This document shows positions 1-64,000 of a stretch of DNA of 64,000 bases, one piece after another (positions within the stretch are counted from its first letter, which is position 1; every line of letters begins with the position of its first letter). A program made the position numbers and the translations under genes. This DNA comes from Flaviramulus multivorans. GTDB lineage: Bacteria > Bacteroidota > Bacteroidia > Flavobacteriales > Flavobacteriaceae. The notes beneath the pieces were generated by a model that was not told where the DNA came from, made no database searches, and saw only the letters and a program-made list of their open reading frames with translations. The DNA lies in NCBI RefSeq assembly GCF_021728415.1, contig NZ_JAKKDV010000002.1, positions 124,001 to 188,000 of the forward strand. The letters are read 5' to 3'.

Positions 1-315
1 TTCTTCTTCAACCTCTCTAATAATGCAAGCTTCAGGGTTGTCTTTATCTAATAAACCGGCACATATTTCAATAATAAACCCATCTTTATTGTCATTTAAA
101 TACGTGGGCATTCTAAACTGCTTTATTAAGATTATTGTTTGCTTTTCTTTATTATAAAGTAATATTCCTGCACCATCACCTCTATCGTAAACTTCTCGCA
201 TTTGATTTACCCATGTACCATTATCCATCAAATACTGAAAATTGTATTTTTTAAGAATATAATGATTATCAGAAAGCAAAGTGCTTTGTATGTTTTTTAA
301 ACGATTACTACTCAT
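1..315 (-). CDS. nudK: NUDIX hydrolase, NudK-like (GDP-mannose/ADP-sugar pyrophosphatase), 3' part outside window
   Basis: The N-terminal 105 codons are present and the gene runs off the left edge. The residues VYDRGDGAGILLYN, the IKQFRMPTYL strand and the CAGLLDKDNPEACIIREVEEE region match the NudK subgroup of NUDIX enzymes, which hydrolyse GDP-mannose and similar nucleotide sugars to the monophosphate and sugar phosphate. Only the first half of the NUDIX box (R-E-x-x-E-E acidic cluster) is visible. The ATG at 315-313 overlaps the stop codon of the upstream AAA+ gene by 8 nt, so the two are probably translationally coupled. The family assignment rests on my recognition of the sequence; substrate preference is inferred. 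Confidence 0.85.
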   Translation of the reverse strand, partial: MSSNRLKNIQSTLLSDNHYILKKYNFQYLMDNGTWVNQMREVYDRGDGAGILLYNKEKQTIILIKQFRMPTYLNDNKDGFIIEICAGLLDKDNPEACIIREVEEE

Positions 316-2269
316 TATCAAATGTTTTTCTAGCCGCTGTTTCAATGTTTAATTGATTGACTCTAGCATCAACTTTACGTTTGAAATCGGTATCAGCAAT
401 GGTAGCCACATTATCCAAATAACGTACGACTTCCTGTCGACGAATCTCTGAAAAATCCAAACCTTTCATATTAGCACGCATCAGCTCTTGAAGCATATTA
501 AACTTGGTTTCATAATCTTGTTTGAAATAAATTTCAGGATTTTCAAACCAGTTTTCTTCTAAATCAAAATCGGTTAATCGCAACGACACAGCACTTTGAA
601 TGTTTCGAACATCACGCGAAGAGAAAAAGGGGAATGCCTTTTGCATTTCCTTGTATAAATTGGCATAAAACAAATGCTGATTGGTTTTAAATTGCTTCTC
701 CACCTTATCATAAACTTCATGAACACGCTCCTCGGTCGGTTTATCAGTTACATTCAAAATCTCACCCATATTTTTTGCCAATCCTTGATCTTGGAGATAA
801 CTATAATTTTCGGGCCCTTGCATGTTCACAAAATTTGGCATCGTTTCGTCTAGTTTTCGCCACCACAAATGATCTTGGTCTAAAAAGTCGTGTTCTGTTC
901 TGGCGCCATCAATTTTAAAACGCCCTTGTACACGCGAAATAACCGCTTTATCAAGCATTTCAGGTAAATTGGTAAATAACCCAATGGAGCTATTCCCATA
1001 ATTTACCGCATAAGCACCTTCCGTATATCGTAAAAATACACCTATAACTTCTTTAACACCTGCCGAAACACCTTGAGCTGTACGCTCTTGTAAATTATTT
1101 TCGGCATCATCTATAGGCGCAAAAATAAGTTTAGTTGGGTCTTGTAAAGGTTTCATCCACTCTACCATTTTTTCAGCAGAACCACCTTGAAACGTTGAAA
1201 TAAGCGTATCTGGCATCGGGTGAAACAAAAATGGGATATCGAGCGTATCACAATGTTCTTTTAAACGTGTTGCAATAGCAGCAATCAACATGCTTTTTCC
1301 TGTACCAGGAATACCGTAGCCCATAAACACGGGCATAAAACCACCCAATTCTTGAAATGGATTCTTTTTAGCAACAAAATCGTAACTCAACATGCGCTCT
1401 GTTAATCGACGTGCAAAATGTTTTGCATCACGATTTCCTACAATTTGTTCAAATTGAATTTTATTAAACTCGACACTTTTTGCGGCACCTTGAAAAACAT
1501 TACTCCATCCCGAAACTGCAAAATCAGAGTTTTCAAGTTTATAGGTTCTATCTTCAATAGTTTCGGTGTATTCCAAACTACTTTTACGCAATTGAATTTC
1601 ATCAATCAAAGCCTCAAAATAAACCACCGTAAAATCAATGACATCTTTATCAGATTTTATAATATCTGGATGTCCTAAATATTTATCGTAATAAAATAAG
1701 CTACACGAAACTCCTTTTAATGGTGACATTAATGACACTTCGGGAATGCCTGCGAACTTTCGCTTCATAACACTTAAATCATCCGACGCATAAGGTTTTA
1801 ACTCGTTTAATATTTTATAGGATGTTGCAAATAACATAAAGGCCGTAGCCGTATGCATTTTACTTTCAAACTCACGCTTTCCATTAGTGTCTAAAGCTGA
1901 TTTATTTTCGTTTAAGCTAGATAACCCTGAGGCGTCATAATAACTGTCTTTTATCCAAATACCTAGTGTTAATCCTTCCTGAACGGCATAAAGTGTTTGG
2001 TTTAAGTAAATAGGAATAGCCACCGAATCTGGTAAAAGTCGTTTTTTTAAGGCTAAAATCGTTTTGGAAACTGATGTGATTTCAGCCGTATTCGTACCAT
2101 TATTGGCACGTGATAAATACAATAAAATAGACTCGTCCTTTGCGTCCTTATCTTTGTTTTTAGCTCGTGCACCTTGCTCCCATTGTACACTTTTTAGATA
2201 AGATGCTGCTTCATCACGAAGCATATCGAGTTCAGATAATTTTATTGGGAATGTAGAATTGTGTTCCAT
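308..2269 (-). CDS. AAA+ ATPase of an uncharacterised coiled-coil-associated operon
   Basis: A 653-residue protein. Residues 1-300 form a helix-rich N-terminal region I do not recognise. A single AAA+ core follows, with Walker A GIPGTGKS at 319-326, a Walker B-like strand LIFAPIDDAE at 381-390, a sensor-1 candidate in LFTNLPE near 431-437 and arginine-finger candidates at R446 and R450 (SRVQGRF). The C-terminal 190 residues are again helical. There is no signal peptide or membrane segment, so it should be cytosolic. It is the last gene of a minus-strand set (coiled-coil protein, 354-residue protein, ATPase) and overlaps the downstream NUDIX gene. The architecture suggests a remodelling ATPase acting on the coiled-coil partner; this role is inference. 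Confidence 0.85.
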   Translation of the reverse strand: MEHNSTFPIKLSELDMLRDEAASYLKSVQWEQGARAKNKDKDAKDESILLYLSRANNGTNTAEITSVSKTILALKKRLLPDSVAIPIYLNQTLYAVQEGLTLGIWIKDSYYDASGLSSLNENKSALDTNGKREFESKMHTATAFMLFATSYKILNELKPYASDDLSVMKRKFAGIPEVSLMSPLKGVSCSLFYYDKYLGHPDIIKSDKDVIDFTVVYFEALIDEIQLRKSSLEYTETIEDRTYKLENSDFAVSGWSNVFQGAAKSVEFNKIQFEQIVGNRDAKHFARRLTERMLSYDFVAKKNPFQELGGFMPVFMGYGIPGTGKSMLIAAIATRLKEHCDTLDIPFLFHPMPDTLISTFQGGSAEKMVEWMKPLQDPTKLIFAPIDDAENNLQERTAQGVSAGVKEVIGVFLRYTEGAYAVNYGNSSIGLFTNLPEMLDKAVISRVQGRFKIDGARTEHDFLDQDHLWWRKLDETMPNFVNMQGPENYSYLQDQGLAKNMGEILNVTDKPTEERVHEVYDKVEKQFKTNQHLFYANLYKEMQKAFPFFSSRDVRNIQSAVSLRLTDFDLEENWFENPEIYFKQDYETKFNMLQELMRANMKGLDFSEIRRQEVVRYLDNVATIADTDFKRKVDARVNQLNIETAARKTFDNE

Positions 2270-2283
2270 GTTTTATAAGTTTT

Positions 2284-2323
2284 CAGTCGCAGTTTGCAAA
2301 ACTAAATACTGTGACTGCGACTG
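2284..2323 (-). other. Intercistronic hairpin between the 354-aa gene and the AAA+ ATPase gene
   Basis: Perfect 9-bp inverted repeat, CAGTCGCAG at 2284-2292 and CTGCGACTG at 2315-2323, with a 22-nt loop. It fills most of the 54-nt gap between two co-directional genes. On the minus strand it is followed only by a short A/T stretch (GAAAAC), not a long U run, so it looks more like a processing or attenuation structure than a strong terminator. Confidence 0.6.
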
Positions 2324-3388
2324 TTACTTTTTTAAATCTATTTTTAAATCTGCTAATTCAATAGGCGCTTTAGCTAACCTATTCATAACATCTGGTGTTT
2401 TGTTGTACAATAATTGTATGATACGATGTGGTGCTAACACATAATTTTGTTTAAATACATCGTCCCACTTTTGAAGGATTTGTTTACTAAAAAAGCCACC
2501 TTCTTTAAACTCACTGTTAGATTTAACCTCATCCATTTTAAATGAAATAGCATACGATTCTAATGGGATTTCTTTTTTTGAAATACTCTCTAAAATGGCA
2601 TGGGTTATGTCGTTTTCATCTTTTGCAAATACATTGTGAATTGGCCCCAAATCGATACGTTTTATAAGTTTTGGCGACACTTTTGGCAGCTTTCTATCAA
2701 TAGTATAAGCCATAGTATCTAAGGTCATATCCCTATCGGCTACTGTTTTTAAAACCTCATAAATATCATCCTTATAATCATTTACTCTATTACCATCATA
2801 GTTAAAGTACATAAAGCATATAAAGGGTCGATTATGTGATACATCATAGAAGCTCCAACTGGTTAATAAATCGGCAGGAGCACCTTGCGATGCACTTAAA
2901 ATTTTACCTTGTACAAAGCGATTAAAAATGAATTGCTTATTAACTGAAGAATAATACACTATTGATGCTGCTTGAAACAGTTTACTTCTTTTAATAGTCT
3001 GTTTTTTATGCATCAAGGTTGTTAAAAACTCTTCTTTTAAAGTTGCTATTGGGGTTAACTTTCCCATATACTCATCACGCAACTCCAAATCATTAAATAG
3101 ATATCTGAATTCTAAATAGTTAGGGAATCCCGACTCGGTTAAATCAACCTTCATATTGTCTTCATCATCATACATATATTTTATACGCATGGCTTCAATA
3201 GAGTACAATAATAAATCGCAATATTGTTTAAATAACAACACCTCTTGTTCACTACAAAGTTTTTGACGTTGTACCGCTACAATAAGCTCTTTAAAAGCAA
3301 AGTCTATCATTTTATGATAAAAAACATAGTGCTCTTTAGAGTCGAGAATCGCTGAATCTAATGGTGTTACTATATGGTTTATGGACAT
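2324..3388 (-). CDS. Conserved-looking protein of unknown function, middle gene of the AAA+/coiled-coil operon
   Basis: A 354-residue soluble protein, predicted mixed alpha/beta from its sequence, without signal peptide, transmembrane segment or any enzymatic motif that I recognise. The N-terminal 130 residues look helical. The middle (about 160-230) contains alternating aromatic/hydrophobic strands such as FICFMYFNYDG. The C-terminus returns to charged helices. It lies between a coiled-coil protein gene upstream and an AAA+ ATPase gene downstream on the same strand, which suggests the three products act together, for example as an adaptor between the ATPase and the filamentous partner. I cannot name a family. 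Confidence 0.8.
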   Translation of the reverse strand: MSINHIVTPLDSAILDSKEHYVFYHKMIDFAFKELIVAVQRQKLCSEQEVLLFKQYCDLLLYSIEAMRIKYMYDDEDNMKVDLTESGFPNYLEFRYLFNDLELRDEYMGKLTPIATLKEEFLTTLMHKKQTIKRSKLFQAASIVYYSSVNKQFIFNRFVQGKILSASQGAPADLLTSWSFYDVSHNRPFICFMYFNYDGNRVNDYKDDIYEVLKTVADRDMTLDTMAYTIDRKLPKVSPKLIKRIDLGPIHNVFAKDENDITHAILESISKKEIPLESYAISFKMDEVKSNSEFKEGGFFSKQILQKWDDVFKQNYVLAPHRIIQLLYNKTPDVMNRLAKAPIELADLKIDLKK

Positions 3389-3426
3389 TTTTTCAATTGA
3401 TAATTAACAATTGTAAATTGGTTTGC

Positions 3427-3540
3427 GTTAAGGATTGAAGCGTTATCCTTTTTATTATGGATTCCTCTGCAGGAATAACATATTAAAAAGATTTAGCGGA
3501 AAGCCTGACCCCGATTTTTATCGGGGTAACGCCCTTATTA
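3427..3540. repeat. REP-like interspersed repeat, copy A
   Basis: The gap between two co-directional genes holds GGATTGAAGCGTTATCC, CTTTTTATTATGGATT, AAAAAGATTTAGCGGAAAGC and a perfect hairpin, ACCCCGAT (3508-3515), TTTT, ATCGGGGT (3520-3527). Parts of this (GATTGAAGC, CTTTTTATnGGATT-like, AAAAAG, GnnGAAAGC) recur in the same order at 50112-50196. The organisation resembles an intergenic repeat that I recall from Flavobacteriaceae genomes. The hairpin lacks a U run on either strand, so I do not call it a terminator. Confidence 0.5.
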
Positions 3541-3542
3541 TT

Positions 3543-4886
3543 TTAAGACAACAAATCGTCTTCTCCAGCTTCTGGTTTTGGCTTATCTGCTGGTTTACCA
3601 TCATCACCTGAAGGCGCATTGGCATCAGCATTATAATAGTCTTCAAAAATCTCTTTCATATCAATACCATAGCGCTCTGCAAAATTCTTTTGAATTTCGC
3701 TGTCTTTGGCTCGAATTTCTTGCAAAGCCTCGGCATAACTACTGTAAACACCTTGCATCACTTTTTCGTGTACTGGAATGTTATCCATCATATCCTGACG
3801 CGCTTTAGCACTTGCGGTATGCATTGACGCTAATGTTTCACCAATATGCTCATCGGTTTTTACCCCTAAATGCTCCAGAATAGCCGCAAATTCCTGATCG
3901 GTTCTTGCTTTTAAAGCCACAACGTAACCATCGTAATACTTCAGACGTTCTTCGGTATCACTCTTTAATTTAGCACGATGTGTTTGTAAGTTACTACGTA
4001 AAGATGTTAACACTTTAATTGTTAAATTGTGCTTGTGAACAAAACTGTCTTTACTAGCAGCCAATGTTGTGTAGGCATTTTTAAGTCCTTCTAATTCTTC
4101 AACCTTTTGCTCAAGTCCAGTAACTTTACCGATAGCCTCGGCATACTGAGCTGATTGTTTATCAACTATATCCTCTAATTCTTGACGAGCTTGTTTTAAT
4201 AAAGCATATTGCTCTTCTAGTTTAGCTTCTACCTCCTTTTTCTTTTCTAAAGCTTTAGTATGATTCTTAGTAGCTTCAACAATGGCGTCTTGTAATTTAT
4301 CTTCAACTTCTTTAATCTCAACTTCGCGATTTTTTAAACGTGATACTGCTGCTTGCGATTTATATGATAATTCACTTAACAAGGTTTGTACATCAGCGCT
4401 TTCAATACGTTCTTGAAACATGGCTTTTGCTTTATTATCGGCTCCAGCTCTTGCTTTTTCTGCCTCTTTTAATGCCAATTCAGCTTTAGCTATTTTGCTT
4501 TTGCGTCCCCAAAGGTTATTCCACCAAGTGTCTGGTTTTGCTTGAGCATCTTCAAGTTCAATTTTAGCGCGTTCTAAAGCCTTTTGAGCATCGTCAATTA
4601 CTTTTTGCTCGGTAGCGTTTAAGGAAGAAAATTTTTCGAAAATAATACCAACTTCGTCCTGATAATCTGTCAAATCTTTAATGGCATCTAAAAGCGTAGT
4701 CCTATCTTTTTCAGCCATATGTACCACATCATCAAGTGTAGCATTTAATATTTTTTGGCGTACTTCAGGATCATCCTCTTGAGATAATTTAGATTTCATA
4801 GTGTCAATGGCTTTACCCCAATTAACATCTACTTTTTCGGTTTTTTCGTTTGAAGAGGTTTCTAATAAATCAAAATCATCGGACAT
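3543..4886 (-). CDS. Long coiled-coil protein (TelA-like or 'microtubule-binding'-type annotation), first gene of AAA+ operon
   Basis: A 447-residue, highly charged, almost entirely helical protein. Long heptad-rich stretches cover about 90-290, interrupted by an aromatic/basic segment WWNNLWGRKSK at 121-131. A second helical bundle covers about 290-410, and a disordered acidic/proline tail ends in GEDDLLS. There is no signal peptide. It is the first gene of the operon with the 354-residue protein and the AAA+ ATPase. Its overall form recalls TelA (toxic-anion resistance) proteins, but I cannot establish homology by eye. A structural or scaffold role, with the ATPase as its remodeller, is inference. 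Confidence 0.8.
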   Translation of the reverse strand: MSDDFDLLETSSNEKTEKVDVNWGKAIDTMKSKLSQEDDPEVRQKILNATLDDVVHMAEKDRTTLLDAIKDLTDYQDEVGIIFEKFSSLNATEQKVIDDAQKALERAKIELEDAQAKPDTWWNNLWGRKSKIAKAELALKEAEKARAGADNKAKAMFQERIESADVQTLLSELSYKSQAAVSRLKNREVEIKEVEDKLQDAIVEATKNHTKALEKKKEVEAKLEEQYALLKQARQELEDIVDKQSAQYAEAIGKVTGLEQKVEELEGLKNAYTTLAASKDSFVHKHNLTIKVLTSLRSNLQTHRAKLKSDTEERLKYYDGYVVALKARTDQEFAAILEHLGVKTDEHIGETLASMHTASAKARQDMMDNIPVHEKVMQGVYSSYAEALQEIRAKDSEIQKNFAERYGIDMKEIFEDYYNADANAPSGDDGKPADKPKPEAGEDDLLS

Positions 4887-5015
4887 AATATGGTTTGTGT
4901 TTTAAGGTTGAACAATTTTACGGACAAGCAATTTCGTTAAAAAAGATGACTTTTAAAATTTAAATTGCTTTTAATTGTTGGTATAGTAAGTTTACAAAAT
5001 GTTACAAACATTATC

Positions 5016-5043
5016 CAAATATATTTTTCATTGTTCTAATCAA
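5016..5043 (-). promoter_or_regulatory. Candidate promoter of the coiled-coil/AAA+ operon
   Basis: Read on the minus strand: TTG (5043-5041), 17-nt spacer, TATATTTG (5023-5016), a match to the Bacteroidota -33/-7 consensus TTG...TAnnTTTG. It would give a leader of about 120 nt before the start at 4886. It overlaps the divergent promoter of the small membrane protein. Confidence 0.45.
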
Positions 5044-5061
5044 TTAATTGTGCTATATTTG
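5031..5061 (+). promoter_or_regulatory. Promoter of the 77-aa membrane protein gene
   Basis: TTG at 5031-5033, a 20-nt spacer and TATATTTG at 5054-5061, an excellent match to the Bacteroidota sigma-A promoter, 29 nt upstream of the ATG at 5091. Confidence 0.65.
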
Positions 5062-5090
5062 AGTAACAAAAACAACTTTGTGCATTAATT

Positions 5091-5324
5091 ATGCTACTTA
5101 ACCAACTCGCTACTTTTCTACTTATTGACCAATCTAGCATCGTTACCGTGCTAATTATTGTAACTGTTTTTTTTGGTATTTTACTACTCTTAGGAATCAG
5201 AAAATCTTATAAGCTTAAAAAAGAAAATGAGCGTTTAGATGAGATTAATAGAAAGATAGCCGAGGAAAAAGAAAAACCTTATCAAGATTTTACCGAAGGC
5301 CATATGTATGGTGGTGATAACTAA
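5091..5324 (+). CDS. Small single-pass membrane protein with charged cytoplasmic tail
   Basis: 77 residues. A hydrophobic segment at about 17-38 (IVTVLIIVTVFFGILLLLGI) is followed by a lysine/glutamate-rich helix (KSYKLKKENERLDEINRKIAEEKEK) that could form a short coiled coil, and a polar end. It has its own good Bacteroidota promoter and a terminator hairpin right after the stop codon, so it is probably expressed as a single gene. Function unknown. It is divergent from the coiled-coil/AAA+ operon, but nothing besides adjacency links them. Confidence 0.75.
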   Translation: MLLNQLATFLLIDQSSIVTVLIIVTVFFGILLLLGIRKSYKLKKENERLDEINRKIAEEKEKPYQDFTEGHMYGGDN

Positions 5325-5327
5325 AAA

Positions 5328-5351
5328 AACGCCCACTTTTAAGTGAGCGTT
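5328..5351. terminator. Terminator hairpin between convergent genes
   Basis: Arms AACGCCCACTT and AAGTGAGCGTT (11 positions, one C-A mismatch on the plus strand that becomes a U-G pair on the minus strand) around a TT centre. Read from the minus strand it ends in GCGTTTTTTT, so it mainly serves ettA; it may also stop the small plus-strand gene. Confidence 0.75.
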
Positions 5352-5360
5352 CTTAACATT

Positions 5361-7052
5361 TTATCTTACTAATTTTTTATATTTTATTCGTTTTGGCATT
5401 AAATCACCGCCTAAACGTTTCTTCTTATTCTCTTCATATTCTGAGAAACTCCCTTCAAAGAAATAAACTTGACTATTACCTTCGAAAGCCAAAATATGCG
5501 TACAAATCCTGTCTAGAAACCATCTATCGTGACTAATAACAACCGCGCAACCTGCAAAGTTTTCCAAACCTTCTTCCAGAGCTCTCAAGGTATTTACATC
5601 AAGGTCGTTTGTTGGCTCATCTAATAATAATACGTTCCCCTCTTCTTTTAGAGTCATGGCTAAATGCAAGCGGTTACGCTCACCACCGGAAAGTAACTTT
5701 ACTTTTTTATTTTGCTCACTTCCACTGAAATTAAAACGACTTAAATAGGCGCGCGAGTTTACTTGCCTACCGCCCATCATTATCAACTCTTGTTCATCAC
5801 TAAAGTTTTGCCAGATTGATTTTTCAGGATCTATATTAGAATGTTTTTGATCCACATAAGCTAATTTTGCGGTATCACCAACCTTAAACTCTCCTTTATC
5901 AGGTGTTTCCTCTCCCATAATCATTCTAAAAATGGTAGTTTTACCAGCACCGTTTGGTCCGATTACACCTACGATTCCTGCTTGCGGAAGATTGAAATTT
6001 AAATCTTCGTAAAGTAATTTGTCATCATACCCTTTACTAACTCCAACAGCTTCAATTACATTGGTTCCTAAACGTGGCCCGTTTGGAATATATATTTCAA
6101 GCTTTTCGTCAAGTTGTTTTTGGTCTTGACTCATTAACTTATCATAATTCTTTAAACGTGCTTTTTGTTTTGTTTGACGCCCTTTTGCTCCTTGACGAAC
6201 CCATTCTAACTCTCGTTCTAAAGTTTTTTGTCGCTTGGAAGCGGCTTTACCTTCCTGAGCCATTCGCTTAGATTTTTGATCTAACCATGATGAATAATTC
6301 CCTTTCCAAGGAATGCCTTCACCCCTATCCAGCTCTAAAATCCAGCCAGCAACATTATCTAAAAAGTATCTATCATGGGTTACCGCAATTACAGTTCCTT
6401 TATACTGTGCTAAATGATGTTCTAACCAATGTACTGATTCTGCATCCAAATGGTTAGTAGGTTCATCTAAAAGCAATACATCTGGCTCCTGCAATAGTAA
6501 ACGGCATAAAGCAACACGACGACGCTCACCACCTGAAAGTACAGCGATTTTCTTATCGCCATCTGGGGTTCGAAGTGCATCCATAGCTATTTCTAACTTG
6601 GTATCTAATTCCCACGCATTGGCAGCATCAATTTGATCTTGAAGCTCAGCTTGTCGGTTCATGAGCTTCTCCATCTTATCTGGGTTAGAATAAACTTCTT
6701 CTAAACCAAATTGGTCGTTTATTTTATTGTATTCATCAAGAATTGCTACAGTTTCAGCTGCACCTTCTCGAACAACTTCCATAACGGTTTTACTATCATC
6801 AAGAATAGGTTCTTGTTCTAAATATCCAACCGTGTAATCTTGTAAAAAGGTAACATCACCTTGAAAATTTTTATCTACTCCAGCAATAATTTTTAAAAGC
6901 GTAGATTTCCCTGAACCATTAAGTCCTAAAATTCCAATCTTAGCGCCATAAAAGAAGCTTAAATAAATATTCTTTAAAACGGGTGTGTTGGCACCTTGAA
7001 ATGTCTTGGTTAATCCAGACATTGAAAATATTACTTTCTTATCGTCACTCAT
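5361..7052 (-). CDS. ettA: Energy-dependent translational throttle protein EttA (ABC-F ATPase)
   Basis: 563 residues, near the usual EttA length of about 555. There are two ABC cassettes, each with Walker A (GLNGSGKST; GPNGAGKTT), signature (LSGGERRRVALCRLL; LSGGERNRLHLAM) and Walker B (LLLDEPTNHLD; LLLDEPTNDLD). They are joined by the basic P-site tRNA-interaction linker, with the toe-like KSKRMAQEGKAASKRQKTLERELEW region. No membrane segments. EttA binds the ribosomal E site and gates the first elongation steps according to the ADP/ATP ratio. It lies 1 nt downstream of the small membrane protein gene and ends in a convergent terminator. Confidence 0.96.
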   Translation of the reverse strand: MSDDKKVIFSMSGLTKTFQGANTPVLKNIYLSFFYGAKIGILGLNGSGKSTLLKIIAGVDKNFQGDVTFLQDYTVGYLEQEPILDDSKTVMEVVREGAAETVAILDEYNKINDQFGLEEVYSNPDKMEKLMNRQAELQDQIDAANAWELDTKLEIAMDALRTPDGDKKIAVLSGGERRRVALCRLLLQEPDVLLLDEPTNHLDAESVHWLEHHLAQYKGTVIAVTHDRYFLDNVAGWILELDRGEGIPWKGNYSSWLDQKSKRMAQEGKAASKRQKTLERELEWVRQGAKGRQTKQKARLKNYDKLMSQDQKQLDEKLEIYIPNGPRLGTNVIEAVGVSKGYDDKLLYEDLNFNLPQAGIVGVIGPNGAGKTTIFRMIMGEETPDKGEFKVGDTAKLAYVDQKHSNIDPEKSIWQNFSDEQELIMMGGRQVNSRAYLSRFNFSGSEQNKKVKLLSGGERNRLHLAMTLKEEGNVLLLDEPTNDLDVNTLRALEEGLENFAGCAVVISHDRWFLDRICTHILAFEGNSQVYFFEGSFSEYEENKKKRLGGDLMPKRIKYKKLVR

Positions 7053-7053
7053 G

Positions 7054-7236
7054 TTATACGCGTCCTTTTAAAGCATTAAACACCCAAGCAATAGCAAAAA
7101 ATCCTATACCAACGGTTGCAAAACCCCAGCCTGCAACATCATCATATCGATAAGCTCCCATTAGTATTAATATTATCCCCATAATTATCATGAGTACTGT
7201 TGCCCAAGCCAATACTGTATTTTTATTCATTGCCAT
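7054..7236 (-). CDS. CAL67264-type small membrane protein
   Basis: 60 residues with two hydrophobic segments (about 8-27 and 34-53) separated by the short loop YRYDDVAGWG, ending in a basic tail. It matches, from memory, a small two-pass membrane family known only from flavobacteria and annotated as CAL67264 family. It is immediately upstream of ettA (1-nt gap) and probably co-transcribed. No function is known. Confidence 0.8.
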   Translation of the reverse strand: MAMNKNTVLAWATVLMIIMGIILILMGAYRYDDVAGWGFATVGIGFFAIAWVFNALKGRV

Positions 7237-7294
7237 AATTTAGTTCTTAATTTGTCTTAGTTGTTAGAAAAACAAATATCGTATTTTTAAAATA

Positions 7295-7323
7295 AAAAAA
7301 GCATCCATTTTGGATGCTTTTTG
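7295..7323 (-). terminator. Rho-independent terminator of the pirin operon
   Basis: AAAAAGCATCCA / TGGATGCTTTTT stem with a short central loop. On the minus strand it is followed by a run of T residues, 19 nt after the pirin stop codon. Confidence 0.85.
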
Positions 7324-7341
7324 CTATTAATCAAACTAAAA

Positions 7342-8061
7342 TTAATTTAAAGGGGCTTCAATAAACAAAAGCCCTGAATCTTCATTTGTTGTTACACTAA
7401 ATTTATCAGTTTCTGAAATTCCTGCGGCATCTCTAGCTTCTAGCGAACTACCATTTATAGTATGATTTCCGAAAATTGTCATCACATAAACGCCATTATT
7501 TTTGTTTTTCATATGATACTCAAATGTAGAATCTTTATCCAAATCTATTCTTGAAATCACAGCGTTTTGATGAATTTTCAAACTTCCGTCATGGTTTCCA
7601 TCAATAGATGTTACTAGAGTTTGAAGCTCATTTTTTCTTCCTTCTTCATTAAACTTTTTTTGATCATATCGTGGTTCAACATTTCTTTTATTTGGAATTA
7701 TCCAAATTTGAAACAAACTTAAATGCTCCTTCGACGACCCGTTAATTTCGGAATGCTGCACACCAGTCCCGGCGCTCATAATTTGAACTTCGCCGGGTAC
7801 TACTGGTATCCATTGATCACCCATATTATCGCGATGCTTTAAAACACCTTTTAATGGAATCGTAATAATCTCCATGTTATCATGTGGATGGGTTCCAAAA
7901 CCCATATTTGGTGCTATTATATCATCATTTAATACTCGCAGTGCTCCAAATTGAATTTTATCTTTATCAAAATAGTTTGCAAAACTAAATGAATGGTTTG
8001 CTTGCAACCAACCATGATTTGCAAACCCTCTGTCTTCGGCTTTATGAATTACTGTTTTCAT
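7342..8061 (-). CDS. Pirin family bicupin (YhhW-like, quercetinase-type)
   Basis: 239 residues, the size of bacterial YhhW. The N-terminal cupin has the pirin signature: FGTHPHDNMEIITIPLKG supplies metal-binding histidines, and MSAGTGVQHSE follows. A second, degenerate cupin forms the C-terminal half. Family members bind Fe or Ni in the N-domain, and some have quercetin 2,3-dioxygenase activity. It is the last of four genes with an FMN reductase, a GNAT and a MarR regulator, which suggests a role in handling aromatic or quinone-like compounds. The substrate cannot be read from sequence. Confidence 0.92.
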   Translation of the reverse strand: MKTVIHKAEDRGFANHGWLQANHSFSFANYFDKDKIQFGALRVLNDDIIAPNMGFGTHPHDNMEIITIPLKGVLKHRDNMGDQWIPVVPGEVQIMSAGTGVQHSEINGSSKEHLSLFQIWIIPNKRNVEPRYDQKKFNEEGRKNELQTLVTSIDGNHDGSLKIHQNAVISRIDLDKDSTFEYHMKNKNNGVYVMTIFGNHTINGSSLEARDAAGISETDKFSVTTNEDSGLLFIEAPLN

Positions 8062-8079
8062 TTTCTTTCCTTTCTTTTA

Positions 8080-8517
8080 TTATCTCATTTTATCAAGCAG
8101 CATACTTAATTGTTCTGCCTCTTCTTCATTTAAATTCTTTAATAAATCCTTATTAAAATTATTAGGAATGGATTCTAATAAATCTTTTCCTTGCTGTGTT
8201 ATTTTTATTTTCACCACCCTTCTATCATGTTCAGATGGACAACGTTCAATATAATTTTTAGCACATAATTTATCCATCAAACGCGTAGCATTTGGTGACC
8301 GCTCAATCATTCTATTTTTTATAACTTGAACATTTAAGGGTTCATTTGCTCCTTTCAAAATTCTTAAGATGTTATATTGCTGTGGTGAAATACCAAAGGA
8401 TTTAAAAAATTCGTTTTGATGACTCGTAATCCAATTTGCTGTATATAATATATTTATTAAAGCTTTAACTCTATTATTAACAAATTTTGAATTTATATCT
8501 TTTGATAAGTCTCCCAT
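8080..8517 (-). CDS. MarR family transcriptional regulator
   Basis: 145 residues with a typical MarR winged helix: dimerisation helices at the N-terminus, a recognition helix region with RSPNATRLMDKLCAKNYIER, and the wing motif SEHDRRVVKIKITQQGK (DxRxxxxxLT-like). It is third in an operon behind the FMN reductase and GNAT genes, and upstream of pirin. A perfect 10-2-10 palindrome overlaps the -33 region of the operon promoter and is the obvious candidate operator, implying autoregulation. The ligand is unknown. No conserved N-terminal cysteine is evident; C-x residues lie in the HTH region (LCAKN, RCPSE). Confidence 0.92.
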   Translation of the reverse strand: MGDLSKDINSKFVNNRVKALINILYTANWITSHQNEFFKSFGISPQQYNILRILKGANEPLNVQVIKNRMIERSPNATRLMDKLCAKNYIERCPSEHDRRVVKIKITQQGKDLLESIPNNFNKDLLKNLNEEEAEQLSMLLDKMR

Positions 8518-8526
8518 GATTATATG

Positions 8527-8808
8527 TTAAAATAAAACATCTGAATAGTCACTTTTCTTTTTAAAAACAGCATTTGCAAACGGACACAAAGGCAATATTT
8601 TTAAATTATTTGTTCGAGCAAATTCTACTGAAGATTCTACTAATTTATAACCTACACCTTGTCCTTTTAACGAAGGGTCAACCTCAGTATGGTCAATAAT
8701 AATTTTATCACTATTTGCTACTGTATAAGTCATTTGTGCTAAAATCATGTCATCGACTTCAACATAAAAACTTCCTTTATTTTCACCTTGATTGTGCTTG
8801 ATATTCAT
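8527..8808 (-). CDS. Small GNAT-fold N-acetyltransferase (YjdJ/Acetyltransf_CG type)
   Basis: 93 residues. The compact GNAT form consists of strands ending in IIDHTEVDPSLKGQGVGYKLVESSVEFAR, with the acetyl-CoA loop LKGQGVG, then LKILPLCPFANAVFKK. This corresponds to the minimal PF14542-type acetyltransferases. The acceptor is unknown. It sits 1 nt from the FMN reductase gene and 9 nt from the marR gene, so it belongs to the same transcript. Confidence 0.88.
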   Translation of the reverse strand: MNIKHNQGENKGSFYVEVDDMILAQMTYTVANSDKIIIDHTEVDPSLKGQGVGYKLVESSVEFARTNNLKILPLCPFANAVFKKKSDYSDVLF

Positions 8809-8809
8809 G

Positions 8810-9340
8810 CTAAAGTGATTTGCTAAATGTTTTTACTTTGCCAACCAATTCATCATTTAATTCCTCATTAGTAATTTTTCCTTCTGAAAAGTTCTCATCA
8901 AAAAGTGGTAATGAAAAGGTTTCTACAATATTAGCATCATGTCTTGGAAATCTATCTTTTGCAATTGCTAAAACTGAAGCACCTCCTCTAGCACCTGGTG
9001 ATGTAGCCATTAAAAGCATCGGTTTTCCAAAAAATGTTTTACCTTCAACTCTAGACATCCAATCAAATAAATTTTTAAATGCTGCCGAATAAGCTCCGTT
9101 GTGCTCTGCTAAAGAAATCATAATACCATCAGCCGATTTTATGTGCTCTAAAAATTTATGCACGTTATCCGGAAAACCATTCTTATTTTCTAAATCCACA
9201 CCAAAAACAGGTAATTCGAAATCGTTTAAGTCCAAAATATTAATATTACTATTCTCGGTTAAACTAGCTGCATATGTAACAAGTTGTTTGTTAATTGATT
9301 TTTTACTATTACTGCCTGCAAAGGCTACTATATTTCTCAT
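8810..9340 (-). CDS. NAD(P)H-dependent FMN reductase-like flavoprotein
   Basis: 176 residues of flavodoxin-like fold. The N-terminal phosphate loop is AFAGSNSKKSINKQL (FMN-binding GSxxxxSxN form), followed by LAEHNGAYSAAFKNLFDWMSR, the typical NADPH_FMN_red motif, and PMLLMATSPGARGG. Such enzymes reduce quinones, azo compounds, nitro groups or chromate using NAD(P)H. It is the first gene of the four-gene operon and starts about 15 nt downstream of a well-formed promoter. In this context a quinone or electrophile reductase is likely, but the substrate is inferred. Confidence 0.9.
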   Translation of the reverse strand: MRNIVAFAGSNSKKSINKQLVTYAASLTENSNINILDLNDFELPVFGVDLENKNGFPDNVHKFLEHIKSADGIMISLAEHNGAYSAAFKNLFDWMSRVEGKTFFGKPMLLMATSPGARGGASVLAIAKDRFPRHDANIVETFSLPLFDENFSEGKITNEELNDELVGKVKTFSKSL

Positions 9341-9357
9341 ATTATTATTTTATAGTA

Positions 9358-9388
9358 CAAATATAGATTAAAAAATAATATATTCCAA
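9358..9388 (-). promoter_or_regulatory. Promoter of the FMN reductase-GNAT-MarR-pirin operon
   Basis: Minus strand TTG (9388-9386), 20-nt spacer, TATATTTG (9365-9358), 18 nt upstream of the ATG at 9340. This is a very good Bacteroidota promoter. Confidence 0.7.
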
Positions 9389-9398
9389 GGAATATATT
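9377..9398. promoter_or_regulatory. Palindromic operator, probable MarR binding site
   Basis: Perfect inverted repeat AATATATTCC (9377-9386), AA, GGAATATATT (9389-9398). It covers the -33 element of the operon promoter and has the length typical of MarR dimer sites. Assignment to the operon-encoded MarR is inference from position. Confidence 0.65.
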
Positions 9399-9482
9399 TC
9401 CATGTTATATATTTTATGATTTCATTAACAAACCCAATAAAATTTTTGAAACTTTTGTACATTAGCCTCAAAGAAAAAATAC

Positions 9483-11126
9483 ATGGATATCAACTTCAAT
9501 AAAAACGAAGATTATAATAAACTTTTAGTATCTGAACTTAAAACCCGCCTGAGTAAAGTGAAACTTGGAGGAGGAAAATCGCGTATAGAAAAACTGCATG
9601 CTCAGGGTAAAATGAGTGCAAGGGAACGCATAGATTATTTATTAGATGCTAATTCAAAGTCTATAGAAATTGGAGCTTTTGCTGGAGAAGACATGTACAA
9701 AGAACATGGTGGATGTCCATCTGGAGGTGTTGTTATAAAAATAGGTTACATAAAAGGGAAACAATGTATGGTGGTGGCTAACGATGCCACTGTTAAAGCT
9801 GGTGCTTGGTTTCCTATTACTGGCAAAAAGAATTTAAGAGCACAGGAAATAGCTATTGAAAACCGGTTACCGATAATCTATTTGGTTGATTCTGCTGGGG
9901 TTTATTTGCCATTGCAAGATGAAATATTTCCAGATAAAGAACATTTTGGTCGTATTTTTAGAAATAATGCCATTATGAGTAGTATGGGTATTACACAAAT
10001 TGCTGCTGTTATGGGAAGCTGTGTTGCTGGTGGTGCCTATTTACCTATTATGAGTGATGAAGCTTTAATAGTTGATAAAACTGGAAGTATTTTTTTAGCT
10101 GGCAGTTATTTGGTTAAAGCAGCGATAGGTGAAACTATAGATAATGAAACTTTAGGCGGAGCAACAACACATTGCGAGGTTAGTGGCGTAACGGACTATA
10201 AAGCAAAAGATGATAAAGACGCTTTAGACACAATTAAAAATATCATTGATAAAATTGGTGACTATGACAAAGCTGGTTTTAACAGAATTGATGTTAAGAA
10301 ACCCTATGAAAATCCAAAAGATATTTATGGCATTCTACCCAAAAGTCGTGCTGACCAATATGACATGTATGAAATAATAAAAAGGTTAGTCGATAACTCT
10401 GAATATGACGAATATAAAGCTGGTTACGGACAAACTATAATAACATGTTATGCTAGAATTGATGGTTGGGCAGTTGGTATTGTTGCCAACCAAAGGCAGA
10501 TTGTAAAGACAAAAGGTTCTAAAACAAAACCTAAAGAAATGCAATTTGGAGGTGTTATTTACAATGATAGCGCCGATAAGGCTACTCGTTTTATTGCTAA
10601 CTGCAATCAAAAGAAAATTCCTTTAGTTTTTTTACAAGATGTTACTGGCTTTATGGTAGGCAGTAAAAGTGAACACGGTGGCATTATAAAAGATGGTGCG
10701 AAAATGGTAAATGCTGTTAGTAATTCGGTAGTTCCCAAAATCACTATTATTATAGGCAACAGTTATGGTGCTGGTAATTATGCTATGTGTGGAAAAGCTT
10801 ATGATCCCAGATTGATTGTTGCATGGCCAAGTGCTGAACTTGCTGTAATGAGTGGAAACTCTGCTGCTAAAGTGTTGTTACAAATTGAAAAAGCTTCCCT
10901 GGAAAAACAAGGAGAAAAAATTACACCTGAAAAAGAAGAAGAACTGTTCAATAAAATTAAAGACAGATACGACAATCAAGTGTCGCCTTATTATGCAGCT
11001 GCTCGGATTTGGACAGACGCCATTATTGACCCTTTGGATACTAGAACTTGGATAAGTATGGGAATTGAAGCCGCTAACCACTCACCTATTATAAAACCAT
11101 TTAACATGGGAGTTTTACAAGTTTAA
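9483..11126 (+). CDS. Acyl-CoA carboxylase beta subunit (carboxyltransferase; methylcrotonyl/propionyl-CoA type)
   Basis: 547 residues, a full-length biotin-dependent carboxyltransferase with two crotonase-like halves. Motifs include GGGKSRIEKLHAQGKMSARER at the N-terminus, GGCPSGGVV, MGSCVAGGAYLPIMSDEA for the acyl-CoA oxyanion region, and FLQDVTGFMVGSKSEHGGI plus IGNSYGAGNYAMCGKAYDP in the biotin half. The GAGNYAMCG form is typical of methylcrotonyl-CoA carboxylase and related acyl-CoA carboxylases of amino-acid catabolism. The biotin carboxylase/BCCP alpha subunit is not in the neighbourhood, so the precise substrate cannot be settled. Confidence 0.92.
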   Translation: MDINFNKNEDYNKLLVSELKTRLSKVKLGGGKSRIEKLHAQGKMSARERIDYLLDANSKSIEIGAFAGEDMYKEHGGCPSGGVVIKIGYIKGKQCMVVANDATVKAGAWFPITGKKNLRAQEIAIENRLPIIYLVDSAGVYLPLQDEIFPDKEHFGRIFRNNAIMSSMGITQIAAVMGSCVAGGAYLPIMSDEALIVDKTGSIFLAGSYLVKAAIGETIDNETLGGATTHCEVSGVTDYKAKDDKDALDTIKNIIDKIGDYDKAGFNRIDVKKPYENPKDIYGILPKSRADQYDMYEIIKRLVDNSEYDEYKAGYGQTIITCYARIDGWAVGIVANQRQIVKTKGSKTKPKEMQFGGVIYNDSADKATRFIANCNQKKIPLVFLQDVTGFMVGSKSEHGGIIKDGAKMVNAVSNSVVPKITIIIGNSYGAGNYAMCGKAYDPRLIVAWPSAELAVMSGNSAAKVLLQIEKASLEKQGEKITPEKEEELFNKIKDRYDNQVSPYYAAARIWTDAIIDPLDTRTWISMGIEAANHSPIIKPFNMGVLQV

Positions 11127-11184
11127 TTTTACAATCTCAAGCGTTTTTTGTATCTTAATAACTGAATTTCAATAACTTCTAATC

Positions 11185-11607
11185 ATGGCTACAATAAAAT
11201 CGCTTAATAAGTGGGCTAATAAGCACACTTATTTACCACTTGACTTATTACGCATTGCTTTAGGTGTCTTTTTATTTTTAAAAGGCATTGATTTTATGTC
11301 TAATAGCGCTATGCTAGTTGAACTGTTTAAACCCATGCAAAATATGGCTGGTGGAATGATTATGGTACACTACGTTGCTCCCGCTCATTTCATAGGAGGT
11401 ATTTTAATTGGTTTTGGTTTATTAACACGTTGGGCAATTATAGCTCAACTCCCCATTTTAATAGGTGCTATAGCTATAAATTTTGTTGGTGAAATGAGTT
11501 CTAGCAATTTAATATTAGCAACAATAACACTTTTGGCATGTGTATTTTTTCTAGTATACGGTTCTGGGAAACGATCATTAGACTATTATTTTAAAATGCA
11601 ACAATAG
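11185..11607 (+). CDS. DoxX family membrane protein
   Basis: 140 residues with four predicted transmembrane helices. The DoxX pattern is present: LDLLRIALGVFLFLKGIDF in helix 1, HFIGGILIGFGLLTRWAIIAQLPILIGAIAINF across helices 2-3, and LATITLLACVFFLVYGSG in helix 4. DoxX proteins are inner-membrane proteins tied to respiration or redox homeostasis, with ill-defined activity. It follows the carboxylase gene by 58 nt on the same strand and is closed by a hairpin. Confidence 0.88.
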   Translation: MATIKSLNKWANKHTYLPLDLLRIALGVFLFLKGIDFMSNSAMLVELFKPMQNMAGGMIMVHYVAPAHFIGGILIGFGLLTRWAIIAQLPILIGAIAINFVGEMSSSNLILATITLLACVFFLVYGSGKRSLDYYFKMQQ

Positions 11608-11610
11608 AAA

Positions 11611-11636
11611 AAGGGCTAAACTCTCGTTTAGCCCTT
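11611..11636. terminator. Terminator hairpin between doxX and sppA
   Basis: Perfect 11-bp stem AAGGGCTAAAC / GTTTAGCCCTT with TCTC loop. Read on the minus strand the stem is followed by TTTTT, so it chiefly terminates sppA; it probably also ends the convergent doxX transcript. Confidence 0.85.
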
Positions 11637-11656
11637 ATAACAACATTTATACCTTA

Positions 11657-13420
11657 TTATTTAATCTCAGTACTAAAAGGAAATAATAACTGAATGCCTT
11701 TTTTGTTTGATAAGGCTTTTATTTCTTTATAAATCTTATACTGCTCTTCTCCTAATTCCTCTTTTAAAATGGTTTCTTTGGCTTTAATAAAACCAAAATC
11801 TTCCAACATTTTATCTAAGTCCTTTTCATACACAGGGAACTCTTTTGTTTTATAATCCTCTATTCCTGCAGCTTCAGCAGCACGTGACAATGCTAAGTCC
11901 AAGCCACCTAACTCATCAACTAGTCCAATGTTTAGTGCATCAGTACCTGTCCAAACACGTCCTTGGGCAATAGTCTCAACTTGTTCTCTAGATAAATTTC
12001 TTCCTTCAGAAACACGTTGAGAAAATAATTCGTAGATATCTAATACGCCTTCTTTAATAAAAGCATACTGATTTTCATTCATAGGTTCAAAAAAACTATA
12101 GGTTACAGCATTTTTGTTTGTAACAACTTGTTCTGCATTAATACCCATATTATCTGCTAGCTGTTTGGCATTTGGAAGCATCCCAAATACACCAATACTT
12201 CCTGTTATAGTTGTTGGTTCTGCGATTATTTTGTCAGCATTGGTAGCAATATAGTAACCTCCAGATGCTGCTAAATCTCCCATAGAAACAATAACCGGTT
12301 TTACTTTTTTGGTAAGTTCTATTTCGCGCCAAATAAGTTCACTAGCTAAAGCACTTCCTCCGGGTGAGTTTATTCGTAACACGACAGCTTTAATTTTATC
12401 ATCTTCTCTAGCTGCTTTTAAGGATTTATTCATCGCACCTTGACCAACAGTATTCTCATCGCCTTCGCCATAAATAATTTCGCCTTCAGCATAAATAACA
12501 GCTATTTTATTTTTGCTGAAATTAGATAGTAATTTAGTTGCTGTATATTTAGCATAATCTTCAATAGAAACTACATTTAAATCCTTTTTAAAATCTACTC
12601 CCATAGCCTGTTTCATACCATTAACGTATTCGTCGTAGTATGCTATTTTATCAACTAATTGGGAGGTTTTAGCTAAATTAGGATTTCTAGCTAATAAGCT
12701 ATCGGCGATAACATTCAACCTTTCTACCGGGATATTTCTACTTTTAGAAATATCATGCTTTATTTCACTCCAAAGTGAATTCAGATACACAGAAATTTGC
12801 TCTCTATTATTATCGCTCATTTCGTTTTCTAAAAACGGTTCTACAGCGCTTTTATATTTTCCTAAACGCACCACTTCCATTTTTAAACCTGTCTTTTCTT
12901 GAAAATCTTTAAAATATAAACGTTCAGAGTATAAACCTTTAAACTCCATCATCCCAACAGGGCTTATATAAACTGTGTCTGCAACAGAACTTAAATAGTA
13001 ATCCTTTTGAGTATATATATCGGCGTAAGACACAATAAATTTTCCTGACTCTTTAAATTTTAAAAGGGCGCCTCTTAAAGCTTTTGTTTGAGAAATTCCA
13101 GCAAGAATGAAATTATTATCAATTGAAATACCTTTTATATTGTTATCATTTGCTGCGTAATTGATGGCGTCAATTATATTAAAAAGTCCATTCTTTTTAT
13201 TTTCGTTTAGAAAAGGATAATCAGAAAAAACCGTTTTTGGTGCATAGTCTCTTATTGGAAAATCTAACCTCAAATCAAGTACCGTATTAGGCTTTACCTT
13301 CACAACATCATCAGAGTTTGAACCAAATAATGCTCCCAAAAGAATTAAACCAAAAAAACAAATAATTAGGAATACAAAAATTCCGATTACTGTAGATAAA
13401 ACGCGTTTTAAGAATGCCAT
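11657..13420 (-). CDS. sppA: Signal peptide peptidase SppA, long (67K) type
   Basis: 587 residues with one N-terminal membrane anchor (about 9-33) and two tandem S49 domains. The N-terminal domain carries the general-base lysine candidate in VVRLGKYKSAVEPFLENE, and the C-terminal domain the nucleophile in MGDLAASGGYYIATNADKI, after AVVLRINSPGGSALASELIWREI. This is the Ser/Lys dyad arrangement of E. coli SppA, which degrades cleaved signal peptides in the membrane. Located downstream of the menE end of the menaquinone operon (50-nt gap), perhaps with its own promoter. Confidence 0.95.
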   Translation of the reverse strand: MAFLKRVLSTVIGIFVFLIICFFGLILLGALFGSNSDDVVKVKPNTVLDLRLDFPIRDYAPKTVFSDYPFLNENKKNGLFNIIDAINYAANDNNIKGISIDNNFILAGISQTKALRGALLKFKESGKFIVSYADIYTQKDYYLSSVADTVYISPVGMMEFKGLYSERLYFKDFQEKTGLKMEVVRLGKYKSAVEPFLENEMSDNNREQISVYLNSLWSEIKHDISKSRNIPVERLNVIADSLLARNPNLAKTSQLVDKIAYYDEYVNGMKQAMGVDFKKDLNVVSIEDYAKYTATKLLSNFSKNKIAVIYAEGEIIYGEGDENTVGQGAMNKSLKAAREDDKIKAVVLRINSPGGSALASELIWREIELTKKVKPVIVSMGDLAASGGYYIATNADKIIAEPTTITGSIGVFGMLPNAKQLADNMGINAEQVVTNKNAVTYSFFEPMNENQYAFIKEGVLDIYELFSQRVSEGRNLSREQVETIAQGRVWTGTDALNIGLVDELGGLDLALSRAAEAAGIEDYKTKEFPVYEKDLDKMLEDFGFIKAKETILKEELGEEQYKIYKEIKALSNKKGIQLLFPFSTEIK

Positions 13421-13470
13421 AATTTAAAATTTGTGTATAAGTATATAGAAAAAGGATTTTGTTACGAAAT

Positions 13471-14550
13471 TTATAGATTTAATTTTTTCAACGTTTTTTT
13501 ACGTTGAATTTTACCTGTACTCGTTTTAACAAATTGCTCAACCGCAAATACATTTTTAGGCTTTTCAAACTTTTCTAAAACGTTAAAAATTGAAATATCA
13601 ATTTGATTTGATTCTCCTTCTAAAACAAGCACCACTTTATTGCCTAAAGTTTTATGAGGTAGTGAGGTGATAAAAAATGGAGTTTTTATATGTGCTTTAA
13701 GTTTAGCTTCAATCTGTTCTGGGTATAATTTTACGCCGCCTGAATTAATAATATTGTCAAACCGACCTAACCATTGAAACTCAGTAGGTGAATGTGCTTC
13801 AATAATATCATTGGTTCTTATCTTATTATTTGAAATTTGAGGTGCACTAATTACTAAACAATCTCTCTGATCTTTCGAAATTGTAATATTTGGTAGTGTT
13901 TTAAAGTAAAGTGCTTCCGTTTCGTTTTTAGTTGTGTTGAAATTATTAAGTTTTTTAGCCGCTACATGAGTAACGGTTTCGGTCATTCCGTAAGTTTCAT
14001 ATACTTGAGTGGATAAGTTTTGAAGCTGATTTTTCAATTCAGTTGATACCGCTGAACCGCCCACTATAATCGTTTTAATTTTTTTACAAGAATCCAATGA
14101 GTTCTGAAGCTGCAAAGGAATCATAGCACAAAAATCATATGTTTTTTTTGTATTAAATTTAGGTTTTGAAGTAGGTTCTACCAAATCTAATTCAAGCCCA
14201 AGTATAATCGCTCTTATTAACATCATTTTACCAGCAATATATTCCGTTGGCAAACAATGTAAGGCTTTATCACCTGGTTCTAACTTAAAAAAATCACCAG
14301 TTGCAATGGCTGAATTAACCATCGCTTGTTTCATTATTTTTATGCTCTTGGGTTTCCCAGTAGATCCAGATGTTTTAACTTTTATATAATATTTATCATC
14401 CAACCAATCTAATAGAAAATTACCTATTTCTTGTTGATAAGTTAAACCTTCTTTAACGTAGCTATACGCTACTTCTTGTAAATCATCACGATTACAGTTA
14501 AATCCATTTAACTTAAATCTGTTGTGTACGTTGGTATAATTAGGTGTCAT
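13471..14550 (-). CDS. menE: O-succinylbenzoate-CoA ligase (MenE), short ANL enzyme
   Basis: 359 residues, shorter than the about 450 of E. coli MenE, as in other Bacteroidota. The adenylation motifs are intact: P-loop KTSGSTGKPKSIKI, YGMTETVTHVA, GRFDNIINSGGVKLYPEQIE, and the C-terminal catalytic lysine motif KTSTGKIQRKKTL. It activates o-succinylbenzoate to its CoA thioester in menaquinone synthesis. It is the last gene of the menB-menA-MBL-menC-CPBP-menE operon, 7 nt after the CPBP gene. Operon context separates it from other acyl-CoA ligases. Confidence 0.92.
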   Translation of the reverse strand: MTPNYTNVHNRFKLNGFNCNRDDLQEVAYSYVKEGLTYQQEIGNFLLDWLDDKYYIKVKTSGSTGKPKSIKIMKQAMVNSAIATGDFFKLEPGDKALHCLPTEYIAGKMMLIRAIILGLELDLVEPTSKPKFNTKKTYDFCAMIPLQLQNSLDSCKKIKTIIVGGSAVSTELKNQLQNLSTQVYETYGMTETVTHVAAKKLNNFNTTKNETEALYFKTLPNITISKDQRDCLVISAPQISNNKIRTNDIIEAHSPTEFQWLGRFDNIINSGGVKLYPEQIEAKLKAHIKTPFFITSLPHKTLGNKVVLVLEGESNQIDISIFNVLEKFEKPKNVFAVEQFVKTSTGKIQRKKTLKKLNL

Positions 14551-14557
14551 AGCGTTA

Positions 14558-15490
14558 TTATTCTAAAATTTTATAGTCCTCTATTGGTGGTTCAACAACT
14601 TTACCAATCAATTTATCACCCCAATTGTTCCATTTATACACTTTTGAAAAAATAATAAGTATAATAGGATAAAATACCAAGACAGGAATTAATATCTCCG
14701 AAACGGTTGTATTGGCTTCTTCGGCTGTATATCTGAAAATTGCATCGGTTTGTAATGCAGACCAATCACTTGTTATTAATAGTGCCGCTAATAAATTATT
14801 ACCCAAATGGAAGCCTAAAGCGAGTTCTAAACCGTCGTCCATTAAAGTCATAATTCCTAACAGTAAACCGGTTCCAATATAAAACACCATTGTTATAAAG
14901 CCCATTTCAGCTACTTCGGGATTTGCACTATGAGCAATTCCAAATAATACAGATGTAAAAATTAATGGAAACCATTTATTTTTTACGATAATACCAATGT
15001 GTTGCATTAAATAACCTCTAAAAAGATATTCTTCTAAACCAATTTGAAATGGAAACAGAATAATGCTTATTAAAAAAAGAATAGCGAATTTACTAGGATT
15101 AAATTGTACTTCTATTTGACTAGGGTCAGAATAATATGAAAATGCAAATGATATTATTGTAATGGCTACTATTAAACCAAAAGAGAAAAATATTCTTCTC
15201 CAATCTATCTTCTTCCTAGCTGTGGTTAATGATAAAATACTTCTTCCATGAAGGTATTTAACTAAAGCAAATAGTAAACCAAGTAAAAAAGCAAACGGCA
15301 GAAGGTTTACAACAAGAGAAATATTTGAAGGAATTGATTTCATCATTTCATAAGCAGCCTGTAAGTCTTCTTTTGATGTAAACAAATACATAACAAAATT
15401 CAAAATAAAAATACCAGAAATTAGTATTGATGTCAGCAAAAACATCCAAATTTCATTTTTGCCTTTATATGCTTGTTGTATGTAGTCCAT
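14558..15490 (-). CDS. CPBP (Rce1-like) family intramembrane glutamic endopeptidase
   Basis: 310 residues with about eight membrane helices. The CPBP/Abi motifs are complete: EEYLFRGYLMQHIG (EExxxR), FGIAHSANPE (FxxxH) and FHLGNNLLAALL (HxxxN/B), so it is probably an active membrane protease like Rce1. It is embedded in the menaquinone operon, 2 nt after menC and 7 nt before menE. Rce1 trims prenylated proteins in eukaryotes. A link to prenyl or quinone metabolism here is only suggested by position. Confidence 0.92.
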   Translation of the reverse strand: MDYIQQAYKGKNEIWMFLLTSILISGIFILNFVMYLFTSKEDLQAAYEMMKSIPSNISLVVNLLPFAFLLGLLFALVKYLHGRSILSLTTARKKIDWRRIFFSFGLIVAITIISFAFSYYSDPSQIEVQFNPSKFAILFLISIILFPFQIGLEEYLFRGYLMQHIGIIVKNKWFPLIFTSVLFGIAHSANPEVAEMGFITMVFYIGTGLLLGIMTLMDDGLELALGFHLGNNLLAALLITSDWSALQTDAIFRYTAEEANTTVSEILIPVLVFYPIILIIFSKVYKWNNWGDKLIGKVVEPPIEDYKILE

Positions 15491-15492
15491 AA

Positions 15493-16530
15493 TTATAATT
15501 TAAATTCCCACGCTTTTGATTTATCGTATTGCAATGTACCATTTTTTACTTGTAATGGACTTTCAAAATTGTTGGTAAATAAACTTCCAGTACCTAAACC
15601 TTGAGGTAAACTGCTTCTTTTTGTATAAGTATATTGTGCAATAGCATTTAAACCCACATTACTTTCTAAAGCACTTGTTATCCACCATCCTATTCTATTT
15701 TTTTCTGCAACCTCAATCCACTCATCACTTCCTTTCATTCCACCAACCAAACTTGGCTTTAAAATAATATATTGAGGACTTATAGTTTGTAACAATTTTT
15801 GTTTTTCTGTTACTAAAAACACTCCAATTAATTCTTCATCTAAGGCAATTGGTAACGGTGTTTCTTCACATAACTTCGACATTTGTTCTATCTGACCTTG
15901 TTTAATCGGCTGTTCTATAGAATGTAAATCTAAATCTGATAATATTTTTAATTTTTCCAAAGCTTCATTAGGATGAAATGCTCCATTTGCATCCACTCGT
16001 AACTCAATATCTTTTGATGAGAATTGCTTCCTAATAGATTTTAGAAGGCTGATTTCAGTTTGAAAATCAATTGCTCCAATTTTTATTTTTAAACACTTGA
16101 AACCTGCTGCAATTTTATCGTGAATTTGTTGTTTCATAAACACTTCACTTCCCATCCATATCAATCCATTTATAGGAATACCTTCGTCTCCTTGCGTAAA
16201 CTTTGATGGATATATTTCAAAAGGGGATTGACTTTTTAAAGATTTAAAAGCAGTTTCCAAACCAAATTGAATGCTAGGAAATTCATTTAGTTCATGCAAA
16301 AGATTTTCTAAACCTAAATGAATATTATTACAAGTCCATTTTAATTTTTCTTCATAATCTGGTCTGTCATCAATAGATAGTCCTCTAAACAAACCGCACT
16401 CACCAATACCTGTTTTGCTTTCCGATTTTAATACTATAAACCAAGTTTCCTTAGTTTTTAATACCCCACGTGACGTTCCGCTGGGTTGCTTAAAATTTAA
16501 AATATATTGCTTATAAGATGCTTCAACCAT
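15493..16530 (-). CDS. menC: o-Succinylbenzoate synthase (MenC), enolase superfamily
   Basis: 345 residues. Enolase-superfamily catalytic set: KIKIG (KxK on strand 2), the three metal ligands in ELRVDANGAF, HSIEQPIKQG and IALDEELIG, and the base lysine in YIILKPSLVGG. It dehydrates SHCHC to o-succinylbenzoate. The gene abuts the MBL hydrolase gene (no gap) and precedes the CPBP gene by 2 nt, so it is firmly inside the men operon, which distinguishes it from muconate-cycloisomerase-like paralogues. Confidence 0.94.
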   Translation of the reverse strand: MVEASYKQYILNFKQPSGTSRGVLKTKETWFIVLKSESKTGIGECGLFRGLSIDDRPDYEEKLKWTCNNIHLGLENLLHELNEFPSIQFGLETAFKSLKSQSPFEIYPSKFTQGDEGIPINGLIWMGSEVFMKQQIHDKIAAGFKCLKIKIGAIDFQTEISLLKSIRKQFSSKDIELRVDANGAFHPNEALEKLKILSDLDLHSIEQPIKQGQIEQMSKLCEETPLPIALDEELIGVFLVTEKQKLLQTISPQYIILKPSLVGGMKGSDEWIEVAEKNRIGWWITSALESNVGLNAIAQYTYTKRSSLPQGLGTGSLFTNNFESPLQVKNGTLQYDKSKAWEFKL

Positions 16531-17208
16531 CTACAATTCTATAAAATCACCAATTTCTAATAGCATTAAATCTTTACCTTTTTCAAAAAATCTTCGCTTT
16601 GCATCTTCATGGTCTATTTCAATATATCCAAAAGTATCATAATGATAGCCTAATACTTTATCACATTCAACAAAATCACTAGCCAAAATAGCATCGTCAA
16701 TTCCCATAGTAAAATTATCGCCTATCGGTAAAATAGCTAAATCTAACTTTGTTTGAAGTGGGATTAACTTCATATCGAAGGCTAAGGCTGTATCGCCTGC
16801 AATATAAATGTTTTTATGTTCGCCTTCAATTACGAAACCACCTGGTTGCCCGCCATAACTACCATCTGGGAATGATGACGTATGAATTGCATTCACATAT
16901 TTAACAGTACCAAATTCAAAATCCCACTGTCCACCATGATTCATGGGATGACATTCAATTCCTAATTTTTCAAAATGAGAAACAATTTCAAAATTAGAAA
17001 TTACGATCGCTCCAGTTCTTTTAGCAAGCGTTTCAACATCTAAAATATGATCTTGATGTGCGTGTGTTACTAAAATATAATCTGCTTTAAGAGTATTAAC
17101 ATCTATTGATGATGCCTTTGGGTTACCCGATATAAAAGGGTCTACCAAAATATCAACATCATTTACCTTAATACCTAAGCTTGCGTGACCATAGAATGTA
17201 ATTTTCAT
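16531..17208 (-). CDS. Metallo-beta-lactamase fold hydrolase (UPF0173 type) inside the men operon
   Basis: 225 residues, a minimal MBL fold. The metal motif is THAHQDH at 48-54 (HxHxDH), with further ligands expected in the HTSSFP region, IAGDTAL and the C-terminal GYHYDTFGY. UPF0173 proteins are generic metal-dependent hydrolases. The gene lies between menA (11-nt gap) and menC (no gap). The pathway needs a DHNA-CoA thioesterase between MenB and MenA, and MBL proteins include thioesterases, so it is a reasonable candidate for that step. This is inference; it could equally be an unrelated hydrolase. Confidence 0.9.
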   Translation of the reverse strand: MKITFYGHASLGIKVNDVDILVDPFISGNPKASSIDVNTLKADYILVTHAHQDHILDVETLAKRTGAIVISNFEIVSHFEKLGIECHPMNHGGQWDFEFGTVKYVNAIHTSSFPDGSYGGQPGGFVIEGEHKNIYIAGDTALAFDMKLIPLQTKLDLAILPIGDNFTMGIDDAILASDFVECDKVLGYHYDTFGYIEIDHEDAKRRFFEKGKDLMLLEIGDFIEL

Positions 17209-17219
17209 AGGCTTAAAAT

Positions 17220-18137
17220 TTATTCTAATAAATGACCTATTCCCATAAGAACAGCTAGCAATACCGTTGTTAACGCAAGTTTTTTTAATTCCGGATCTAA
17301 TAACTTTAGGTCATTATTCTTATTTACCTTTCTTAAATGTACCAATAAAGGAATGTATGCAATAACAAAAATTAAGTTATATGGTGATGTATAATATAAA
17401 ATACCAAATAACGACGATAACCCTATTGCTAACAAAATTAAAACATTATGGTATAATTTAACCTTTTTCTCTCCTAATAAAACAGCAAAGGTTATTTTAT
17501 TTGACTTAGTGTCTGAAAGTCTATCTCTCATATTATTAAGATTTAAAACTGCAGCACTCAAAAGTCCAATGGTAAAAGCAGGTAAAAACACAACATGATC
17601 AATTCTTTTAGCAAATAAAACATAGCACCCTATAACACTAACTAAGCCAAAAAATATAAATACAAAAATATCGCCTAAACCTCTATAGCCATATGCCTTT
17701 TTACCAATAGTGTACCGAACTGCAGCAACTATTGAAGCTAAGCCCAGTAAAAAAAACACTAATGCCAAAGAAAAATACTTAACACCAAATGCTATAAAAA
17801 TCAATAAACTAGCTAAGACAATTGATATTAAAACATTTATTTTAATGGCATTAAATAGCTCTTCTGGAGAAATTTTACCAGATTGAATCACGCGTTCTGG
17901 ACCTATTCTATTAGCATTATCAGTCCCTTTTACACCATCGCCATAATCATTAGCCAGGTTTGAGAGAATTTGAAAACTCAATGTCGTTAATATTGCCAAA
18001 ATGCAAATTCTCCATTCAAACACACCATTGTAAACTGCTAAACATGAAGCTAAAATAATGCCCGATATTGATAAGGGTAGCGTTCTTAAACGTATTGCTG
18101 AAATCCAAATTGAAACTTTCTTCATTATGGAATCCAT
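17220..18137 (-). CDS. menA: 1,4-Dihydroxy-2-naphthoate polyprenyltransferase (MenA)
   Basis: 305 residues, a UbiA-superfamily membrane enzyme with eight to nine helices. The first Asp-rich motif is NLANDYGDGVKGTDNANRIGPERVIQSG (N/DxxxD), and the second lies around NNMRDRLSDTKSNK. The MenA-typical RYTIGKKAYGYRGLGDIFVFIFFG is present. It attaches the polyprenyl chain to DHNA with decarboxylation at the inner membrane. The ATG start overlaps the end of menB by 13 nt, indicating translational coupling. Confidence 0.96.
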   Translation of the reverse strand: MDSIMKKVSIWISAIRLRTLPLSISGIILASCLAVYNGVFEWRICILAILTTLSFQILSNLANDYGDGVKGTDNANRIGPERVIQSGKISPEELFNAIKINVLISIVLASLLIFIAFGVKYFSLALVFFLLGLASIVAAVRYTIGKKAYGYRGLGDIFVFIFFGLVSVIGCYVLFAKRIDHVVFLPAFTIGLLSAAVLNLNNMRDRLSDTKSNKITFAVLLGEKKVKLYHNVLILLAIGLSSLFGILYYTSPYNLIFVIAYIPLLVHLRKVNKNNDLKLLDPELKKLALTTVLLAVLMGIGHLLE

Positions 18138-18964
18138 TTTTTTTCAAAGTTTGGCTTTCTCTTTTCTAAAAAAGCATTTCGTCCTTCTTTAGCCTCTTCA
18201 GTCATGTAAGCTAACCTCGTTGCTTCACCCGCAAACACCTGTTGTCCAACCATACCGTCATCGGTTAAATTCATTGCGAATTTTAACATTTTAATAGATG
18301 TTGGAGATTTTGCCAGTATTTCTTGAGCCCATTCATAAGCTGTACTTTCCAATTTTTCGTGAGGAACAACAGCATTAACCATGCCCATATCAAAAGCCTC
18401 TTGAGCTGAATAATTTCGTCCTAAAAAAAAGATTTCCCGAGCTCTTTTCTGGCCAACCATTTTTGCTAAATATGCGGAGCCATAGCCGCCATCAAAACTT
18501 GTAACATCAGCATCTGTTTGTTTAAAAATAGCATGTTCCTTACTAGCTAATGTTAAATCGCAAACAACATGTAGGCTATGACCGCCTCCTACTGCCCATC
18601 CAGGAACAACTGCTATTACAGCTTTTGGCATAAACCGTATCAACCGTTGAACTTCTAATATGTTTAAACGATGGTATCCATCTTCACCAACATAACCTTG
18701 ATGCCCTCTTGCTTTTTGATCGCCGCCGCTACAAAAAGAATAAACTCCATCTTTACTTGATGGTCCTTCAGCCGATAGCAAAACAACTCCAATGTTTACG
18801 TCTTCACCTGCATCGTAAAATGCATCGTATAGTTCGCTTGTTGTTTTTGGTCTGAATGCATTTCGAACATCTGGTCTGTTAAAGGCTATTCGTGCAACAC
18901 CATTACACTTTTTATAAGTTATATCTTGGTATTCTTTGGCAGTAACCCATTTTAGCTCCTTCAT
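18125..18964 (-). CDS. menB: 1,4-Dihydroxy-2-naphthoyl-CoA synthase (MenB)
   Basis: 279 residues, crotonase fold, normal length. Characteristic MenB segments are FCSGGDQKARGHQGYVGEDG, VVPGWAVGGGHSLHVVCDLT, and FKQTDADVTSFDGGYGSAYLA with the Asp typical of MenB; the C-terminus has NLTDDG. It cyclises OSB-CoA to DHNA-CoA. It is the first gene of the six-gene men operon and has a good promoter just upstream. menD and menF are not in the window. Confidence 0.97.
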   Translation of the reverse strand: MKELKWVTAKEYQDITYKKCNGVARIAFNRPDVRNAFRPKTTSELYDAFYDAGEDVNIGVVLLSAEGPSSKDGVYSFCSGGDQKARGHQGYVGEDGYHRLNILEVQRLIRFMPKAVIAVVPGWAVGGGHSLHVVCDLTLASKEHAIFKQTDADVTSFDGGYGSAYLAKMVGQKRAREIFFLGRNYSAQEAFDMGMVNAVVPHEKLESTAYEWAQEILAKSPTSIKMLKFAMNLTDDGMVGQQVFAGEATRLAYMTEEAKEGRNAFLEKRKPNFEKKWIP

Positions 18965-18979
18965 TTTCTATATTTTATT

Positions 18980-19008
18980 CAAAAATAAATTTTATTTCAT
19001 TAAATCAA
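18980..19008 (-). promoter_or_regulatory. Promoter of the menaquinone operon
   Basis: Minus strand TTG (19008-19006), 17-nt spacer, TATTTTTG (18987-18980), ending 16 nt before the menB start; good match to TTG...TAnnTTTG. Confidence 0.6.
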
Positions 19009-19252
19009 TTATTCTGACTACAAAATGTTACTTAGCGATAGCATATAGTGCTCTATATGTTAAAGCAAAAGAAGATATTCGAATTATTTTAAATATTGAA
19101 TTTGAATCTAATTATTATTAATATAGATAATGCAACAAAAATGACGTTAAATTTTTATTATATAAGCAAAAATGGAAATACTAAATTAAACATATTACAA
19201 AAGTTTAAAATAAGTAGAAGTACGTATTGCTTTACAATATTAATTTGCTAAT
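19009..19252. other. Intergenic stretch without a convincing gene
   Basis: Most of the 498-nt gap between menB and ung. It is very AT-rich and holds a perfect 7-bp inverted repeat, CATATAG (19042-19048), TGCT, CTATATG (19053-19059), and only short reading frames that look random (for example a 36-codon frame from about 19142). No tRNA or recognisable RNA fold was found by eye. Confidence 0.5.
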
Positions 19253-19281
19253 TTTGTGGCAGATAATTACTGGTATATTTG
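19253..19281 (+). promoter_or_regulatory. Promoter upstream of the 60-codon membrane-protein ORF
   Basis: TTTG at 19253-19256, 17-nt spacer, TATATTTG at 19274-19281. Strong Bacteroidota promoter match 45 nt before the ATG at 19327; no other plus-strand gene follows. Confidence 0.55.
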
Positions 19282-19326
19282 CATTTTATCGTTTAGTTAT
19301 GTATTTTGCCGATTATTTAATCCCAA

Positions 19327-19509
19327 ATGCTTATGTTAATTACAATTACTCTTACAATTTCATCTCTTATTATAATTAATTTGCTATTGCTTAAGTTTAG
19401 TTGCAATAAAACAATAAAACCAGAAAAGGTTAATAAAAAACCTATCGTTTTAAAACCAGAGATTACCATATCACTAAACTCTTCGACATTAGCTCCAACT
19501 GGGAGTTAG
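19327..19509 (+). CDS. Possible small membrane protein, 3' end antisense to ung
   Basis: 60 codons. The N-terminal hydrophobic helix is LMLITITLTISSLIIINLLLL, followed by KFSCNKT and a basic/proline-rich tail ending LAPTGS. It is preceded by a strong promoter, which raises it above chance. The last 47 nt overlap the 3' end of the convergent ung gene. Without a homology search it remains uncertain; a small conserved flavobacterial protein is plausible. No function can be proposed. Confidence 0.45.
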   Translation: MLMLITITLTISSLIIINLLLLKFSCNKTIKPEKVNKKPIVLKPEITISLNSSTLAPTGS

Positions 19510-20134
19510 TTTTACTAAAGTGTTTATTTCCAAACCAATACCCCCTATTTGCACTTAATGGCGATGGATGCCCTGAAGTTAAAATTTTATGCTTTCCGTT
19601 ATCTATTAACTTAGCTTTTTGCTTTGCATATCCACCCCACAACAAAAACACAACGCTTTCTTTTTTGCTACTTATTGTTTTAATTACAGAATCGGTAAAA
19701 ATTTCCCACCCTTTATTTTGATGACTTCCTGCCTGATGCGCTCTAACAGTCAATGTAGCATTTAATAGCAAAACACCTTGATGTGCCCATCTTAGTAAAT
19801 TACCACTCTTTGGATAAGAAGTTCCTAAATCATTTTCAATTTCTTTAAATATATTTATTAATGAAGGCGGATGCTTAACACCATCATTAACTGAAAAACA
19901 CAATCCGTTGGCTTGTCCAAAATCATGGTAAGGGTCTTGACCAATTATTACCACTTTAACATCATCAAAATGACAATGATTAAAAGCATTAAATATTTGT
20001 TTTCCTGGAGGGAAACACGTGTGAGCTTTATATTCAGATTTAACATAAGACACTAAATCTTTAAAATAAGGCTTCTTAAATTCTTCTTCTAAATGTGGTT
20101 TCCAACTCTCGTGAATATCAACATTCATTAACAT
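19463..20134 (-). CDS. ung: Uracil-DNA glycosylase, family 1 (Ung)
   Basis: 223 residues. Family-1 motifs: the water-activating loop VVIIGQDPYHDFGQANGLCFSV (GQDPYH), the tail side GVLLLNATLTVRAHQAGSH, and the DNA-intercalation loop LTSGHPSPLSANRGYWG-like (HPSPLSA). It excises uracil from DNA in base-excision repair. The frame opens with MLMNVDI; start at the second ATG (20128) fits relatives starting MNV, while the first ATG lies 1 nt after holA. Probably co-transcribed with holA. Confidence 0.97.
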   Translation of the reverse strand: MLMNVDIHESWKPHLEEEFKKPYFKDLVSYVKSEYKAHTCFPPGKQIFNAFNHCHFDDVKVVIIGQDPYHDFGQANGLCFSVNDGVKHPPSLINIFKEIENDLGTSYPKSGNLLRWAHQGVLLLNATLTVRAHQAGSHQNKGWEIFTDSVIKTISSKKESVVFLLWGGYAKQKAKLIDNGKHKILTSGHPSPLSANRGYWFGNKHFSKTNSQLELMSKSLVIW

Positions 20135-20135
20135 A

Positions 20136-21140
20136 TTAATTTAGAATTCTTACCAGTAACTCCTTAAGTAAATCACCTTGTGGCACAGAATTAGCACCAA
20201 CGCCTTTACTTTTAACATCAAACTCTCTTAAGGTAGAAACTACTGCACTTACTTTGCGCATCGGGTAATAACGGGCCGCCGTAATATATTCGTTAACAAA
20301 ATAAGGGTTGATTTTTAAAGCGGATGCTACACTTCGAGGGGATTTATCATTTAATCCATGGAAATGAAGTAACTGTGAGAAAAAATTAAATAATAGTGAC
20401 ACGGTAACCACCATTGGATTATCCTTTGGGTTTTCAGCAAAATAATTGACTATTTTGTAAGCTTTCAAACTATCTTTCTCTCCAATGGCTTTACGAAGTT
20501 CAAAATTATTATAATCTTTACTTATGCCTATATTTTCCTCAATATGCTCTGGAGTAATTTGTATACCTTCTGGTAAAATAATTTGAAGTTTTTCTAATTC
20601 GTTATTAATTTTACTTAAATCTGTTCCTAAAAATTCCACAAGCATTTGTGCCGCTTTAGGTGATATAGTGTACTTTTTTGAAGACAATACACGTCTTATC
20701 CAATCGGCTACTTGATTTTCATAAAGCTTTTTACTTTCATAAATTACTCCAACTTTGTTTATAGCTTTGTAAAGCGACTTACGCTTATCTAGTTTTTTGT
20801 ATTTGTAATTTATCACTAACACCGTTGTTGGTTGTGGGTTTTCAGCGTATGACATCAATTTTTCAATGGTCCGAGATAAATCTTGTGCTTCCTTAACAAT
20901 AACAACTTGATGTTCTGCCATCATGGGATATCGTTTAGCGTTGCCAATAATATCCTCAATAGTTACATCTCGCCCGTATAAAACCATTTGGTTAAACCCA
21001 CGTTCTTCTTCAGATAAAATGGTGTTTTCTATAAAATCGGATATCTTATCAATGTAATATGGTTCTTCTCCCATTAAAAAATAAATAGGCTTTATATTCC
21101 CATTATTAATATCCGTTACTAGTTGCTTTACTTCGTCCAT
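20136..21140 (-). CDS. holA: DNA polymerase III delta subunit (HolA)
   Basis: 334 residues, the normal length for HolA. The AAA+-like fold is without Walker A: N-terminal IYFLMGEEPYYIDKISDFIE, then the middle LVINYKYKKLDKRKSLYKAI and KAAQMLVEFLGTDLSKINNELEKL, followed by a C-terminal collar domain. Delta opens the beta clamp within the clamp loader. It is upstream of ung by 1 nt and divergent from the HsdR_N gene, whose 5' region directly abuts the holA start. Confidence 0.93.
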   Translation of the reverse strand: MDEVKQLVTDINNGNIKPIYFLMGEEPYYIDKISDFIENTILSEEERGFNQMVLYGRDVTIEDIIGNAKRYPMMAEHQVVIVKEAQDLSRTIEKLMSYAENPQPTTVLVINYKYKKLDKRKSLYKAINKVGVIYESKKLYENQVADWIRRVLSSKKYTISPKAAQMLVEFLGTDLSKINNELEKLQIILPEGIQITPEHIEENIGISKDYNNFELRKAIGEKDSLKAYKIVNYFAENPKDNPMVVTVSLLFNFFSQLLHFHGLNDKSPRSVASALKINPYFVNEYITAARYYPMRKVSAVVSTLREFDVKSKGVGANSVPQGDLLKELLVRILN

Positions 21141-21166
21141 TGAAAAAAAATCACCAAATTTGTGCA

Positions 21167-21613
21167 GTGCAAAAATTAAATTTCCCTACATATTCGTTTC
21201 GATTCAAAAATAGCGAAAATAAAATTTCTATTTTCGATCCTATTCGTAAAAAATACGTGATTTTACAGCCAGAAGAATGGGTGAGACAGCATTGCGTTCA
21301 ATTTTTGATTCATGAAAAAAGGTTTCCTAAATCATTGATAAATATTGAGAAAGAATTAACTATCAATTCATTAAAAAAAAGATATGATATTGTTGTTTTT
21401 AATTCGGATGGAAGTATTCATTTAATTGTAGAATGCAAAGCACCAAAAATTGATATCAAACAAGATACGTTTGACCAAATAGCACGCTATAATTTAAAAC
21501 TAAATGCAACCTATTTAATGGTTAGCAACGGATTAAATCATTATTATTGTCAAATGGATTATAAAAATGAATGTTATAATTTTCTAGAGGACATACCCCA
21601 ATTTATAAGATGA
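21167..21613 (+). CDS. Stand-alone HsdR N-terminal (PD-(D/E)xK nuclease-like) protein
   Basis: About 148 residues from the GTG at 21167 (VQKLNFPTYSFRFKN); an in-frame TTG at 21140 would add nine residues but lies on the holA start, so GTG is preferred. It matches the HSDR_N_2 fold seen in flavobacterial genomes: PEEWVRQHCVQFLIHEKRFPKSLI, then KRYDIVVF and LIVECKAPK, which supply the D...ExK nuclease core. No helicase or methylase genes adjoin, so it is not part of a type I restriction locus. Role unknown; proximity to holA suggests DNA metabolism. It overlaps the next gene by 4 nt. Confidence 0.85.
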   Translation: MQKLNFPTYSFRFKNSENKISIFDPIRKKYVILQPEEWVRQHCVQFLIHEKRFPKSLINIEKELTINSLKKRYDIVVFNSDGSIHLIVECKAPKIDIKQDTFDQIARYNLKLNATYLMVSNGLNHYYCQMDYKNECYNFLEDIPQFIR

Positions 21614-22599
21614 AACTAGCTATCGTCATATTAAACTGGAATGGGAAAAAGCTTTTAGATCAGTTTTTACCTTCGGTTCTTAAACATTCTGAGGGCGCCA
21701 ATCTTTATGTTGCAGATAATGCTTCAACTGATGATTCGGTTTCATTTTTAAAACATAATTATCCAGATATAAAAATCATTGAAAACAAAACTAACGGCGG
21801 TTATGCCAAAGGCTATAATGATGCTTTAAAACACATTGAAGCTGATGTTTTTTGCCTATTGAATAGCGATGTTGAAGTTACTGAAAATTGGCTTTCTCCT
21901 ATTATTGAAACCTTTGATAAAAATGCGAATACAGTTATTGTTCAACCAAAAATTTTAGATTATAAAAATAAGTCTTTCTTTGAATATGCTGGAGCTGCTG
22001 GTGGTTTTATTGATAAATATGGGTATCCATACTGTAGAGGCAGAATTTTTAATACCCTTGAACAAGATTTAGGACAATACAACGATTCCTTAGATATATT
22101 TTGGGCATCTGGAGCTTGTTTGTTTATTCGAAGTGACATATTTAAAGAATTACATGGTTTTGATGAATCGTTCTTTGCTCACATGGAAGAAATCGATTTA
22201 TGTTGGAGGGCAAAAAATTTAGGTTACTCTATAAAATATGTTGGAGATTCAGTAATCTATCATGTTGGTGGAGCTACTTTAAATGCAACCAATCCTAAAA
22301 AAACGTTTTTAAACTTTAGGAATAGTTTGTTTACACTGACTAAAAATGCTAAAGGAAATTTGTTTTTAATTTTAACGGTTCGGTTAATTTTAGACGGTGT
22401 TGCTGCCATCAAATTTTTATTAGAGTTAAAGCCTAAACACACTTTTTCTGTATTGGGCGCACATTTAAGCTTTTATTTCTCCATTTTTAGATTACTAAAA
22501 CACCGGAATTTATCAAAAAGCAAATTAAAATATTATAAAAAAACATCCATAGTGTTCGATTATTTCGTAAATAAAAATAAGATTTATAACGATTTATAA
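21610..22599 (+). CDS. Glycosyltransferase family 2, inner-membrane associated
   Basis: 329 residues, GT-A fold. The N-terminus is LAIVILNWNGKKLLDQFLPS; the nucleotide-sugar and metal region is VADNASTDDSVSFL and VFCLLNSDVEVTENWL (DxD-like SDV); the acceptor region is FFAHMEEIDLCWRAKNLGYSI (ED-like). A hydrophobic C-terminal stretch LILTVRLILDGVAAIKFLL suggests membrane association. It is probably a rhamnosyltransferase-like enzyme of envelope polysaccharide synthesis. The ATG overlaps the TGA of the HsdR_N gene (ATGA), so the two are coupled despite unrelated roles. Confidence 0.92.
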   Translation: MKLAIVILNWNGKKLLDQFLPSVLKHSEGANLYVADNASTDDSVSFLKHNYPDIKIIENKTNGGYAKGYNDALKHIEADVFCLLNSDVEVTENWLSPIIETFDKNANTVIVQPKILDYKNKSFFEYAGAAGGFIDKYGYPYCRGRIFNTLEQDLGQYNDSLDIFWASGACLFIRSDIFKELHGFDESFFAHMEEIDLCWRAKNLGYSIKYVGDSVIYHVGGATLNATNPKKTFLNFRNSLFTLTKNAKGNLFLILTVRLILDGVAAIKFLLELKPKHTFSVLGAHLSFYFSIFRLLKHRNLSKSKLKYYKKTSIVFDYFVNKNKIYNDL

Positions 22600-22648
22600 T
22601 TAGATAGCAAAAGTTTTGTTAAAATGTTAGAAACAACTGATTTTTATA

Positions 22649-22656
22649 TACTTTTG
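22649..22656 (+). promoter_or_regulatory. -7 element of the ompA-like gene promoter
   Basis: TACTTTTG fits TAnnTTTG. A TTAG about 20 nt upstream (22626-22629) is a one-mismatch -33 element. It lies 37 nt before the ATG of a lipoprotein gene usually highly expressed. Confidence 0.45.
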
Positions 22657-22692
22657 TGCAAACAAATTTGAAAATTAATCCTTAAAATAATT

Positions 22693-23532
22693 ATGAAAAA
22701 AATTTTATTACTTGGCGCAACAGCGATGTTAGTTTTAAGTTCGTGTGTATCTAAAAAACAATACACAGATTTACAAGCAAAGCAAAAAGAAACTCAAGAT
22801 TTGCTTAACTCTGCAACCGTAAAACTAAACTCTTGTTTAGAGGAAAGAGCTTCAGCAACAGCAAGAGCAAAAGCTTTAGAAGAGCAAGTTGCCGATTTAA
22901 GAAAAAGCAATGACAACCTACAAATTTTATCAGCAAAAGGAGCTAGCAATGTTGAAAAAACACTTGAAAGCATCAAGGAAAAAGATTTAAAAATCACACG
23001 CTTGCAAGATGCTATAACTAAAAAAGACAGCGTAACATTAGCGTTAGTAACAAGTTTTAAACGTGAAGTAGGTATTAACGATCCAGACATTGAAGTAAAT
23101 GTTGAAAAAGGTGTTGTGTTTATCTCTATCTCTGATAAATTATTATTCCAAAGTGGTAGTTACAATGTAACATCAAGAGCAAAAGAAGTTTTGGCTAAAG
23201 TTGCTAAAGTTGTAAAAGCAAAACCAGATTTTGAATGTATGGTTGAAGGTCACACTGATAACGTTCCTTACAGAAAAGAACCATTATTAGACAACTGGGA
23301 TTTAAGTGTTAAACGTTCTACTTCTATCATTAGAGTTTTAGAAGAGTTAGGTGTTAACCCTGGTAGATTAATTGCAGCAGGACGTAGTTCTTATGTGCCT
23401 TTAGTTGATAATGATACAGCTGAAAACAGAGCAACAAACAGACGTACAAGAATTGTTGTACTACCTAAATTAGATCAGTTCTACGAGTTGGTAGAAAAAG
23501 AAATGAAAAATTTAGAAGCTACAGGAAACTAA
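22693..23532 (+). CDS. OmpA family outer-membrane lipoprotein (peptidoglycan-binding)
   Basis: 279 residues. Lipoprotein signal MKKILLLGATAMLVLSSC with lipobox LSSC at 15-18; then a coiled-coil stretch (about 20-110) rich in K/E/Q/L; then a C-terminal OmpA domain with FQSGSYNVTSRAKEVLAKVA, MVEGHTDNVPYR and NRATNRRTRIVVLPK, which bind meso-DAP of peptidoglycan. It anchors the outer membrane to the wall, like Pal, with a helical spacer. Single-gene unit with promoter and terminator. Confidence 0.94.
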   Translation: MKKILLLGATAMLVLSSCVSKKQYTDLQAKQKETQDLLNSATVKLNSCLEERASATARAKALEEQVADLRKSNDNLQILSAKGASNVEKTLESIKEKDLKITRLQDAITKKDSVTLALVTSFKREVGINDPDIEVNVEKGVVFISISDKLLFQSGSYNVTSRAKEVLAKVAKVVKAKPDFECMVEGHTDNVPYRKEPLLDNWDLSVKRSTSIIRVLEELGVNPGRLIAAGRSSYVPLVDNDTAENRATNRRTRIVVLPKLDQFYELVEKEMKNLEATGN

Positions 23533-23551
23533 TCCTTTTTTAAAAACATCT

Positions 23552-23585
23552 AAAAAGCTCAACTTACTAAAAGTTGGGCTTTTTT
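23552..23585. terminator. Terminator of the OmpA-like gene
   Basis: Stem AAAAGCTCAACTT / AAGTTGGGCTTTT (one wobble) followed by a T7 run on the plus strand. The far side reaches the stop codon of the convergent VOC gene and also yields T5 on the minus strand. Confidence 0.85.
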
Positions 23586-23926
23586 TATTGATCTGACCAA
23601 ACAGCGAGTTCATTACCAGAAGGGTCGATAAACTGAAACCTTCTTCCTCCAGGAAATGAAAAAATATCTTTTGATATTTTTCCTCCATATTTCAACACAT
23701 TCCTTTTAGCTAAATCCAAATCGTTATGATACAAAACTACTAAAGCGCCATTAATAATTTTTGATTCCACTTTTTCAAATCCACCTTCAAGTCCACTTTC
23801 TGAAAAAGCCACGTAGTTAGGTCCGTAATCAGTAAACTTCCAGCCAAAACAACTGGAATAAAACCCTTTCACTTCTTCAAGATTATCAGCCTTAAATTCA
23901 ATATAATTTATGTGATTATCTTTCAT
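23585..23926 (-). CDS. VOC superfamily (glyoxalase/bleomycin-resistance fold) protein
   Basis: 113 residues with two beta-alpha-beta-beta-beta modules: YIEFKADNLEEVKGFYSSCFGWKF at the N-terminus and RRFQFIDPSGNELAVWSD at the C-terminus. Members bind a metal with residues from each module; here H and E candidates are H5 and E107 region. Function is not predictable from family alone. Third gene in the pcrA-sua5-VOC minus-strand set, 12 nt after the Sua5-like gene. Confidence 0.88.
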   Translation of the reverse strand: MKDNHINYIEFKADNLEEVKGFYSSCFGWKFTDYGPNYVAFSESGLEGGFEKVESKIINGALVVLYHNDLDLAKRNVLKYGGKISKDIFSFPGGRRFQFIDPSGNELAVWSDQ

Positions 23927-23938
23927 GTTTATAGATAA

Positions 23939-24559
23939 CTAAAATATTTCAACACTTCCTTTACCTTCTCTAATTACTACAGGTTCACTTTCAGATAAGT
24001 CAATCACTGTTGAAGGTTCATTATCGCCATAACCGCCATCAATCACTAAATCAACCAAGTTATCCCACTTTTCTAAAATCAGTTCAGGATCAGTCGTGTA
24101 TTCAATTACCTCATCCTCATCATGGATAGAGGTAGATATTATTGGGTTTCCTAAAGCTTTAACAATATCCAAAGCTATATTATTATTAGGCACCCTTATA
24201 CCAACCGTTTTTCGTTTTTTAAACGGGTTTGGTAGCGATTTCGATCCCGGAAGTATAAAAGTATAAGGTCCTGGAAGCGCCCTTTTTAAAATTTTAAAAG
24301 TCGACGTGTCAATTTGCTTTACATAATCACTTAAGTTGCTTAAGTCATGACATACAAACGAAAAATTGGCCTTTTCTAAATTTACTTGTTTTATTCTAGC
24401 TACACGCTCTAAGGCTTTTATATTAGTAATATCACACCCTAACCCATAAACCGTATCGGTTGGATAAATTATAAGTCCACCACTTCTTAAAACCTTTACA
24501 ACCTTATCAATTTCTTTTGGGTTAGGGTTTTCCTCATATATTCGAATAAACTCAGCCAT
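23939..24559 (-). CDS. L-threonylcarbamoyladenylate synthase family protein (Sua5/YciO/YrdC)
   Basis: 206 residues, a single YrdC domain without the Sua5 C-terminal extension. Motifs: GGLIIYPTDTVYGLGCDI (substrate pocket), FSFVCHDLSNLSDYV, LPGPYTFILPGSK, KRKTVGIRVPNN and STVIDLSESEPVVIREGKGS. The KxR/SxN set of YrdC is largely present, so tRNA t6A precursor synthesis is likely, although the YciO paralogue has the same size. It lies 9 nt downstream of the helicase gene. Confidence 0.9.
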   Translation of the reverse strand: MAEFIRIYEENPNPKEIDKVVKVLRSGGLIIYPTDTVYGLGCDITNIKALERVARIKQVNLEKANFSFVCHDLSNLSDYVKQIDTSTFKILKRALPGPYTFILPGSKSLPNPFKKRKTVGIRVPNNNIALDIVKALGNPIISTSIHDEDEVIEYTTDPELILEKWDNLVDLVIDGGYGDNEPSTVIDLSESEPVVIREGKGSVEIF

Positions 24560-24568
24560 AATTTAAAA

Positions 24569-26914
24569 TTAACCTACTACTTCCAATTTAGCAAAACGTA
24601 ATAATAATTTTTTCACGCCACCATGCTGAAACTTTATTTCTGCTTTTACATCAGCTCCTGTGCCTTCAATTTTTAAAACTTCCCCTGTACCAAAACGAAT
24701 ATGCTTCACAATATTACCTACTACCAATTTGCTATCAAATAAATTAGTGTTTCCGTTGGTCTTTGAAACTGGTTTTAAGTTTTTAGGTGTTGTTACTTGA
24801 AACTTTTCTGGTTCTTTCTTTGCAGAATTTCCTTTTTTAAGTTTTGGTTGTTTTGCTGGTTTATACCTAATCACATTTGGTTCCACATCACCAAAAATGT
24901 CGGCACTTAGCATGGGGTTAAATCGCCGCTCTTCAATAGGAGTTACAATATCTAAGTATTCTTCATCAATTTCTTCAATAAAACGACTTGGTTCAGAATC
25001 TACTAATTTCCCCCATCTATAACGAGATAACGCATAGGTTAAATACGCTTGTTTTTCAGCTCTCGTTAATGCTACATAAAATAAGCGTCGCTCCTCCTCT
25101 AACTCAATTCTGGATCCCATACTCATGGCGCTTGGGAATAAATCTTCTTCTAATCCTACAATATACACGTATGGAAACTCCAACCCTTTTGCTAAATGTA
25201 TGGTCATTAACGCCACTCTATCTTGGTCGCCTTTGTCATTATCTAAATCGGTTGCCAATGCCACATCTTCTAAAAATTCAGCTAAAGACCCTGTTGTATC
25301 GGCAATTTCTTTCTGTCCTTCAACAAAATCCTTCATACCATTCAAAAGCTCTTCTATATTTTCCATTCTGGTAACGCCTTCTGGCGTTCCATCTTTATTA
25401 AACTCGCGAATTAAACCACTTGTTCTGGTAACATGTTCCGCTAATTCAAAGACGTCGGCAGTTTGATTTAAAACCTGATAGCTTTCAATCAATGTAACAA
25501 AATTTTGTAGCTTCGTTCTAGTTCCTGAATTGATTTTAACATCTGTTTTATCAATGTTTTTCATCACCTCGAATATGGTTTTGTCATATCCATTTGCAGA
25601 AACAATCAATTTATCAATAGTCGTTTGCCCAATACCACGAGGTGGAAAATTAATAATTCGCTTTAATGCTTCCTCATCAGCAGGGTTTATAATAAGACGC
25701 AAATAGGAAAGCACGTCTTTTATTTCTTTTCTCTGATAAAAGGATAATCCACCATAAATTCTATAAGGTATATCGCGCTTTCTCAAGGCATCTTCAATTG
25801 ACCTTGACTGGGCATTAGTACGATATAAAATGGCGAAATCACTATTTTTTAAATGGTTTTCCATTTTGCTTTCCCAAATCGTACTTGCTACGTAGCGCCC
25901 TTCATCGGCATCCGTTAACGAGCGATTAACCTTTATTTTAGCCCCTTCATCATTGGCTGTCCAAACCACTTTATCAAGTTTTGTTTGGTTTTTATCAATT
26001 ATGGAGTTTGCGGCGTTTACAATATTTTTTGTTGAACGATAATTTTGCTCTAGCCTAAAAACTTTTACATCATCATAATCCTTCTGGAAATTTAAAATAT
26101 TATTAATATTAGCACCACGAAACGCATAAATACTCTGAGCATCATCACCAACAACACAAATATTTTGAAACTTATCAGATAAAGCCCTTACAATTAAGTA
26201 TTGAGAATGATTTGTATCTTGATACTCATCAACTAAGATGTATTTGAAACGGTTTTGATATTTAGCAAGAACCTCTGGAAAACGTGTAAACAACTCATTG
26301 GTTTTTAATAACAAGTCATCAAAATCCATAGCGCCCGCTTTAAAACAACGTTCCACATATTCCTTATAAATATCACCCATTCTAGGTCTTCGCGCCATGG
26401 CATCGGCTTCAATCAATTCTGGGTTTTGAAAATACGCTCTTACTGTGATTAAACTATTTTTATAAGAAGAAATCCTTGAACGTATTTGCTTATACTTGTA
26501 AATATCTTTATCAAGATTCATTTCCTTAATAATCGAAGCGATTAACCTATCTGAATCTTGCGTGTCATAAATAGTGAAGTTACTAGGGTAACCTAATCTA
26601 TCAGCTTCAATACGCAAAATTTTAGCAAAAACCGAGTGGAATGTACCCATCCATAAATTTTTAGCTTCACTATTGCCAACAATGGTAGCAATACGTTCTT
26701 TCATTTCACGCGCTGCTTTGTTTGTAAAGGTTAGGGCTAAAATATTAAAGGCATCAATACCTTCGCTCATTAAATAAGCAATACGATATGTAAGCACTCT
26801 GGTTTTGCCCGATCCTGCACCTGCAATTACTATCATAGGGCCTTCTTTTTGCAAAGTAGGTGCTAGTTGAGCATCATTTAACTGACTTAAATAGGTCTCC
26901 AATGTCATTTTCAT
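24569..26914 (-). CDS. UvrD/PcrA-type SF1A DNA helicase
   Basis: 781 residues with all seven SF1 motifs: Walker A IAGAGSGKTRVLTYR, TFTNKAAREMKERI (Ia), FKYILVDEYQDTNHSQY (II), VVGDDAQSIYAFRGANI (III), RLEQNYRSTKNI (IV), MTIHLAKGLEFPYVYIVGLEE (V) and YVALTRAEKQAYLTYA (VI). The C-terminal 70 residues form a basic region plus a tudor-like RNAP-binding domain (GNIVKHIRFGTGEVLKIEG), as in PcrA. A 3'-5' helicase in repair and replication. First of three co-directional genes with Sua5 and VOC. Confidence 0.95.
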   Translation of the reverse strand: MKMTLETYLSQLNDAQLAPTLQKEGPMIVIAGAGSGKTRVLTYRIAYLMSEGIDAFNILALTFTNKAAREMKERIATIVGNSEAKNLWMGTFHSVFAKILRIEADRLGYPSNFTIYDTQDSDRLIASIIKEMNLDKDIYKYKQIRSRISSYKNSLITVRAYFQNPELIEADAMARRPRMGDIYKEYVERCFKAGAMDFDDLLLKTNELFTRFPEVLAKYQNRFKYILVDEYQDTNHSQYLIVRALSDKFQNICVVGDDAQSIYAFRGANINNILNFQKDYDDVKVFRLEQNYRSTKNIVNAANSIIDKNQTKLDKVVWTANDEGAKIKVNRSLTDADEGRYVASTIWESKMENHLKNSDFAILYRTNAQSRSIEDALRKRDIPYRIYGGLSFYQRKEIKDVLSYLRLIINPADEEALKRIINFPPRGIGQTTIDKLIVSANGYDKTIFEVMKNIDKTDVKINSGTRTKLQNFVTLIESYQVLNQTADVFELAEHVTRTSGLIREFNKDGTPEGVTRMENIEELLNGMKDFVEGQKEIADTTGSLAEFLEDVALATDLDNDKGDQDRVALMTIHLAKGLEFPYVYIVGLEEDLFPSAMSMGSRIELEEERRLFYVALTRAEKQAYLTYALSRYRWGKLVDSEPSRFIEEIDEEYLDIVTPIEERRFNPMLSADIFGDVEPNVIRYKPAKQPKLKKGNSAKKEPEKFQVTTPKNLKPVSKTNGNTNLFDSKLVVGNIVKHIRFGTGEVLKIEGTGADVKAEIKFQHGGVKKLLLRFAKLEVVG

Positions 26915-27045
26915 TTTAAGATGTGAAAATAACCAATGTTACGCTTTTAATTAAGTGGATTTATTAATAATTATAAACAATTGAATCTTGTTTAATGCTT
27001 TAGTAAATTTTGAATATCTTTAAGCTTCAATTTTTAAATTCAAGT

Positions 27046-28317
27046 ATGAAATTTCTTTTACTACCTATCGCTCTTTTAGCAGTTATTAATTTACATGGAC
27101 AAAACGATTTTGATAAACAATTTGTCGAAATAGAAGCTAAAGTTATTGAATGGCGTCGCGATTTTCATAAATACCCTGAATTATCAAACAGGGAATTTAA
27201 AACCGCCGAAAAAATTGCTAATCATTTAAAATCATTAGGATTAGAAGTGCAGACTGGTATTGCACATACTGGTGTTGTTGGTGTTTTAAAGGGAGATCAA
27301 CCAGGAAAAGTAATAGCTTTAAGAGCCGATATGGACGCTCTTCCTGTAACAGAACGAAACGATTTACCATTTAAATCTGAGGTTAAAACCACCTTTTTAG
27401 ATACGGAAACTGGTGTGATGCATGCCTGCGGGCATGATACTCATATGGCTATTTTAATGGGAGTAGCAGAAATACTTTCAAAAAATAAGGATAAAATAAA
27501 AGGAACGGTGAAATTCATTTTTCAACCTGCTGAAGAAGGCCCCTTACCTGGAGAAGAAGGTGGAGCAAAACTCATGATTAAAGAAGGCGTTTTAGAAAAC
27601 CCTAAAGTCGATGCTATTTTTGGATTGCATATTCGTTCAAATTATGAAGTAGGTACGATTTATTACAAAAAAGGTGGTGTTATGGCTTCCGTTGAGAGGT
27701 TTGTAATAAATGTAAAAGGAAAGCAAACACATGGAGGTCGTCCTTGGCAGGGTGTAGATCCTATTCTTATTTCTGCTAAAATTATTGATGGATTACAAAC
27801 CATAATAAGTAGAGAATCAGAATTAGTCAATGAGGCTGCAGTGATTACAGTTGGCAAAATTACAGCTGGCACACGCTTTAATATCATTCCTGAGACTGCT
27901 GAACTTATTGGAACCGTTAGAACACTGGATCCTGATATGAAATCACATATTGAAAAACGAATGACAGAAATGGTTACTACTCTAGCTAAAGCTTATGGTG
28001 GTGAAGCCACGATAAGTTTTCAAAATAACACAGCCATAACCTATAATGATTTTGATTTAGTGGATAAAATGTTGCCCTCTTTACAAAAAGTGGCTGGTCA
28101 ACAAAATGTTAGACTTAGAAAAGCAACTACTGGTGGTGAGGATTTTTCATATTACCAAGAAGTAGTTCCTGGGTTTTTCTTCTTTTTAGGTGGGATGACT
28201 CCGGGGAATGAGGAATTTTACCCACATCACACCCCAGATTTCTATATTGATGAAAGTGGATTGATTTTAGGCGTTAAAGCGTTTACACAAATAACATTCG
28301 ATTTTTTAAATAATTAA
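27046..28317 (+). CDS. Exported M20D amidohydrolase (hippurate/N-acyl amino-acid hydrolase type)
   Basis: 423 residues from the ATG at 27046, which opens a signal peptide (MKFLLLPIALLAVINLHGQ). An in-frame upstream TTG at 27010 would bury that signal, so it is rejected as the start. M20D metal motifs: MHACGHDTHMAILMG (with the Cys ligand), FQPAEEG (catalytic Glu), FGLHIRS, and a C-terminal TTGGEDFSYY and YPHHTPDF with the last histidine ligand. It hydrolyses N-acyl or dipeptide substrates in the periplasm. It ends 1 nt before the flavoprotein gene. Confidence 0.93.
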   Translation: MKFLLLPIALLAVINLHGQNDFDKQFVEIEAKVIEWRRDFHKYPELSNREFKTAEKIANHLKSLGLEVQTGIAHTGVVGVLKGDQPGKVIALRADMDALPVTERNDLPFKSEVKTTFLDTETGVMHACGHDTHMAILMGVAEILSKNKDKIKGTVKFIFQPAEEGPLPGEEGGAKLMIKEGVLENPKVDAIFGLHIRSNYEVGTIYYKKGGVMASVERFVINVKGKQTHGGRPWQGVDPILISAKIIDGLQTIISRESELVNEAAVITVGKITAGTRFNIIPETAELIGTVRTLDPDMKSHIEKRMTEMVTTLAKAYGGEATISFQNNTAITYNDFDLVDKMLPSLQKVAGQQNVRLRKATTGGEDFSYYQEVVPGFFFFLGGMTPGNEEFYPHHTPDFYIDESGLILGVKAFTQITFDFLNN

Positions 28318-28318
28318 T

Positions 28319-29881
28319 ATGGAAGGAGTTTTAGGTTTTTTATCTTCAATCCCTTGGTGGGTTTGGGTTTTAATACTTTTAGCACTAGTAGCAATTCGCG
28401 ATGTTTTTTTTCAAAAAGCACATACCATAAGTCACAATTACCCTATAGTAGGGCATTTACGTTATTTTTTAGAAAGCATTGGTCCTGAAATGCGTCAATA
28501 TTTTGTTGCAAACAATAGAGAGGAACTGCCTTTCAACCGTATTGAACGTGGGTGGATTTATGCCTCAGCTAAAAAAGAAAATAACTACGAAGGATTTGGT
28601 ACCGATAGAGATATTTACGCACATCATCATATTTTTATAAATAATGCTATGATTCCTTTTAAATTACCAGAGAATCATCCTAATACAATTGATAAAACGT
28701 TTTTACCCTGTGCCAAAGTTATGGGCGCCTTTAATAAAAGAAAAAAACCTTACAGACCTGCTTCTATCATTAATGTTTCTGCTATGAGTTTTGGCTCACT
28801 TTCAGCGAAAGCTATAGAATCGTTAAACAAAGGTGTTAAAATGGCTGATGCTTATCATAATACAGGTGAAGGTGGACTATCTCCCTACCATAGTAATGGC
28901 GGTGATGTTGTTTTTCATTTTGGTACAGGCTATTTTGGAGTTCGTGCAAAAGATGGTAGTTTTTCAATGAAAAAAATGATAAAGCTGGTTGAAGAAAACC
29001 CTTTTATTCGCGCCATTGAAGTAAAACTATCGCAAGGTGCCAAACCTGGTAAAGGTGGTGTACTCCCTGGAAAAAAAATTAGTCCAGAAATAGCAAAGAT
29101 TAGGCATGTTGAAGTGGGCAAAGATGTACTATCACCTCCTAATCATTCGGCTTTTTCAAATGTTCCTGAGATGGTTGATTTTATTGAAGATATTGCCGAA
29201 GCCACTGGATTACCCGTTGGTATTAAAGCTGCCATTGGAAAACTTGACCAATGGAAAGAGTTGGCAGACATTATGGAAAAAACAGGCAGAGGTCCAGATT
29301 TTATTACTGTAGATGGTGGTGAAGGTGGTACTGGTGCTGCTCCACCAAGTTTTGCAGACCATGTGTCGTTACCTTGGGTATATGGGTTTAGCGATTTATA
29401 CAAACTTTTTAAAGATAAAGGGCTAACGGAGCGCATTGTTTTTATTGGTAGTGGTAAACTCGGTTTTCCTGCAAAAGCAGCTATGGCTTTTGCCATGGGA
29501 GCAGATTGTATTAATGTTGCTAGAGAAGCTATGATGAGTATTGGTTGTATTCAAGCACAAATATGTCATACCAATCGTTGCCCAAGCGGTGTTGCTACAC
29601 AAAGCAAATGGTTACAAAATGGCATCGACCCAACATTAAAATCAGCACGTTTAGCACAATACTTTAAAACCTTTAGAAAAGAACTTATTGAAATTACTCA
29701 TGCCGTTGGTTACGAACATCCATGTCAATTTAAAATGTCTGATATTGAGATTAATGTTGATGACCATAATCTATCAAAAGAATTAAGCAGAACTTATATG
29801 TATGAAAAAACACCTGTACCATTTAACGGGATGCAAGCATTAAAAGATTGTTTATATTTGGGCGGAGCAAAAGTTAAATAA
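28319..29881 (+). CDS. Membrane-anchored FMN-binding glutamate synthase-like protein (GltB central domain)
   Basis: 520 residues. An N-terminal transmembrane helix (about 9-28) is followed by the FMN/Fe-S barrel of glutamate synthase large subunit: INVSAMSFGSLSAKAIESLNKG, GEGGLSPYH, DFITVDGGEGGTGAAPPSFAD, GADCINVAREAMMSIGCIQAQ, and CHTNRCPSGVATQ with the cysteines of the 3Fe-4S cluster. The glutaminase domain is absent, so this is not classical GOGAT; members of this stand-alone family have no settled activity. Probably co-transcribed with the amidohydrolase and the 174-residue protein. Confidence 0.92.
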   Translation: MEGVLGFLSSIPWWVWVLILLALVAIRDVFFQKAHTISHNYPIVGHLRYFLESIGPEMRQYFVANNREELPFNRIERGWIYASAKKENNYEGFGTDRDIYAHHHIFINNAMIPFKLPENHPNTIDKTFLPCAKVMGAFNKRKKPYRPASIINVSAMSFGSLSAKAIESLNKGVKMADAYHNTGEGGLSPYHSNGGDVVFHFGTGYFGVRAKDGSFSMKKMIKLVEENPFIRAIEVKLSQGAKPGKGGVLPGKKISPEIAKIRHVEVGKDVLSPPNHSAFSNVPEMVDFIEDIAEATGLPVGIKAAIGKLDQWKELADIMEKTGRGPDFITVDGGEGGTGAAPPSFADHVSLPWVYGFSDLYKLFKDKGLTERIVFIGSGKLGFPAKAAMAFAMGADCINVAREAMMSIGCIQAQICHTNRCPSGVATQSKWLQNGIDPTLKSARLAQYFKTFRKELIEITHAVGYEHPCQFKMSDIEINVDDHNLSKELSRTYMYEKTPVPFNGMQALKDCLYLGGAKVK

Positions 29882-29899
29882 CCTAACCGAAATTTATTT

Positions 29900-30424
29900 A
29901 TGGAGACCACCGAACGCATCATCGATTTGTTTTTATATGCAATACCTACAGTCATTACTGGAGTTATTGCTTACTATTTCTTTAGGGAACATACTAGAAA
30001 TGAAGATGGTCGTAGACGATTTTTATTAAAAAAAGATTTACAAGTAAATGCGATGCCCTTGCGCTTACAAGCTTATGAACGTATGGCACTTTTTTTAGAG
30101 CGTATATCTCCATCAAAATTACTAATAAGAATTCAACCAACAGACTCAAATAAAGAAAGTTATGAGTCTTTACTTATACAAAGCATTGAACAAGAATATG
30201 AACATAATTTATCGCAACAAATTTATATTAGTGATAAATGCTGGAACATAATAACTACTGCAAAGAATGCGACTATTCAACTTATTAGAAAGGCGAGCAT
30301 GCTTGAAAAAACAGACACTTCAAACAAATTACGTGAAGTAATTTTAACTGAAATGATGGAGCGCATATCACCGAGTGATGCAGCACTGTCGTTTATAAAA
30401 GATGAAGTTTCTGATTTATGGTAA
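29900..30424 (+). CDS. Membrane-anchored protein of unknown function (DUF7935-like)
   Basis: 174 residues. One N-terminal membrane helix (about 8-27), then a positively charged stretch, then a helical domain with PLRLQAYERMALFLERISPSK. From memory this looks like the DUF7935 family of Bacteroidota, whose function is not known. It follows the GltB-like gene by 18 nt on the same strand and ends at the edge of the convergent patatin gene (30425), so the two stop codons are back to back. Confidence 0.75.
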   Translation: METTERIIDLFLYAIPTVITGVIAYYFFREHTRNEDGRRRFLLKKDLQVNAMPLRLQAYERMALFLERISPSKLLIRIQPTDSNKESYESLLIQSIEQEYEHNLSQQIYISDKCWNIITTAKNATIQLIRKASMLEKTDTSNKLREVILTEMMERISPSDAALSFIKDEVSDLW

Positions 30425-31336
30425 TTAACCCATACGTAGTTCGTTTGAACTAGCCTCTTCACATTTCTTTTTAGCGTAATAATACCCTTGTTGCCACCAC
30501 GAGGTCATTAATTTTTTGTTAAAAATCAATGAGTTTTCAGTGAGTTTTGAAGGTGTGTAGAATAAATTAAGCTTTACGTCTTTATTTTTTGCTGCTAATT
30601 TTCCAATAATAATATCGCTCCGCTCTACCTGATCAAGTAGGTGTCCAAATAAATTTATCATTAACGAAAAAGGGTTTTTACCTAGCACTTTATTGTAAGC
30701 CATATTTTCAGATTCTAAAATAACAGCATCAACCTCGGTAGCTCCTCGTAAAATAGCCTCTCGTATTGGAACCACACAACCCAAACCACCATCGGCATAC
30801 TCAAATCCGTTTTTCTTTACCAAGGACATAAATGGAATATAATTACAAGAAATCCATATCCAATCACAAAACTCATCATAGCTAAAATCTTTTATAGACT
30901 TATATTCAACACAGTTTTTAGATAGGTTTGAAACTGTAACTACAACATCATCTTTGGTTTTCTTTATTAAATTATACTCCTCATAAGTAAAATGCTTTTT
31001 AATGTGTCGCCGTAATGCTTTACTCTCTCCAAAGGTGCGCTTCATTTTTATAAATTGCCACAGCGTATTAATAAAATCTATGGAAACAAACTCTCTATCA
31101 CCTTTCTTTCTTAAAGCAAAAGGATTTACACTAAAAATATTACTTTGATTTACGTTTGTAAAAACTTTATGAATTTTATCAATCTTACCCGCTGCTATAT
31201 GAGGTATTAATAAACTCCCTGTGGAGGTTCCTAAAAATAAATCATAATCTCTCTTCTCTTCTTTTATTAAATATTCGGCTACACCACCAGCATAAGCGCC
31301 TTTACTTCCTCCTCCTGATATTACTAATGCCCTCAT
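30425..31336 (-). CDS. Patatin-like phospholipase, tandem copy 2
   Basis: 303 residues with an intact patatin Ser/Asp dyad: oxyanion loop SGGGSKGAYAGGVAEYLI, nucleophile elbow LGTSTGSLLIPH (GxSxG, S41 region), and catalytic Asp in FEYADGGLGCVVPI (DGG). No signal peptide. Closely related to the upstream copy over its full length, sharing blocks such as EFCDWIWISCNY-PFMSLVKK, which points to an in-place duplication. It starts 2 nt after the stop of copy 1, last in the M1 peptidase operon. Probably a lipid acyl hydrolase; substrate unknown. Confidence 0.92.
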   Translation of the reverse strand: MRALVISGGGSKGAYAGGVAEYLIKEEKRDYDLFLGTSTGSLLIPHIAAGKIDKIHKVFTNVNQSNIFSVNPFALRKKGDREFVSIDFINTLWQFIKMKRTFGESKALRRHIKKHFTYEEYNLIKKTKDDVVVTVSNLSKNCVEYKSIKDFSYDEFCDWIWISCNYIPFMSLVKKNGFEYADGGLGCVVPIREAILRGATEVDAVILESENMAYNKVLGKNPFSLMINLFGHLLDQVERSDIIIGKLAAKNKDVKLNLFYTPSKLTENSLIFNKKLMTSWWQQGYYYAKKKCEEASSNELRMG

Positions 31337-31338
31337 AT

Positions 31339-32241
31339 TTAATTTTCTAATTGACTTACTTCTTGGTTTTTAAATTTAGCAAAATTATATCCATCCTGCC
31401 ACCATTTGGTCATTTTCTCTTTATTAAAAATTAATGAATTGGTGGTTAAAACCGTAGGCGCATAATAAAAGTTAATGATGGCGTTATTATTTGATGCAAC
31501 AAACTTACCTATTTTAATATTTTGAGACTCAATGCGGTCTAACATAAAATTAAACATATTGGTTAACAACGAAAAGGGATTACGAGAAGGCATCCTATTG
31601 AGCTGATTGGTTTCTGTTTGCAAAATAATAGCATCTACCACCGTTGCACCTCTTTTTATCGCTTCTTCAATAGGCACCATACTCCCTAAGCCACCATCAG
31701 CATATTCACAGCCATATTTTTTTACTAAAGACATAAACGGCGTATAGTTACAAGATATCCATATCCACTCACAAAATTCATCATAATCAAAATCTTTAAT
31801 AGATTTATACTCTACTTGGTTTAATGACAAATTAGAAACCGTAACAACAATTTCTTTACCCGATTCCTTTAAAAGCGTAAAATCATCGATTGTTATAGAT
31901 TCCTTTATAAGTGTTTTTAAATTATAACTTTCGCCAAAAGTTTTACTACCGCGCAATAAGTTTTTAAGAACGCTGAAATGATTAATCGCGATGTTTTGAA
32001 CACCATATTTAGATTTAATTACAAAAGGACAGACATTAAAAATACTGCTGTTATTAACGTTTGTGTAAACCGATTTGATTTTATCTATTTTATTTATGGC
32101 CAAATGAGAAACCAACAAACTGCCAGTAGAAGTACCTATAAACATTTGATAATGATGTTTTAAATCTTCAATAAGATATTGAGCCACACCGCCAGCAAAT
32201 GCACCTTTACTACCGCCTCCTGAAATAACTAATGCTCTCAC
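31339..32241 (-). CDS. Patatin-like phospholipase, tandem copy 1 (GTG start)
   Basis: 300 residues, the same fold and motifs as copy 2: SGGGSKGAFAGGVAQYLI, IGTSTGSLLVSH, and CEYADGGLGSMVPI. The start is a GTG at 32241-32239 whose last bases overlap the TGA of the M1 peptidase gene (GTGA), so translation is coupled. Copy 2 begins with ATG. Both copies keep the catalytic residues, so neither is an evident pseudogene. Confidence 0.92.
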   Translation of the reverse strand: MRALVISGGGSKGAFAGGVAQYLIEDLKHHYQMFIGTSTGSLLVSHLAINKIDKIKSVYTNVNNSSIFNVCPFVIKSKYGVQNIAINHFSVLKNLLRGSKTFGESYNLKTLIKESITIDDFTLLKESGKEIVVTVSNLSLNQVEYKSIKDFDYDEFCEWIWISCNYTPFMSLVKKYGCEYADGGLGSMVPIEEAIKRGATVVDAIILQTETNQLNRMPSRNPFSLLTNMFNFMLDRIESQNIKIGKFVASNNNAIINFYYAPTVLTTNSLIFNKEKMTKWWQDGYNFAKFKNQEVSQLEN

Positions 32242-34232
32242 TTGATTGTTTTTAAAAGTTCTTTAGCAAACTTAGAAAATTGCCAGTTATGATGATTCGT
32301 GGCCTGTTGTAAATTTTCTTTGCAAGCATCATTACACGATTGTATTTGGCTCAAATAACGAAACGCATTAATGCGACTTTCAAAGCCATATTTAGGGCTT
32401 GTATAATCAATCAACTCATCAAAATACGTCTTTTTGTTCTCAGTCTCAAAATCTTCAGTAACCAAAGCTAAAGTTAACCAAAGCATTCGCACATTTTTAT
32501 CACTAAACCCTTGAATACCGTTTGTTTTATTAAGGTATTTATGTCGCTCTTGCGGAAAATTAGCCCATAAATTATACAAGGCAGCTTCAATGGTGATATA
32601 TGATTTGTCATCAAGAAGCGATTCGTAATCCGTTTTTAATTCTGATGGGATTGTAGTTAACGTTTTTGCAATGGCTTGACGAACTTTGACGTCATCAATA
32701 AGAAATGTTGATTTTGAAATGTTATTTCCTAAATCTTTTACTATTCTAGCTTTATAAAATGAATTATTTTGACCCAATAAAAACAATTTACATACTTCTG
32801 GTGTTTCTTTACAATTATATTGAAGGTATTGTTTTATTGATATTGAATTCAAATACAAAATTTCTTCCATTTCACCATAATTAAGCTCATCACTTTCTAA
32901 CCAATTTTCAACAAACTCACTCAAGTCTTGCCCACTAGCCTTTTCAACTTCATTTATAAAATCATCAGTCTCAACATTTTTAAACTGATATTTTAGCAAA
33001 TAGTTTTTTACAGCTTTTTTGAAAGCCTTATCGCCTACTTTTTCTCGTAAAATATGCAAAGCCCATGCTCCTTTTTTATAAAAGGTTGTGCTACTCGATT
33101 TCGAATCCAACAATGAAGTGCTTCCACCAGCTTTATCCTGCTCTAAAAGCTCTTGTGCATATTCATAAAGTCGCCAATAGTAGTAATCATCACCAAACAC
33201 CTCGCGCTCTGCTAATAAAGCGTAATACGTTGCAAAACCTTCTTGCAACCAGTGGTGCGTTCCCGATGTTTCGGTTACCAAATTACCAAACCATTGATGC
33301 GCCAATTCATGAGCATTTACATTTACATAGTTTTTATCAACAAATGCAATAGAATCAATTACATAACTATCTGCAAAAATGGTACAACTTGTATTTTCCA
33401 TTCCGGCATACAGAAAATCTTTGACAGGCACTTGTTTATAATTTTGCCATGGATACGGAACACCAATTTCCTCTTCCAAAAAATCAAATATTTGCTTGGT
33501 GTAGCGATACGTAGGTTCAAACTTCAAGGAATCTTCAGGGTAATAATACATTTCTAAAGGAATACCGCTCTTTGAATACGCTACTTTTTTATCGTATTTA
33601 CCAATGGCTAAAGCAACCAAATAGCTAGACATAGGTTGTTGCATATCGTAATGCCAAGTGATTGTTGATTCGTTTATCTGTTTGTCTAATAATTTACCAT
33701 TGGCTATAACTTCATAATCTTTATCAAAAGTGATGGATAAATCGAACTCTATTTTATCGTTCATGTCATCAATACTAGGCAACCAATTGCTCGTGTATTT
33801 TCCTTGACCTTGTGTCCAAATCTGTTTATTGCCATTTTCATGTTCCCAATCGATAAAATACATGGCTTTTTTGGGATTGTTTTTAAAAAAGAAAAATCTC
33901 AAACCATACTCTTGACCCTTTTTGAAGTCATGTACAAGCCATATTTTTTTATCATTGCAATTATTTACAACCTCACCTCTATGAAGAAGATCTGCTTTTT
34001 TATTCTTAGGAAACATAATCATTTTCATGTAACGCATATCAACTGCATCTAAATAGATTGAATCTACATCTTTTAAAATTTCGAAAGTACATTCAAATTT
34101 ACCATAGACTTTGCTTTGAGATACATCAAAATTAACACTGGCATTAATCCTTTTAAAATCAACATATTCCGTTTGTTGAGAAAACCCCAATAAAGCAAAA
34201 CAGAAAAAGAAAAGTGACACTAAATACTTCAT
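32238..34232 (-). CDS. Exported M1 family metallopeptidase (aminopeptidase N-like)
   Basis: 664 residues from the ATG at 34232, which starts a signal peptide (MKYLVSLFFFCFALLGFSQ). The reading frame extends 30 codons further upstream but would cover the recG start, so the internal ATG is chosen. M1 motifs: GMENTSCTIF (GxMEN) and VNAHELAHQWFGNLVT (HExxH-x18-E), then WLQEGFATYYALLAE. After the catalytic domain comes an ERAP-like helical C-terminal region. Secreted or periplasmic aminopeptidase. First gene of the operon with the two patatins, divergent from recG. Confidence 0.94.
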   Translation of the reverse strand: MKYLVSLFFFCFALLGFSQQTEYVDFKRINASVNFDVSQSKVYGKFECTFEILKDVDSIYLDAVDMRYMKMIMFPKNKKADLLHRGEVVNNCNDKKIWLVHDFKKGQEYGLRFFFFKNNPKKAMYFIDWEHENGNKQIWTQGQGKYTSNWLPSIDDMNDKIEFDLSITFDKDYEVIANGKLLDKQINESTITWHYDMQQPMSSYLVALAIGKYDKKVAYSKSGIPLEMYYYPEDSLKFEPTYRYTKQIFDFLEEEIGVPYPWQNYKQVPVKDFLYAGMENTSCTIFADSYVIDSIAFVDKNYVNVNAHELAHQWFGNLVTETSGTHHWLQEGFATYYALLAEREVFGDDYYYWRLYEYAQELLEQDKAGGSTSLLDSKSSSTTFYKKGAWALHILREKVGDKAFKKAVKNYLLKYQFKNVETDDFINEVEKASGQDLSEFVENWLESDELNYGEMEEILYLNSISIKQYLQYNCKETPEVCKLFLLGQNNSFYKARIVKDLGNNISKSTFLIDDVKVRQAIAKTLTTIPSELKTDYESLLDDKSYITIEAALYNLWANFPQERHKYLNKTNGIQGFSDKNVRMLWLTLALVTEDFETENKKTYFDELIDYTSPKYGFESRINAFRYLSQIQSCNDACKENLQQATNHHNWQFSKFAKELLKTIK

Positions 34233-34304
34233 ACTAAAATAATAACAAGGATTAGACCAAAATAGCACTTTTAATCTTAATTGGAATAACGTAAATTCGC
34301 TTTT

Positions 34305-36407
34305 ATGTCTGTTAACCTTCAAACTCCTATTGATTACTTAAAAGGTGTTGGCCCCAATCGAGCCGACTTACTTCGTAAGGAGCTAGGTATTTACACATAT
34401 CAAGACTTAATCAACTTATTTCCAAATAGATACATTGACAGGACACGTTATTATAAAGTTAACGAATTACAACGTAATAATGCCGATGTACAAGTTGTTG
34501 GAACTATTACAAAGTTTGAAGAAGTTGCTCAAAAAAACGGAAAACGTCTTGTAGCTACGTTTCAAGATGAAACAGGAACCATGGAGTTGGTTTGGTTTCG
34601 AGGACTAAAATGGATTCGAGAAAGTTTAAAACTTAACAAGCCTTATGTAGCTTTCGGTAAAACCAATTGGTTTAGTGGCAAGTATAACATGCCGCATCCA
34701 GAACTAGAATTGCTCGAGGAACACGAAAAAAATATTCGATCTGCGATGCAACCCATTTATCCATCAACAGAAAAGCTTTCAAATAAAGGCATTTCAAATC
34801 GGGTGATTAATAAAATAATACAACATTTATTTGTTGAAACCAAAGGGCAATTTTCTGAAACCTTATCAGAAAATTTACTTTCCGAACTGAAACTAATAAG
34901 CAAAAAAGAGGCGCTTTTTAACATCCATTTTCCGAAGAGTCAAGAGCTACTTGCCAAGGCTCAATTTCGATTAAAATTTGAAGAATTATTTTATATTCAA
35001 CTTCAATTATTAATCAAAAATTTAATTCATAAATCTAAAATAAAAGGGTTTCCTTTTGAAAAAGTCGGCAGCTATTTTAACACCTTTTTTAAAGACCATT
35101 TACCCTTTGAATTAACCAATGCACAGAAACGTGTCTTGAAAGAAATCCGAGCCGATTTAGGCAGTAATGCACAAATGAATCGATTATTACAAGGTGATGT
35201 AGGTTCTGGAAAGACCATAGTGGCGCTAATGTCAATGTTAATAGCACTTGACAACGGTTTTCAAGCGTGTTTAATGGCTCCGACTGAAATTTTGTCAGTC
35301 CAACACTATAATAGATTATACGAACTATGTAACTCATTAAATATCAGTATAAAAATATTAACCGGTTCAAGTAAAACTTTAGAAAGAAAGGAAATTCACG
35401 AATCTTTAGAAAATGGTGAATTACAGATCTTAATTGGCACGCATGCACTACTTGAAGACAAGGTGAAATTTAAGAATTTAGGACTCGCTATTATTGATGA
35501 ACAACATCGTTTTGGGGTTGCTCAACGCAGTAAATTGTGGCATAAAAATTTATCTCCACCACATATTTTAGTGATGACCGCTACCCCTATTCCACGCACC
35601 TTAGCTATGTCCGTTTATGGCGATTTAGATATCTCCATAATTGATGAATTACCACCTGGCAGGAAGCAGGTGAAAACAGTTCATCGGTATGATAAAAACC
35701 GACTCAATGTATTTCGCTTTATTCGAGATGAAATTGAAAAGGGCAGACAAATTTATATCGTTTATCCACTGATTCAGGAAAGTGAAAAAATGGATTATAA
35801 AGATTTGATGGATGGCTATGAAAGTATTGCTAGAGACTTCCCGATGCCCAAATACCAAATTTCCATTGTTCACGGCAAAATGAAACCCGCTGATAAGGAA
35901 TATGAAATGCAACGCTTCATAAAAGGCGAAACACAAATTATGGTAGCCACAACCGTAATAGAGGTTGGTGTAAATGTTCCAAATGCCTCCGTAATGATTA
36001 TTGAAAGTGCTGAGCGCTTTGGATTATCTCAACTACATCAGTTACGTGGTCGTGTGGGTCGTGGTGCAGAACAGAGTTATTGCATTTTAATGACTGGACA
36101 TAAACTTAGCAACGATAGTAAAACGCGCTTAGAAACTATGGTTCGAACCAACGATGGTTTTGAAATAGCCGAAGTAGATTTGCGACTTCGCGGACCTGGT
36201 GATATTATGGGCACACAACAAAGTGGTGTGCTAAACTTAAAAATAGCTGATATTATTAAGGATAATGATATTTTAAAAAGTGCTCGTTATCATGCTAAAC
36301 GTATTTTAAACAATGACCCTACTTTAACCTCAACGGAAAACAAAGTGTTGTTGCACACCTACAAACAATTGAGTAAATACAAGAATATTTGGAATTATAT
36401 AAGTTAA
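34305..36407 (+). CDS. recG: ATP-dependent DNA helicase RecG
   Basis: 700 residues. The N-terminal wedge/OB domain opens with TPIDYLKGVGPNRADLLRKELGI. SF2 helicase motifs follow: LLQGDVGSGKTIVALM (Walker A), AIIDEQHRFGVAQR (DEQH), MTATPIPRTLAM (III), ATTVIEVGVNVPNASVMII (V) and QLHQLRGRVGRG (VI), then the RecG TRG-like hairpin DLRLRGPGDIMGTQQSG. Remodels stalled forks and Holliday junctions. Divergent from the M1 peptidase gene. Confidence 0.97.
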   Translation: MSVNLQTPIDYLKGVGPNRADLLRKELGIYTYQDLINLFPNRYIDRTRYYKVNELQRNNADVQVVGTITKFEEVAQKNGKRLVATFQDETGTMELVWFRGLKWIRESLKLNKPYVAFGKTNWFSGKYNMPHPELELLEEHEKNIRSAMQPIYPSTEKLSNKGISNRVINKIIQHLFVETKGQFSETLSENLLSELKLISKKEALFNIHFPKSQELLAKAQFRLKFEELFYIQLQLLIKNLIHKSKIKGFPFEKVGSYFNTFFKDHLPFELTNAQKRVLKEIRADLGSNAQMNRLLQGDVGSGKTIVALMSMLIALDNGFQACLMAPTEILSVQHYNRLYELCNSLNISIKILTGSSKTLERKEIHESLENGELQILIGTHALLEDKVKFKNLGLAIIDEQHRFGVAQRSKLWHKNLSPPHILVMTATPIPRTLAMSVYGDLDISIIDELPPGRKQVKTVHRYDKNRLNVFRFIRDEIEKGRQIYIVYPLIQESEKMDYKDLMDGYESIARDFPMPKYQISIVHGKMKPADKEYEMQRFIKGETQIMVATTVIEVGVNVPNASVMIIESAERFGLSQLHQLRGRVGRGAEQSYCILMTGHKLSNDSKTRLETMVRTNDGFEIAEVDLRLRGPGDIMGTQQSGVLNLKIADIIKDNDILKSARYHAKRILNNDPTLTSTENKVLLHTYKQLSKYKNIWNYIS

Positions 36408-36408
36408 A

Positions 36409-36437
36409 AAGCTCAACCAATTAATTTGATTGAGCTT
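36409..36437 (-). terminator. Terminator hairpin between recG and the DUF2911 gene
   Basis: AAGCTCAA / TTGAGCTT outer stem (8 bp) with a partly paired AT-rich loop. On the minus strand GAGCTTTTTAA supplies the U run, 33 nt after the DUF2911 gene's stop. It could also end recG transcripts weakly. Confidence 0.65.
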
Positions 36438-36469
36438 AATAACTGATTGCAGTTTGATTGATGATATGT

Positions 36470-37564
36470 TTATATAACGCCTAATTCCTTTAAATGTTTC
36501 TCCGAATTGGCTTTTACATTTGCTGGCGGATTCATTGATAACGATTTTTTAAAGTATTTAATTGCCTCTTTATTATTTCCCATGGTTCTGTAGGCTTCCC
36601 CTAAACTGTCATAAACATTAGCATTGGTAGGATCTAACTTAGCCGCTTTTTTAAAGTAAGTCAGCGCTCTATCATAGTCTTTATTTCCTAACATTTGATA
36701 TCCCAAAGCATTCAATTGATTGGCATTAGCCATAGAAGCCGCTTCATCCATCATGGTTACATACTCATTCGTTTTTCCTAGTTTATTCAGTATTTGTGCT
36801 TTTATTGCCACATTATTGAATGTTTTCTGACTAAAAAATTGTCCAGCAATAGCAGCATCAATCCACGTTAAAGCTTCATTTAAATCACCGCCATTGTTTA
36901 AAGAATAGCGCGCTGCTTGTTCCCAATTTTGACGCTGAAACCCAGCTTGCCCTTTAAATTTTGCTCTAAAATCATTTAAAACAATATCTGTTACATTGAA
37001 CGATACATTAAAAGGAAACGCTTTGGTTCCCCAAGCTAAAGAAGCTGTTGTTGAATTTGGCGTCACTTCATTAAACTCAAATGTTAATAATTCATGATGC
37101 GGAACCGTTGTGGTAGTAATATCAGCTCTTAAAGCATCTTTACTTTCGTCATAAAAGAAACTTCCCCAAGCATCAGCATCTTTTGATAGAATTAAGGTCG
37201 CCGTATCATCTTCTCTTACTTCAAGGTGCAAACCATAAGTCCCTGCCTTTATAGGCTTTCCTTCTACTTGTGCATCGTGCGAAAAAGTAATAGTTGTATT
37301 TTCATCGGCACCCGCTCTCCATGGAGCCGCTGTTGACGTACCAAAACCAAGATTATTCATACCATAAGGCACCAGTTTTCCCCAAATTTCTCGTCCTTTT
37401 ACACTAGGTCTTGAATACGTAATGGTTACATCAGACACTCCAACACGTTGAGAAATTGTAGCTTGTTGACTGCCACGTGGCGTGTTTAATTGAGCAAATG
37501 CGCTTAAACTAAAGGAAAGTAAGCAGATAAAAATTAATGCGGAAAGGTTGTAGTTAGTTTTCAT
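36470..37564 (-). CDS. Exported DUF2911 protein with C-terminal TPR repeats
   Basis: 364 residues. Signal peptide at about 1-25 (NLSALIFICLLSFSLSAFAQ). A DUF2911 domain covers about 28-190 with the conserved PRGSQQATISQRVGVSDVTI, SRPSVKGREIWG, PWRAGADENTTITFS and KAGTYGLHLE. Two or three TPR units cover about 230-360 (NQLNALGYQMLGNKDYDRAL, NVYDSLGEAYRTMGNNKEAI). DUF2911 is a Bacteroidota-enriched domain of unknown activity. The TPRs suggest protein contacts in the periplasm. Monocistronic, between recG and mutS2. Confidence 0.92.
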   Translation of the reverse strand: MKTNYNLSALIFICLLSFSLSAFAQLNTPRGSQQATISQRVGVSDVTITYSRPSVKGREIWGKLVPYGMNNLGFGTSTAAPWRAGADENTTITFSHDAQVEGKPIKAGTYGLHLEVREDDTATLILSKDADAWGSFFYDESKDALRADITTTTVPHHELLTFEFNEVTPNSTTASLAWGTKAFPFNVSFNVTDIVLNDFRAKFKGQAGFQRQNWEQAARYSLNNGGDLNEALTWIDAAIAGQFFSQKTFNNVAIKAQILNKLGKTNEYVTMMDEAASMANANQLNALGYQMLGNKDYDRALTYFKKAAKLDPTNANVYDSLGEAYRTMGNNKEAIKYFKKSLSMNPPANVKANSEKHLKELGVI

Positions 37565-37798
37565 TTGTTGATTGTTTAATTATTTTTAAAGATCAAATGG
37601 AATTCGCCAATAAGATTGAAGTATCAAAATTCAATTATAGCTCATTTCATAAAAGTTCAGTTAATTGATTGAGTTATCAAGTTATGTAGAAATCTGACCT
37701 ACAGATGTTAGCGTTATGTTAAACAATTACCCAACACTGTTAATTAACTATTTATTAAGAAAGTGCAGAGAGCGTAAAACATCTTAAGTTTAATGTTT

Positions 37799-37806
37799 AA
37801 ATTTGC
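37799..37806 (+). promoter_or_regulatory. Possible -7 element for mutS2
   Basis: TAAATTTG matches TAnnTTTG, 29 nt before the ATG. No clear TTG is found 17-21 nt upstream, so this is tentative. The rest of the 271-nt gap before mutS2 shows no gene or RNA that I can support. Confidence 0.3.
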
Positions 37807-37835
37807 TCTTCTTTTAAAAGTATGTTTTACCGATA

Positions 37836-40004
37836 ATGATTCATATACACGAAAAAACTTTACAAGATTTAGAGTTCCCAATTGTTTTAGAACAGGTGAG
37901 CGAACACTGTGTTACCTCTTTAGGAAACAAGAAAACTTTAGAGATTTCTCCCCACAAAACAAAGGAAGAGTTGCTGGCTGCTTTAGGGCTTACCAACGAA
38001 TATCTTTCTTCATTTTATAATGATAACAGAATACCGAATCATGGTTTTGACGACCTTACTAAAGAATTAAAGCTGCTACGTATTGAAAATACTTATTTAG
38101 AAGTACACAGTCTTAAAAAAATAGTGTCTACATCAATAACCGTAAACGACATTGTAACCTTTTTAAAGAAATTTGAAGACTATTACCCAAACCTTAATAA
38201 TTATGCTTCGCATATCGAGGTTACCAAGGTTATTATTGAGAAAGTTGACAATATTGTTGATCGATTTGGGGATATTAAAGACGATGCGTCTTCGCTTTTA
38301 TTTGAATTACGCCAATCAATTAATAAAATAAAAGGCAAAATAAACGCCAGTTTTGCTACTGCCTTAAACATGTATCATAATCTTGAATATTTAGATGATA
38401 TTAGAGAATCCGTTGTTGACAACAAACGTGTTTTAGCTGTTAAAGCTATGTACAGACGAAAAGTGAAGGGAGCTATTATGGGTGGCAGTAAAACAGGTAG
38501 TATTGTTTATATTGAACCTGAAACCACCTTACAACACACACGTGAACTCAATAATTTAGAATATGAAGAACAGGAAGAAGTGATTCGTATTTTAAAAGAA
38601 GTCACCGATTATATTCGTGCGTTTTTACCATTACTTAACGATTATCAAACCTTTTTAATCAACATAGATGTTATTTCCGCGAAAGCGAAATACGCAAAAT
38701 CTATGAACGCCATTCTTCCTGAAATTTCGGAAGATAGAAGTATGTTTTTACGCGATGCGTACCATCCACTGCTTTACTTGAACAATTTAGAAAAGAAAGA
38801 AAAAACATTTCCGCAAACCATAGAACTAAAACATGATAGCAGGATTATTGTTATTTCCGGACCCAATGCTGGTGGAAAAAGTATCACTTTAAAAACAGTA
38901 GGTTTATTGCAAGTCATGCTTCAAAGCGGTTTGCTTATACCAGTACATGAGCGCAGTAAAGCGTGTTTGTTTGATAGAATTTTGAGTGATATTGGCGATA
39001 ATCAATCCATAGAAAATCATTTAAGCACTTACAGCTATCGCTTAAAGCAAATGAATTATTTTTTAAAGAAATGTAATAAAAACACACTCTTTTTAATTGA
39101 TGAGTTTGGTACCGGCAGCGACCCTGAACTTGGTGGTGCTTTAGCTGAAACGTTTTTAGAAGAATTTTATCATCGAGAAGCTTTTGGTATTATTACAACC
39201 CACTACTCCAACTTAAAAATATTGGCAAACGAGCTACCGTACATGCTAAATGCCAATATGTTGTTTGATGAAAAAACTTTAGAACCTTTATTTAAATTGG
39301 TTATCGGTCAAGCCGGAAGTAGTTTTACATTTGAAGTTGCTCAAAAAAATGGGATTCCTTATAGTTTAATAAACAGAGCTAAAAAGAAGATTGAGCGTAG
39401 TAAAGTACGTTTTGATGCAACTATTGCAAAGCTTCAAAAAGAGCGCTCAAAACTCGAAAAAACAGGGCAATCACTCAAGCTTAACGAAAAGAAAAAGATT
39501 GAAGAGGCAGACAAACTAGAGGAAATTAATGCCAAAATTCAAAAGAAACTAGAAAGCTATCAAGAGTTATATGACAGTAACCAACGTTTAATTTATTTAG
39601 GACAAAAAGTAAATGATTTAGCCGAAAAATATTTTACTAATAAGCAGAAACGGGAGCTCATGGGCGAGCTTTTTAAATTAGTCCAAATAGAAAATTCCAA
39701 ACGTAAAAAGGTTTCAGCAAAACAAAAACAGCAGGAAAAAATAAAAGAAACCCAAATAAAAAAAGAGGTTGAAAAAAAGGTAAATGTTATTCGCAAAAAG
39801 AAGAAAGCTGAAAAACAAAAAGCCGTAGAAACGCCTAAACCAAAACCTGTTTTAAAAGTTGGCGACCGTGTGCGAATGGAAGACGGTCGAGCAATAGGTA
39901 GTATTGACAAAATTGAAAAAAATAAGGCGGTTGTAAATTATGGTGTTTTTACCACTAATGTAAGTTTAGAGCAGCTAGAATTGGTTGAAGCGGTAAAAAA
40001 ATAG
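37836..40004 (+). CDS. MutS2-type ATPase lacking the Smr nuclease domain
   Basis: 722 residues. MutS2-type helical core (about 1-300), then a MutS ATPase: Walker A SGPNAGGKSITLKT near 341-354, SDIGDNQSIENHLSTYSYR, Walker B NTLFLIDEFGTGSDPELGG and TTHYSNLK. A coiled-coil clamp and a lysine-rich linker follow, ending in a KOW/SH3-like domain LKVGDRVRMEDGRAIGSI. Canonical MutS2 then has a C-terminal Smr endonuclease domain, which is missing here. Roles described for MutS2 are suppression of recombination and rescue of collided ribosomes; which applies here is open. Confidence 0.92.
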   Translation: MIHIHEKTLQDLEFPIVLEQVSEHCVTSLGNKKTLEISPHKTKEELLAALGLTNEYLSSFYNDNRIPNHGFDDLTKELKLLRIENTYLEVHSLKKIVSTSITVNDIVTFLKKFEDYYPNLNNYASHIEVTKVIIEKVDNIVDRFGDIKDDASSLLFELRQSINKIKGKINASFATALNMYHNLEYLDDIRESVVDNKRVLAVKAMYRRKVKGAIMGGSKTGSIVYIEPETTLQHTRELNNLEYEEQEEVIRILKEVTDYIRAFLPLLNDYQTFLINIDVISAKAKYAKSMNAILPEISEDRSMFLRDAYHPLLYLNNLEKKEKTFPQTIELKHDSRIIVISGPNAGGKSITLKTVGLLQVMLQSGLLIPVHERSKACLFDRILSDIGDNQSIENHLSTYSYRLKQMNYFLKKCNKNTLFLIDEFGTGSDPELGGALAETFLEEFYHREAFGIITTHYSNLKILANELPYMLNANMLFDEKTLEPLFKLVIGQAGSSFTFEVAQKNGIPYSLINRAKKKIERSKVRFDATIAKLQKERSKLEKTGQSLKLNEKKKIEEADKLEEINAKIQKKLESYQELYDSNQRLIYLGQKVNDLAEKYFTNKQKRELMGELFKLVQIENSKRKKVSAKQKQQEKIKETQIKKEVEKKVNVIRKKKKAEKQKAVETPKPKPVLKVGDRVRMEDGRAIGSIDKIEKNKAVVNYGVFTTNVSLEQLELVEAVKK

Positions 40005-40021
40005 CAAAAATCCATACTTTT

Positions 40022-40078
40022 TTAAGTGGACAAAAAGGGGACATGGCCATTTTTAAACCTATCTTCTTAAGTGGACAA
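40022..40078 (+). repeat. Short direct repeat downstream of mutS2
   Basis: TTAAGTGGACAA occurs at 40022-40033 and again at 40067-40078 (45-nt period) in the 251-nt gap before the TPR regulator gene. A shorter GGACAAGCA from the second unit reappears at 40171. No gene is seen in this gap. Confidence 0.55.
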
Positions 40079-40255
40079 GCAAAATTCCTACATAATTATA
40101 ATTAATTGATAATCAGTTTTTTAAAAACTATTTTAAATCGATTTTGGTGTTAAAATTATAGACATCCAACGGACAAGCACGTCTTCATCAAATCTTAAAA
40201 CCGTAATTCCAAGAGTTATAATATCTATCTTAGCAATAGCTAATTAACAAATATT

Positions 40256-42151
40256 ATGAAGACGCTTTTACTACTTTTTATTACGTTACTTTTTACTTCT
40301 AATGTTACATACAGTCAGGACACAAAACTTGTTGACAGTTTAAAAAACGAACTTAAACTTAGAAAGGAAGACGACTCCATTAAGGTTATGATTCTAACAA
40401 GGCTTCATGAAAAACTCATGTTTTCAAAACCTGAAGAAGCTAAAGGCTACGCAAAACAAGAATTAGAAATTTCAAAACGTATTGGATACAAAAAAGGTAT
40501 TGCGGTTGCCAATATGCATTTTGGAGATTATTATGGTAATAGAAGCGAAAACGATTCTGCTTTACACTATTACGGTGTAGCGAAACAGCATTTTAAAGAC
40601 GTTAACAGCACTAGAGGACTCATCTTTATAAATCACTCCATGTCCACCATTAAACAGCTAACAGGCGACTTAAATGGTGCTATTGACCTTACTAAAGAAA
40701 CCCTCAATTTAATTAAAGAAAACGAAGCTGATGGTGATTTAAAAACAAAATTTATTGGAGCGCAACACAATGCTTTGGCTAATATTTATATTGAAAAGGG
40801 AAGTTACAACATAGCACTTGGTGAAGCACTAAAAGCCCTAAAATGCTTTGAAGACATAAATCATGAATCGCGAAAAGCCGATGTTTTAAAACAGATTGGA
40901 GATATTGAGTCTGGTTTAGAAAATCATCAAGCTTCTATTGAGTATTTTAATCAAGCCATTGAAATTTATGAACACTTGGGCGAAAAAATGTATGCGGCGT
41001 ATGCTTACAACTCTATGGGCATTTCTTATCAAAATTTAAAAGACTATCAAAACGCTAAAAAAAACTATGATTTAGCTATCAAATACTCAAGAGAGGTTGA
41101 AGACAAACTATCGCTTTCAAACACCTTGCACAATTTAGCAGATATAGAAATCATTAATAAAAACTATACGAAAGCAAAACAGCTTTTAGAAGATGCCAAG
41201 GCCATTTCAGAAGAGGAAAATCTGCAATTAAGTTTGGTTAATGCGTATGATGGCTTGTCGCAAATAGACTATCATACCAATAACTTTTCAAACGCCTTAG
41301 ACCATAACGACCAAGCGGTTGCACTTTCTAAATCAATGGGTGCTTTACCACATTTAAAAGATCTTTATAAATACCGTTCTGAAATACTGTTGAAAGTAAA
41401 CAGAAGTGATGAAGCGGTGTATTATTTAAAAGAATCACAAAAAATAAACGATAGCTTGTTTAACGCCAAAAAATCGCAACAAATTGAAGAATTAAAAGCC
41501 ATTTACCAAACTGAAAAGAAAGAAGCCGAAATAGCTTTACAGCAAGAAGAAATTAAAACCTTAAACCAAAAAGTTGAAATCAGTAATTTACGTAAAGGCT
41601 TGTATGCTGGTGGTATGTTTACTTTTGTAGCTGTTTCAGGACTCTTGTTTTTTGGATTTAAACAACGTATGAAAAAGAATAGGATTGAGCGTGAAAAACA
41701 AGAAGCCATATACAAGCAAGAAATAGAGTTTAAAAAGAAAGAGTTGGCGTCTCAAACACTTCATTTAGTGCAAAAAAGCACCTTTATACAAGAGTTAAAA
41801 GAAAATCTTGAAAAGATTAAGCAATCGCCACAATTATTTAAAGTAGAGTTCAGGCGTTTAGTAATGTTGCTTAAAAAAGAAAGCGCTGAGGATAAAGATT
41901 GGGAAGTATTCAAATCTTATTTTACTGAGGTGCATAACGACTTTGATAATAAACTTAAAAGCATCTACGAAAGCATTAATGAAAAAGAAATTAGGCTCGC
42001 TTCCTTTTTACGCATGAGCTTGTCTACTAAAGAAATTGCCAATATGCTTAATGTACTCCCAGAAAGTGTTTTAAAAAGTAAATACCGCCTTAAAAAGAAG
42101 CTTAAATTAGATAAAGACACCGACCTTACAGAGTTTTTAAATACCTTATAA
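40256..42151 (+). CDS. TPR sensor-like protein with transmembrane helix and C-terminal LuxR-like HTH
   Basis: 631 residues. Signal peptide (MKTLLLLFITLLFTSNVTYSQ), six to eight TPRs at about 60-400 (for example AYNSMGISYQNLKDYQNAKKNYDLA), coiled coil, transmembrane helix (about 446-466, LYAGGMFTFVAVSGLLFFGF), a second coiled coil, and a C-terminal HTH with NEKEIRLASFLRMSLSTKEIANMLNVLPESVLKSKYRLKKKL. This Bacteroidota arrangement puts periplasmic TPRs on a cytoplasmic DNA-binding domain, probably a one-component membrane-bound regulator. Targets unknown. The next gene follows by 17 nt. Confidence 0.88.
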   Translation: MKTLLLLFITLLFTSNVTYSQDTKLVDSLKNELKLRKEDDSIKVMILTRLHEKLMFSKPEEAKGYAKQELEISKRIGYKKGIAVANMHFGDYYGNRSENDSALHYYGVAKQHFKDVNSTRGLIFINHSMSTIKQLTGDLNGAIDLTKETLNLIKENEADGDLKTKFIGAQHNALANIYIEKGSYNIALGEALKALKCFEDINHESRKADVLKQIGDIESGLENHQASIEYFNQAIEIYEHLGEKMYAAYAYNSMGISYQNLKDYQNAKKNYDLAIKYSREVEDKLSLSNTLHNLADIEIINKNYTKAKQLLEDAKAISEEENLQLSLVNAYDGLSQIDYHTNNFSNALDHNDQAVALSKSMGALPHLKDLYKYRSEILLKVNRSDEAVYYLKESQKINDSLFNAKKSQQIEELKAIYQTEKKEAEIALQQEEIKTLNQKVEISNLRKGLYAGGMFTFVAVSGLLFFGFKQRMKKNRIEREKQEAIYKQEIEFKKKELASQTLHLVQKSTFIQELKENLEKIKQSPQLFKVEFRRLVMLLKKESAEDKDWEVFKSYFTEVHNDFDNKLKSIYESINEKEIRLASFLRMSLSTKEIANMLNVLPESVLKSKYRLKKKLKLDKDTDLTEFLNTL

Positions 42152-42168
42152 AGGCGTATCTTTGTTTT

Positions 42169-42588
42169 ATGAATATCAATATTCCTGAAGGTAAAAAACT
42201 TATTTTATTTGATGGTGTTTGCAACCTTTGCAACAACAGTGTGCAATACGTAATTAAACACGATACCAAAAATCAATTTATGTTTACCGCTTTACAAAGT
42301 GAAGCAGGTAAACAAATTATTGACGCTTACCATATTGATACAAACCAAGTAGACTCCATACTACTTTACACACCTAATAAGGGTGTGGTTTACAAATCTT
42401 CTGCAGCTTTAAAAATTGCAACACATTTAGGCTTTCCTCAAAATTTAATCGGTGTATTTTTTATTGTACCACCTTTTATACGTAATTGGGTATATGACTA
42501 TATTGCCAAAAACCGCTACAAATGGTATGGTAAACAAGAAACTTGTTGGATACCCACGCCAGAGCTAAAAAGTAAATTTTTAGAATAA
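42169..42588 (+). CDS. Thiol-disulfide oxidoreductase DCC family protein (DUF393)
   Basis: 139 residues. The family signature DGVCNLCNNSVQYVIKHD near the N-terminus supplies the D-x-x-C-x-x-C motif. FTALQSEAGK, SILLYTPNKGVVYKSSAAL and the C-terminal NRYKWYGKQETCWIP follow the DCC pattern. Predicted thioredoxin-like redox activity; no physiological partner is known. Likely co-transcribed with the TPR regulator. Confidence 0.92.
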   Translation: MNINIPEGKKLILFDGVCNLCNNSVQYVIKHDTKNQFMFTALQSEAGKQIIDAYHIDTNQVDSILLYTPNKGVVYKSSAALKIATHLGFPQNLIGVFFIVPPFIRNWVYDYIAKNRYKWYGKQETCWIPTPELKSKFLE

Positions 42589-42752
42589 AAATAAATCAAT
42601 AACGCTGACATGTAATTGTTTATAACTTTTAATGTAAACCTTATATTACATATTGATTTTTTAGCTTTAAAAACCTAACTTCGCTTATACGTGCTGAATT
42701 TGTTTCAATATTAAAACAGCTTCATATCATGTCGTTGTACATAATTTATAAA

Positions 42753-43649
42753 ATGAAGTATTTTATTATAATAATATTGTTTTCGATAACAAAGGTTTTT
42801 GGCCAAGAAAGTAAATTAGGACTTTCTGAACTTTTGGTTAATTCCACTATTCGGATTGAATCATCTGGAGATACATTAATTAATGGTATTAATCAAAAGT
42901 TTAAGTCTGTTGGAACTGGCTTTTTCTTTCAATTCCAAGTTGATAGTACCAAAATAGCTACTATTATTACAAATTACCATGTAATAAAAAACACTGACAG
43001 TTTAAACCTGAATTTTACAGAAGAAATAAATGGCAAACCAAATTATGGTAGTATTTTAAAAACAAAAACGGGTCGAACAAAAAATAAATGGATTAGACAC
43101 CCAGATGTTGACTTAGCAATTTTACCATTAGACTCTATCAATTGGAGCTCTATAGAAAATAATAAGATTCCATTTTATGTGTCATATACTCAATCGGAAT
43201 TACCAAAAAAAGAATTAATTGAATCTTTAAGAGCAATCGAGGATTTATACATGATTGGTTATCCAATTGGTTTGTCAGACACTAGAAATAATATTCCAAT
43301 AACAAGAAAAGGAACTACAGCAACACCAATCTTTTTAGATTACGAAGGAAAAAAAGAATTTCTACTAGACATTTCTATATTTTCAGGCTCAAGTGGTTCA
43401 CCTATTGTACTTTATAATGAAGGTTCATATAATAACGGCCCTGGTTTAGTTATAGGTACACGCCTATTTTTACTTGGTATTAATGCTCAATCCAAAAATT
43501 ATAATGCCAAAGGAAATCTAATTTTACCATCAAATGTTAAAAATATTGAGACATATACTAGAATTCCTATTGATATAGCAATTATAATTAAATCATCAAA
43601 AATTATAGATTTCAAACCCATTTTAAAGAAAATAATCGAGCAAAAGTAA
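42753..43649 (+). CDS. Exported trypsin-like serine protease
   Basis: 298 residues from the ATG at 42753 (signal peptide MKYFIIIILFSITKVFGQ); an earlier in-frame ATG at 42729 would add eight residues ahead of it. The chymotrypsin-fold triad is readable: His in TIITNYHVIKN (H76), Asp in HPDVDLAILPLD (D120), Ser in FSGSSGSPIVLYNEG (S216). No PDZ or other extra domain, unlike DegP. It stands alone between unrelated genes after a 140-nt gap, so its role (general periplasmic proteolysis or a specific target) is open. Confidence 0.85.
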   Translation: MKYFIIIILFSITKVFGQESKLGLSELLVNSTIRIESSGDTLINGINQKFKSVGTGFFFQFQVDSTKIATIITNYHVIKNTDSLNLNFTEEINGKPNYGSILKTKTGRTKNKWIRHPDVDLAILPLDSINWSSIENNKIPFYVSYTQSELPKKELIESLRAIEDLYMIGYPIGLSDTRNNIPITRKGTTATPIFLDYEGKKEFLLDISIFSGSSGSPIVLYNEGSYNNGPGLVIGTRLFLLGINAQSKNYNAKGNLILPSNVKNIETYTRIPIDIAIIIKSSKIIDFKPILKKIIEQK

Positions 43650-43689
43650 CTATGTACGACAATGGCTATAAGTAATTGCTTGTTCTCGC

Positions 43690-44850
43690 CTACTTTAAAC
43701 TCCTTAAAATAAAATCTACCTTGTTATTGGTATTTTTGTTTTCGGCATACGAATCCGTAATATGTTTTGCAGGTATAGCTAGTTCGCTTTCAATTAAAGA
43801 TTCTATTTCGTTTACATAATCTAAAGACACTTTTCCAGTAAGTAACAAGCTTAAATCTTTTCCTTCATGGTAGTAATCGTAAATTTTTTTAAGTCCTGTT
43901 AAATACAAATAATCTTTAGTAAAACCGCCACCACGATGCGCTCGCACAGTGATATAATACGCTTCTTCACGCTCTAAATCGTATTGATTATGCAACAGCC
44001 TAAAAGTTCTTGAAAAGGTATAACCTTTGGCTAAACTATCTACAGCAATCACTCTATAAGCCAACTCTTTTAAGCGTGTAAGCGTTAAGTTATTACTCAT
44101 ATACTCCGAAAAAACCGCTAATCCTTCTTGGGTTTCTTCATTGTTCGGAAATCCGTGTGAAAATATTTTTAAAGGTTGCAAAATACCATTCATAGTAGTA
44201 ACCATATGCACACCAATTTCATGATTGGTTAAAACAGCAATTTCATTGTCGGAATAGGTATAATTAGCATTTAAAACCAGTGTTTTTATATTATTTAAAA
44301 CCATAGCTATCGCCGACATTTTATCAGACTGCTTAATGCTATAGCTAAAATCGTATTTCTTTGAAAAGTCTTTAAAAAAAACCTCAGCTTCGGTAGCGCT
44401 ATACTTAGGTTGAAAAGCGGGTACTTCTTTATTTTCATCTTCAAAATGAAGAATAAACTTAGCGTTTTCCACATCATTCTCAGTAGGCGTACCAAAACAA
44501 CGCAAACAGTTGTAGTAAAACTTTTTATCATTACCTATATTTTCAATACAGCGTATAAGCCCTGAATAGGTATAAATAATGTCTTCGTAAAGTTTTCTTA
44601 TCGCTTCATCTTCAATAAGTTCGATGCTTTGTGTATATAACTCTCTATGCAGTTTAAACTTGTCAAAATTAATCTCAGGATACTTAAAAACGGGGTCGGT
44701 CAAATATTTAGACGCAAAAAAAAGGGTTTTTTGTTCTTCAATATTAGTTGGGTTAACGTAGCTTAAAAGTTCAATTTGCTTTACTAAGGCATCAATACTT
44801 TCATCTATTTCAAAAAGGGCTTTAATAGCAACGTCGTTTCCAATCTTCAT
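43690..44850 (-). CDS. DUF1704 metallopeptidase (QEGLA motif protein, MATCAP family)
   Basis: 386 residues, soluble. Zinc-peptidase signature HEIGVH at 210-215 (HExxxH) with QEGLAVFSEY at 241-250 supplying the third ligand Glu242. This is the DUF1704 family, annotated as flavohemoglobin expression-modulating QEGLA motif protein. Its human members (MATCAP) are peptidases that remove a C-terminal tyrosine from tubulin. It is the last gene of a tight operon after the amidohydrolase (5-nt gap), the rhodanese and an ATP-grasp ligase. Carboxypeptidase-like activity on a small peptide or a protein tail is likely, but the substrate is unknown. Confidence 0.93.
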   Translation of the reverse strand: MKIGNDVAIKALFEIDESIDALVKQIELLSYVNPTNIEEQKTLFFASKYLTDPVFKYPEINFDKFKLHRELYTQSIELIEDEAIRKLYEDIIYTYSGLIRCIENIGNDKKFYYNCLRCFGTPTENDVENAKFILHFEDENKEVPAFQPKYSATEAEVFFKDFSKKYDFSYSIKQSDKMSAIAMVLNNIKTLVLNANYTYSDNEIAVLTNHEIGVHMVTTMNGILQPLKIFSHGFPNNEETQEGLAVFSEYMSNNLTLTRLKELAYRVIAVDSLAKGYTFSRTFRLLHNQYDLEREEAYYITVRAHRGGGFTKDYLYLTGLKKIYDYYHEGKDLSLLLTGKVSLDYVNEIESLIESELAIPAKHITDSYAENKNTNNKVDFILRSLK

Positions 44851-44855
44851 AATTT

Positions 44856-45686
44856 CTAACTTTTAAAGGCATTATAAACACGCATAGCGTGTTCGGGTAT
44901 GCGTTTTACCAATTCGGTTTCCACAGCATGTACAACTTCGGGGTATATAATTTGGTCGTATTCATCGCAGTACACCTTGGCAATTTCGGTTGCCAAAACT
45001 AAGGTATTTTTAAAATTCTGCGTAATGTATTTTAAAAAATAACCATTGCCTTGAAAGGTATCGTTAATTTTTGATGTCGATTTTATATTATTAGGAAACC
45101 TTATTTCAGATAAGCTTTGTCTCCAGCTTTCAACCACTGCTCCAAACCGATTGTTGTCAATATTGCTTGTTCCTAAATTCCAAGTAGGCACTTCCCTATC
45201 CCAACGTTTCCAATTATAGCTGTGCATATCGTAAACTGTACAAAAACCAAATTTAAACTCTATAGTTTCTATTAAAGTATGCACCACTTTGTAAAAATTG
45301 CTGTGTTTTTCAAGGCTTTTGTTTATCATCACTTCGGAAAGTGGATACTTCCAAAGTTGTTTTCCCCAAGCGTCGAAATAAATAGCACTTTCAGGCGATC
45401 GGTTTAAATCGTATTCAAATCGCGAATCGCAACCAGCAATCACAATAGGATGACTTTTAACCATGTTTTTAGTTTCAGGGTCTTCTTCGTACCATCTTTC
45501 ATATTCGGTATGCAAGCAAGACTTCCAAAGTTCTTTCCTAAATTGATGACCATCGTGTACCGCACCACATACATATGGTACATAAGCATCAATTTTTATG
45601 GTAAATGAATAGTCTGAAGCTACTGCTTCAAACGTTTGCTCGTTTTTAATTTTAGTAATAATATCTTTTAAAGGAAGTTTTTGCAT
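44856..45686 (-). CDS. N-formylglutamate amidohydrolase family protein
   Basis: 276 residues from the ATG at 45686; an upstream in-frame ATG at 45722 would overlap the rhodanese gene, and the 2-nt gap supports the shorter form. FGase-family motifs: HDGHQF (44-49), CDSRFEYDLNR (86-96), YDMHSYN (152-158) and NLGTSNID (170-177), with the metal-ligand and substrate-carboxylate arginine positions plausible. Classical members hydrolyse N-formyl-glutamate in histidine degradation, but no hut genes are nearby. In this operon it more likely acts on an amide made by the ATP-grasp enzyme. Confidence 0.9.
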   Translation of the reverse strand: MQKLPLKDIITKIKNEQTFEAVASDYSFTIKIDAYVPYVCGAVHDGHQFRKELWKSCLHTEYERWYEEDPETKNMVKSHPIVIAGCDSRFEYDLNRSPESAIYFDAWGKQLWKYPLSEVMINKSLEKHSNFYKVVHTLIETIEFKFGFCTVYDMHSYNWKRWDREVPTWNLGTSNIDNNRFGAVVESWRQSLSEIRFPNNIKSTSKINDTFQGNGYFLKYITQNFKNTLVLATEIAKVYCDEYDQIIYPEVVHAVETELVKRIPEHAMRVYNAFKS

Positions 45687-45688
45687 GA

Positions 45689-46507
45689 TTAATCCTTTAC
45701 TAAACTTCCCCACTCCGTCCAAGACCCATCATAAACCGAAATGTTTTTATAGCCCGCAATATCCGCTCCTAAAGCTAACACACAAGCTGTAATACCCGAG
45801 CCACAAGAAAAAATAACAGGATCGTTTTTATGAGCAACCATATACAAAGCTTTTTCAAGCTCTATTTTAGGTTTTAAAATACCATTATCGAGCAGTGTTT
45901 CAAAGGGTAAGTTTACCGAATTTGGAATTGTACCTTGACGTAAACCTGCTCTGGGTTCTGGCTCCTCGCCATTAAATCTACTGGGAGAACGTGCATCGAC
46001 AATTTTGTGGGTTTTATTTTTTGAAGCGTCTTCAACATCTTTAAAAAACTTCATAAGGTCAGGTTGAAGGTTTGGTGTAAAATTACCAGAAGGACCATCA
46101 TATAATTTCATTGACTCGACTGCATAGTTAGCTTGTAACCAAGCCGGAAAGCCACCATTTAAAACAGCTACATTATTGTAACCAAATGCTTTAAACAACC
46201 ACCATACCCGTGCACTGGAATATATACCTTTATCGTCATAAACTACAATGGCACTATTATTATTAATACCTAAAGCTCTTGCTTCTTTTTGAAATTGTTG
46301 AGACGAAGGAAAAGCACTCGGAAACGGGTTTGAAGTATCACTAAACTTATTTTTTATATCGAAAAGTCTTGTGTTGGGAATTTGCTTTTGAGAAGCGTCA
46401 AACACTTTGTTTATGGTGCCATCTAAAATAACAAGATTGTCTGCATTCAAATTAGCATGAAGCCAATCAACGGTAACTATAGGCTGATTTAATTCGATTC
46501 CTTTCAT
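45689..46507 (-). CDS. sseA: 3-Mercaptopyruvate sulfurtransferase-type tandem rhodanese
   Basis: 272 residues with two rhodanese domains. The C-terminal domain has the active-site loop CGSGIT (Cys235), the mercaptopyruvate sulfurtransferase form rather than the thiosulfate form. The N-terminal domain carries VVYDDKGIYSSARVWWLF without Cys, as is usual. It moves sulfur from mercaptopyruvate to thiols or cyanide in the cytosol. It lies 9 nt after the exported-protein gene and 2 nt before the amidohydrolase gene in the five-gene operon. Confidence 0.92.
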   Translation of the reverse strand: MKGIELNQPIVTVDWLHANLNADNLVILDGTINKVFDASQKQIPNTRLFDIKNKFSDTSNPFPSAFPSSQQFQKEARALGINNNSAIVVYDDKGIYSSARVWWLFKAFGYNNVAVLNGGFPAWLQANYAVESMKLYDGPSGNFTPNLQPDLMKFFKDVEDASKNKTHKIVDARSPSRFNGEEPEPRAGLRQGTIPNSVNLPFETLLDNGILKPKIELEKALYMVAHKNDPVIFSCGSGITACVLALGADIAGYKNISVYDGSWTEWGSLVKD

Positions 46508-46516
46508 CTTCCAAAA

Positions 46517-47038
46517 TTATTTAAAAGCTAAAAACACTTGAGGAATAATAACCCATCTATCTCCCACTTTAAAAAAAGCAGCTCTTGTTTTATGATTAGA
46601 ATCCGCATCATTTACATACTGCAATCCATAAACCGTTACACCATCGTTAAGATAATTTGCTAATATGGCATAATCTTCGGGAAGTCCGTTCGTTATCCCT
46701 TTGCTCAATTCTGATTTGGTTGCAGACAGTACGTTGGCTTTATCAGTATCGCTAGTTGGTTTCATACTACTATCAGGCACCTTATCAATGCCATTCCATT
46801 TTTCATGGGAGTAATCAAAAGCTTTTTGAGCATAATCTTCATTTAAAAAAATGATAGAATAATCACTTTGTAAAGGTTTGAGTGTTTTAAGAAACGTATG
46901 ATTGGTATCTACTCTTAACTTTGTAATGACATCTTGCAGCTCGTCTATTTCATTATTCTGAGCAAAAATATTAGAACAAGTAAAACTGCATAGAATACAA
47001 ATAATAAGGAGTTTATATGTTTTTATGACCTTAAGCAT
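46517..47038 (-). CDS. Small exported protein of unknown function
   Basis: 173 residues from the ATG at 47038, which begins a signal peptide (LKVIKTYKLLIICILCSFTCSNIFAQ); an earlier ATG at 47074 lies inside the ATP-grasp gene. The mature part of about 145 residues has a helical middle and a C-terminal beta region with DGVTVYGLQYVND and RAAFFKVGDRWVIIPQVF, reminiscent of small NTF2-like or lumazine-binding folds, though I cannot show this. It overlaps the ATP-grasp gene by 8 nt, so it belongs to the operon. Confidence 0.75.
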   Translation of the reverse strand: MLKVIKTYKLLIICILCSFTCSNIFAQNNEIDELQDVITKLRVDTNHTFLKTLKPLQSDYSIIFLNEDYAQKAFDYSHEKWNGIDKVPDSSMKPTSDTDKANVLSATKSELSKGITNGLPEDYAILANYLNDGVTVYGLQYVNDADSNHKTRAAFFKVGDRWVIIPQVFLAFK

Positions 47039-48068
47039 CTTGAACAGTTTTTCTAAGTCTGGTACGTCTATCAAAAGCTTGAAGTTTATCTAACACCTTC
47101 ATTTCTAAAAAGTCAATTACTTTTTCTTCAATTTTCGTTTTAAGCTTATAAACTTTATTGATATAGGTGATTCCACCCGGAGACATCACATTAACCTCAA
47201 CCAGTTTACCACCAATAACATCAATACCTACAAAGTAAAGTCCGTCGTTTACTAATTTAGGCCCTATTTGTTTACAAAGCGCTTTTTCAGCTTTTGTAAG
47301 CGCATGTCGTTGCACACTACCACCAGCAGAAACGTTGGAACGGTGGTCGTCATTTCCTGGAACACGTTTCATGGCTCCTACAGCTTCACCATTAAGCATT
47401 AGAATACGAACATCGCCTTGGTCTGCACCTTCAATATAATCTTGAAGAATTACATAGTTTGAAGACCCATCGCCACTATTTATATAAAAATCGAGCAAGG
47501 AATTAATATTACTCATGGCCGATTTTTCAATTAAAATAACACCCGAACCACCAAAACCATTAAGAGGTTTTAGTATCATTTTATCAGATTTCGATTCTCG
47601 TATTTGTCTGATTAAATATTTTTTGCTTTTTGAGACATGAGTAGCAGGAATAATATTGCTGTGAGCATCGCCAAAAGCTGCTGTATAAAGCTTGTTATTT
47701 GCTTCACGCATGCCTTCTAAAGAATTCATGATAAACACATCGTCTTTAACCGAATCTAAAAAGTTAAGCATGATAGGGTCTAGTGGTGGGTTTGCTCTAA
47801 AAAAGATAACATCAAAACCTGCTAATGGTAGCATTTCTTCGCGTAATTCTGCCTTTTTGTAAAATGACTTTAACGAACCTGGAGTTTTATCCATTCTACC
47901 AACAACCTTACAAGTCGCATTTGTAACACTATTCCGTATAGTTAAATTTGAAGGTGTACACATGGCTACACCATGTTTTCTTTTTACACATTCTTTAATC
48001 AATGCTAAAGTTGTATCATGTTCTGGGTCTATTTCTTCCCAAGGATACATAATGAAACAGATGTTCAT
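47031..48068 (-). CDS. GshB-like ATP-grasp ligase
   Basis: 345 residues. N-terminal pre-ATP-grasp domain (about 1-125), then an ATP-grasp with KPLNGFGGSGVILI (Lys167 and glycine loop 171-176), LQDYIEGADQGDVRILM, GAMKRVPGNDDHRSNVSAGG (hinge and substrate region) and VGIDVIGGKLVEVNVMSPGG (E291-x-N293 metal ligands). It is close to prokaryotic glutathione synthetase, and may be annotated so. But no glutamate-cysteine ligase is nearby, and the organism has bshA, so glutathione itself is doubtful. First gene of the operon with DUF1704 and N-formylglutamate amidohydrolase, 47 nt downstream of the symporter gene. Confidence 0.9.
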   Translation of the reverse strand: MNICFIMYPWEEIDPEHDTTLALIKECVKRKHGVAMCTPSNLTIRNSVTNATCKVVGRMDKTPGSLKSFYKKAELREEMLPLAGFDVIFFRANPPLDPIMLNFLDSVKDDVFIMNSLEGMREANNKLYTAAFGDAHSNIIPATHVSKSKKYLIRQIRESKSDKMILKPLNGFGGSGVILIEKSAMSNINSLLDFYINSGDGSSNYVILQDYIEGADQGDVRILMLNGEAVGAMKRVPGNDDHRSNVSAGGSVQRHALTKAEKALCKQIGPKLVNDGLYFVGIDVIGGKLVEVNVMSPGGITYINKVYKLKTKIEEKVIDFLEMKVLDKLQAFDRRTRLRKTVQDA

Positions 48069-48115
48069 GTTTTTAGAGTTTTCTATTGATCAATTATCTC
48101 TTAAATTTAAAAATT

Positions 48116-49441
48116 TTATTTCACTTCATCATAATGGTCGTCCCATTCTTTTGGTTTGGGATCGTGTAGTTTACCTAATGATTTTGCTACCATTAAAGAA
48201 ACGGTGGCATCACCTGTTACATTTACTACCGTTCTGCACATATCTAAAGGTCGGTCTACTGCAAAAATCAGGGCTAACCCTATGGGCAATAATTCCGCTG
48301 GAAACCCTATAGATTCAAGCACAATAACTAACATAACCATACCAGCGCTTGGTACCGCTGCACTACCAATTGATGCTAATAGTGCTGTCGCAACTATAAC
48401 CAGTTGATTTGTAAATGTTAAACCTTCGGGCCAAATAACTTGCATGATAAATACAGCAGCAATACCTTGATACAAACTAGTTCCATCCATATTTACAGTA
48501 GCACCAACAGGTAAAACAAATCCAGACACTTCTTTATCTACTCCTAAGTGTTCTTCCACACGCTCCATAGTTACTGGTAAGGTAGCAGCACTACTACTGG
48601 TTGAAAATGCTAATAGTTGCGCTGGACTTATCTGTTTTAAAAACCATAAAGGTGATTTTTTTCCGTAGACGGTTACTAAAATCATGTAGAAACCAATCAT
48701 TAAAATGAGTCCGCCCACAACACAAAGCGAATACCATAATAGTTTTATTAATATTTCGGCATCATCAAAGGCAATAATAACATTGGCTAATAACGCAAAC
48801 ACCGCATAAGGTGCAAAAAGCATAATTAAGTCGACCATTTTCATCACGACTTCATTTAAAGAATCAAAGAAATCTATGAGTGGTTTTGCTTTCTTCTCAC
48901 CAATTAACAACAAACAAATACCTACAAATAGGGCAAAAAAGATAACCTGTAACATAGATGCCTCAACAAAAGATTCGAAAATGTTACTCGGAAAAATATC
49001 TACTAAAGGTTGTAATGGTCCTGCATCTTTTTGTGCAGAAGCTTTCATTAATTTATCGGTTACACCCGCATCGTTTTCGTATTTTAATTTAATTTTTTCA
49101 AGGGTATCTTGGGGCATCCCTTTACCTGGTTTAATTGTGTTTACGATACTTAAACCAATAATAATGGCCACCAATGTTGTACCAATATAAATACCAATGG
49201 TACGCAATCCCATCGATTTTATTTTAGAAATATCTTTTAAATCTGAAATACCTTTAATTAAAGATGCTAGAATTAAAGGGACTGCTATAAGCTTAAGAAG
49301 ATTAATAAAAATGGTTCCAAAAGGCGCAACCCAATCGGTGACAAAGCCTTTGCCTCCATCTACATTATTCATTATAAAACCAAAAATGATTCCGAGAATC
49401 ATTCCAATAATAATCTTCCAGTGTAGTGCTAGTTTTTTCAT
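48116..49441 (-). CDS. Dicarboxylate/amino acid:cation symporter (DAACS family)
   Basis: 441 residues, eight transmembrane helices plus two re-entrant hairpins. Conserved: FSTSSSAATLPVTMERVEEHLGV (serine-rich hairpin HP1), VLPVGATVNMDGTSLYQGIAAVFI (the NMDGT cation site), and RPLDMCRTVVNVTGDATVSLMVAKS (substrate Asp/Arg, D-x-x-R-x-x-N-V-x-G-D). A Na+ or H+ coupled importer of glutamate, aspartate or C4-dicarboxylates. It lies upstream of the ATP-grasp operon on the same strand and might feed it, but could be independent. Confidence 0.95.
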   Translation of the reverse strand: MKKLALHWKIIIGMILGIIFGFIMNNVDGGKGFVTDWVAPFGTIFINLLKLIAVPLILASLIKGISDLKDISKIKSMGLRTIGIYIGTTLVAIIIGLSIVNTIKPGKGMPQDTLEKIKLKYENDAGVTDKLMKASAQKDAGPLQPLVDIFPSNIFESFVEASMLQVIFFALFVGICLLLIGEKKAKPLIDFFDSLNEVVMKMVDLIMLFAPYAVFALLANVIIAFDDAEILIKLLWYSLCVVGGLILMIGFYMILVTVYGKKSPLWFLKQISPAQLLAFSTSSSAATLPVTMERVEEHLGVDKEVSGFVLPVGATVNMDGTSLYQGIAAVFIMQVIWPEGLTFTNQLVIVATALLASIGSAAVPSAGMVMLVIVLESIGFPAELLPIGLALIFAVDRPLDMCRTVVNVTGDATVSLMVAKSLGKLHDPKPKEWDDHYDEVK

Positions 49442-49531
49442 AAGCTAATTTCTAATTTTAGAAATACAATATAAGTATTTTTGAATGTTTGACGAATTTT
49501 GAGTTAATAGATTTTGATTAACAAGATAATG

Positions 49532-50071
49532 CTATAAAACTTCTGTATGCTTAATAATGTCGTAATCGTTTTTAAAAAGATCTAAAATTTCGGGTGATGC
49601 TTCCATATCTTCTTGAGTAATACCACTATTAAATATTATGTCTCTCATATTTTGAATTTTGTGTTTTTTCCAAAACCCCACTTTTGTAATTCCTATTGCA
49701 TAAATTTCATCTTGACATTTAAAAACCTGACGATGATATACCCAATTATCGTCCCAACCTTCAAGAATAAGGGTGATATCAAACTTTTCCCAACGCTTTA
49801 AAGGTTTTTTATAAATGATTTTTTGTGAACCTAAAACAGGAAACATTCCTTTTTTGATGGTGTTTTTATATAAATCTGACCTAAACAGAATTTCTAATCG
49901 GATTAAGTCCATATAATAAAAATACTTAGAGTTTGCCATAAACCTAAAGGCTTCGCAATCCAATAAACTTACCCGTCTTGTTCGTGTTAAATCTGCCCAT
50001 AAATCTACTTCTTTCCAAAAGAAGCGAGAACCAATAAAAATAAAAGCAATATGTAACCAATAATAAATCAT
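49532..50071 (-). CDS. Acyl-CoA thioesterase-like hotdog protein (4HBT_2, THEM6-like)
   Basis: 179 residues. An N-terminal hydrophobic stretch is followed by a single hotdog domain; VSLLDCEAFRFMANSKYFYYMDLIRLEIL resembles the THEM6/4HBT_2 substrate helix and GSQKIIYKKPLKRWEKFDITLILEGWDD the first strands. Such proteins hydrolyse acyl-CoA thioesters, but many are unproven. It has its own position between the symporter and aroC genes. It is another candidate for the missing DHNA-CoA thioesterase, though not in the men operon. Confidence 0.8.
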   Translation of the reverse strand: MIYYWLHIAFIFIGSRFFWKEVDLWADLTRTRRVSLLDCEAFRFMANSKYFYYMDLIRLEILFRSDLYKNTIKKGMFPVLGSQKIIYKKPLKRWEKFDITLILEGWDDNWVYHRQVFKCQDEIYAIGITKVGFWKKHKIQNMRDIIFNSGITQEDMEASPEILDLFKNDYDIIKHTEVL

Positions 50072-50111
50072 AATATTAAAATTATGTTTGCAGGTAAATA
50101 TCTATTTGGGT

Positions 50112-50196
50112 TGAGTACATTAGCCCCGATTGAAGCATTTGTTGGAGCTCTTTTTATGGATTAGACATAAAAAAGCGACTGCTGAAAGCGGGAAAC
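50112..50196. repeat. REP-like interspersed repeat, copy B
   Basis: The gap between the thioesterase and aroC genes holds TTAGCCCCGATTGAAGC, CTCTTTTTATGGATT, AAAAAAGCGACTGCTGAAAGC and GGGAAACAGCTACT. The order and several blocks match copy A at 3427-3540, although the central part differs and a GC hairpin is missing. On the minus strand the end downstream of aroC includes a short GCTG/CAGC stem followed by TTTTTT, which might give weak termination. Confidence 0.45.
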
Positions 50197-50201
50197 AGCT
50201 A

Positions 50202-51263
50202 CTAACTATAAATCTTATTGAGCAAATAAAAATCGGCGATAACTAAGGCTGCCATAGCCTCAACAATTGGAACTGCACGAGGAACCACACAAGGATCATG
50301 ACGTCCTTTACCATGCATTTTCACAACTTTACCCTCTTTATCGATGGTTTCGTATTCCTGAATTAAGGTAGCAACCGGTTTGAAGGCCACGTTAAAGTAA
50401 ATATCCATACCATTACTGATACCACCTTGAATACCTCCAGAATAGTTGGTTTTGGTTGTGCCATCAGTATTAAAAGCATCATTATGATCACTACCATACA
50501 TGGTGCTTCCGTGAAAACCGCTACCATACTCAAAGCCTTTTACAGCGTTTATGGACAGCATAGCTTTACCTAATTCGGCATGTAATTTATCGAACACAGG
50601 CTCTCCTAAACCAACAGGTACGTTTTTAATAACACAACTAACAATGCCACCAACCGTATCGCCTTTACCACGTACTTCTTTAATGTAATTTTCCATTTTT
50701 GAAGCCATAGCTTCGTCTGGGCATCGTACTATATTTGTTTCGGCTTTTGCTAAATCTAGTTCTGAATAAGGTTTTTCCAATTTTAAGGTTCCTACAGCAG
50801 AAACATAGGCTGTAACCTGTACATCTTTAAGCATCTGTTTTGCAATAGCACCAGCTACTACACGACAAGCTGTTTCGCGAGCAGAACTGCGCCCACCACC
50901 ACGATAGTCTCTTACTCCATACTTTTTATCGTAGGTATAGTCGGCATGACTTGGACGGTAACTATCTTTTATATGAGAATAATCGTGTGATTTTTGATTG
51001 GTATTTTCAATTACAAAACCAATAGGGGTTCCTGTAGTTACGTCCTCAAAAATGCCTGAGTGGAATTTTACAGTATCTGGTTCCTTTCGTTGGGTAACAA
51101 TAACGGATTGCCCTGGTTTTCTTCGATTTAGTTCGTTTTGAATCGCTTCAATATCTAATTCAATCCCTGGAGGACAACCATCAATAACACCGCCTAAAGC
51201 GGTTCCATGAGATTCACCGTAAGTTGTTAGATTAAAAAGTTTACCGAAGGAATTACCAGCCAT
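50202..51263 (-). CDS. aroC: Chorismate synthase
   Basis: 353 residues, full length. Signatures: [31 protein letters not shown] at the N-terminus, the FMN/EPSP sites [46 protein letters not shown] and [17 protein letters not shown], and the C-terminal [17 protein letters not shown]. Converts EPSP to chorismate, the precursor of menaquinone and aromatic amino acids. 83 nt downstream of the dehydrogenase gene; single gene otherwise. Confidence 0.98.
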
Positions 51264-51346
51264 AATAAAAATTTGTTGCTAAAGTAAATCTATTCTTAGA
51301 AATACGGAAATGAAAATGCATTAAGGTGACTAAAATACGCAATTAA

Positions 51347-54262
51347 CTAAACCAAAGCCTCTTTTAAAATGGTAACTGGATGTTTAGCTTCTCGTTGCGT
51401 GCCATCTTTTATTTGATGTCTGCAACTTGTACCATTAGCAGAAATAATCACATCTTGGTTGGCTTTTCTAACAGCAGGAAATAAGGTTTGTTCTCCTATT
51501 TGCATGCTCACATCATAATGCTCCTTTTCGTAGCCAAAACTGCCCGCCATACCACAACAACCGCTTGGAATGATAGTCACTTTATAATTTTTAGGTAAGT
51601 TCAATACGGCAAAACTTGATAATTGATTACTATTAGCTTTTTGGTGGCAATGTCCATGGAATTTTATGGTTTTACTCTCTAAAGTAAACTGATCTGGTTT
51701 TATATTACCTAATACTATTTCTTGTTGAATAAATTCTTCAATTAAAAACGTATGTTTTGCAATTGTTTCTGCGGAAGCCTTATCATCTGCGAGTTTTAAA
51801 TATTCGTCTTTAAAAGTTAAAATGGCTGATGGTTCAATACCAACTAAGGGTATTTCTGCTGAAATTTTATCTTTAAAAATGGATACATTTTTGTTTGCTA
51901 GATGTTTAGCCTCTTCTAAAAAACCTTTTGATAAATAGCTTCTACCACTCTCTAAATCCGAAACGGGGATTACATCATACCCTAAATCTTCTAAAAGTAA
52001 TTTAGTGTCTATAGCTATTGGAGATTCTAGGTAATTAATAAATTCATCAACAAAAAGATAAAGCGTTCTATTTCGCTTTTCTATTGATAGGACTCCTTTA
52101 TTCCGATGGTTAACTGTACTTACTTTAGAGAATACTTTAGTAATTTTTGGCAATGTTCTTTTTGGGTGTATTCCTAAACTTTTTTTAATTAAACTTGAAG
52201 TAAGACCATTTTGAAAAAGGAAATTATAAAATTTTGGAGCTCTTGAAGCTATTTTGTTGTATCGGGTCGACTTCGCAAAAAACTCATCTTTAAACTTAAA
52301 CCCATTGGCTTTTTGATATTGATACTGAAATTCTGCTTTTAAACTAGCCACATCCACACTACTTGGGCATTCACTTGCACAGGCTTTACAGCTTAAGCAT
52401 AAATCGAAAACGTCCTTCAGTTCTTTATGATCAAACTTATTGGCTTTTTCAGAATTGGTTAAAAACTCACGTAAGACATTGGCTCTTGCGCGCGTTGTAT
52501 CTTTTTCATTTCTAGTGGCACGATAACTTGGACACATAGTACCACCAAACTCTGGAAGTTTTCTGCAATCTCCCGACCCATTACACTTTTCAGCTTCACG
52601 TAAAATACCTTGAGATTTCGAGAAGTCTAGTAACGTTTCTATTTCTGGTTCTTTTCTATCAGAAACATAACGCAGGTTTTTATCCATTGGTAAAGAATTA
52701 ATAATTTTACCTGGATTGAATATATTATCACTATCAAAAGCTTCTTTTATTCTTTTTAAAATTTGATAGTTTTCATCACCTATCATCATCGCAATAAATT
52801 CTGAGCGCACAATTCCATCCCCATGTTCTCCGCTCATGGAGCCTCTATATGTTTTAACTAATTGAGCTACATCGGTTGTTATTTTTCTAAACAACACAAC
52901 ATCTTCTTGCTTTTTTAAGTTTAAAATTGGGCGTAAATGCAATTCTCCTGCTCCAGCGTGTGCATAATAAATCGCCTCTTGATTATAGCGTTTCATTAAT
53001 GCTGAAAATTCAGAAATATATTTTGCTAAGTCTGGTAGCGCTACCGCTGTGTCTTCAATACAAGCAGCCGATTTTTTATCTCCAATAATATTTCCTAACA
53101 ATCCTAAACCCGCACTTCGCAAATTGTTAGCTTTGTCAATCTCTTCTCCCTTTAATGTTGGGTAAGCATAACTTAAATTCGATTTTTTAATATCCAACAA
53201 CAGGTTTTCTGCTAAGTTTTTTACTCCATCTATAGTGTCAGCCTTAACTTCACACATTAAAATAGCTTTTGGGTCGCCTTCGATAAAAAACCTATTTTCC
53301 TGTTGTGTTTTGTTATGTTTTGTACAATCTAAAATGGTTTTATCCATCATTTCACAGGTATACAAATTATGCTTCATTACCAATTCCACAGCATTTAAGC
53401 AATTTTCAATACTACTAAAATGAGCTGCAACCATCATGCTTTCTTTTGGTGGCAGCACATCAAGCTTTAAAGTAATTTGTGTGGTAAAAGCCAAAGTACC
53501 TTCACTACCGGCAAGTAGTTTACACATGTTGAATTTTGTGGTAGATTCTGAAAAAACCTCAGATTTTATTAATTCATCAATGGCATAACCTGTATTCCTT
53601 CGATGAATTTCTGGTTTTGGAAAGTTTTCTACGATTTGATTTTGAGTACTTTCGGACTTCAATTCCGAGTATATCGTTCTATAAATATCACCTTCTAAAG
53701 TGGTTAATTTCATTTTGTTATGAAACTCATCTTTTGTTATTTCACCAAATACAACCTCACTTCCATCACTTAAAACAGCCTGTATTTCTAGAACTTTGTC
53801 ACGCGTTACACCATATTGAATTGATGTGGTTCCTGATGAGTTATTACCAACCATACCACCCATCATGCATCGATTTGAGGTAGAGGTATTTGGTCCGAAA
53901 AATAAACCTAATGGTTTTAAATAGTTATTGAGTGCATCACGCACAACCCCAGGTTGTAACGTAACTGTTTGAGCATTTTTATCAACACTTAAAATTTTGG
54001 TGAAGTATTTTGAAACATCAACCACAATGCCTTCTCCTACACATTGTCCAGCCAATGAAGTACCAGCAGCTCTAGGAATAAGTGACTTTTTATGTTCTTT
54101 TGCAAATTTGATAAGTCGCTTAATATCATCATTACTTTTCGGGTATGCTACCGCTAATGGCAGTATTCTATAAACGGAGGCATCAGTGGCATAAATAGAC
54201 TTTAATAAATCGTCATAAAATAATTCACCCGATAAGTCTGATTTTAAGCTTTTTAAAGACAT
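51347..54262 (-). CDS. FAD-linked oxidase / Fe-S / CCG-domain fusion dehydrogenase (YdiJ-like)
   Basis: 971 residues. N-terminal FAD_binding_4 domain (LIPRAAGTSLAGQCVGEGIVVD; GGMVGNNSSGTTSIQYG), the FAD-oxidase C domain to about 540 with HAGAGELHLRPIL, a Fe-S domain with CNGSGDCRKLP, then CLSCKACASECPSSVD, and a CCG cysteine domain with FHGHCHQKAN and SGCCGMAGSFGYE. This GlcD-GlpC-like fusion is the form of E. coli YdiJ, which oxidises D-2-hydroxyacids such as D-lactate or D-2-hydroxyglutarate and passes electrons to the quinone pool. Substrate inferred from family. Located before aroC on the same strand. Confidence 0.9.
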   Translation of the reverse strand: MSLKSLKSDLSGELFYDDLLKSIYATDASVYRILPLAVAYPKSNDDIKRLIKFAKEHKKSLIPRAAGTSLAGQCVGEGIVVDVSKYFTKILSVDKNAQTVTLQPGVVRDALNNYLKPLGLFFGPNTSTSNRCMMGGMVGNNSSGTTSIQYGVTRDKVLEIQAVLSDGSEVVFGEITKDEFHNKMKLTTLEGDIYRTIYSELKSESTQNQIVENFPKPEIHRRNTGYAIDELIKSEVFSESTTKFNMCKLLAGSEGTLAFTTQITLKLDVLPPKESMMVAAHFSSIENCLNAVELVMKHNLYTCEMMDKTILDCTKHNKTQQENRFFIEGDPKAILMCEVKADTIDGVKNLAENLLLDIKKSNLSYAYPTLKGEEIDKANNLRSAGLGLLGNIIGDKKSAACIEDTAVALPDLAKYISEFSALMKRYNQEAIYYAHAGAGELHLRPILNLKKQEDVVLFRKITTDVAQLVKTYRGSMSGEHGDGIVRSEFIAMMIGDENYQILKRIKEAFDSDNIFNPGKIINSLPMDKNLRYVSDRKEPEIETLLDFSKSQGILREAEKCNGSGDCRKLPEFGGTMCPSYRATRNEKDTTRARANVLREFLTNSEKANKFDHKELKDVFDLCLSCKACASECPSSVDVASLKAEFQYQYQKANGFKFKDEFFAKSTRYNKIASRAPKFYNFLFQNGLTSSLIKKSLGIHPKRTLPKITKVFSKVSTVNHRNKGVLSIEKRNRTLYLFVDEFINYLESPIAIDTKLLLEDLGYDVIPVSDLESGRSYLSKGFLEEAKHLANKNVSIFKDKISAEIPLVGIEPSAILTFKDEYLKLADDKASAETIAKHTFLIEEFIQQEIVLGNIKPDQFTLESKTIKFHGHCHQKANSNQLSSFAVLNLPKNYKVTIIPSGCCGMAGSFGYEKEHYDVSMQIGEQTLFPAVRKANQDVIISANGTSCRHQIKDGTQREAKHPVTILKEALV

Positions 54263-54309
54263 TACGCTAAATAATCTATTGGTTGCCTAAATATAAATAC
54301 ATTTTTGGC

Positions 54310-54329
54310 GTTATTTTTGTAAAAATAAC
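54310..54329. repeat. Perfect inverted repeat upstream of the small outer-membrane protein gene
   Basis: GTTATTTTT (54310-54318), GT, AAAAATAAC (54321-54329), a 9-2-9 perfect palindrome in the 137-nt gap between divergent genes. A second, shorter one, ATTTTG A CAAAAT, lies at 54351-54363. Both could be operator sites; TATTTTTG inside the first also fits a -7 element. Confidence 0.5.
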
Positions 54330-54399
54330 CTGAATGTTAAACAATGGTCTATTTTGACAAAATGACCGTATATATTAATGAACTAAAAATTTAAAATTT

Positions 54400-54879
54400 A
54401 TGAAAAAATTATTTTTATTATCGTTTGCCCTATTAGGTTTTGCTTTCGCTTCAAGCGGACAAACCATTTCAGAGAATGCTTTAGGTTTACGTTTAGGTGA
54501 TAGCGACGGCTTAGGAGCCGAAATATCGTATCAACGCGCATTAGGTGACAACAACCGTTTAGAGCTAGACTTTGGTTGGAGAGATGGTAACAACTATAAT
54601 GCCTTTAAACTTACAGGTTTGTACCAATGGGTTTGGGTTTTAGATGGAAGTTTTAACTGGTATGCTGGTGTTGGTGGTGGAATTGCCTCTTTTGATGGTA
54701 AAAATGTGCTAGATGGTGAAAGTGAAACAGCGCTTTTTGCCGCTGGTGATATTGGAATTGAATATAATTTTGATATTCCTTTACAATTGTCATTAGACTT
54801 TAGACCAGAACTTGGTTTTGGGGATTTTAGAGACGATTTAGATTTTGATATAGCATTAGGTATTCGTTACCAGTTTTAA
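54400..54879 (+). CDS. Small outer-membrane beta-barrel protein
   Basis: 159 residues. Signal peptide MKKLFLLSFALLGFAFASSGQ. Then amphipathic beta strands separated by Gly/Asp/Asn turns (RLELDFGWRDGNNYNAFKLTGLYQW, NWYAGVGGGIASF, IALGIRYQF), with terminal aromatic Phe as in barrel insertion signals. Eight strands are likely, as in OmpX/OmpW-sized proteins. Function unknown. Single gene with terminator. Confidence 0.85.
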   Translation: MKKLFLLSFALLGFAFASSGQTISENALGLRLGDSDGLGAEISYQRALGDNNRLELDFGWRDGNNYNAFKLTGLYQWVWVLDGSFNWYAGVGGGIASFDGKNVLDGESETALFAAGDIGIEYNFDIPLQLSLDFRPELGFGDFRDDLDFDIALGIRYQF

Positions 54880-54898
54880 ATAAACCCTATATAAGAAT

Positions 54899-54927
54899 AA
54901 AAAAGCACTCGTTTGAGTGCTTTTTTT
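54899..54927 (+). terminator. Terminator of the outer-membrane protein gene
   Basis: AAAAAAGCACTC / GAGTGCTTTTTT stem with a GTTT loop and T7 run, 20 nt after the stop codon. Confidence 0.88.
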
Positions 54928-55007
54928 GTTGCGTATATTTTATTTAACTTTTTAATTGGTGCTAAAAAAAATGGTAACTTAGATTGTGAAACTTTAAAAC
55001 ACAAACT

Positions 55008-55364
55008 ATGCTAAAAGATATAAATCCGAAATTACCCATGAGAAATAAGGAAATAACCAAAGATTATTACTTAAATAAATTGGGTTTTAAAGAAACTGGA
55101 AGTGAAGATTACGATGGTTATTTAATGATTTATAAAGATGATATTGAAATTCACTTTTTTGAATTTAAAGGATTGAAACCAAAAAAGAATTATGGACAAG
55201 TTTATATAAGAACAAATGATATTGAAAATTTGTACAGTTGGTTTTTAGAAAAGAAAATAAGTATACATCCTAATGATCCTTTGCAAGTAAAACCTTGGGG
55301 ACAAAAAGAATTCTCAGTACTCGACCCAGACAATAATTTATTAACTTTTGGGCAAGGCGTTTAA
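55008..55364 (+). CDS. VOC superfamily protein, bleomycin-resistance-like
   Basis: 118 residues. Two VOC modules; KLPMRNKEITKDYYLNKLGFKE begins the fold and KEFSVLDPDNNLLTFGQ ends it, with EIHFFEF in the middle. This is the size and form of bleomycin-binding proteins, but many relatives have other functions. No neighbours explain it. It ends 6 nt before the convergent bshA stop. Confidence 0.85.
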   Translation: MLKDINPKLPMRNKEITKDYYLNKLGFKETGSEDYDGYLMIYKDDIEIHFFEFKGLKPKKNYGQVYIRTNDIENLYSWFLEKKISIHPNDPLQVKPWGQKEFSVLDPDNNLLTFGQGV

Positions 55365-55370
55365 AATTAA

Positions 55371-56510
55371 TTACATCACCAAACACTTGCTTAAAGTATC
55401 TTGGTATATTGCTTCATATTGTGGAACAATTTTATGTAAATCGAATTTTAAAGCTTCTCTTCGAGCATTTTCTTTAAACGTTTTTAGTCGGTTTTCATCA
55501 CCTAGAATATATAAGGCATTTTTGGTCATTTCATCAACATCACCCACGTTACTTAAAAACCCTGAAACCCCTTGAACGTTAACTTCTGGAATACCTCCAG
55601 TGTTACTAGAAATTACCGGCACGCCAGATGCCATGGCTTCTAGTGCCGCTAAACCAAAACTTTCGGTTTGTGATGGTAATAAAAACAAATCACTAAAACA
55701 TAATATCTTATCTATTTCATTACTCTTCCCAAAGAATACCACTTTATCAAGAATACCGAGTTTGATACATCTATTTTCAACCTTTTCCTTTTCAGGTCCT
55801 TCACCAATAAACATTAATCTTGCTGGCATTTCTTTCTGGATATTATAAAAGATACTTATAACATCGTCTACGCGCTTTACCGGTCGCAAATTACTTATAT
55901 GTGTTATTATTTTTTCGCTCTCTTTTGCCATCATTCCACGTTGGCAATCAGAAAACCCGTGAACTTTATATTTTTCTAAATCTATAAAATTAGGAACAAC
56001 ATGAATATCGTTTTTAATATCAAACAAACGCATGGTGTCATCCTTCAAACTTTGCGAAACCGCAGTCACAGCATCCGATTTATTAATGCTAAATGTAACC
56101 GCTGGCTTATAAAATGGATGGCTCCCAACAAGAGTAATATCGGTTCCATGTAAAGTGGTCACAATAGGTACATAGATACCTGCTTCTTGCAACATTTTTT
56201 TAGCCATATAAGCGGCATAAGCATGAGGAATGGCGTAATGAACATGAAGGATTTCTATTTTATGAAGCTTCACCATATCTACCAATTTGCTTGATAAAGC
56301 TAACTCATATGGTTGATAATGAAACAAAGGATATTCTGGTACATTTACCTCATGATAATGCACATTATTGCTTATTAACTCTAAACGCACCGGTTGGTTA
56401 TAGGTAATAAAATGAATCTCATGACCTCGTTTAGAAAGCTCTAAACCTAATTCTGTAGCCACTACACCACTACCTCCAAACGTTGGATAACAAACAATTC
56501 CTATTTTCAT
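55371..56510 (-). CDS. bshA: N-acetyl-alpha-D-glucosaminyl L-malate synthase (BshA)
   Basis: 379 residues, GT4 fold. KIGIVCYPTFGGSGVVATELGLELSKRGHEIHFI at the N-terminus with the TxGGSG loop, HVHYAIPHAYAAYMAKKML and VTTLHGTDITLVG, and the C-terminal UDP-binding EX7E as SQTESFGLAALEAMASGVPVISSNTGGIPE. It joins UDP-GlcNAc and L-malate in the first step of bacillithiol synthesis. It follows the GH3-beta-lactamase fusion gene by 21 nt and is probably in its transcript. bshB and bshC are not in the window. Confidence 0.95.
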   Translation of the reverse strand: MKIGIVCYPTFGGSGVVATELGLELSKRGHEIHFITYNQPVRLELISNNVHYHEVNVPEYPLFHYQPYELALSSKLVDMVKLHKIEILHVHYAIPHAYAAYMAKKMLQEAGIYVPIVTTLHGTDITLVGSHPFYKPAVTFSINKSDAVTAVSQSLKDDTMRLFDIKNDIHVVPNFIDLEKYKVHGFSDCQRGMMAKESEKIITHISNLRPVKRVDDVISIFYNIQKEMPARLMFIGEGPEKEKVENRCIKLGILDKVVFFGKSNEIDKILCFSDLFLLPSQTESFGLAALEAMASGVPVISSNTGGIPEVNVQGVSGFLSNVGDVDEMTKNALYILGDENRLKTFKENARREALKFDLHKIVPQYEAIYQDTLSKCLVM

Positions 56511-56531
56511 TTTTTATTTTTAAATATAATT

Positions 56532-59444
56532 TTACTCTTCTATCGCTTCATAAATTAAGCGTTGTATTTCGGTTCTAATACTCTCACGCAATAATAGATT
56601 TTTACCTGCTGTTGGATAGGTTCTATTGGCTAAAAACACATATACAATTTCTTTTTCTGGGTCTGCCCAAGCGTACGTTCCTGTGAATCCCGAATGCCCA
56701 AAACTAGTCATAGATATGCATCCACATGTAGGACCTTCATCTCCCAATTGGGGTTTATCAAAACCAACACCTCGCCTATTGTTGTTTTCACAAAAATAAC
56801 ACGTATTAAACTTATCTATGGTTTCAGGTTTTAAATATCGTTTTCCTCCATAAAACCCTTTCTGCAAATACATCTGCATAATTTTGGCAACATCATTAGC
56901 ATTGCTAAAAACTCCTGCATGACCACCTATACCATTCTGCATTGCAGCTCCCATATCATGCACATAACCATGAATTTTTTGATAGCGATAATAATCATCC
57001 TCTTCAGTAGGGACAATTTTTTTACTGCTTATTTTATGATATGGATTGTACATAGTATAATTAGCTCCTAAAGATTGATAAAAACGGTCTTGAACCAATT
57101 CTTCAAGGGTTTTGTCGTAATGCTTTTCAATAAATTTCTTTAAAATGTAATAGGGAAAATCACTGTATCGATACCTGAGCGTTTCAAGTAGCTCCGACTC
57201 TTTTATTATTTCAGGAATTGAGTCTTGATAATCTGTTCTTAAATATAAGTTTTTAGCGACTTCTATATTAAACTTTTCACTGCGTTTTGAACGATAATAT
57301 TTAGGACTAGGGCGTTTTGTGACCGAATCTAAAGTTCGATAATAAAATGGCTCCCACGGTCTTAATTTAGCATAATGTGTTAACATTCTCAACAACGTTA
57401 TATTCGCTTTGTTAGAACCTTTATATTCTGGAAGAATATCAGCAAGCTTATCGTTTAACGAAACGATACCTTGCTCTTCTAATTCCATCAGTAACGGCAA
57501 TGTAGCTAATATTTTAGTTAATGAAGCTACATCATAAATATCATCAAATTCTACTTCTTCTTTGCCATCATACGTGTGCTTTCCAAAATTTTTGTTATAA
57601 ATAACCTTTCCTTCCCTAGCTACCAATAATTGAATTCCCGGAGTCATCTTATTGTTTACGGCATATTGAGCAACCGAGTCAATTTTATTCAATTTTTCTG
57701 AACTCATACCAACCCTTTCTGGAATAGTATAGCCTAATCTTTTTATTCCAAATGAAGGAATGCCTTCTCCGACCACAAAATGATTTCCTGCAGAAACTGG
57801 TAATACCCCTTTTGAAGCAATCGCACCAAAAATAAGTTGGGCAGATTTTTCTTGAGCAATCTTACTGTTTTGGTAGCTTACTATAATACTTTCAATGTTA
57901 TCAATATTTTTTAAATCCATCAGTGCATACGGTTTTACAAAAACATCTAAAATAACTGTGTGAGTACTAGCTATTTCACTTAACCAATTAAGTTCTTCTT
58001 TAGTAAATTCATATTCTTTCCATGGGTTTTGGTTCGAGCGATGAAGCCCAACAATAACAGTATTATAGGGTTGAAGTCTATCCGTTAAATCATCTAAATT
58101 TTCTGATGATATTTGATGCACTTTAGCGTATTTTTTTAGTTCGTTAAAAAATATATCTCCCGAATCATCACCTAAGTTCACATAAGCTATATTTTTCGTT
58201 TCTAATTGGCGAATTGGTAGCGTAGCTTTAATATTTTGTAGAACCGTTAAAGCATTTTCAATAAGCTCTTCATATAAAACATCGTCTTTAACTCTATTCA
58301 AATCTTTAGATAAATTATACAAACCAATAGGTTCATAATTATTTAAACCCACTTTATATTTTGCTTGTAGCACTTTCTTAACGGAATGCTCTAAACGCGC
58401 CTCAGTAACATCTCCTTTATTATAGGCTTCAATAATTTTAGAAACACCAATACTTACATCTTCCGACATCAACATCACATCATTCCCAGCCATAAAAGCA
58501 GCTAAATCAATATCTCCTGTTTCATCAAAATCAGCAGCACCTTTCATAGTTAAAGCATCAGTAAAAATCAACCCCTCAAAACCTAACCTTTCCTTTAAAA
58601 TATCTGTTACAATATGCTTTGATAACGATGAAGGATAGCCTGTTGAATCTAAACTTGGTACATTTAAGTGTGCAACCATGACACTTGAAAGTCCTTTTTG
58701 TATTAATTTTTTGTAGGGGTATAACTCGATAGAATCAATACGTTTTTCACTAAAATTTATTGACGGTAATGTATGGTGAGAATCGGTTTCCGTATCACCG
58801 TGCCCTGGGAAATGTTTTGCATTAGCTAAAACGCCAGCACTTTGCATCCCTTTCATAAAAGCCAGCGCCTTTTCGGTTACGTTATCTCGGTCTTCTCCAA
58901 ATGAACGATTTCCTATAATGGGATTATTAGGATTTGTATTAATATCTACAACAGGTGCAAAATTAAAATGAACCCCTAAACGTTTACAATGCTCTCCTAT
59001 CTGTCTACCTGTTTGTTCAATGAGTTTATTGTCTTTTATAGCTCCAAGGGTCATATTCCATGGAAATGCATAGGTGGAATCCAGGCGCATGCTTAATCCC
59101 CATTCGGCATCCATTCCAATAAGCAATGGTATTTTTGATATCGCTTGCAATTCGTTATTTAATCGTGCTTGCCTTAATGGTCCACCATTTGAGTAGATTA
59201 ATCCACCTATATGATGTTCGTTAATAAGTTTGATAATCTTATTTTTTGTAGCGACATCCTGATTAGACATGACTTGAACCATATACAACTGACCAACTTT
59301 TTCAGCTAAAGTCATGGATGTATAAACACTATCTACCCATTTTTTTTGTCCTTCTGAATCTGAAGAAACTAATGGATTATTGGATTGACTAAATATTGAA
59401 AATGAAATTAATAAAGAAAAAACTGTGAATAAGATTTGACGCAT
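56532..59444 (-). CDS. GH3 beta-N-acetylglucosaminidase fused to a serine beta-lactamase-type domain
   Basis: 970 residues. Signal peptide (about 1-19). GH3 domain (about 35-370) with NagZ-like AKHFPGHGDTETDSHHTLPSI carrying the acid/base His motif, and GLIFTDALTMKGAADF with the nucleophile Asp. A GH3-C-like linker domain covers about 380-560. A class C beta-lactamase/DD-peptidase-like domain covers about 600-960: VASLTK (SxxK), YSD (YxN-like) and FGHSGFTGTY (HxG in place of KTG). It probably releases GlcNAc from muropeptides and cleaves or esterolyses the peptide part in the periplasm. Upstream of bshA in one transcript. Confidence 0.92.
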   Translation of the reverse strand: MRQILFTVFSLLISFSIFSQSNNPLVSSDSEGQKKWVDSVYTSMTLAEKVGQLYMVQVMSNQDVATKNKIIKLINEHHIGGLIYSNGGPLRQARLNNELQAISKIPLLIGMDAEWGLSMRLDSTYAFPWNMTLGAIKDNKLIEQTGRQIGEHCKRLGVHFNFAPVVDINTNPNNPIIGNRSFGEDRDNVTEKALAFMKGMQSAGVLANAKHFPGHGDTETDSHHTLPSINFSEKRIDSIELYPYKKLIQKGLSSVMVAHLNVPSLDSTGYPSSLSKHIVTDILKERLGFEGLIFTDALTMKGAADFDETGDIDLAAFMAGNDVMLMSEDVSIGVSKIIEAYNKGDVTEARLEHSVKKVLQAKYKVGLNNYEPIGLYNLSKDLNRVKDDVLYEELIENALTVLQNIKATLPIRQLETKNIAYVNLGDDSGDIFFNELKKYAKVHQISSENLDDLTDRLQPYNTVIVGLHRSNQNPWKEYEFTKEELNWLSEIASTHTVILDVFVKPYALMDLKNIDNIESIIVSYQNSKIAQEKSAQLIFGAIASKGVLPVSAGNHFVVGEGIPSFGIKRLGYTIPERVGMSSEKLNKIDSVAQYAVNNKMTPGIQLLVAREGKVIYNKNFGKHTYDGKEEVEFDDIYDVASLTKILATLPLLMELEEQGIVSLNDKLADILPEYKGSNKANITLLRMLTHYAKLRPWEPFYYRTLDSVTKRPSPKYYRSKRSEKFNIEVAKNLYLRTDYQDSIPEIIKESELLETLRYRYSDFPYYILKKFIEKHYDKTLEELVQDRFYQSLGANYTMYNPYHKISSKKIVPTEEDDYYRYQKIHGYVHDMGAAMQNGIGGHAGVFSNANDVAKIMQMYLQKGFYGGKRYLKPETIDKFNTCYFCENNNRRGVGFDKPQLGDEGPTCGCISMTSFGHSGFTGTYAWADPEKEIVYVFLANRTYPTAGKNLLLRESIRTEIQRLIYEAIEE

Positions 59445-59580
59445 AAAACGATTAATTAGGCTTATTAATACTTTTAATTAGGTAATATTAATAATCATGC
59501 CAAAATAATACTTTTAAGAATAAGATGAAAAGACTTTAAGATAGTTTTATAAAGAAATAGTTAACTAAAATAACCTACTG

Positions 59581-60804
59581 TTATTCTATTAAATCTATGT
59601 GTCTGTCATGGTAGCCCAACAAATAGAGTACGCCATCTAACCCAATACTAGAGATAGAACTTTGGGCATTGTCCTTAACAGTTGGTTTTGCGTGAAAAGC
59701 GATCCCTAATCCCGCAAGATTTAGCATTTGTAAATCGTTAGCGCCATCACCAACAGCAATAGTCTGATTTATATCTATCCCTTCTTTTTGAGCTATTTCT
59801 TTAAGATATTCGGCTTTTCTATTACCATTCACAATGTCTCCTAAATAATTACCTGTTAAAAGACCATCTTTAATTTCCAACTGATTAGCATATACATAAT
59901 CAATACCCAATTCTTTTTGTAAATAGTGACCAAAATAGGTGAACCCTCCTGATAATATAGCCGTTTTAAAGCCATAGCTTTTCAAAGTATCTATAAGTCT
60001 TCTAGCTCCTTTGGTTATGGGTAAATTAATAGCCACGTCATGTAGAACGTCTTCACTTAAACCTTTAAGAAGCTTCATGCGTCTTGTAAAACTCTCATTA
60101 AAATCAATCTCGCCATTCATAGCAGCTTCAGTAATAGCCTTAACTTCTTCTCCAACACCAGCTAATTCAGCCAATTCATCAATGACTTCGGTTTGAATCA
60201 GGGTTGAGTCCATATCAAAACACACTAAACGTCTGTTTCGTCTATAAATATTATCTTCTTGAAAAGCGATATCCACGTTTAAATCATGAGAAATCTGCAT
60301 GAATTTTTCAGTAAGTTCTGCTTTATTATTAATTTTTCCTCTAATTGACAGCTCTATGGAAGCACGCGGATATTCTTCTTCCCTAACTAGCGACAAACGG
60401 CCTGTAAGTCTTTTTATAGCGTCTATATTCAAGTTTTTATCAGACAAAACTTTAGTAACTGCAGATATTTGATGCGCCGATAGTTTATCTCCTAAAATGG
60501 TAACGATATATCTGTCTTTTCCTTGAAGCCCTACCCAATGTTCATAGTCATCAAGACTAATAGGTGTAAATTTTGCTGTGATGCCTAATTCATAAGCTTT
60601 GAATAGTAAATCTTTTTGAACCGCAGATGATTTTTCACCAGACTGAATTTCAAAAAGCATCCCTAGTGACAAGGTATCATGAATATTTGCTTGACCAATA
60701 TCAAGCACTTTTGCATCATAATCCGCCAAAACAGTTGTTAAACCTGAAGTTAAACCTGGTTTATCTGGTCCAGATATATTAAGTAAAAAGATATCGTTAG
60801 CCAT
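59581..60804 (-). CDS. serB: Phosphoserine phosphatase with N-terminal ACT domains (SerB)
   Basis: 407 residues from the ATG at 60804 (ANDIFLLNISGPDKPGL opens an ACT domain); a second ATG five codons upstream is less likely. Two ACT-like domains cover about 1-185. A HAD phosphatase follows with the nucleophile motif CFDMDSTLIQTEVIDELAELAGVG (DxDST), motif II LSGGFTYFG, and KAEYLKEIAQKEGI...AVGDGANDLQMLNLAGLG. It dephosphorylates O-phosphoserine in serine synthesis. Start of a minus-strand segment after the Fe-S operon, with a 66-81 nt gap. Confidence 0.95.
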   Translation of the reverse strand: MANDIFLLNISGPDKPGLTSGLTTVLADYDAKVLDIGQANIHDTLSLGMLFEIQSGEKSSAVQKDLLFKAYELGITAKFTPISLDDYEHWVGLQGKDRYIVTILGDKLSAHQISAVTKVLSDKNLNIDAIKRLTGRLSLVREEEYPRASIELSIRGKINNKAELTEKFMQISHDLNVDIAFQEDNIYRRNRRLVCFDMDSTLIQTEVIDELAELAGVGEEVKAITEAAMNGEIDFNESFTRRMKLLKGLSEDVLHDVAINLPITKGARRLIDTLKSYGFKTAILSGGFTYFGHYLQKELGIDYVYANQLEIKDGLLTGNYLGDIVNGNRKAEYLKEIAQKEGIDINQTIAVGDGANDLQMLNLAGLGIAFHAKPTVKDNAQSSISSIGLDGVLYLLGYHDRHIDLIE

Positions 60805-60885
60805 AATTTCGTGCCTCAATTTTCAAAGCGGTAAAAATCAAAATTCTAATTGAATTATGAAAGTTTTTTAGGAATAATGTCATTT

Positions 60886-61371
60886 TTAGTTTAAAAACCT
60901 ACTATGCCAACTTTCACTTACTGGGACTTCCCAGTTCTCTTTAAATTCGGCAATATTATTAACTAAATTATTGAATACAATAGTGTTTTTTGAAACGGCT
61001 TTTTGTTTTGCCATTTTTTTAAAATCAGTAAGTGTTTTATATGCAACAAATTCACCTTGCTTGTAAGACACATTCATTTTATCCATTAAATCAACATTAT
61101 AATCTTTTTCTAATTGCTGTATAAAATGGACTGATGCATCAATGGAACAACCTGTAGCGGCATTCAGCTTTTGGTTTAAAGCAATTATTATAAATCGTTT
61201 ATATTTTATGATATAACCTGATTGTAAATCACTGCCATGAGCCGTCCAATTTTCTATAAAAGTGTCAAGTTTTGATTGAATTTCCTCAAGTTCTTGTTCA
61301 GTAAATGAACGATTTGCTTGGTAAATCCAAACACGAGATTCTTCAGGTAAAGTATTAAAATCTACTAGCAT
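60886..61371 (-). CDS. Conserved hypothetical protein (often labelled ABC transporter ATPase, without ATPase motifs)
   Basis: 161 residues. It begins LVDFNTLPEESRVWIYQANRSFTEQELEEIQSKL and continues with FIENWTAHGSDLQSGYIIKYKRFIIIALNQ and GCSIDASVHFIQQLEKDYNVDLMD. From memory, flavobacterial genomes carry this protein after the CCG Fe-S gene, often with the transporter ATPase label, but no Walker A, signature or Walker B is present, so that name is unsupported. Soluble and of unknown function. 6 nt downstream of the Fe-S gene. Confidence 0.8.
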   Translation of the reverse strand: MLVDFNTLPEESRVWIYQANRSFTEQELEEIQSKLDTFIENWTAHGSDLQSGYIIKYKRFIIIALNQKLNAATGCSIDASVHFIQQLEKDYNVDLMDKMNVSYKQGEFVAYKTLTDFKKMAKQKAVSKNTIVFNNLVNNIAEFKENWEVPVSESWHSRFLN

Positions 61372-61377
61372 TATTTT

Positions 61378-62169
61378 TTATAAATCTTCAGCATTTGCGA
61401 TTAATTCTGCAACATCCATAACCGCAACGTCACTTTCTTTTTCTTTTGCTTTAACACCATCGGTCATCATGGTATTACAAAACGGACAACCCGCTGCAAT
61501 AATTTCAGGTTTTACATCTAGGGCTTGCTCTGTACGCTCTACGTTTACGTCTTTATCCCCTTTTTCTGGTTCTTTAAACATTTGCGCACCTCCTGCTCCA
61601 CAGCATAATCCGTTACGTCTGCAGTTTTTCATCTCGACTAACTCTGCTTCTAATTTTTGAATTAACTCTCGAGGTGCTTCATAAACATTATTTGCTCTTC
61701 CTAAATAACATGGGTCGTGAAAGGTTATACGTTTGCCTTTAAATTTCCCGCCTTCAATAGTTAAGCGTCCTTCATCCAGCAATGTTTTTAGGAATTGTGT
61801 ATGATGCATCACCTGATAATTACCTCCTAATTCTGGGTATTCATTTTTTATAGTATTGAAGCAATGCGGACAAGCCGTAACTATCTTTTTTACTTCATAC
61901 GCATTTAATACCTCAATATTGGTAACCGCTTGCATTTGAAACAAAAATTCATTTCCAGCACGTTTTGCTGGGTCTCCTGTACAACTTTCCTCAGTACCTA
62001 GAACAGCAAACTCAACGTTTGCCTTGTTTAATAACTTAACAAAAGCCTTCGTTATTTTTTTTGCTCTATCATCAAAACTTCCAGCACAACCTACCCAAAA
62101 TAACACTTCTGGTTGTTTGCCTTGAGCCATATATTCCGCCATAGTTGGCACTTTTATTGTTTCGCTCAT
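61378..62169 (-). CDS. CCG-domain Fe-S protein (HdrB/GlpC-like)
   Basis: 263 residues with the cysteine-rich pattern of CCG domains: FWVGCAGSFDDR, SCTGDPAKRAG, VTACPHCFNTIKNEYPEL, HDPCYLGRANNVYE, NCRRNGLCCGAGGAQMF and AAGCPFCNTMMTDG. These bind a non-cubane or [4Fe-4S] cluster and pass electrons between donor flavoproteins and membrane carriers. It belongs to the operon with the membrane Fe-S protein, so the two likely form a HdrBC- or GlpC-like electron route to menaquinone. The electron donor is unknown. Confidence 0.92.
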   Translation of the reverse strand: MSETIKVPTMAEYMAQGKQPEVLFWVGCAGSFDDRAKKITKAFVKLLNKANVEFAVLGTEESCTGDPAKRAGNEFLFQMQAVTNIEVLNAYEVKKIVTACPHCFNTIKNEYPELGGNYQVMHHTQFLKTLLDEGRLTIEGGKFKGKRITFHDPCYLGRANNVYEAPRELIQKLEAELVEMKNCRRNGLCCGAGGAQMFKEPEKGDKDVNVERTEQALDVKPEIIAAGCPFCNTMMTDGVKAKEKESDVAVMDVAELIANAEDL

Positions 62170-62174
62170 CGTTT

Positions 62175-62828
62175 TTATTCTCTTTTCTTTTTACTTTCCA
62201 GCATTAAATTTTGCTTATACTCTTTTGCAGTTTCTATTAAACTAGAAGGCACTATTTGATAAAATAATGGTGAGTCGGGATCATAATTTATCATAACCCA
62301 AGTATTATCTGTAGAATCGTCCTTCATAATAACCGTCATTCTATCTTTCATTGAAACACTCATCGTGTTATTAGAAATAAACTCTACATCCATTCCTTGA
62401 GCCTTCATCATTGGAATCATCATTTCCTTAGCTTCTTCATCAAACTCTTCATTATTGAATGTCATTTTCATGTCCATTTCATAAGAAACAAAGGAGTATT
62501 CTAAATTTTCTTCTTCACTTTTAAAAATTTTTGAGACTTTGTATTCTGGTATACTAGTTGGTAACTCAATTGAATACGCTTCATTTCCTTCTAGAGCACT
62601 TTTAAAAAGTGTTTTTAACGTTTCTTTAGGAACCATCTCAAAAACATTAGGATGCATCATGTCGATAATGGCATCATAATCTCTATTGTTCATGTCAACA
62701 AACATCTTTTTAGCAATACTCTCAACTTCTTTAAAATCATCGTTATTATCAGTCTGTGAATACCCTTTAAAAAGACAAACAAATAATATAATAGCTATTA
62801 CTCTAATTTTAAACACTTTCTTTATCAT
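62175..62828 (-). CDS. Exported protein of unknown function in the Fe-S operon
   Basis: 217 residues. Signal peptide MIKKVFKIRVIAIILFVCLFKGYSQ. The mature part includes FVDMNNRDYDAIIDMMHPNVFEMVPKETLKTLFKSAL, reminiscent of NTF2/DUF3828-like small folds, then beta-strand-rich segments. It lies between the membrane Fe-S gene (7-nt gap) and the CCG gene (5-nt gap), which is odd for an exported protein. No function assigned. Confidence 0.85.
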   Translation of the reverse strand: MIKKVFKIRVIAIILFVCLFKGYSQTDNNDDFKEVESIAKKMFVDMNNRDYDAIIDMMHPNVFEMVPKETLKTLFKSALEGNEAYSIELPTSIPEYKVSKIFKSEEENLEYSFVSYEMDMKMTFNNEEFDEEAKEMMIPMMKAQGMDVEFISNNTMSVSMKDRMTVIMKDDSTDNTWVMINYDPDSPLFYQIVPSSLIETAKEYKQNLMLESKKKRE

Positions 62829-62835
62829 ATAAATA

Positions 62836-64000
62836 TTATTCGTTTTTCCAGTTTAATCGGTCCATTTGATTATAAGGCCAAGGTGCTCCGTTATTTTCAA
62901 TATTCGTCATCATATTGTTTAATTCCATTGGTGCTGCTGATTGCTCCATTACTAAATAACGACGCATGTCTAGTATGATTGACAAAGGGTCTATACTTAC
63001 GGGACAAGCTTCAACACAAGCACTACAACTGGTGCAAGCCCATAATTCTTCGCGAGTTATATAGTCATCCAATAATTGCTTACCATCTGGTTTAAATTCA
63101 CCCTTATTAGCATCGATGTTTTTGCCAACTTCTTCTAATCTATCACGAGTATCCATCATGATTTTTCGAGGCGACAGTTTTTTTCCTGTTTGATTTGCAG
63201 GACATTCGCTCGTACAACGTCCGCACTCAGTACAAGTGTAAGCATTTAGGAGGTTTACCCAACTTAAATCTTGTACATCACTCGCGCCAAATTTTGCAGG
63301 CACAGTATTTTCCACTCCTTCTGGTGGTGCAGCAAATGGATCAACATTTGGATCCATCATCATTTTAACCTCTTTAGTAACGGCCTCAACATTATTGAAC
63401 TGCCCTTTTGGTGTTAATTTTCCATAATAGGTATTTGGAAACGCTAAAAGAATATGTAAATGCTTTGAAAAATATAAGTAGTTTAGGAACACTAAAATAC
63501 CAAGTATGTGTAGCCACCAAGCAGCTCTTTCAATGAAATGAAGCGTGTTTTCTGATAATCCTGAAAACCACGTGGCAATATGTTGACTTATGATGTTTCC
63601 TGAATTCATTTCTTGAAAATGAACATCTGTTGCGTTCATTACTAAAAATAAGGTCATTAAAACCATTTCAAAATACAGAATAAGATTACCATCATTTTTT
63701 GGCCAACTTGTCATTTCTGCTTTCCAGAATCGTTGGAGTTTTATGATATTACGACGAGCCCAGAATATGATTACTGAAATAAAAACTAATGCTGCTAAAA
63801 TTTCAAAACTACCTATTAGGAAACCATATACAGATTCGGGTAAGAAAGTTGAAAAAATACGATGTGTTCCAAAAAGCCCATCGATAATTATTTCTAATAC
63901 CTCAATATTAATAATGATAAATCCAACATAAACGATAACATGTAGGATACCAGCTATAGGGCGTCTCACCATTTTGCTTTGCCCTAAAGCAATCATTACC
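62836..64000 (-). CDS. Membrane-bound [4Fe-4S] protein (HdrC/GlpC-like), 5' end outside the window
   Basis: At least 388 codons, open to the right edge. The ATG at 63996 lies in MIALGQSKMVRRPIAG, and relatives I recall have about 50 additional N-terminal residues, so the gene is cut. About five membrane helices span the first 190 residues, then a cytosolic part with two ferredoxin-type motifs CTECGRCTSECPANQTG and CTSCSACVEACPVSID for two [4Fe-4S] clusters. With the CCG protein downstream it should carry electrons to the menaquinone pool. First visible gene of its operon. Confidence 0.92.
   Translation of the reverse strand, partial: VMIALGQSKMVRRPIAGILHVIVYVGFIIINIEVLEIIIDGLFGTHRIFSTFLPESVYGFLIGSFEILAALVFISVIIFWARRNIIKLQRFWKAEMTSWPKNDGNLILYFEMVLMTLFLVMNATDVHFQEMNSGNIISQHIATWFSGLSENTLHFIERAAWWLHILGILVFLNYLYFSKHLHILLAFPNTYYGKLTPKGQFNNVEAVTKEVKMMMDPNVDPFAAPPEGVENTVPAKFGASDVQDLSWVNLLNAYTCTECGRCTSECPANQTGKKLSPRKIMMDTRDRLEEVGKNIDANKGEFKPDGKQLLDDYITREELWACTSCSACVEACPVSIDPLSIILDMRRYLVMEQSAAPMELNNMMTNIENNGAPWPYNQMDRLNWKNE

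Follow-up and report, generated by a model that had tools for sequence, protein, structure and literature searches.

The human metallopeptidases MATCAP/TMCP1 and TMCP2 (KIAA0895L and KIAA0895) are described, in the excerpts of PMC10499314 used here, as tubulin tail carboxypeptidases and deglutamylases that shorten glutamate chains, and the TMCP1 mutants E281A and E316A are reported there to be inactive. Two other described enzymes bear on the present locus: E. coli GshB (1gsa), a two-domain ATP-grasp enzyme, and RimK, the ribosomal protein S6 glutamate ligase. Iyer, Abhiman, Burroughs and Aravind (2009) reportedly predicted clusters of ATP-grasp and peptidase genes, with peptide ligases and linked peptidases.

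In a 64,000-nucleotide stretch of Flaviramulus multivorans DNA (the window), relatives of these proteins are encoded side by side. The window ligase has the two-domain architecture and length of GshB, but carries RSN and SPGG in place of RGN and SPT, scores below the TIGR01380 cut-off, and has MATCAP as its gene partner in place of gshA. Like RimK, it is an ATP-grasp enzyme with an RSN loop and an M14-related hydrolase nearby; RimK, however, is shorter, lacks a MATCAP and is 26% identical in the alignment, and its M14-related neighbour in the same genome is of the AstE/AspA type. The peptidase belongs to the same Pfam family as human MATCAP (PF08014) and has HExxxH plus a downstream Glu, matched by spacing to the residues mutated in TMCP1, and the long bacterial form aligns with human MATCAP at a fold Z of 22.5. 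In contrast to the human enzyme, it is operon-linked to a ligase and a hydrolase of the N-formylglutamate amidohydrolase (FGase) fold, in a bacterium that has FtsZ and no tubulin. The latter hydrolase, a PF05013 member, resembles 2q7s and 2odf in fold (Z 24.6 and 22.0) at identities of 18 and 14%, and differs from them in being fused or adjacent to MATCAP and in matching no NCBIfam model. Our literature search, which covered few subscription journals, turned up no account of the three as a joint system.

Organisation of the operon

A first-pass annotation of the window had read five minus-strand genes as one compact system. All five open reading frames lie where it placed them (Table 1), and their Pfam families agree with those it named; the 185-aa protein has no family above cut-off in Pfam or NCBIfam. 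The residues it singled out were also found: K167, E291 and N293 in the ligase, HEIGVH and QEGLA in the peptidase, and Cys235 in the sulfurtransferase, where it sits in a CGSG loop (position counted by eye). The compact spacing holds with two starts trimmed. By alignment, the FGase begins at the ATG at 45686 and not at the TTG at 45722, and the 185-aa frame has an in-frame ATG at 47038, directly ahead of a segment that by eye looks signal-like. With these starts, the largest overlap between neighbouring genes is 8 nt and the widest gap 9 nt.

Table 1 Features of the operon and its upstream neighbour in the window
Feature	Coordinates	Strand	Assignment	Role
GshB-like ATP-grasp amide ligase, 345 aa	47031..48068	(-)	PF02955, GSH-S_N, NF009110	core gene 1
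FGase-family hydrolase, M14-carboxypeptidase-like fold, 276 aa	44856..45686	(-)	PF05013 and structure model	core gene 2
MATCAP (DUF1704, QEGLA) gluzincin-type peptidase, 386 aa	43690..44850	(-)	PF08014	core gene 3
3-Mercaptopyruvate-sulfurtransferase-like rhodanese, 272 aa	45689..46507	(-)	PF00581	frequent passenger, not core
Small, probably exported protein, 173 aa from ATG	46517..47038	(-)	export judged by eye	lineage-specific passenger
GltP/DctA-type dicarboxylate (glutamate/aspartate-type) symporter	48116..49441	(-)	PF00375	conserved upstream neighbour

Upstream of the ligase, in the same orientation and separated from it by 47 nt, is a gltP-like symporter gene that the earlier annotation did not mention; a convergent gene lies 40 nt from the operon. 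Scans for sigma-70 promoters and terminators near the operon scored no better than the shuffled level, and PADLOC returned no defence-system match for the five genes.

A conserved three-gene core

The real unit comprises three widely conserved core genes, encoding the ligase, the FGase-fold hydrolase and MATCAP; the five-gene set is rejected as a unit. We sampled one genome per genus across 199 genera of Flavobacteriaceae, calling ligases at E <= 1e-38 and neighbours within 6 kb. MATCAP occurs in 95 of the 199 genera; 97 of 106 MATCAP genes have a ligase within that distance, and 99 of 101 ligases stand beside a MATCAP. Both are present in 88 genomes, MATCAP alone in seven and the ligase alone in none. 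Among 247 genomes of the phylum, 15 MATCAP loci were found, 14 with the ligase alongside and 13 with the FGase, and the trio is also carried on rhizobial plasmids, among them pSymB of Sinorhizobium meliloti 1021 (L113). The first-pass annotation had staked its idea on the three families being neighbours in other genomes, and the idea survives because they co-localise in many genera of two phyla. The gene neighbourhood is not due to chance.

Within the 80 named Flavobacteriaceae loci the FGase is always present, at a median of 3 nt from MATCAP (<100 nt in 77 of 79). Divergence is correlated among the three core proteins (r 0.58-0.66; 58 loci), and less so between the trio and GltP (r 0.25-0.29; 58 loci). 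There are exceptions: one of the 80 loci (L073) lacks the ligase despite room for one, G053 has MATCAP and ligase with the FGase not nearby, L016 has MATCAP without either partner, and no MATCAP lies near two of the ligase matches, the one in G429 and an additional one in G320 (192 bits).

The remaining two genes of the operon are not core. tblastn relatives of the 185-aa protein occur in 3 of the 80 loci. The sulfurtransferase, a Rhodanese-family protein scoring 205.3 bits against an NF008557 cut-off of 250, was found in 45, some of the other 35 being cut by contig ends; the displayed portions of four annotated proteobacterial records with the trio carry no sulfurtransferase annotation, and tblastn with the window protein gave no match in L113-L118. 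The earlier proposal of a ligase paired with erasing hydrolases is supported as a functional unit; the sulfur-bearing metabolite attached to it is not supported, being weakened by this distribution.

The symporter (416 bits to PF00375, below the NCBIfam equivalog cut-offs for GltP and DctA) is present in 63 of the 80 loci, once on the opposite strand. It also stands beside MATCAP at all eight loci without ligase and FGase, six of them from genomes where no ligase reaches E <= 1e-38 and two (G252, G275) with a long MATCAP and a ligase elsewhere in the genome. MATCAP can therefore have a life independent of its partners.

Two further leads were set aside. One was phage carriage: none of 13 pattern stretches on viral contigs is a relative. 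The lone phage match, in a Pseudomonas phage record marked UNVERIFIED, spans 46% of the query; its partner genes are missing from the surrounding 8 kb, and the ORF list showed no obvious frame of MATCAP length, so that we provisionally take the match for stray host DNA. The other, a general-stress promoter upstream of the rhizobial trio, was dropped after its EcfG-type motif matched in one of four loci.

The ligase and the two hydrolases

The ligase matches PF02955 (GSH-S_ATP) at 182 bits and GSH-S_N at 84 bits, and its K167, E291 and N293 are invariant across 14 aligned sequences (alignment A3). RSN and NVxSPGG motifs are present in the ligases of all 76 loci compared, SPT in none, and the letters RGN occur somewhere in the sequence of two. 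E. coli GshB and the GshB proteins of L119 and L120 have an RGN loop and an NVTSPT motif, which the window ligase lacks; its RSN and PG are shared with RimK, unlike true GshB.

The FGase scores 44.4 bits against PF05013 (gathering score 28.9). Its structure model (pLDDT 93) superposes on the closest fold, 2q7s, at 2.4 Å over 238 residues. H44, E68 and H155, invariant in alignments A5 and A7, are candidate zinc ligands. MATCAP matches PF08014 at 328 bits (gathering score 27) and falls short of the TIGR02421 QEGLA cut-off (310.6 against 338.65 bits) with a nearly full-length match and the QEGLA motif present. H210, E211, H215 and E242 are invariant in 14 of 14 sequences, and the HExxxH and the downstream E align in a profile comparison with human MATCAP (7z5g; E 3.5e-16).

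Four records from two phyla (L020, L114, L115, L124) hold FGase and MATCAP as both Pfam domains of a single protein; in one Vibrio fusion an FGase motif is seemingly lost and the ligase is not adjacent. In the long form of MATCAP the N-terminal domain is FGase-like but degenerate: hhalign gives E 1.2e-5, compared with 0.36 and 0.37 when two unrelated profiles are used. The best fold match of this domain is 2q7s (Z 11.7). A Foldseek search with the long MATCAP model gave no match at E <= 0.001, so this fold assignment rests on hhalign and VIA-align. An apparent MATCAP-ligase fusion in L028 (a 914-aa ORF) proved to be a frame artefact, as Pfam finds no MATCAP in the frame.

Proposed function

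With moderate confidence, we favour a dedicated module of three cytoplasmic enzymes for building and taking apart an acidic compound with an amide linkage, in all likelihood a glutamyl or aspartyl one. Its basis is the co-localisation of the genes, the correlated divergence of their proteins, the fusions and the conserved motifs, together with ligase motifs that differ from those of glutathione synthase. By the chemistry of its class, the ATP-grasp ligase would convert a carboxylate to an acyl phosphate for coupling to an amine. MATCAP would remove an acidic or aromatic residue from the C-terminal end of the compound, in which the FGase-fold enzyme would cleave an acyl or glutamyl amide. Since fusions of the two hydrolases recur, these enzymes probably form a single complex. 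The neighbouring symporter and family analogy suggest an acidic substrate. Reaction direction and metal use are likewise what we infer.

Expression data from a relative bear on when such a module might be used. In Photobacterium damselae RNA-seq at 1% versus 3% NaCl, GshB rises 38.4-fold, QEGLA 27.5-fold and RimK 52-fold, as listed in Table 2 of PMC10308900. By analogy with this one published experiment, salt or osmotic state would probably control use of the module. In two Vibrio vulnificus strains, excerpts of PMC6667273 give VV2_1203 and VV2_1204 as jointly present or absent. The co-induction and this joint occurrence both count in favour of the module.

If this reading is right, the bacterial MATCAP stands next to the enzyme that probably makes its substrate, and purified proteins would allow a direct test of the ancestral chemistry of the human tubulin-modifying family.

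Alternative explanations

A cycle of protein-tail modification, with the ligase attaching Glu or a different residue at the C terminus of a protein for MATCAP and the FGase to take off again, appears unlikely. MATCAP relatives act on tubulin tails (excerpts of PMC10499314), TTLL writers are ATP-grasp enzymes (excerpts of PMC13137484), and the ligase loops resemble those of RimK, which is co-induced with the pair in Photobacterium (Table 2 of PMC10308900). On the other hand, the operon has no conserved target protein, the FGase fold is nearest a small-substrate amidohydrolase, and the genome's sole match to PF00091, of the tubulin superfamily, looks by eye like FtsZ. The tubulin parallel drawn in the first-pass annotation accordingly stands as a resemblance and no more. 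Also rather improbable is a bacterial write-and-erase system built from the three folds of the eukaryotic tubulin tail code, with an ATP-grasp writer (compare TTL/TTLL), a MATCAP eraser and an eraser of M14-like fold (compare the cytosolic carboxypeptidases). It would act on an acidic peptide or protein tail under osmotic control and would be related to the MATCAP branch, of which it is perhaps the origin.

We give little credence to glutathione, or a close gamma-glutamyl thiol, as the product of a diverged GshB with the hydrolases recycling it. NCBIfam does call the ligase subfamily glutathione synthetase (PRK12458, NF009110; 457.2 bits, cut-off 408), the glutathione synthase equivalog PRK05246 (cut-off 272) is just exceeded by the window ligase (279.6) and likewise by that of Photobacterium (284.6), with one type B ligase (219) and one rhizobial ligase (213) falling under it, and two GCS2 (PF04107) proteins of the window's genome could provide the gamma-glutamyl dipeptide. 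Yet the window ligase misses the TIGR01380 equivalog (232.7 against 299.05 bits), where the L119 GshB scores 408; the two score 125 and 355 bits, respectively, against 1gsa. Both GCS2 genes of the genome sit in other ligase clusters; the GshB genes of L119 and L120 each adjoin a GCS2 gene. No PF04262 gshA was found in any of 15 MATCAP genomes searched, nor PF04107 in 8 of 14 ligase-bearing genomes; PF08886 gave no match, but neither did its control. Although annotated as a glutathione synthetase, the window ligase is thus probably not an ordinary glutathione synthase, a finding that would have gone against the earlier reading, and a metabolite or protein tag that has so far escaped recognition is suggested. 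If the module is read correctly, the common PRK12458 annotation is wrong for a ligase that accompanies a widespread peptidase, itself currently named 'flavohemoglobin expression-modulating'.

Ribosomal-peptide and secondary-metabolite clusters often contain ATP-grasp ligases and peptidases, but a ligase extending a precursor peptide in such a cluster is very improbable here: the few-nucleotide gaps and the short distances to gltP and the convergent gene leave little room for a precursor gene, and the 185-aa protein is too rarely conserved, in a survey that covered ORFs of 80 aa or more. Tailoring or export genes may lie among the recurring neighbours, most of them unannotated. The window may indeed hold no histidine-degradation genes, as the first-pass annotation stated, but its genome carries hutH, hutU and hutI on another contig. 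Least credible is an ordinary HutG of histidine degradation with incidental neighbours, for although HutG was not identified beside those three genes and the genome has two PF05013 proteins, the FGase matches no curated NCBIfam model (a set that presumably includes HutG) at E <= 0.1, and it stays with MATCAP in every named locus and is fused to it elsewhere.

Gene set and extent of the unit

The first-pass annotation had placed five genes here and proposed that they form one ligase-plus-hydrolase operon. The window's ORFs confirm the placing, and family scans recognise four of the products, an ATP-grasp ligase resembling GshB, a mercaptopyruvate-sulfurtransferase-type rhodanese, a protein of the N-formylglutamate amidohydrolase (FGase) family and a MATCAP peptidase; the 185-aa protein matched no family above cut-off.

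The five-gene set did not hold as a unit. Among the best 80 of 575 named relatives, a sample that hence lies near the window's form, the FGase is present in 80/80, the ligase in 76/80 and the symporter in 63/80 (once on the opposite strand), whereas the sulfurtransferase is found in 45/80 and the 185-aa protein in 3/80; the unit is therefore three genes, ligase, FGase and MATCAP. The median FGase-MATCAP gap in these relatives is 3 nt. Three of the four loci without the ligase end at a contig edge, and one (L073) lacks it despite room. The trypsin-like gene beyond MATCAP had no relative among the 20-kb MATCAP neighbourhoods.

Positions of the genes and clusters discussed; the first eight rows are in window coordinates
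Feature	Position	Strand	Remark
Trypsin-like peptidase-domain protein	42729-43649		by eye, signal-like start; 40 nt from MATCAP, convergent
MATCAP (PF08014/DUF1704/QEGLA)	43690-44850	minus	
FGase (PF05013)	44856-45686	minus	start by alignment
Sulfurtransferase	45689-46507	minus	
185-aa protein	46517-47038	minus	173 aa from ATG
GshB-like ligase	47031-48068	minus	
GltP-like symporter	48116-49441	minus	47 nt upstream of ligase, same strand; family scan
353-aa gene	50202-51263		chorismate synthase, by eye
Vibrio FGase-MATCAP fusion	L115:8125-10116		
Ligase-less MATCAP ORF	L162:6907-8058		adjoins gltP
RLAN-RimK cluster	contig 4, 436.7-440.1 kb (L031:6723-10073)		
R2K-like cluster	contig 1, 56.5-60.6 kb (L032:6517-10631)		
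RimK-deacylase pair	contig 1, 869.1-871.0 kb (L121:623-2473)		
hutH-hutU-hutI	contig 7 (L153:7503-12304)		consecutive

Conservation of the trio

The genome sets were taken as the phylum Bacteroidota and the family Flavobacteriaceae, judging from the named relatives. MATCAP is present in 15 of 247 genomes of the phylum set. Within 20-kb neighbourhoods a GshB-like ligase adjoins it at 14/15 loci and an FGase at 13/15, the exceptions being L016, without both partners, and L029, without the FGase. PF02955 gave 18 matches above 160 bits in the 247 genomes; 16 adjoin MATCAP, within the 14 ligase-bearing genomes, the remaining two (228 and 231 bits, in L119 and L120) adjoin a GCS2 gene, and the next match scores 97 bits.

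The family survey (one genome per genus, 199 genomes; ligase matches counted at E <= 1e-38) returned 106 MATCAP and 101 ligase matches, with the partner within 6 kb for 97/106 and 99/101, respectively. Both genes occur in 88 genomes, MATCAP only in seven and the ligase only in none (Fisher p 9e-49, overstated in that it assumes the genera to be independent). Of the two ligases away from MATCAP, the first is a second copy (G320) and the other (G429) is on a separate contig. Neighbourhood comparison thus bears out, in other genomes, the linkage of ligase and FGase to MATCAP.

Two forms of the trio and a physical tie

The trio occurs in two forms. Type A, that of the window, has a short MATCAP (~390 aa) and the order ligase-FGase-MATCAP; type B has a long MATCAP (~610-660 aa) and the order FGase-MATCAP-ligase. 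Type B is found in other Bacteroidota, on rhizobial plasmids including those of Shinella and S. meliloti 1021 (pSymB), in a plasmid set skewed to rhizobia (Sinorhizobium, 79/127 records), and on a Roseateles plasmid record flagged unverified. At two loci (L021, L022) a natural module swap is seen: ligase and FGase of the type A site are retained, but a long MATCAP takes the place of the short one, and a further ligase, of type B, comes after it.

By Pfam, FGase and MATCAP form a single polypeptide in one Bacteroidota locus (L020), two Photobacterium loci (L114, L124) and one Vibrio locus (L115). In the Vibrio fusion, which no ligase adjoins, the FGase half reads DMYAYN instead of DMHSYN, suggesting that its activity may be lost.

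In the two long MATCAPs scanned, the N-terminal part matched no Pfam family. Its profile aligned with the FGase profile in hhalign at E 1.2e-5 and 81% probability, the comparison values with the MATCAP and ligase profiles being 0.36 and 0.37. A 620-residue model (mean pLDDT 79.6, pTM 0.70) gave no Foldseek match at E <= 0.001; the best structural alignment of the N-terminal part was with the FGase structure 2q7s (Z 11.7, 173 residues; other rows <= 10.4). As the candidate metal ligands are not conserved in the hhalign alignment, we read this part as a putative degenerate FGase domain. That FGase and MATCAP act as one body is hinted at most strongly by this recurrent tie between their folds.

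Predicted active sites and ligase motifs

In MATCAP, H210, E211, H215 and E242 are invariant (14/14) and align with human MATCAP, for which substitutions of two Glu residues are reported to abolish activity (PMC10499314); bacterial and human Glu positions were matched by spacing. The FGase model (mean pLDDT 93) is nearest to two structures of FGase fold, 2q7s at Z 24.6 and 2odf at Z 22.0; M14 carboxypeptidases follow (<= 12.7), as do succinylglutamate desuccinylase (Z 11.0) and a phage polyglutamate hydrolase (Z 10.7). H44, E68 and H155 are invariant in 25/25 rows of the FGase alignment, which excludes the Vibrio fusion.

The ligase carries RSN and NVxSPGG at 76/76 loci and SPT at 0/76, whereas E. 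coli GshB and two Bacteroidota proteins (L119, L120) carry RGN and SPT. RSN with a PG motif is, by contrast, the pattern of RimK. Type B and rhizobial ligases retain RSN with a variable second motif, [ST]PG[GA]. The window and Photobacterium ligases narrowly exceed the cut-off of the glutathione synthase model PRK05246, and neither reaches that of TIGR01380. The L119 protein scores 355 bits against E. coli GshB; in L119 and L120, gshB and GCS2 flank a 251- or 354-aa gene, with a phosphatase-like gene (by eye) after them.

Loss pattern and proposed function

Nine MATCAP genes of the family set have no ligase inside 6 kb, one of them lying at a contig end. At the other eight, the gene order runs from a homologue of the 353-aa window gene through gltP to MATCAP, and ligase and FGase are both absent from the stretch read. 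MATCAP and symporter can thus persist where ligase and FGase are jointly missing from the locus, which argues against an obligate trio; the loss pattern counts in favour of MATCAP acting on other substrates as well. HEIGVH and QEGLA are retained in 6/8 of these MATCAPs. One (L157) has QEGMA with HEIGVH, and in another (L162) neither HExxxH/HEIGVH nor QEGLA was found; the genome of the latter has a separate long MATCAP with a ligase elsewhere. Across 58 loci, pairwise divergences correlate at 0.58-0.66 within the trio and 0.25-0.29 with the symporter, whose matches may include paralogues that lower its values.

We propose, with moderate confidence, that the trio makes and unmakes an acidic amide. 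The ligase would turn an acidic building block into an amide that the two hydrolases, MATCAP and the FGase-fold protein, would dismantle, probably as one complex; salt would set the level.

The MATCAP family corresponds to COG3930. In Vibrio vulnificus, the clade-2 specific genes listed in one study include both VV2_1203 (COG3930) and VV2_1204 (glutathione synthetase) (PMC3091676), and in a second study the two are jointly missing in one strain and jointly present in another (PMC6667273). A study of Photobacterium damselae RM-71 at 1% vs 3% NaCl gives increases of 38.4-fold for A0J47_RS17020 (GshB), 27.5-fold for the neighbouring locus tag A0J47_RS17025 (QEGLA) and 52-fold for RimK (PMC10308900). 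From names and numbering, RS17020/RS17025 would be the pair seen in L114.

Other ligase clusters of the genome

Because the same genome holds three further ligase clusters, of which one includes an FGase and another an AstE/AspA-type hydrolase, this kind of system is common; the trio combination is distinct.

A separate run, hutH-hutU-hutI, had no HutG identified alongside. The contig 4 cluster lies downstream of a GntP-type permease and consists of three consecutive genes, for an RLAN-RimK ATP-grasp, a GCS2 protein and a further FGase. The R2K-like cluster combines an R2K-like ATP-grasp (under its Pfam cut-off), a YbdK-type carboxylate-amine ligase (PRK13515, 544 bits), a class I glutamine amidotransferase and a 398-aa protein with no NCBIfam match. 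On the same contig, RimK (NF007764, 365 bits) adjoins an AstE/AspA-type deacylase, another ligase-hydrolase pair that was seen by eye at a further locus (L122) too.
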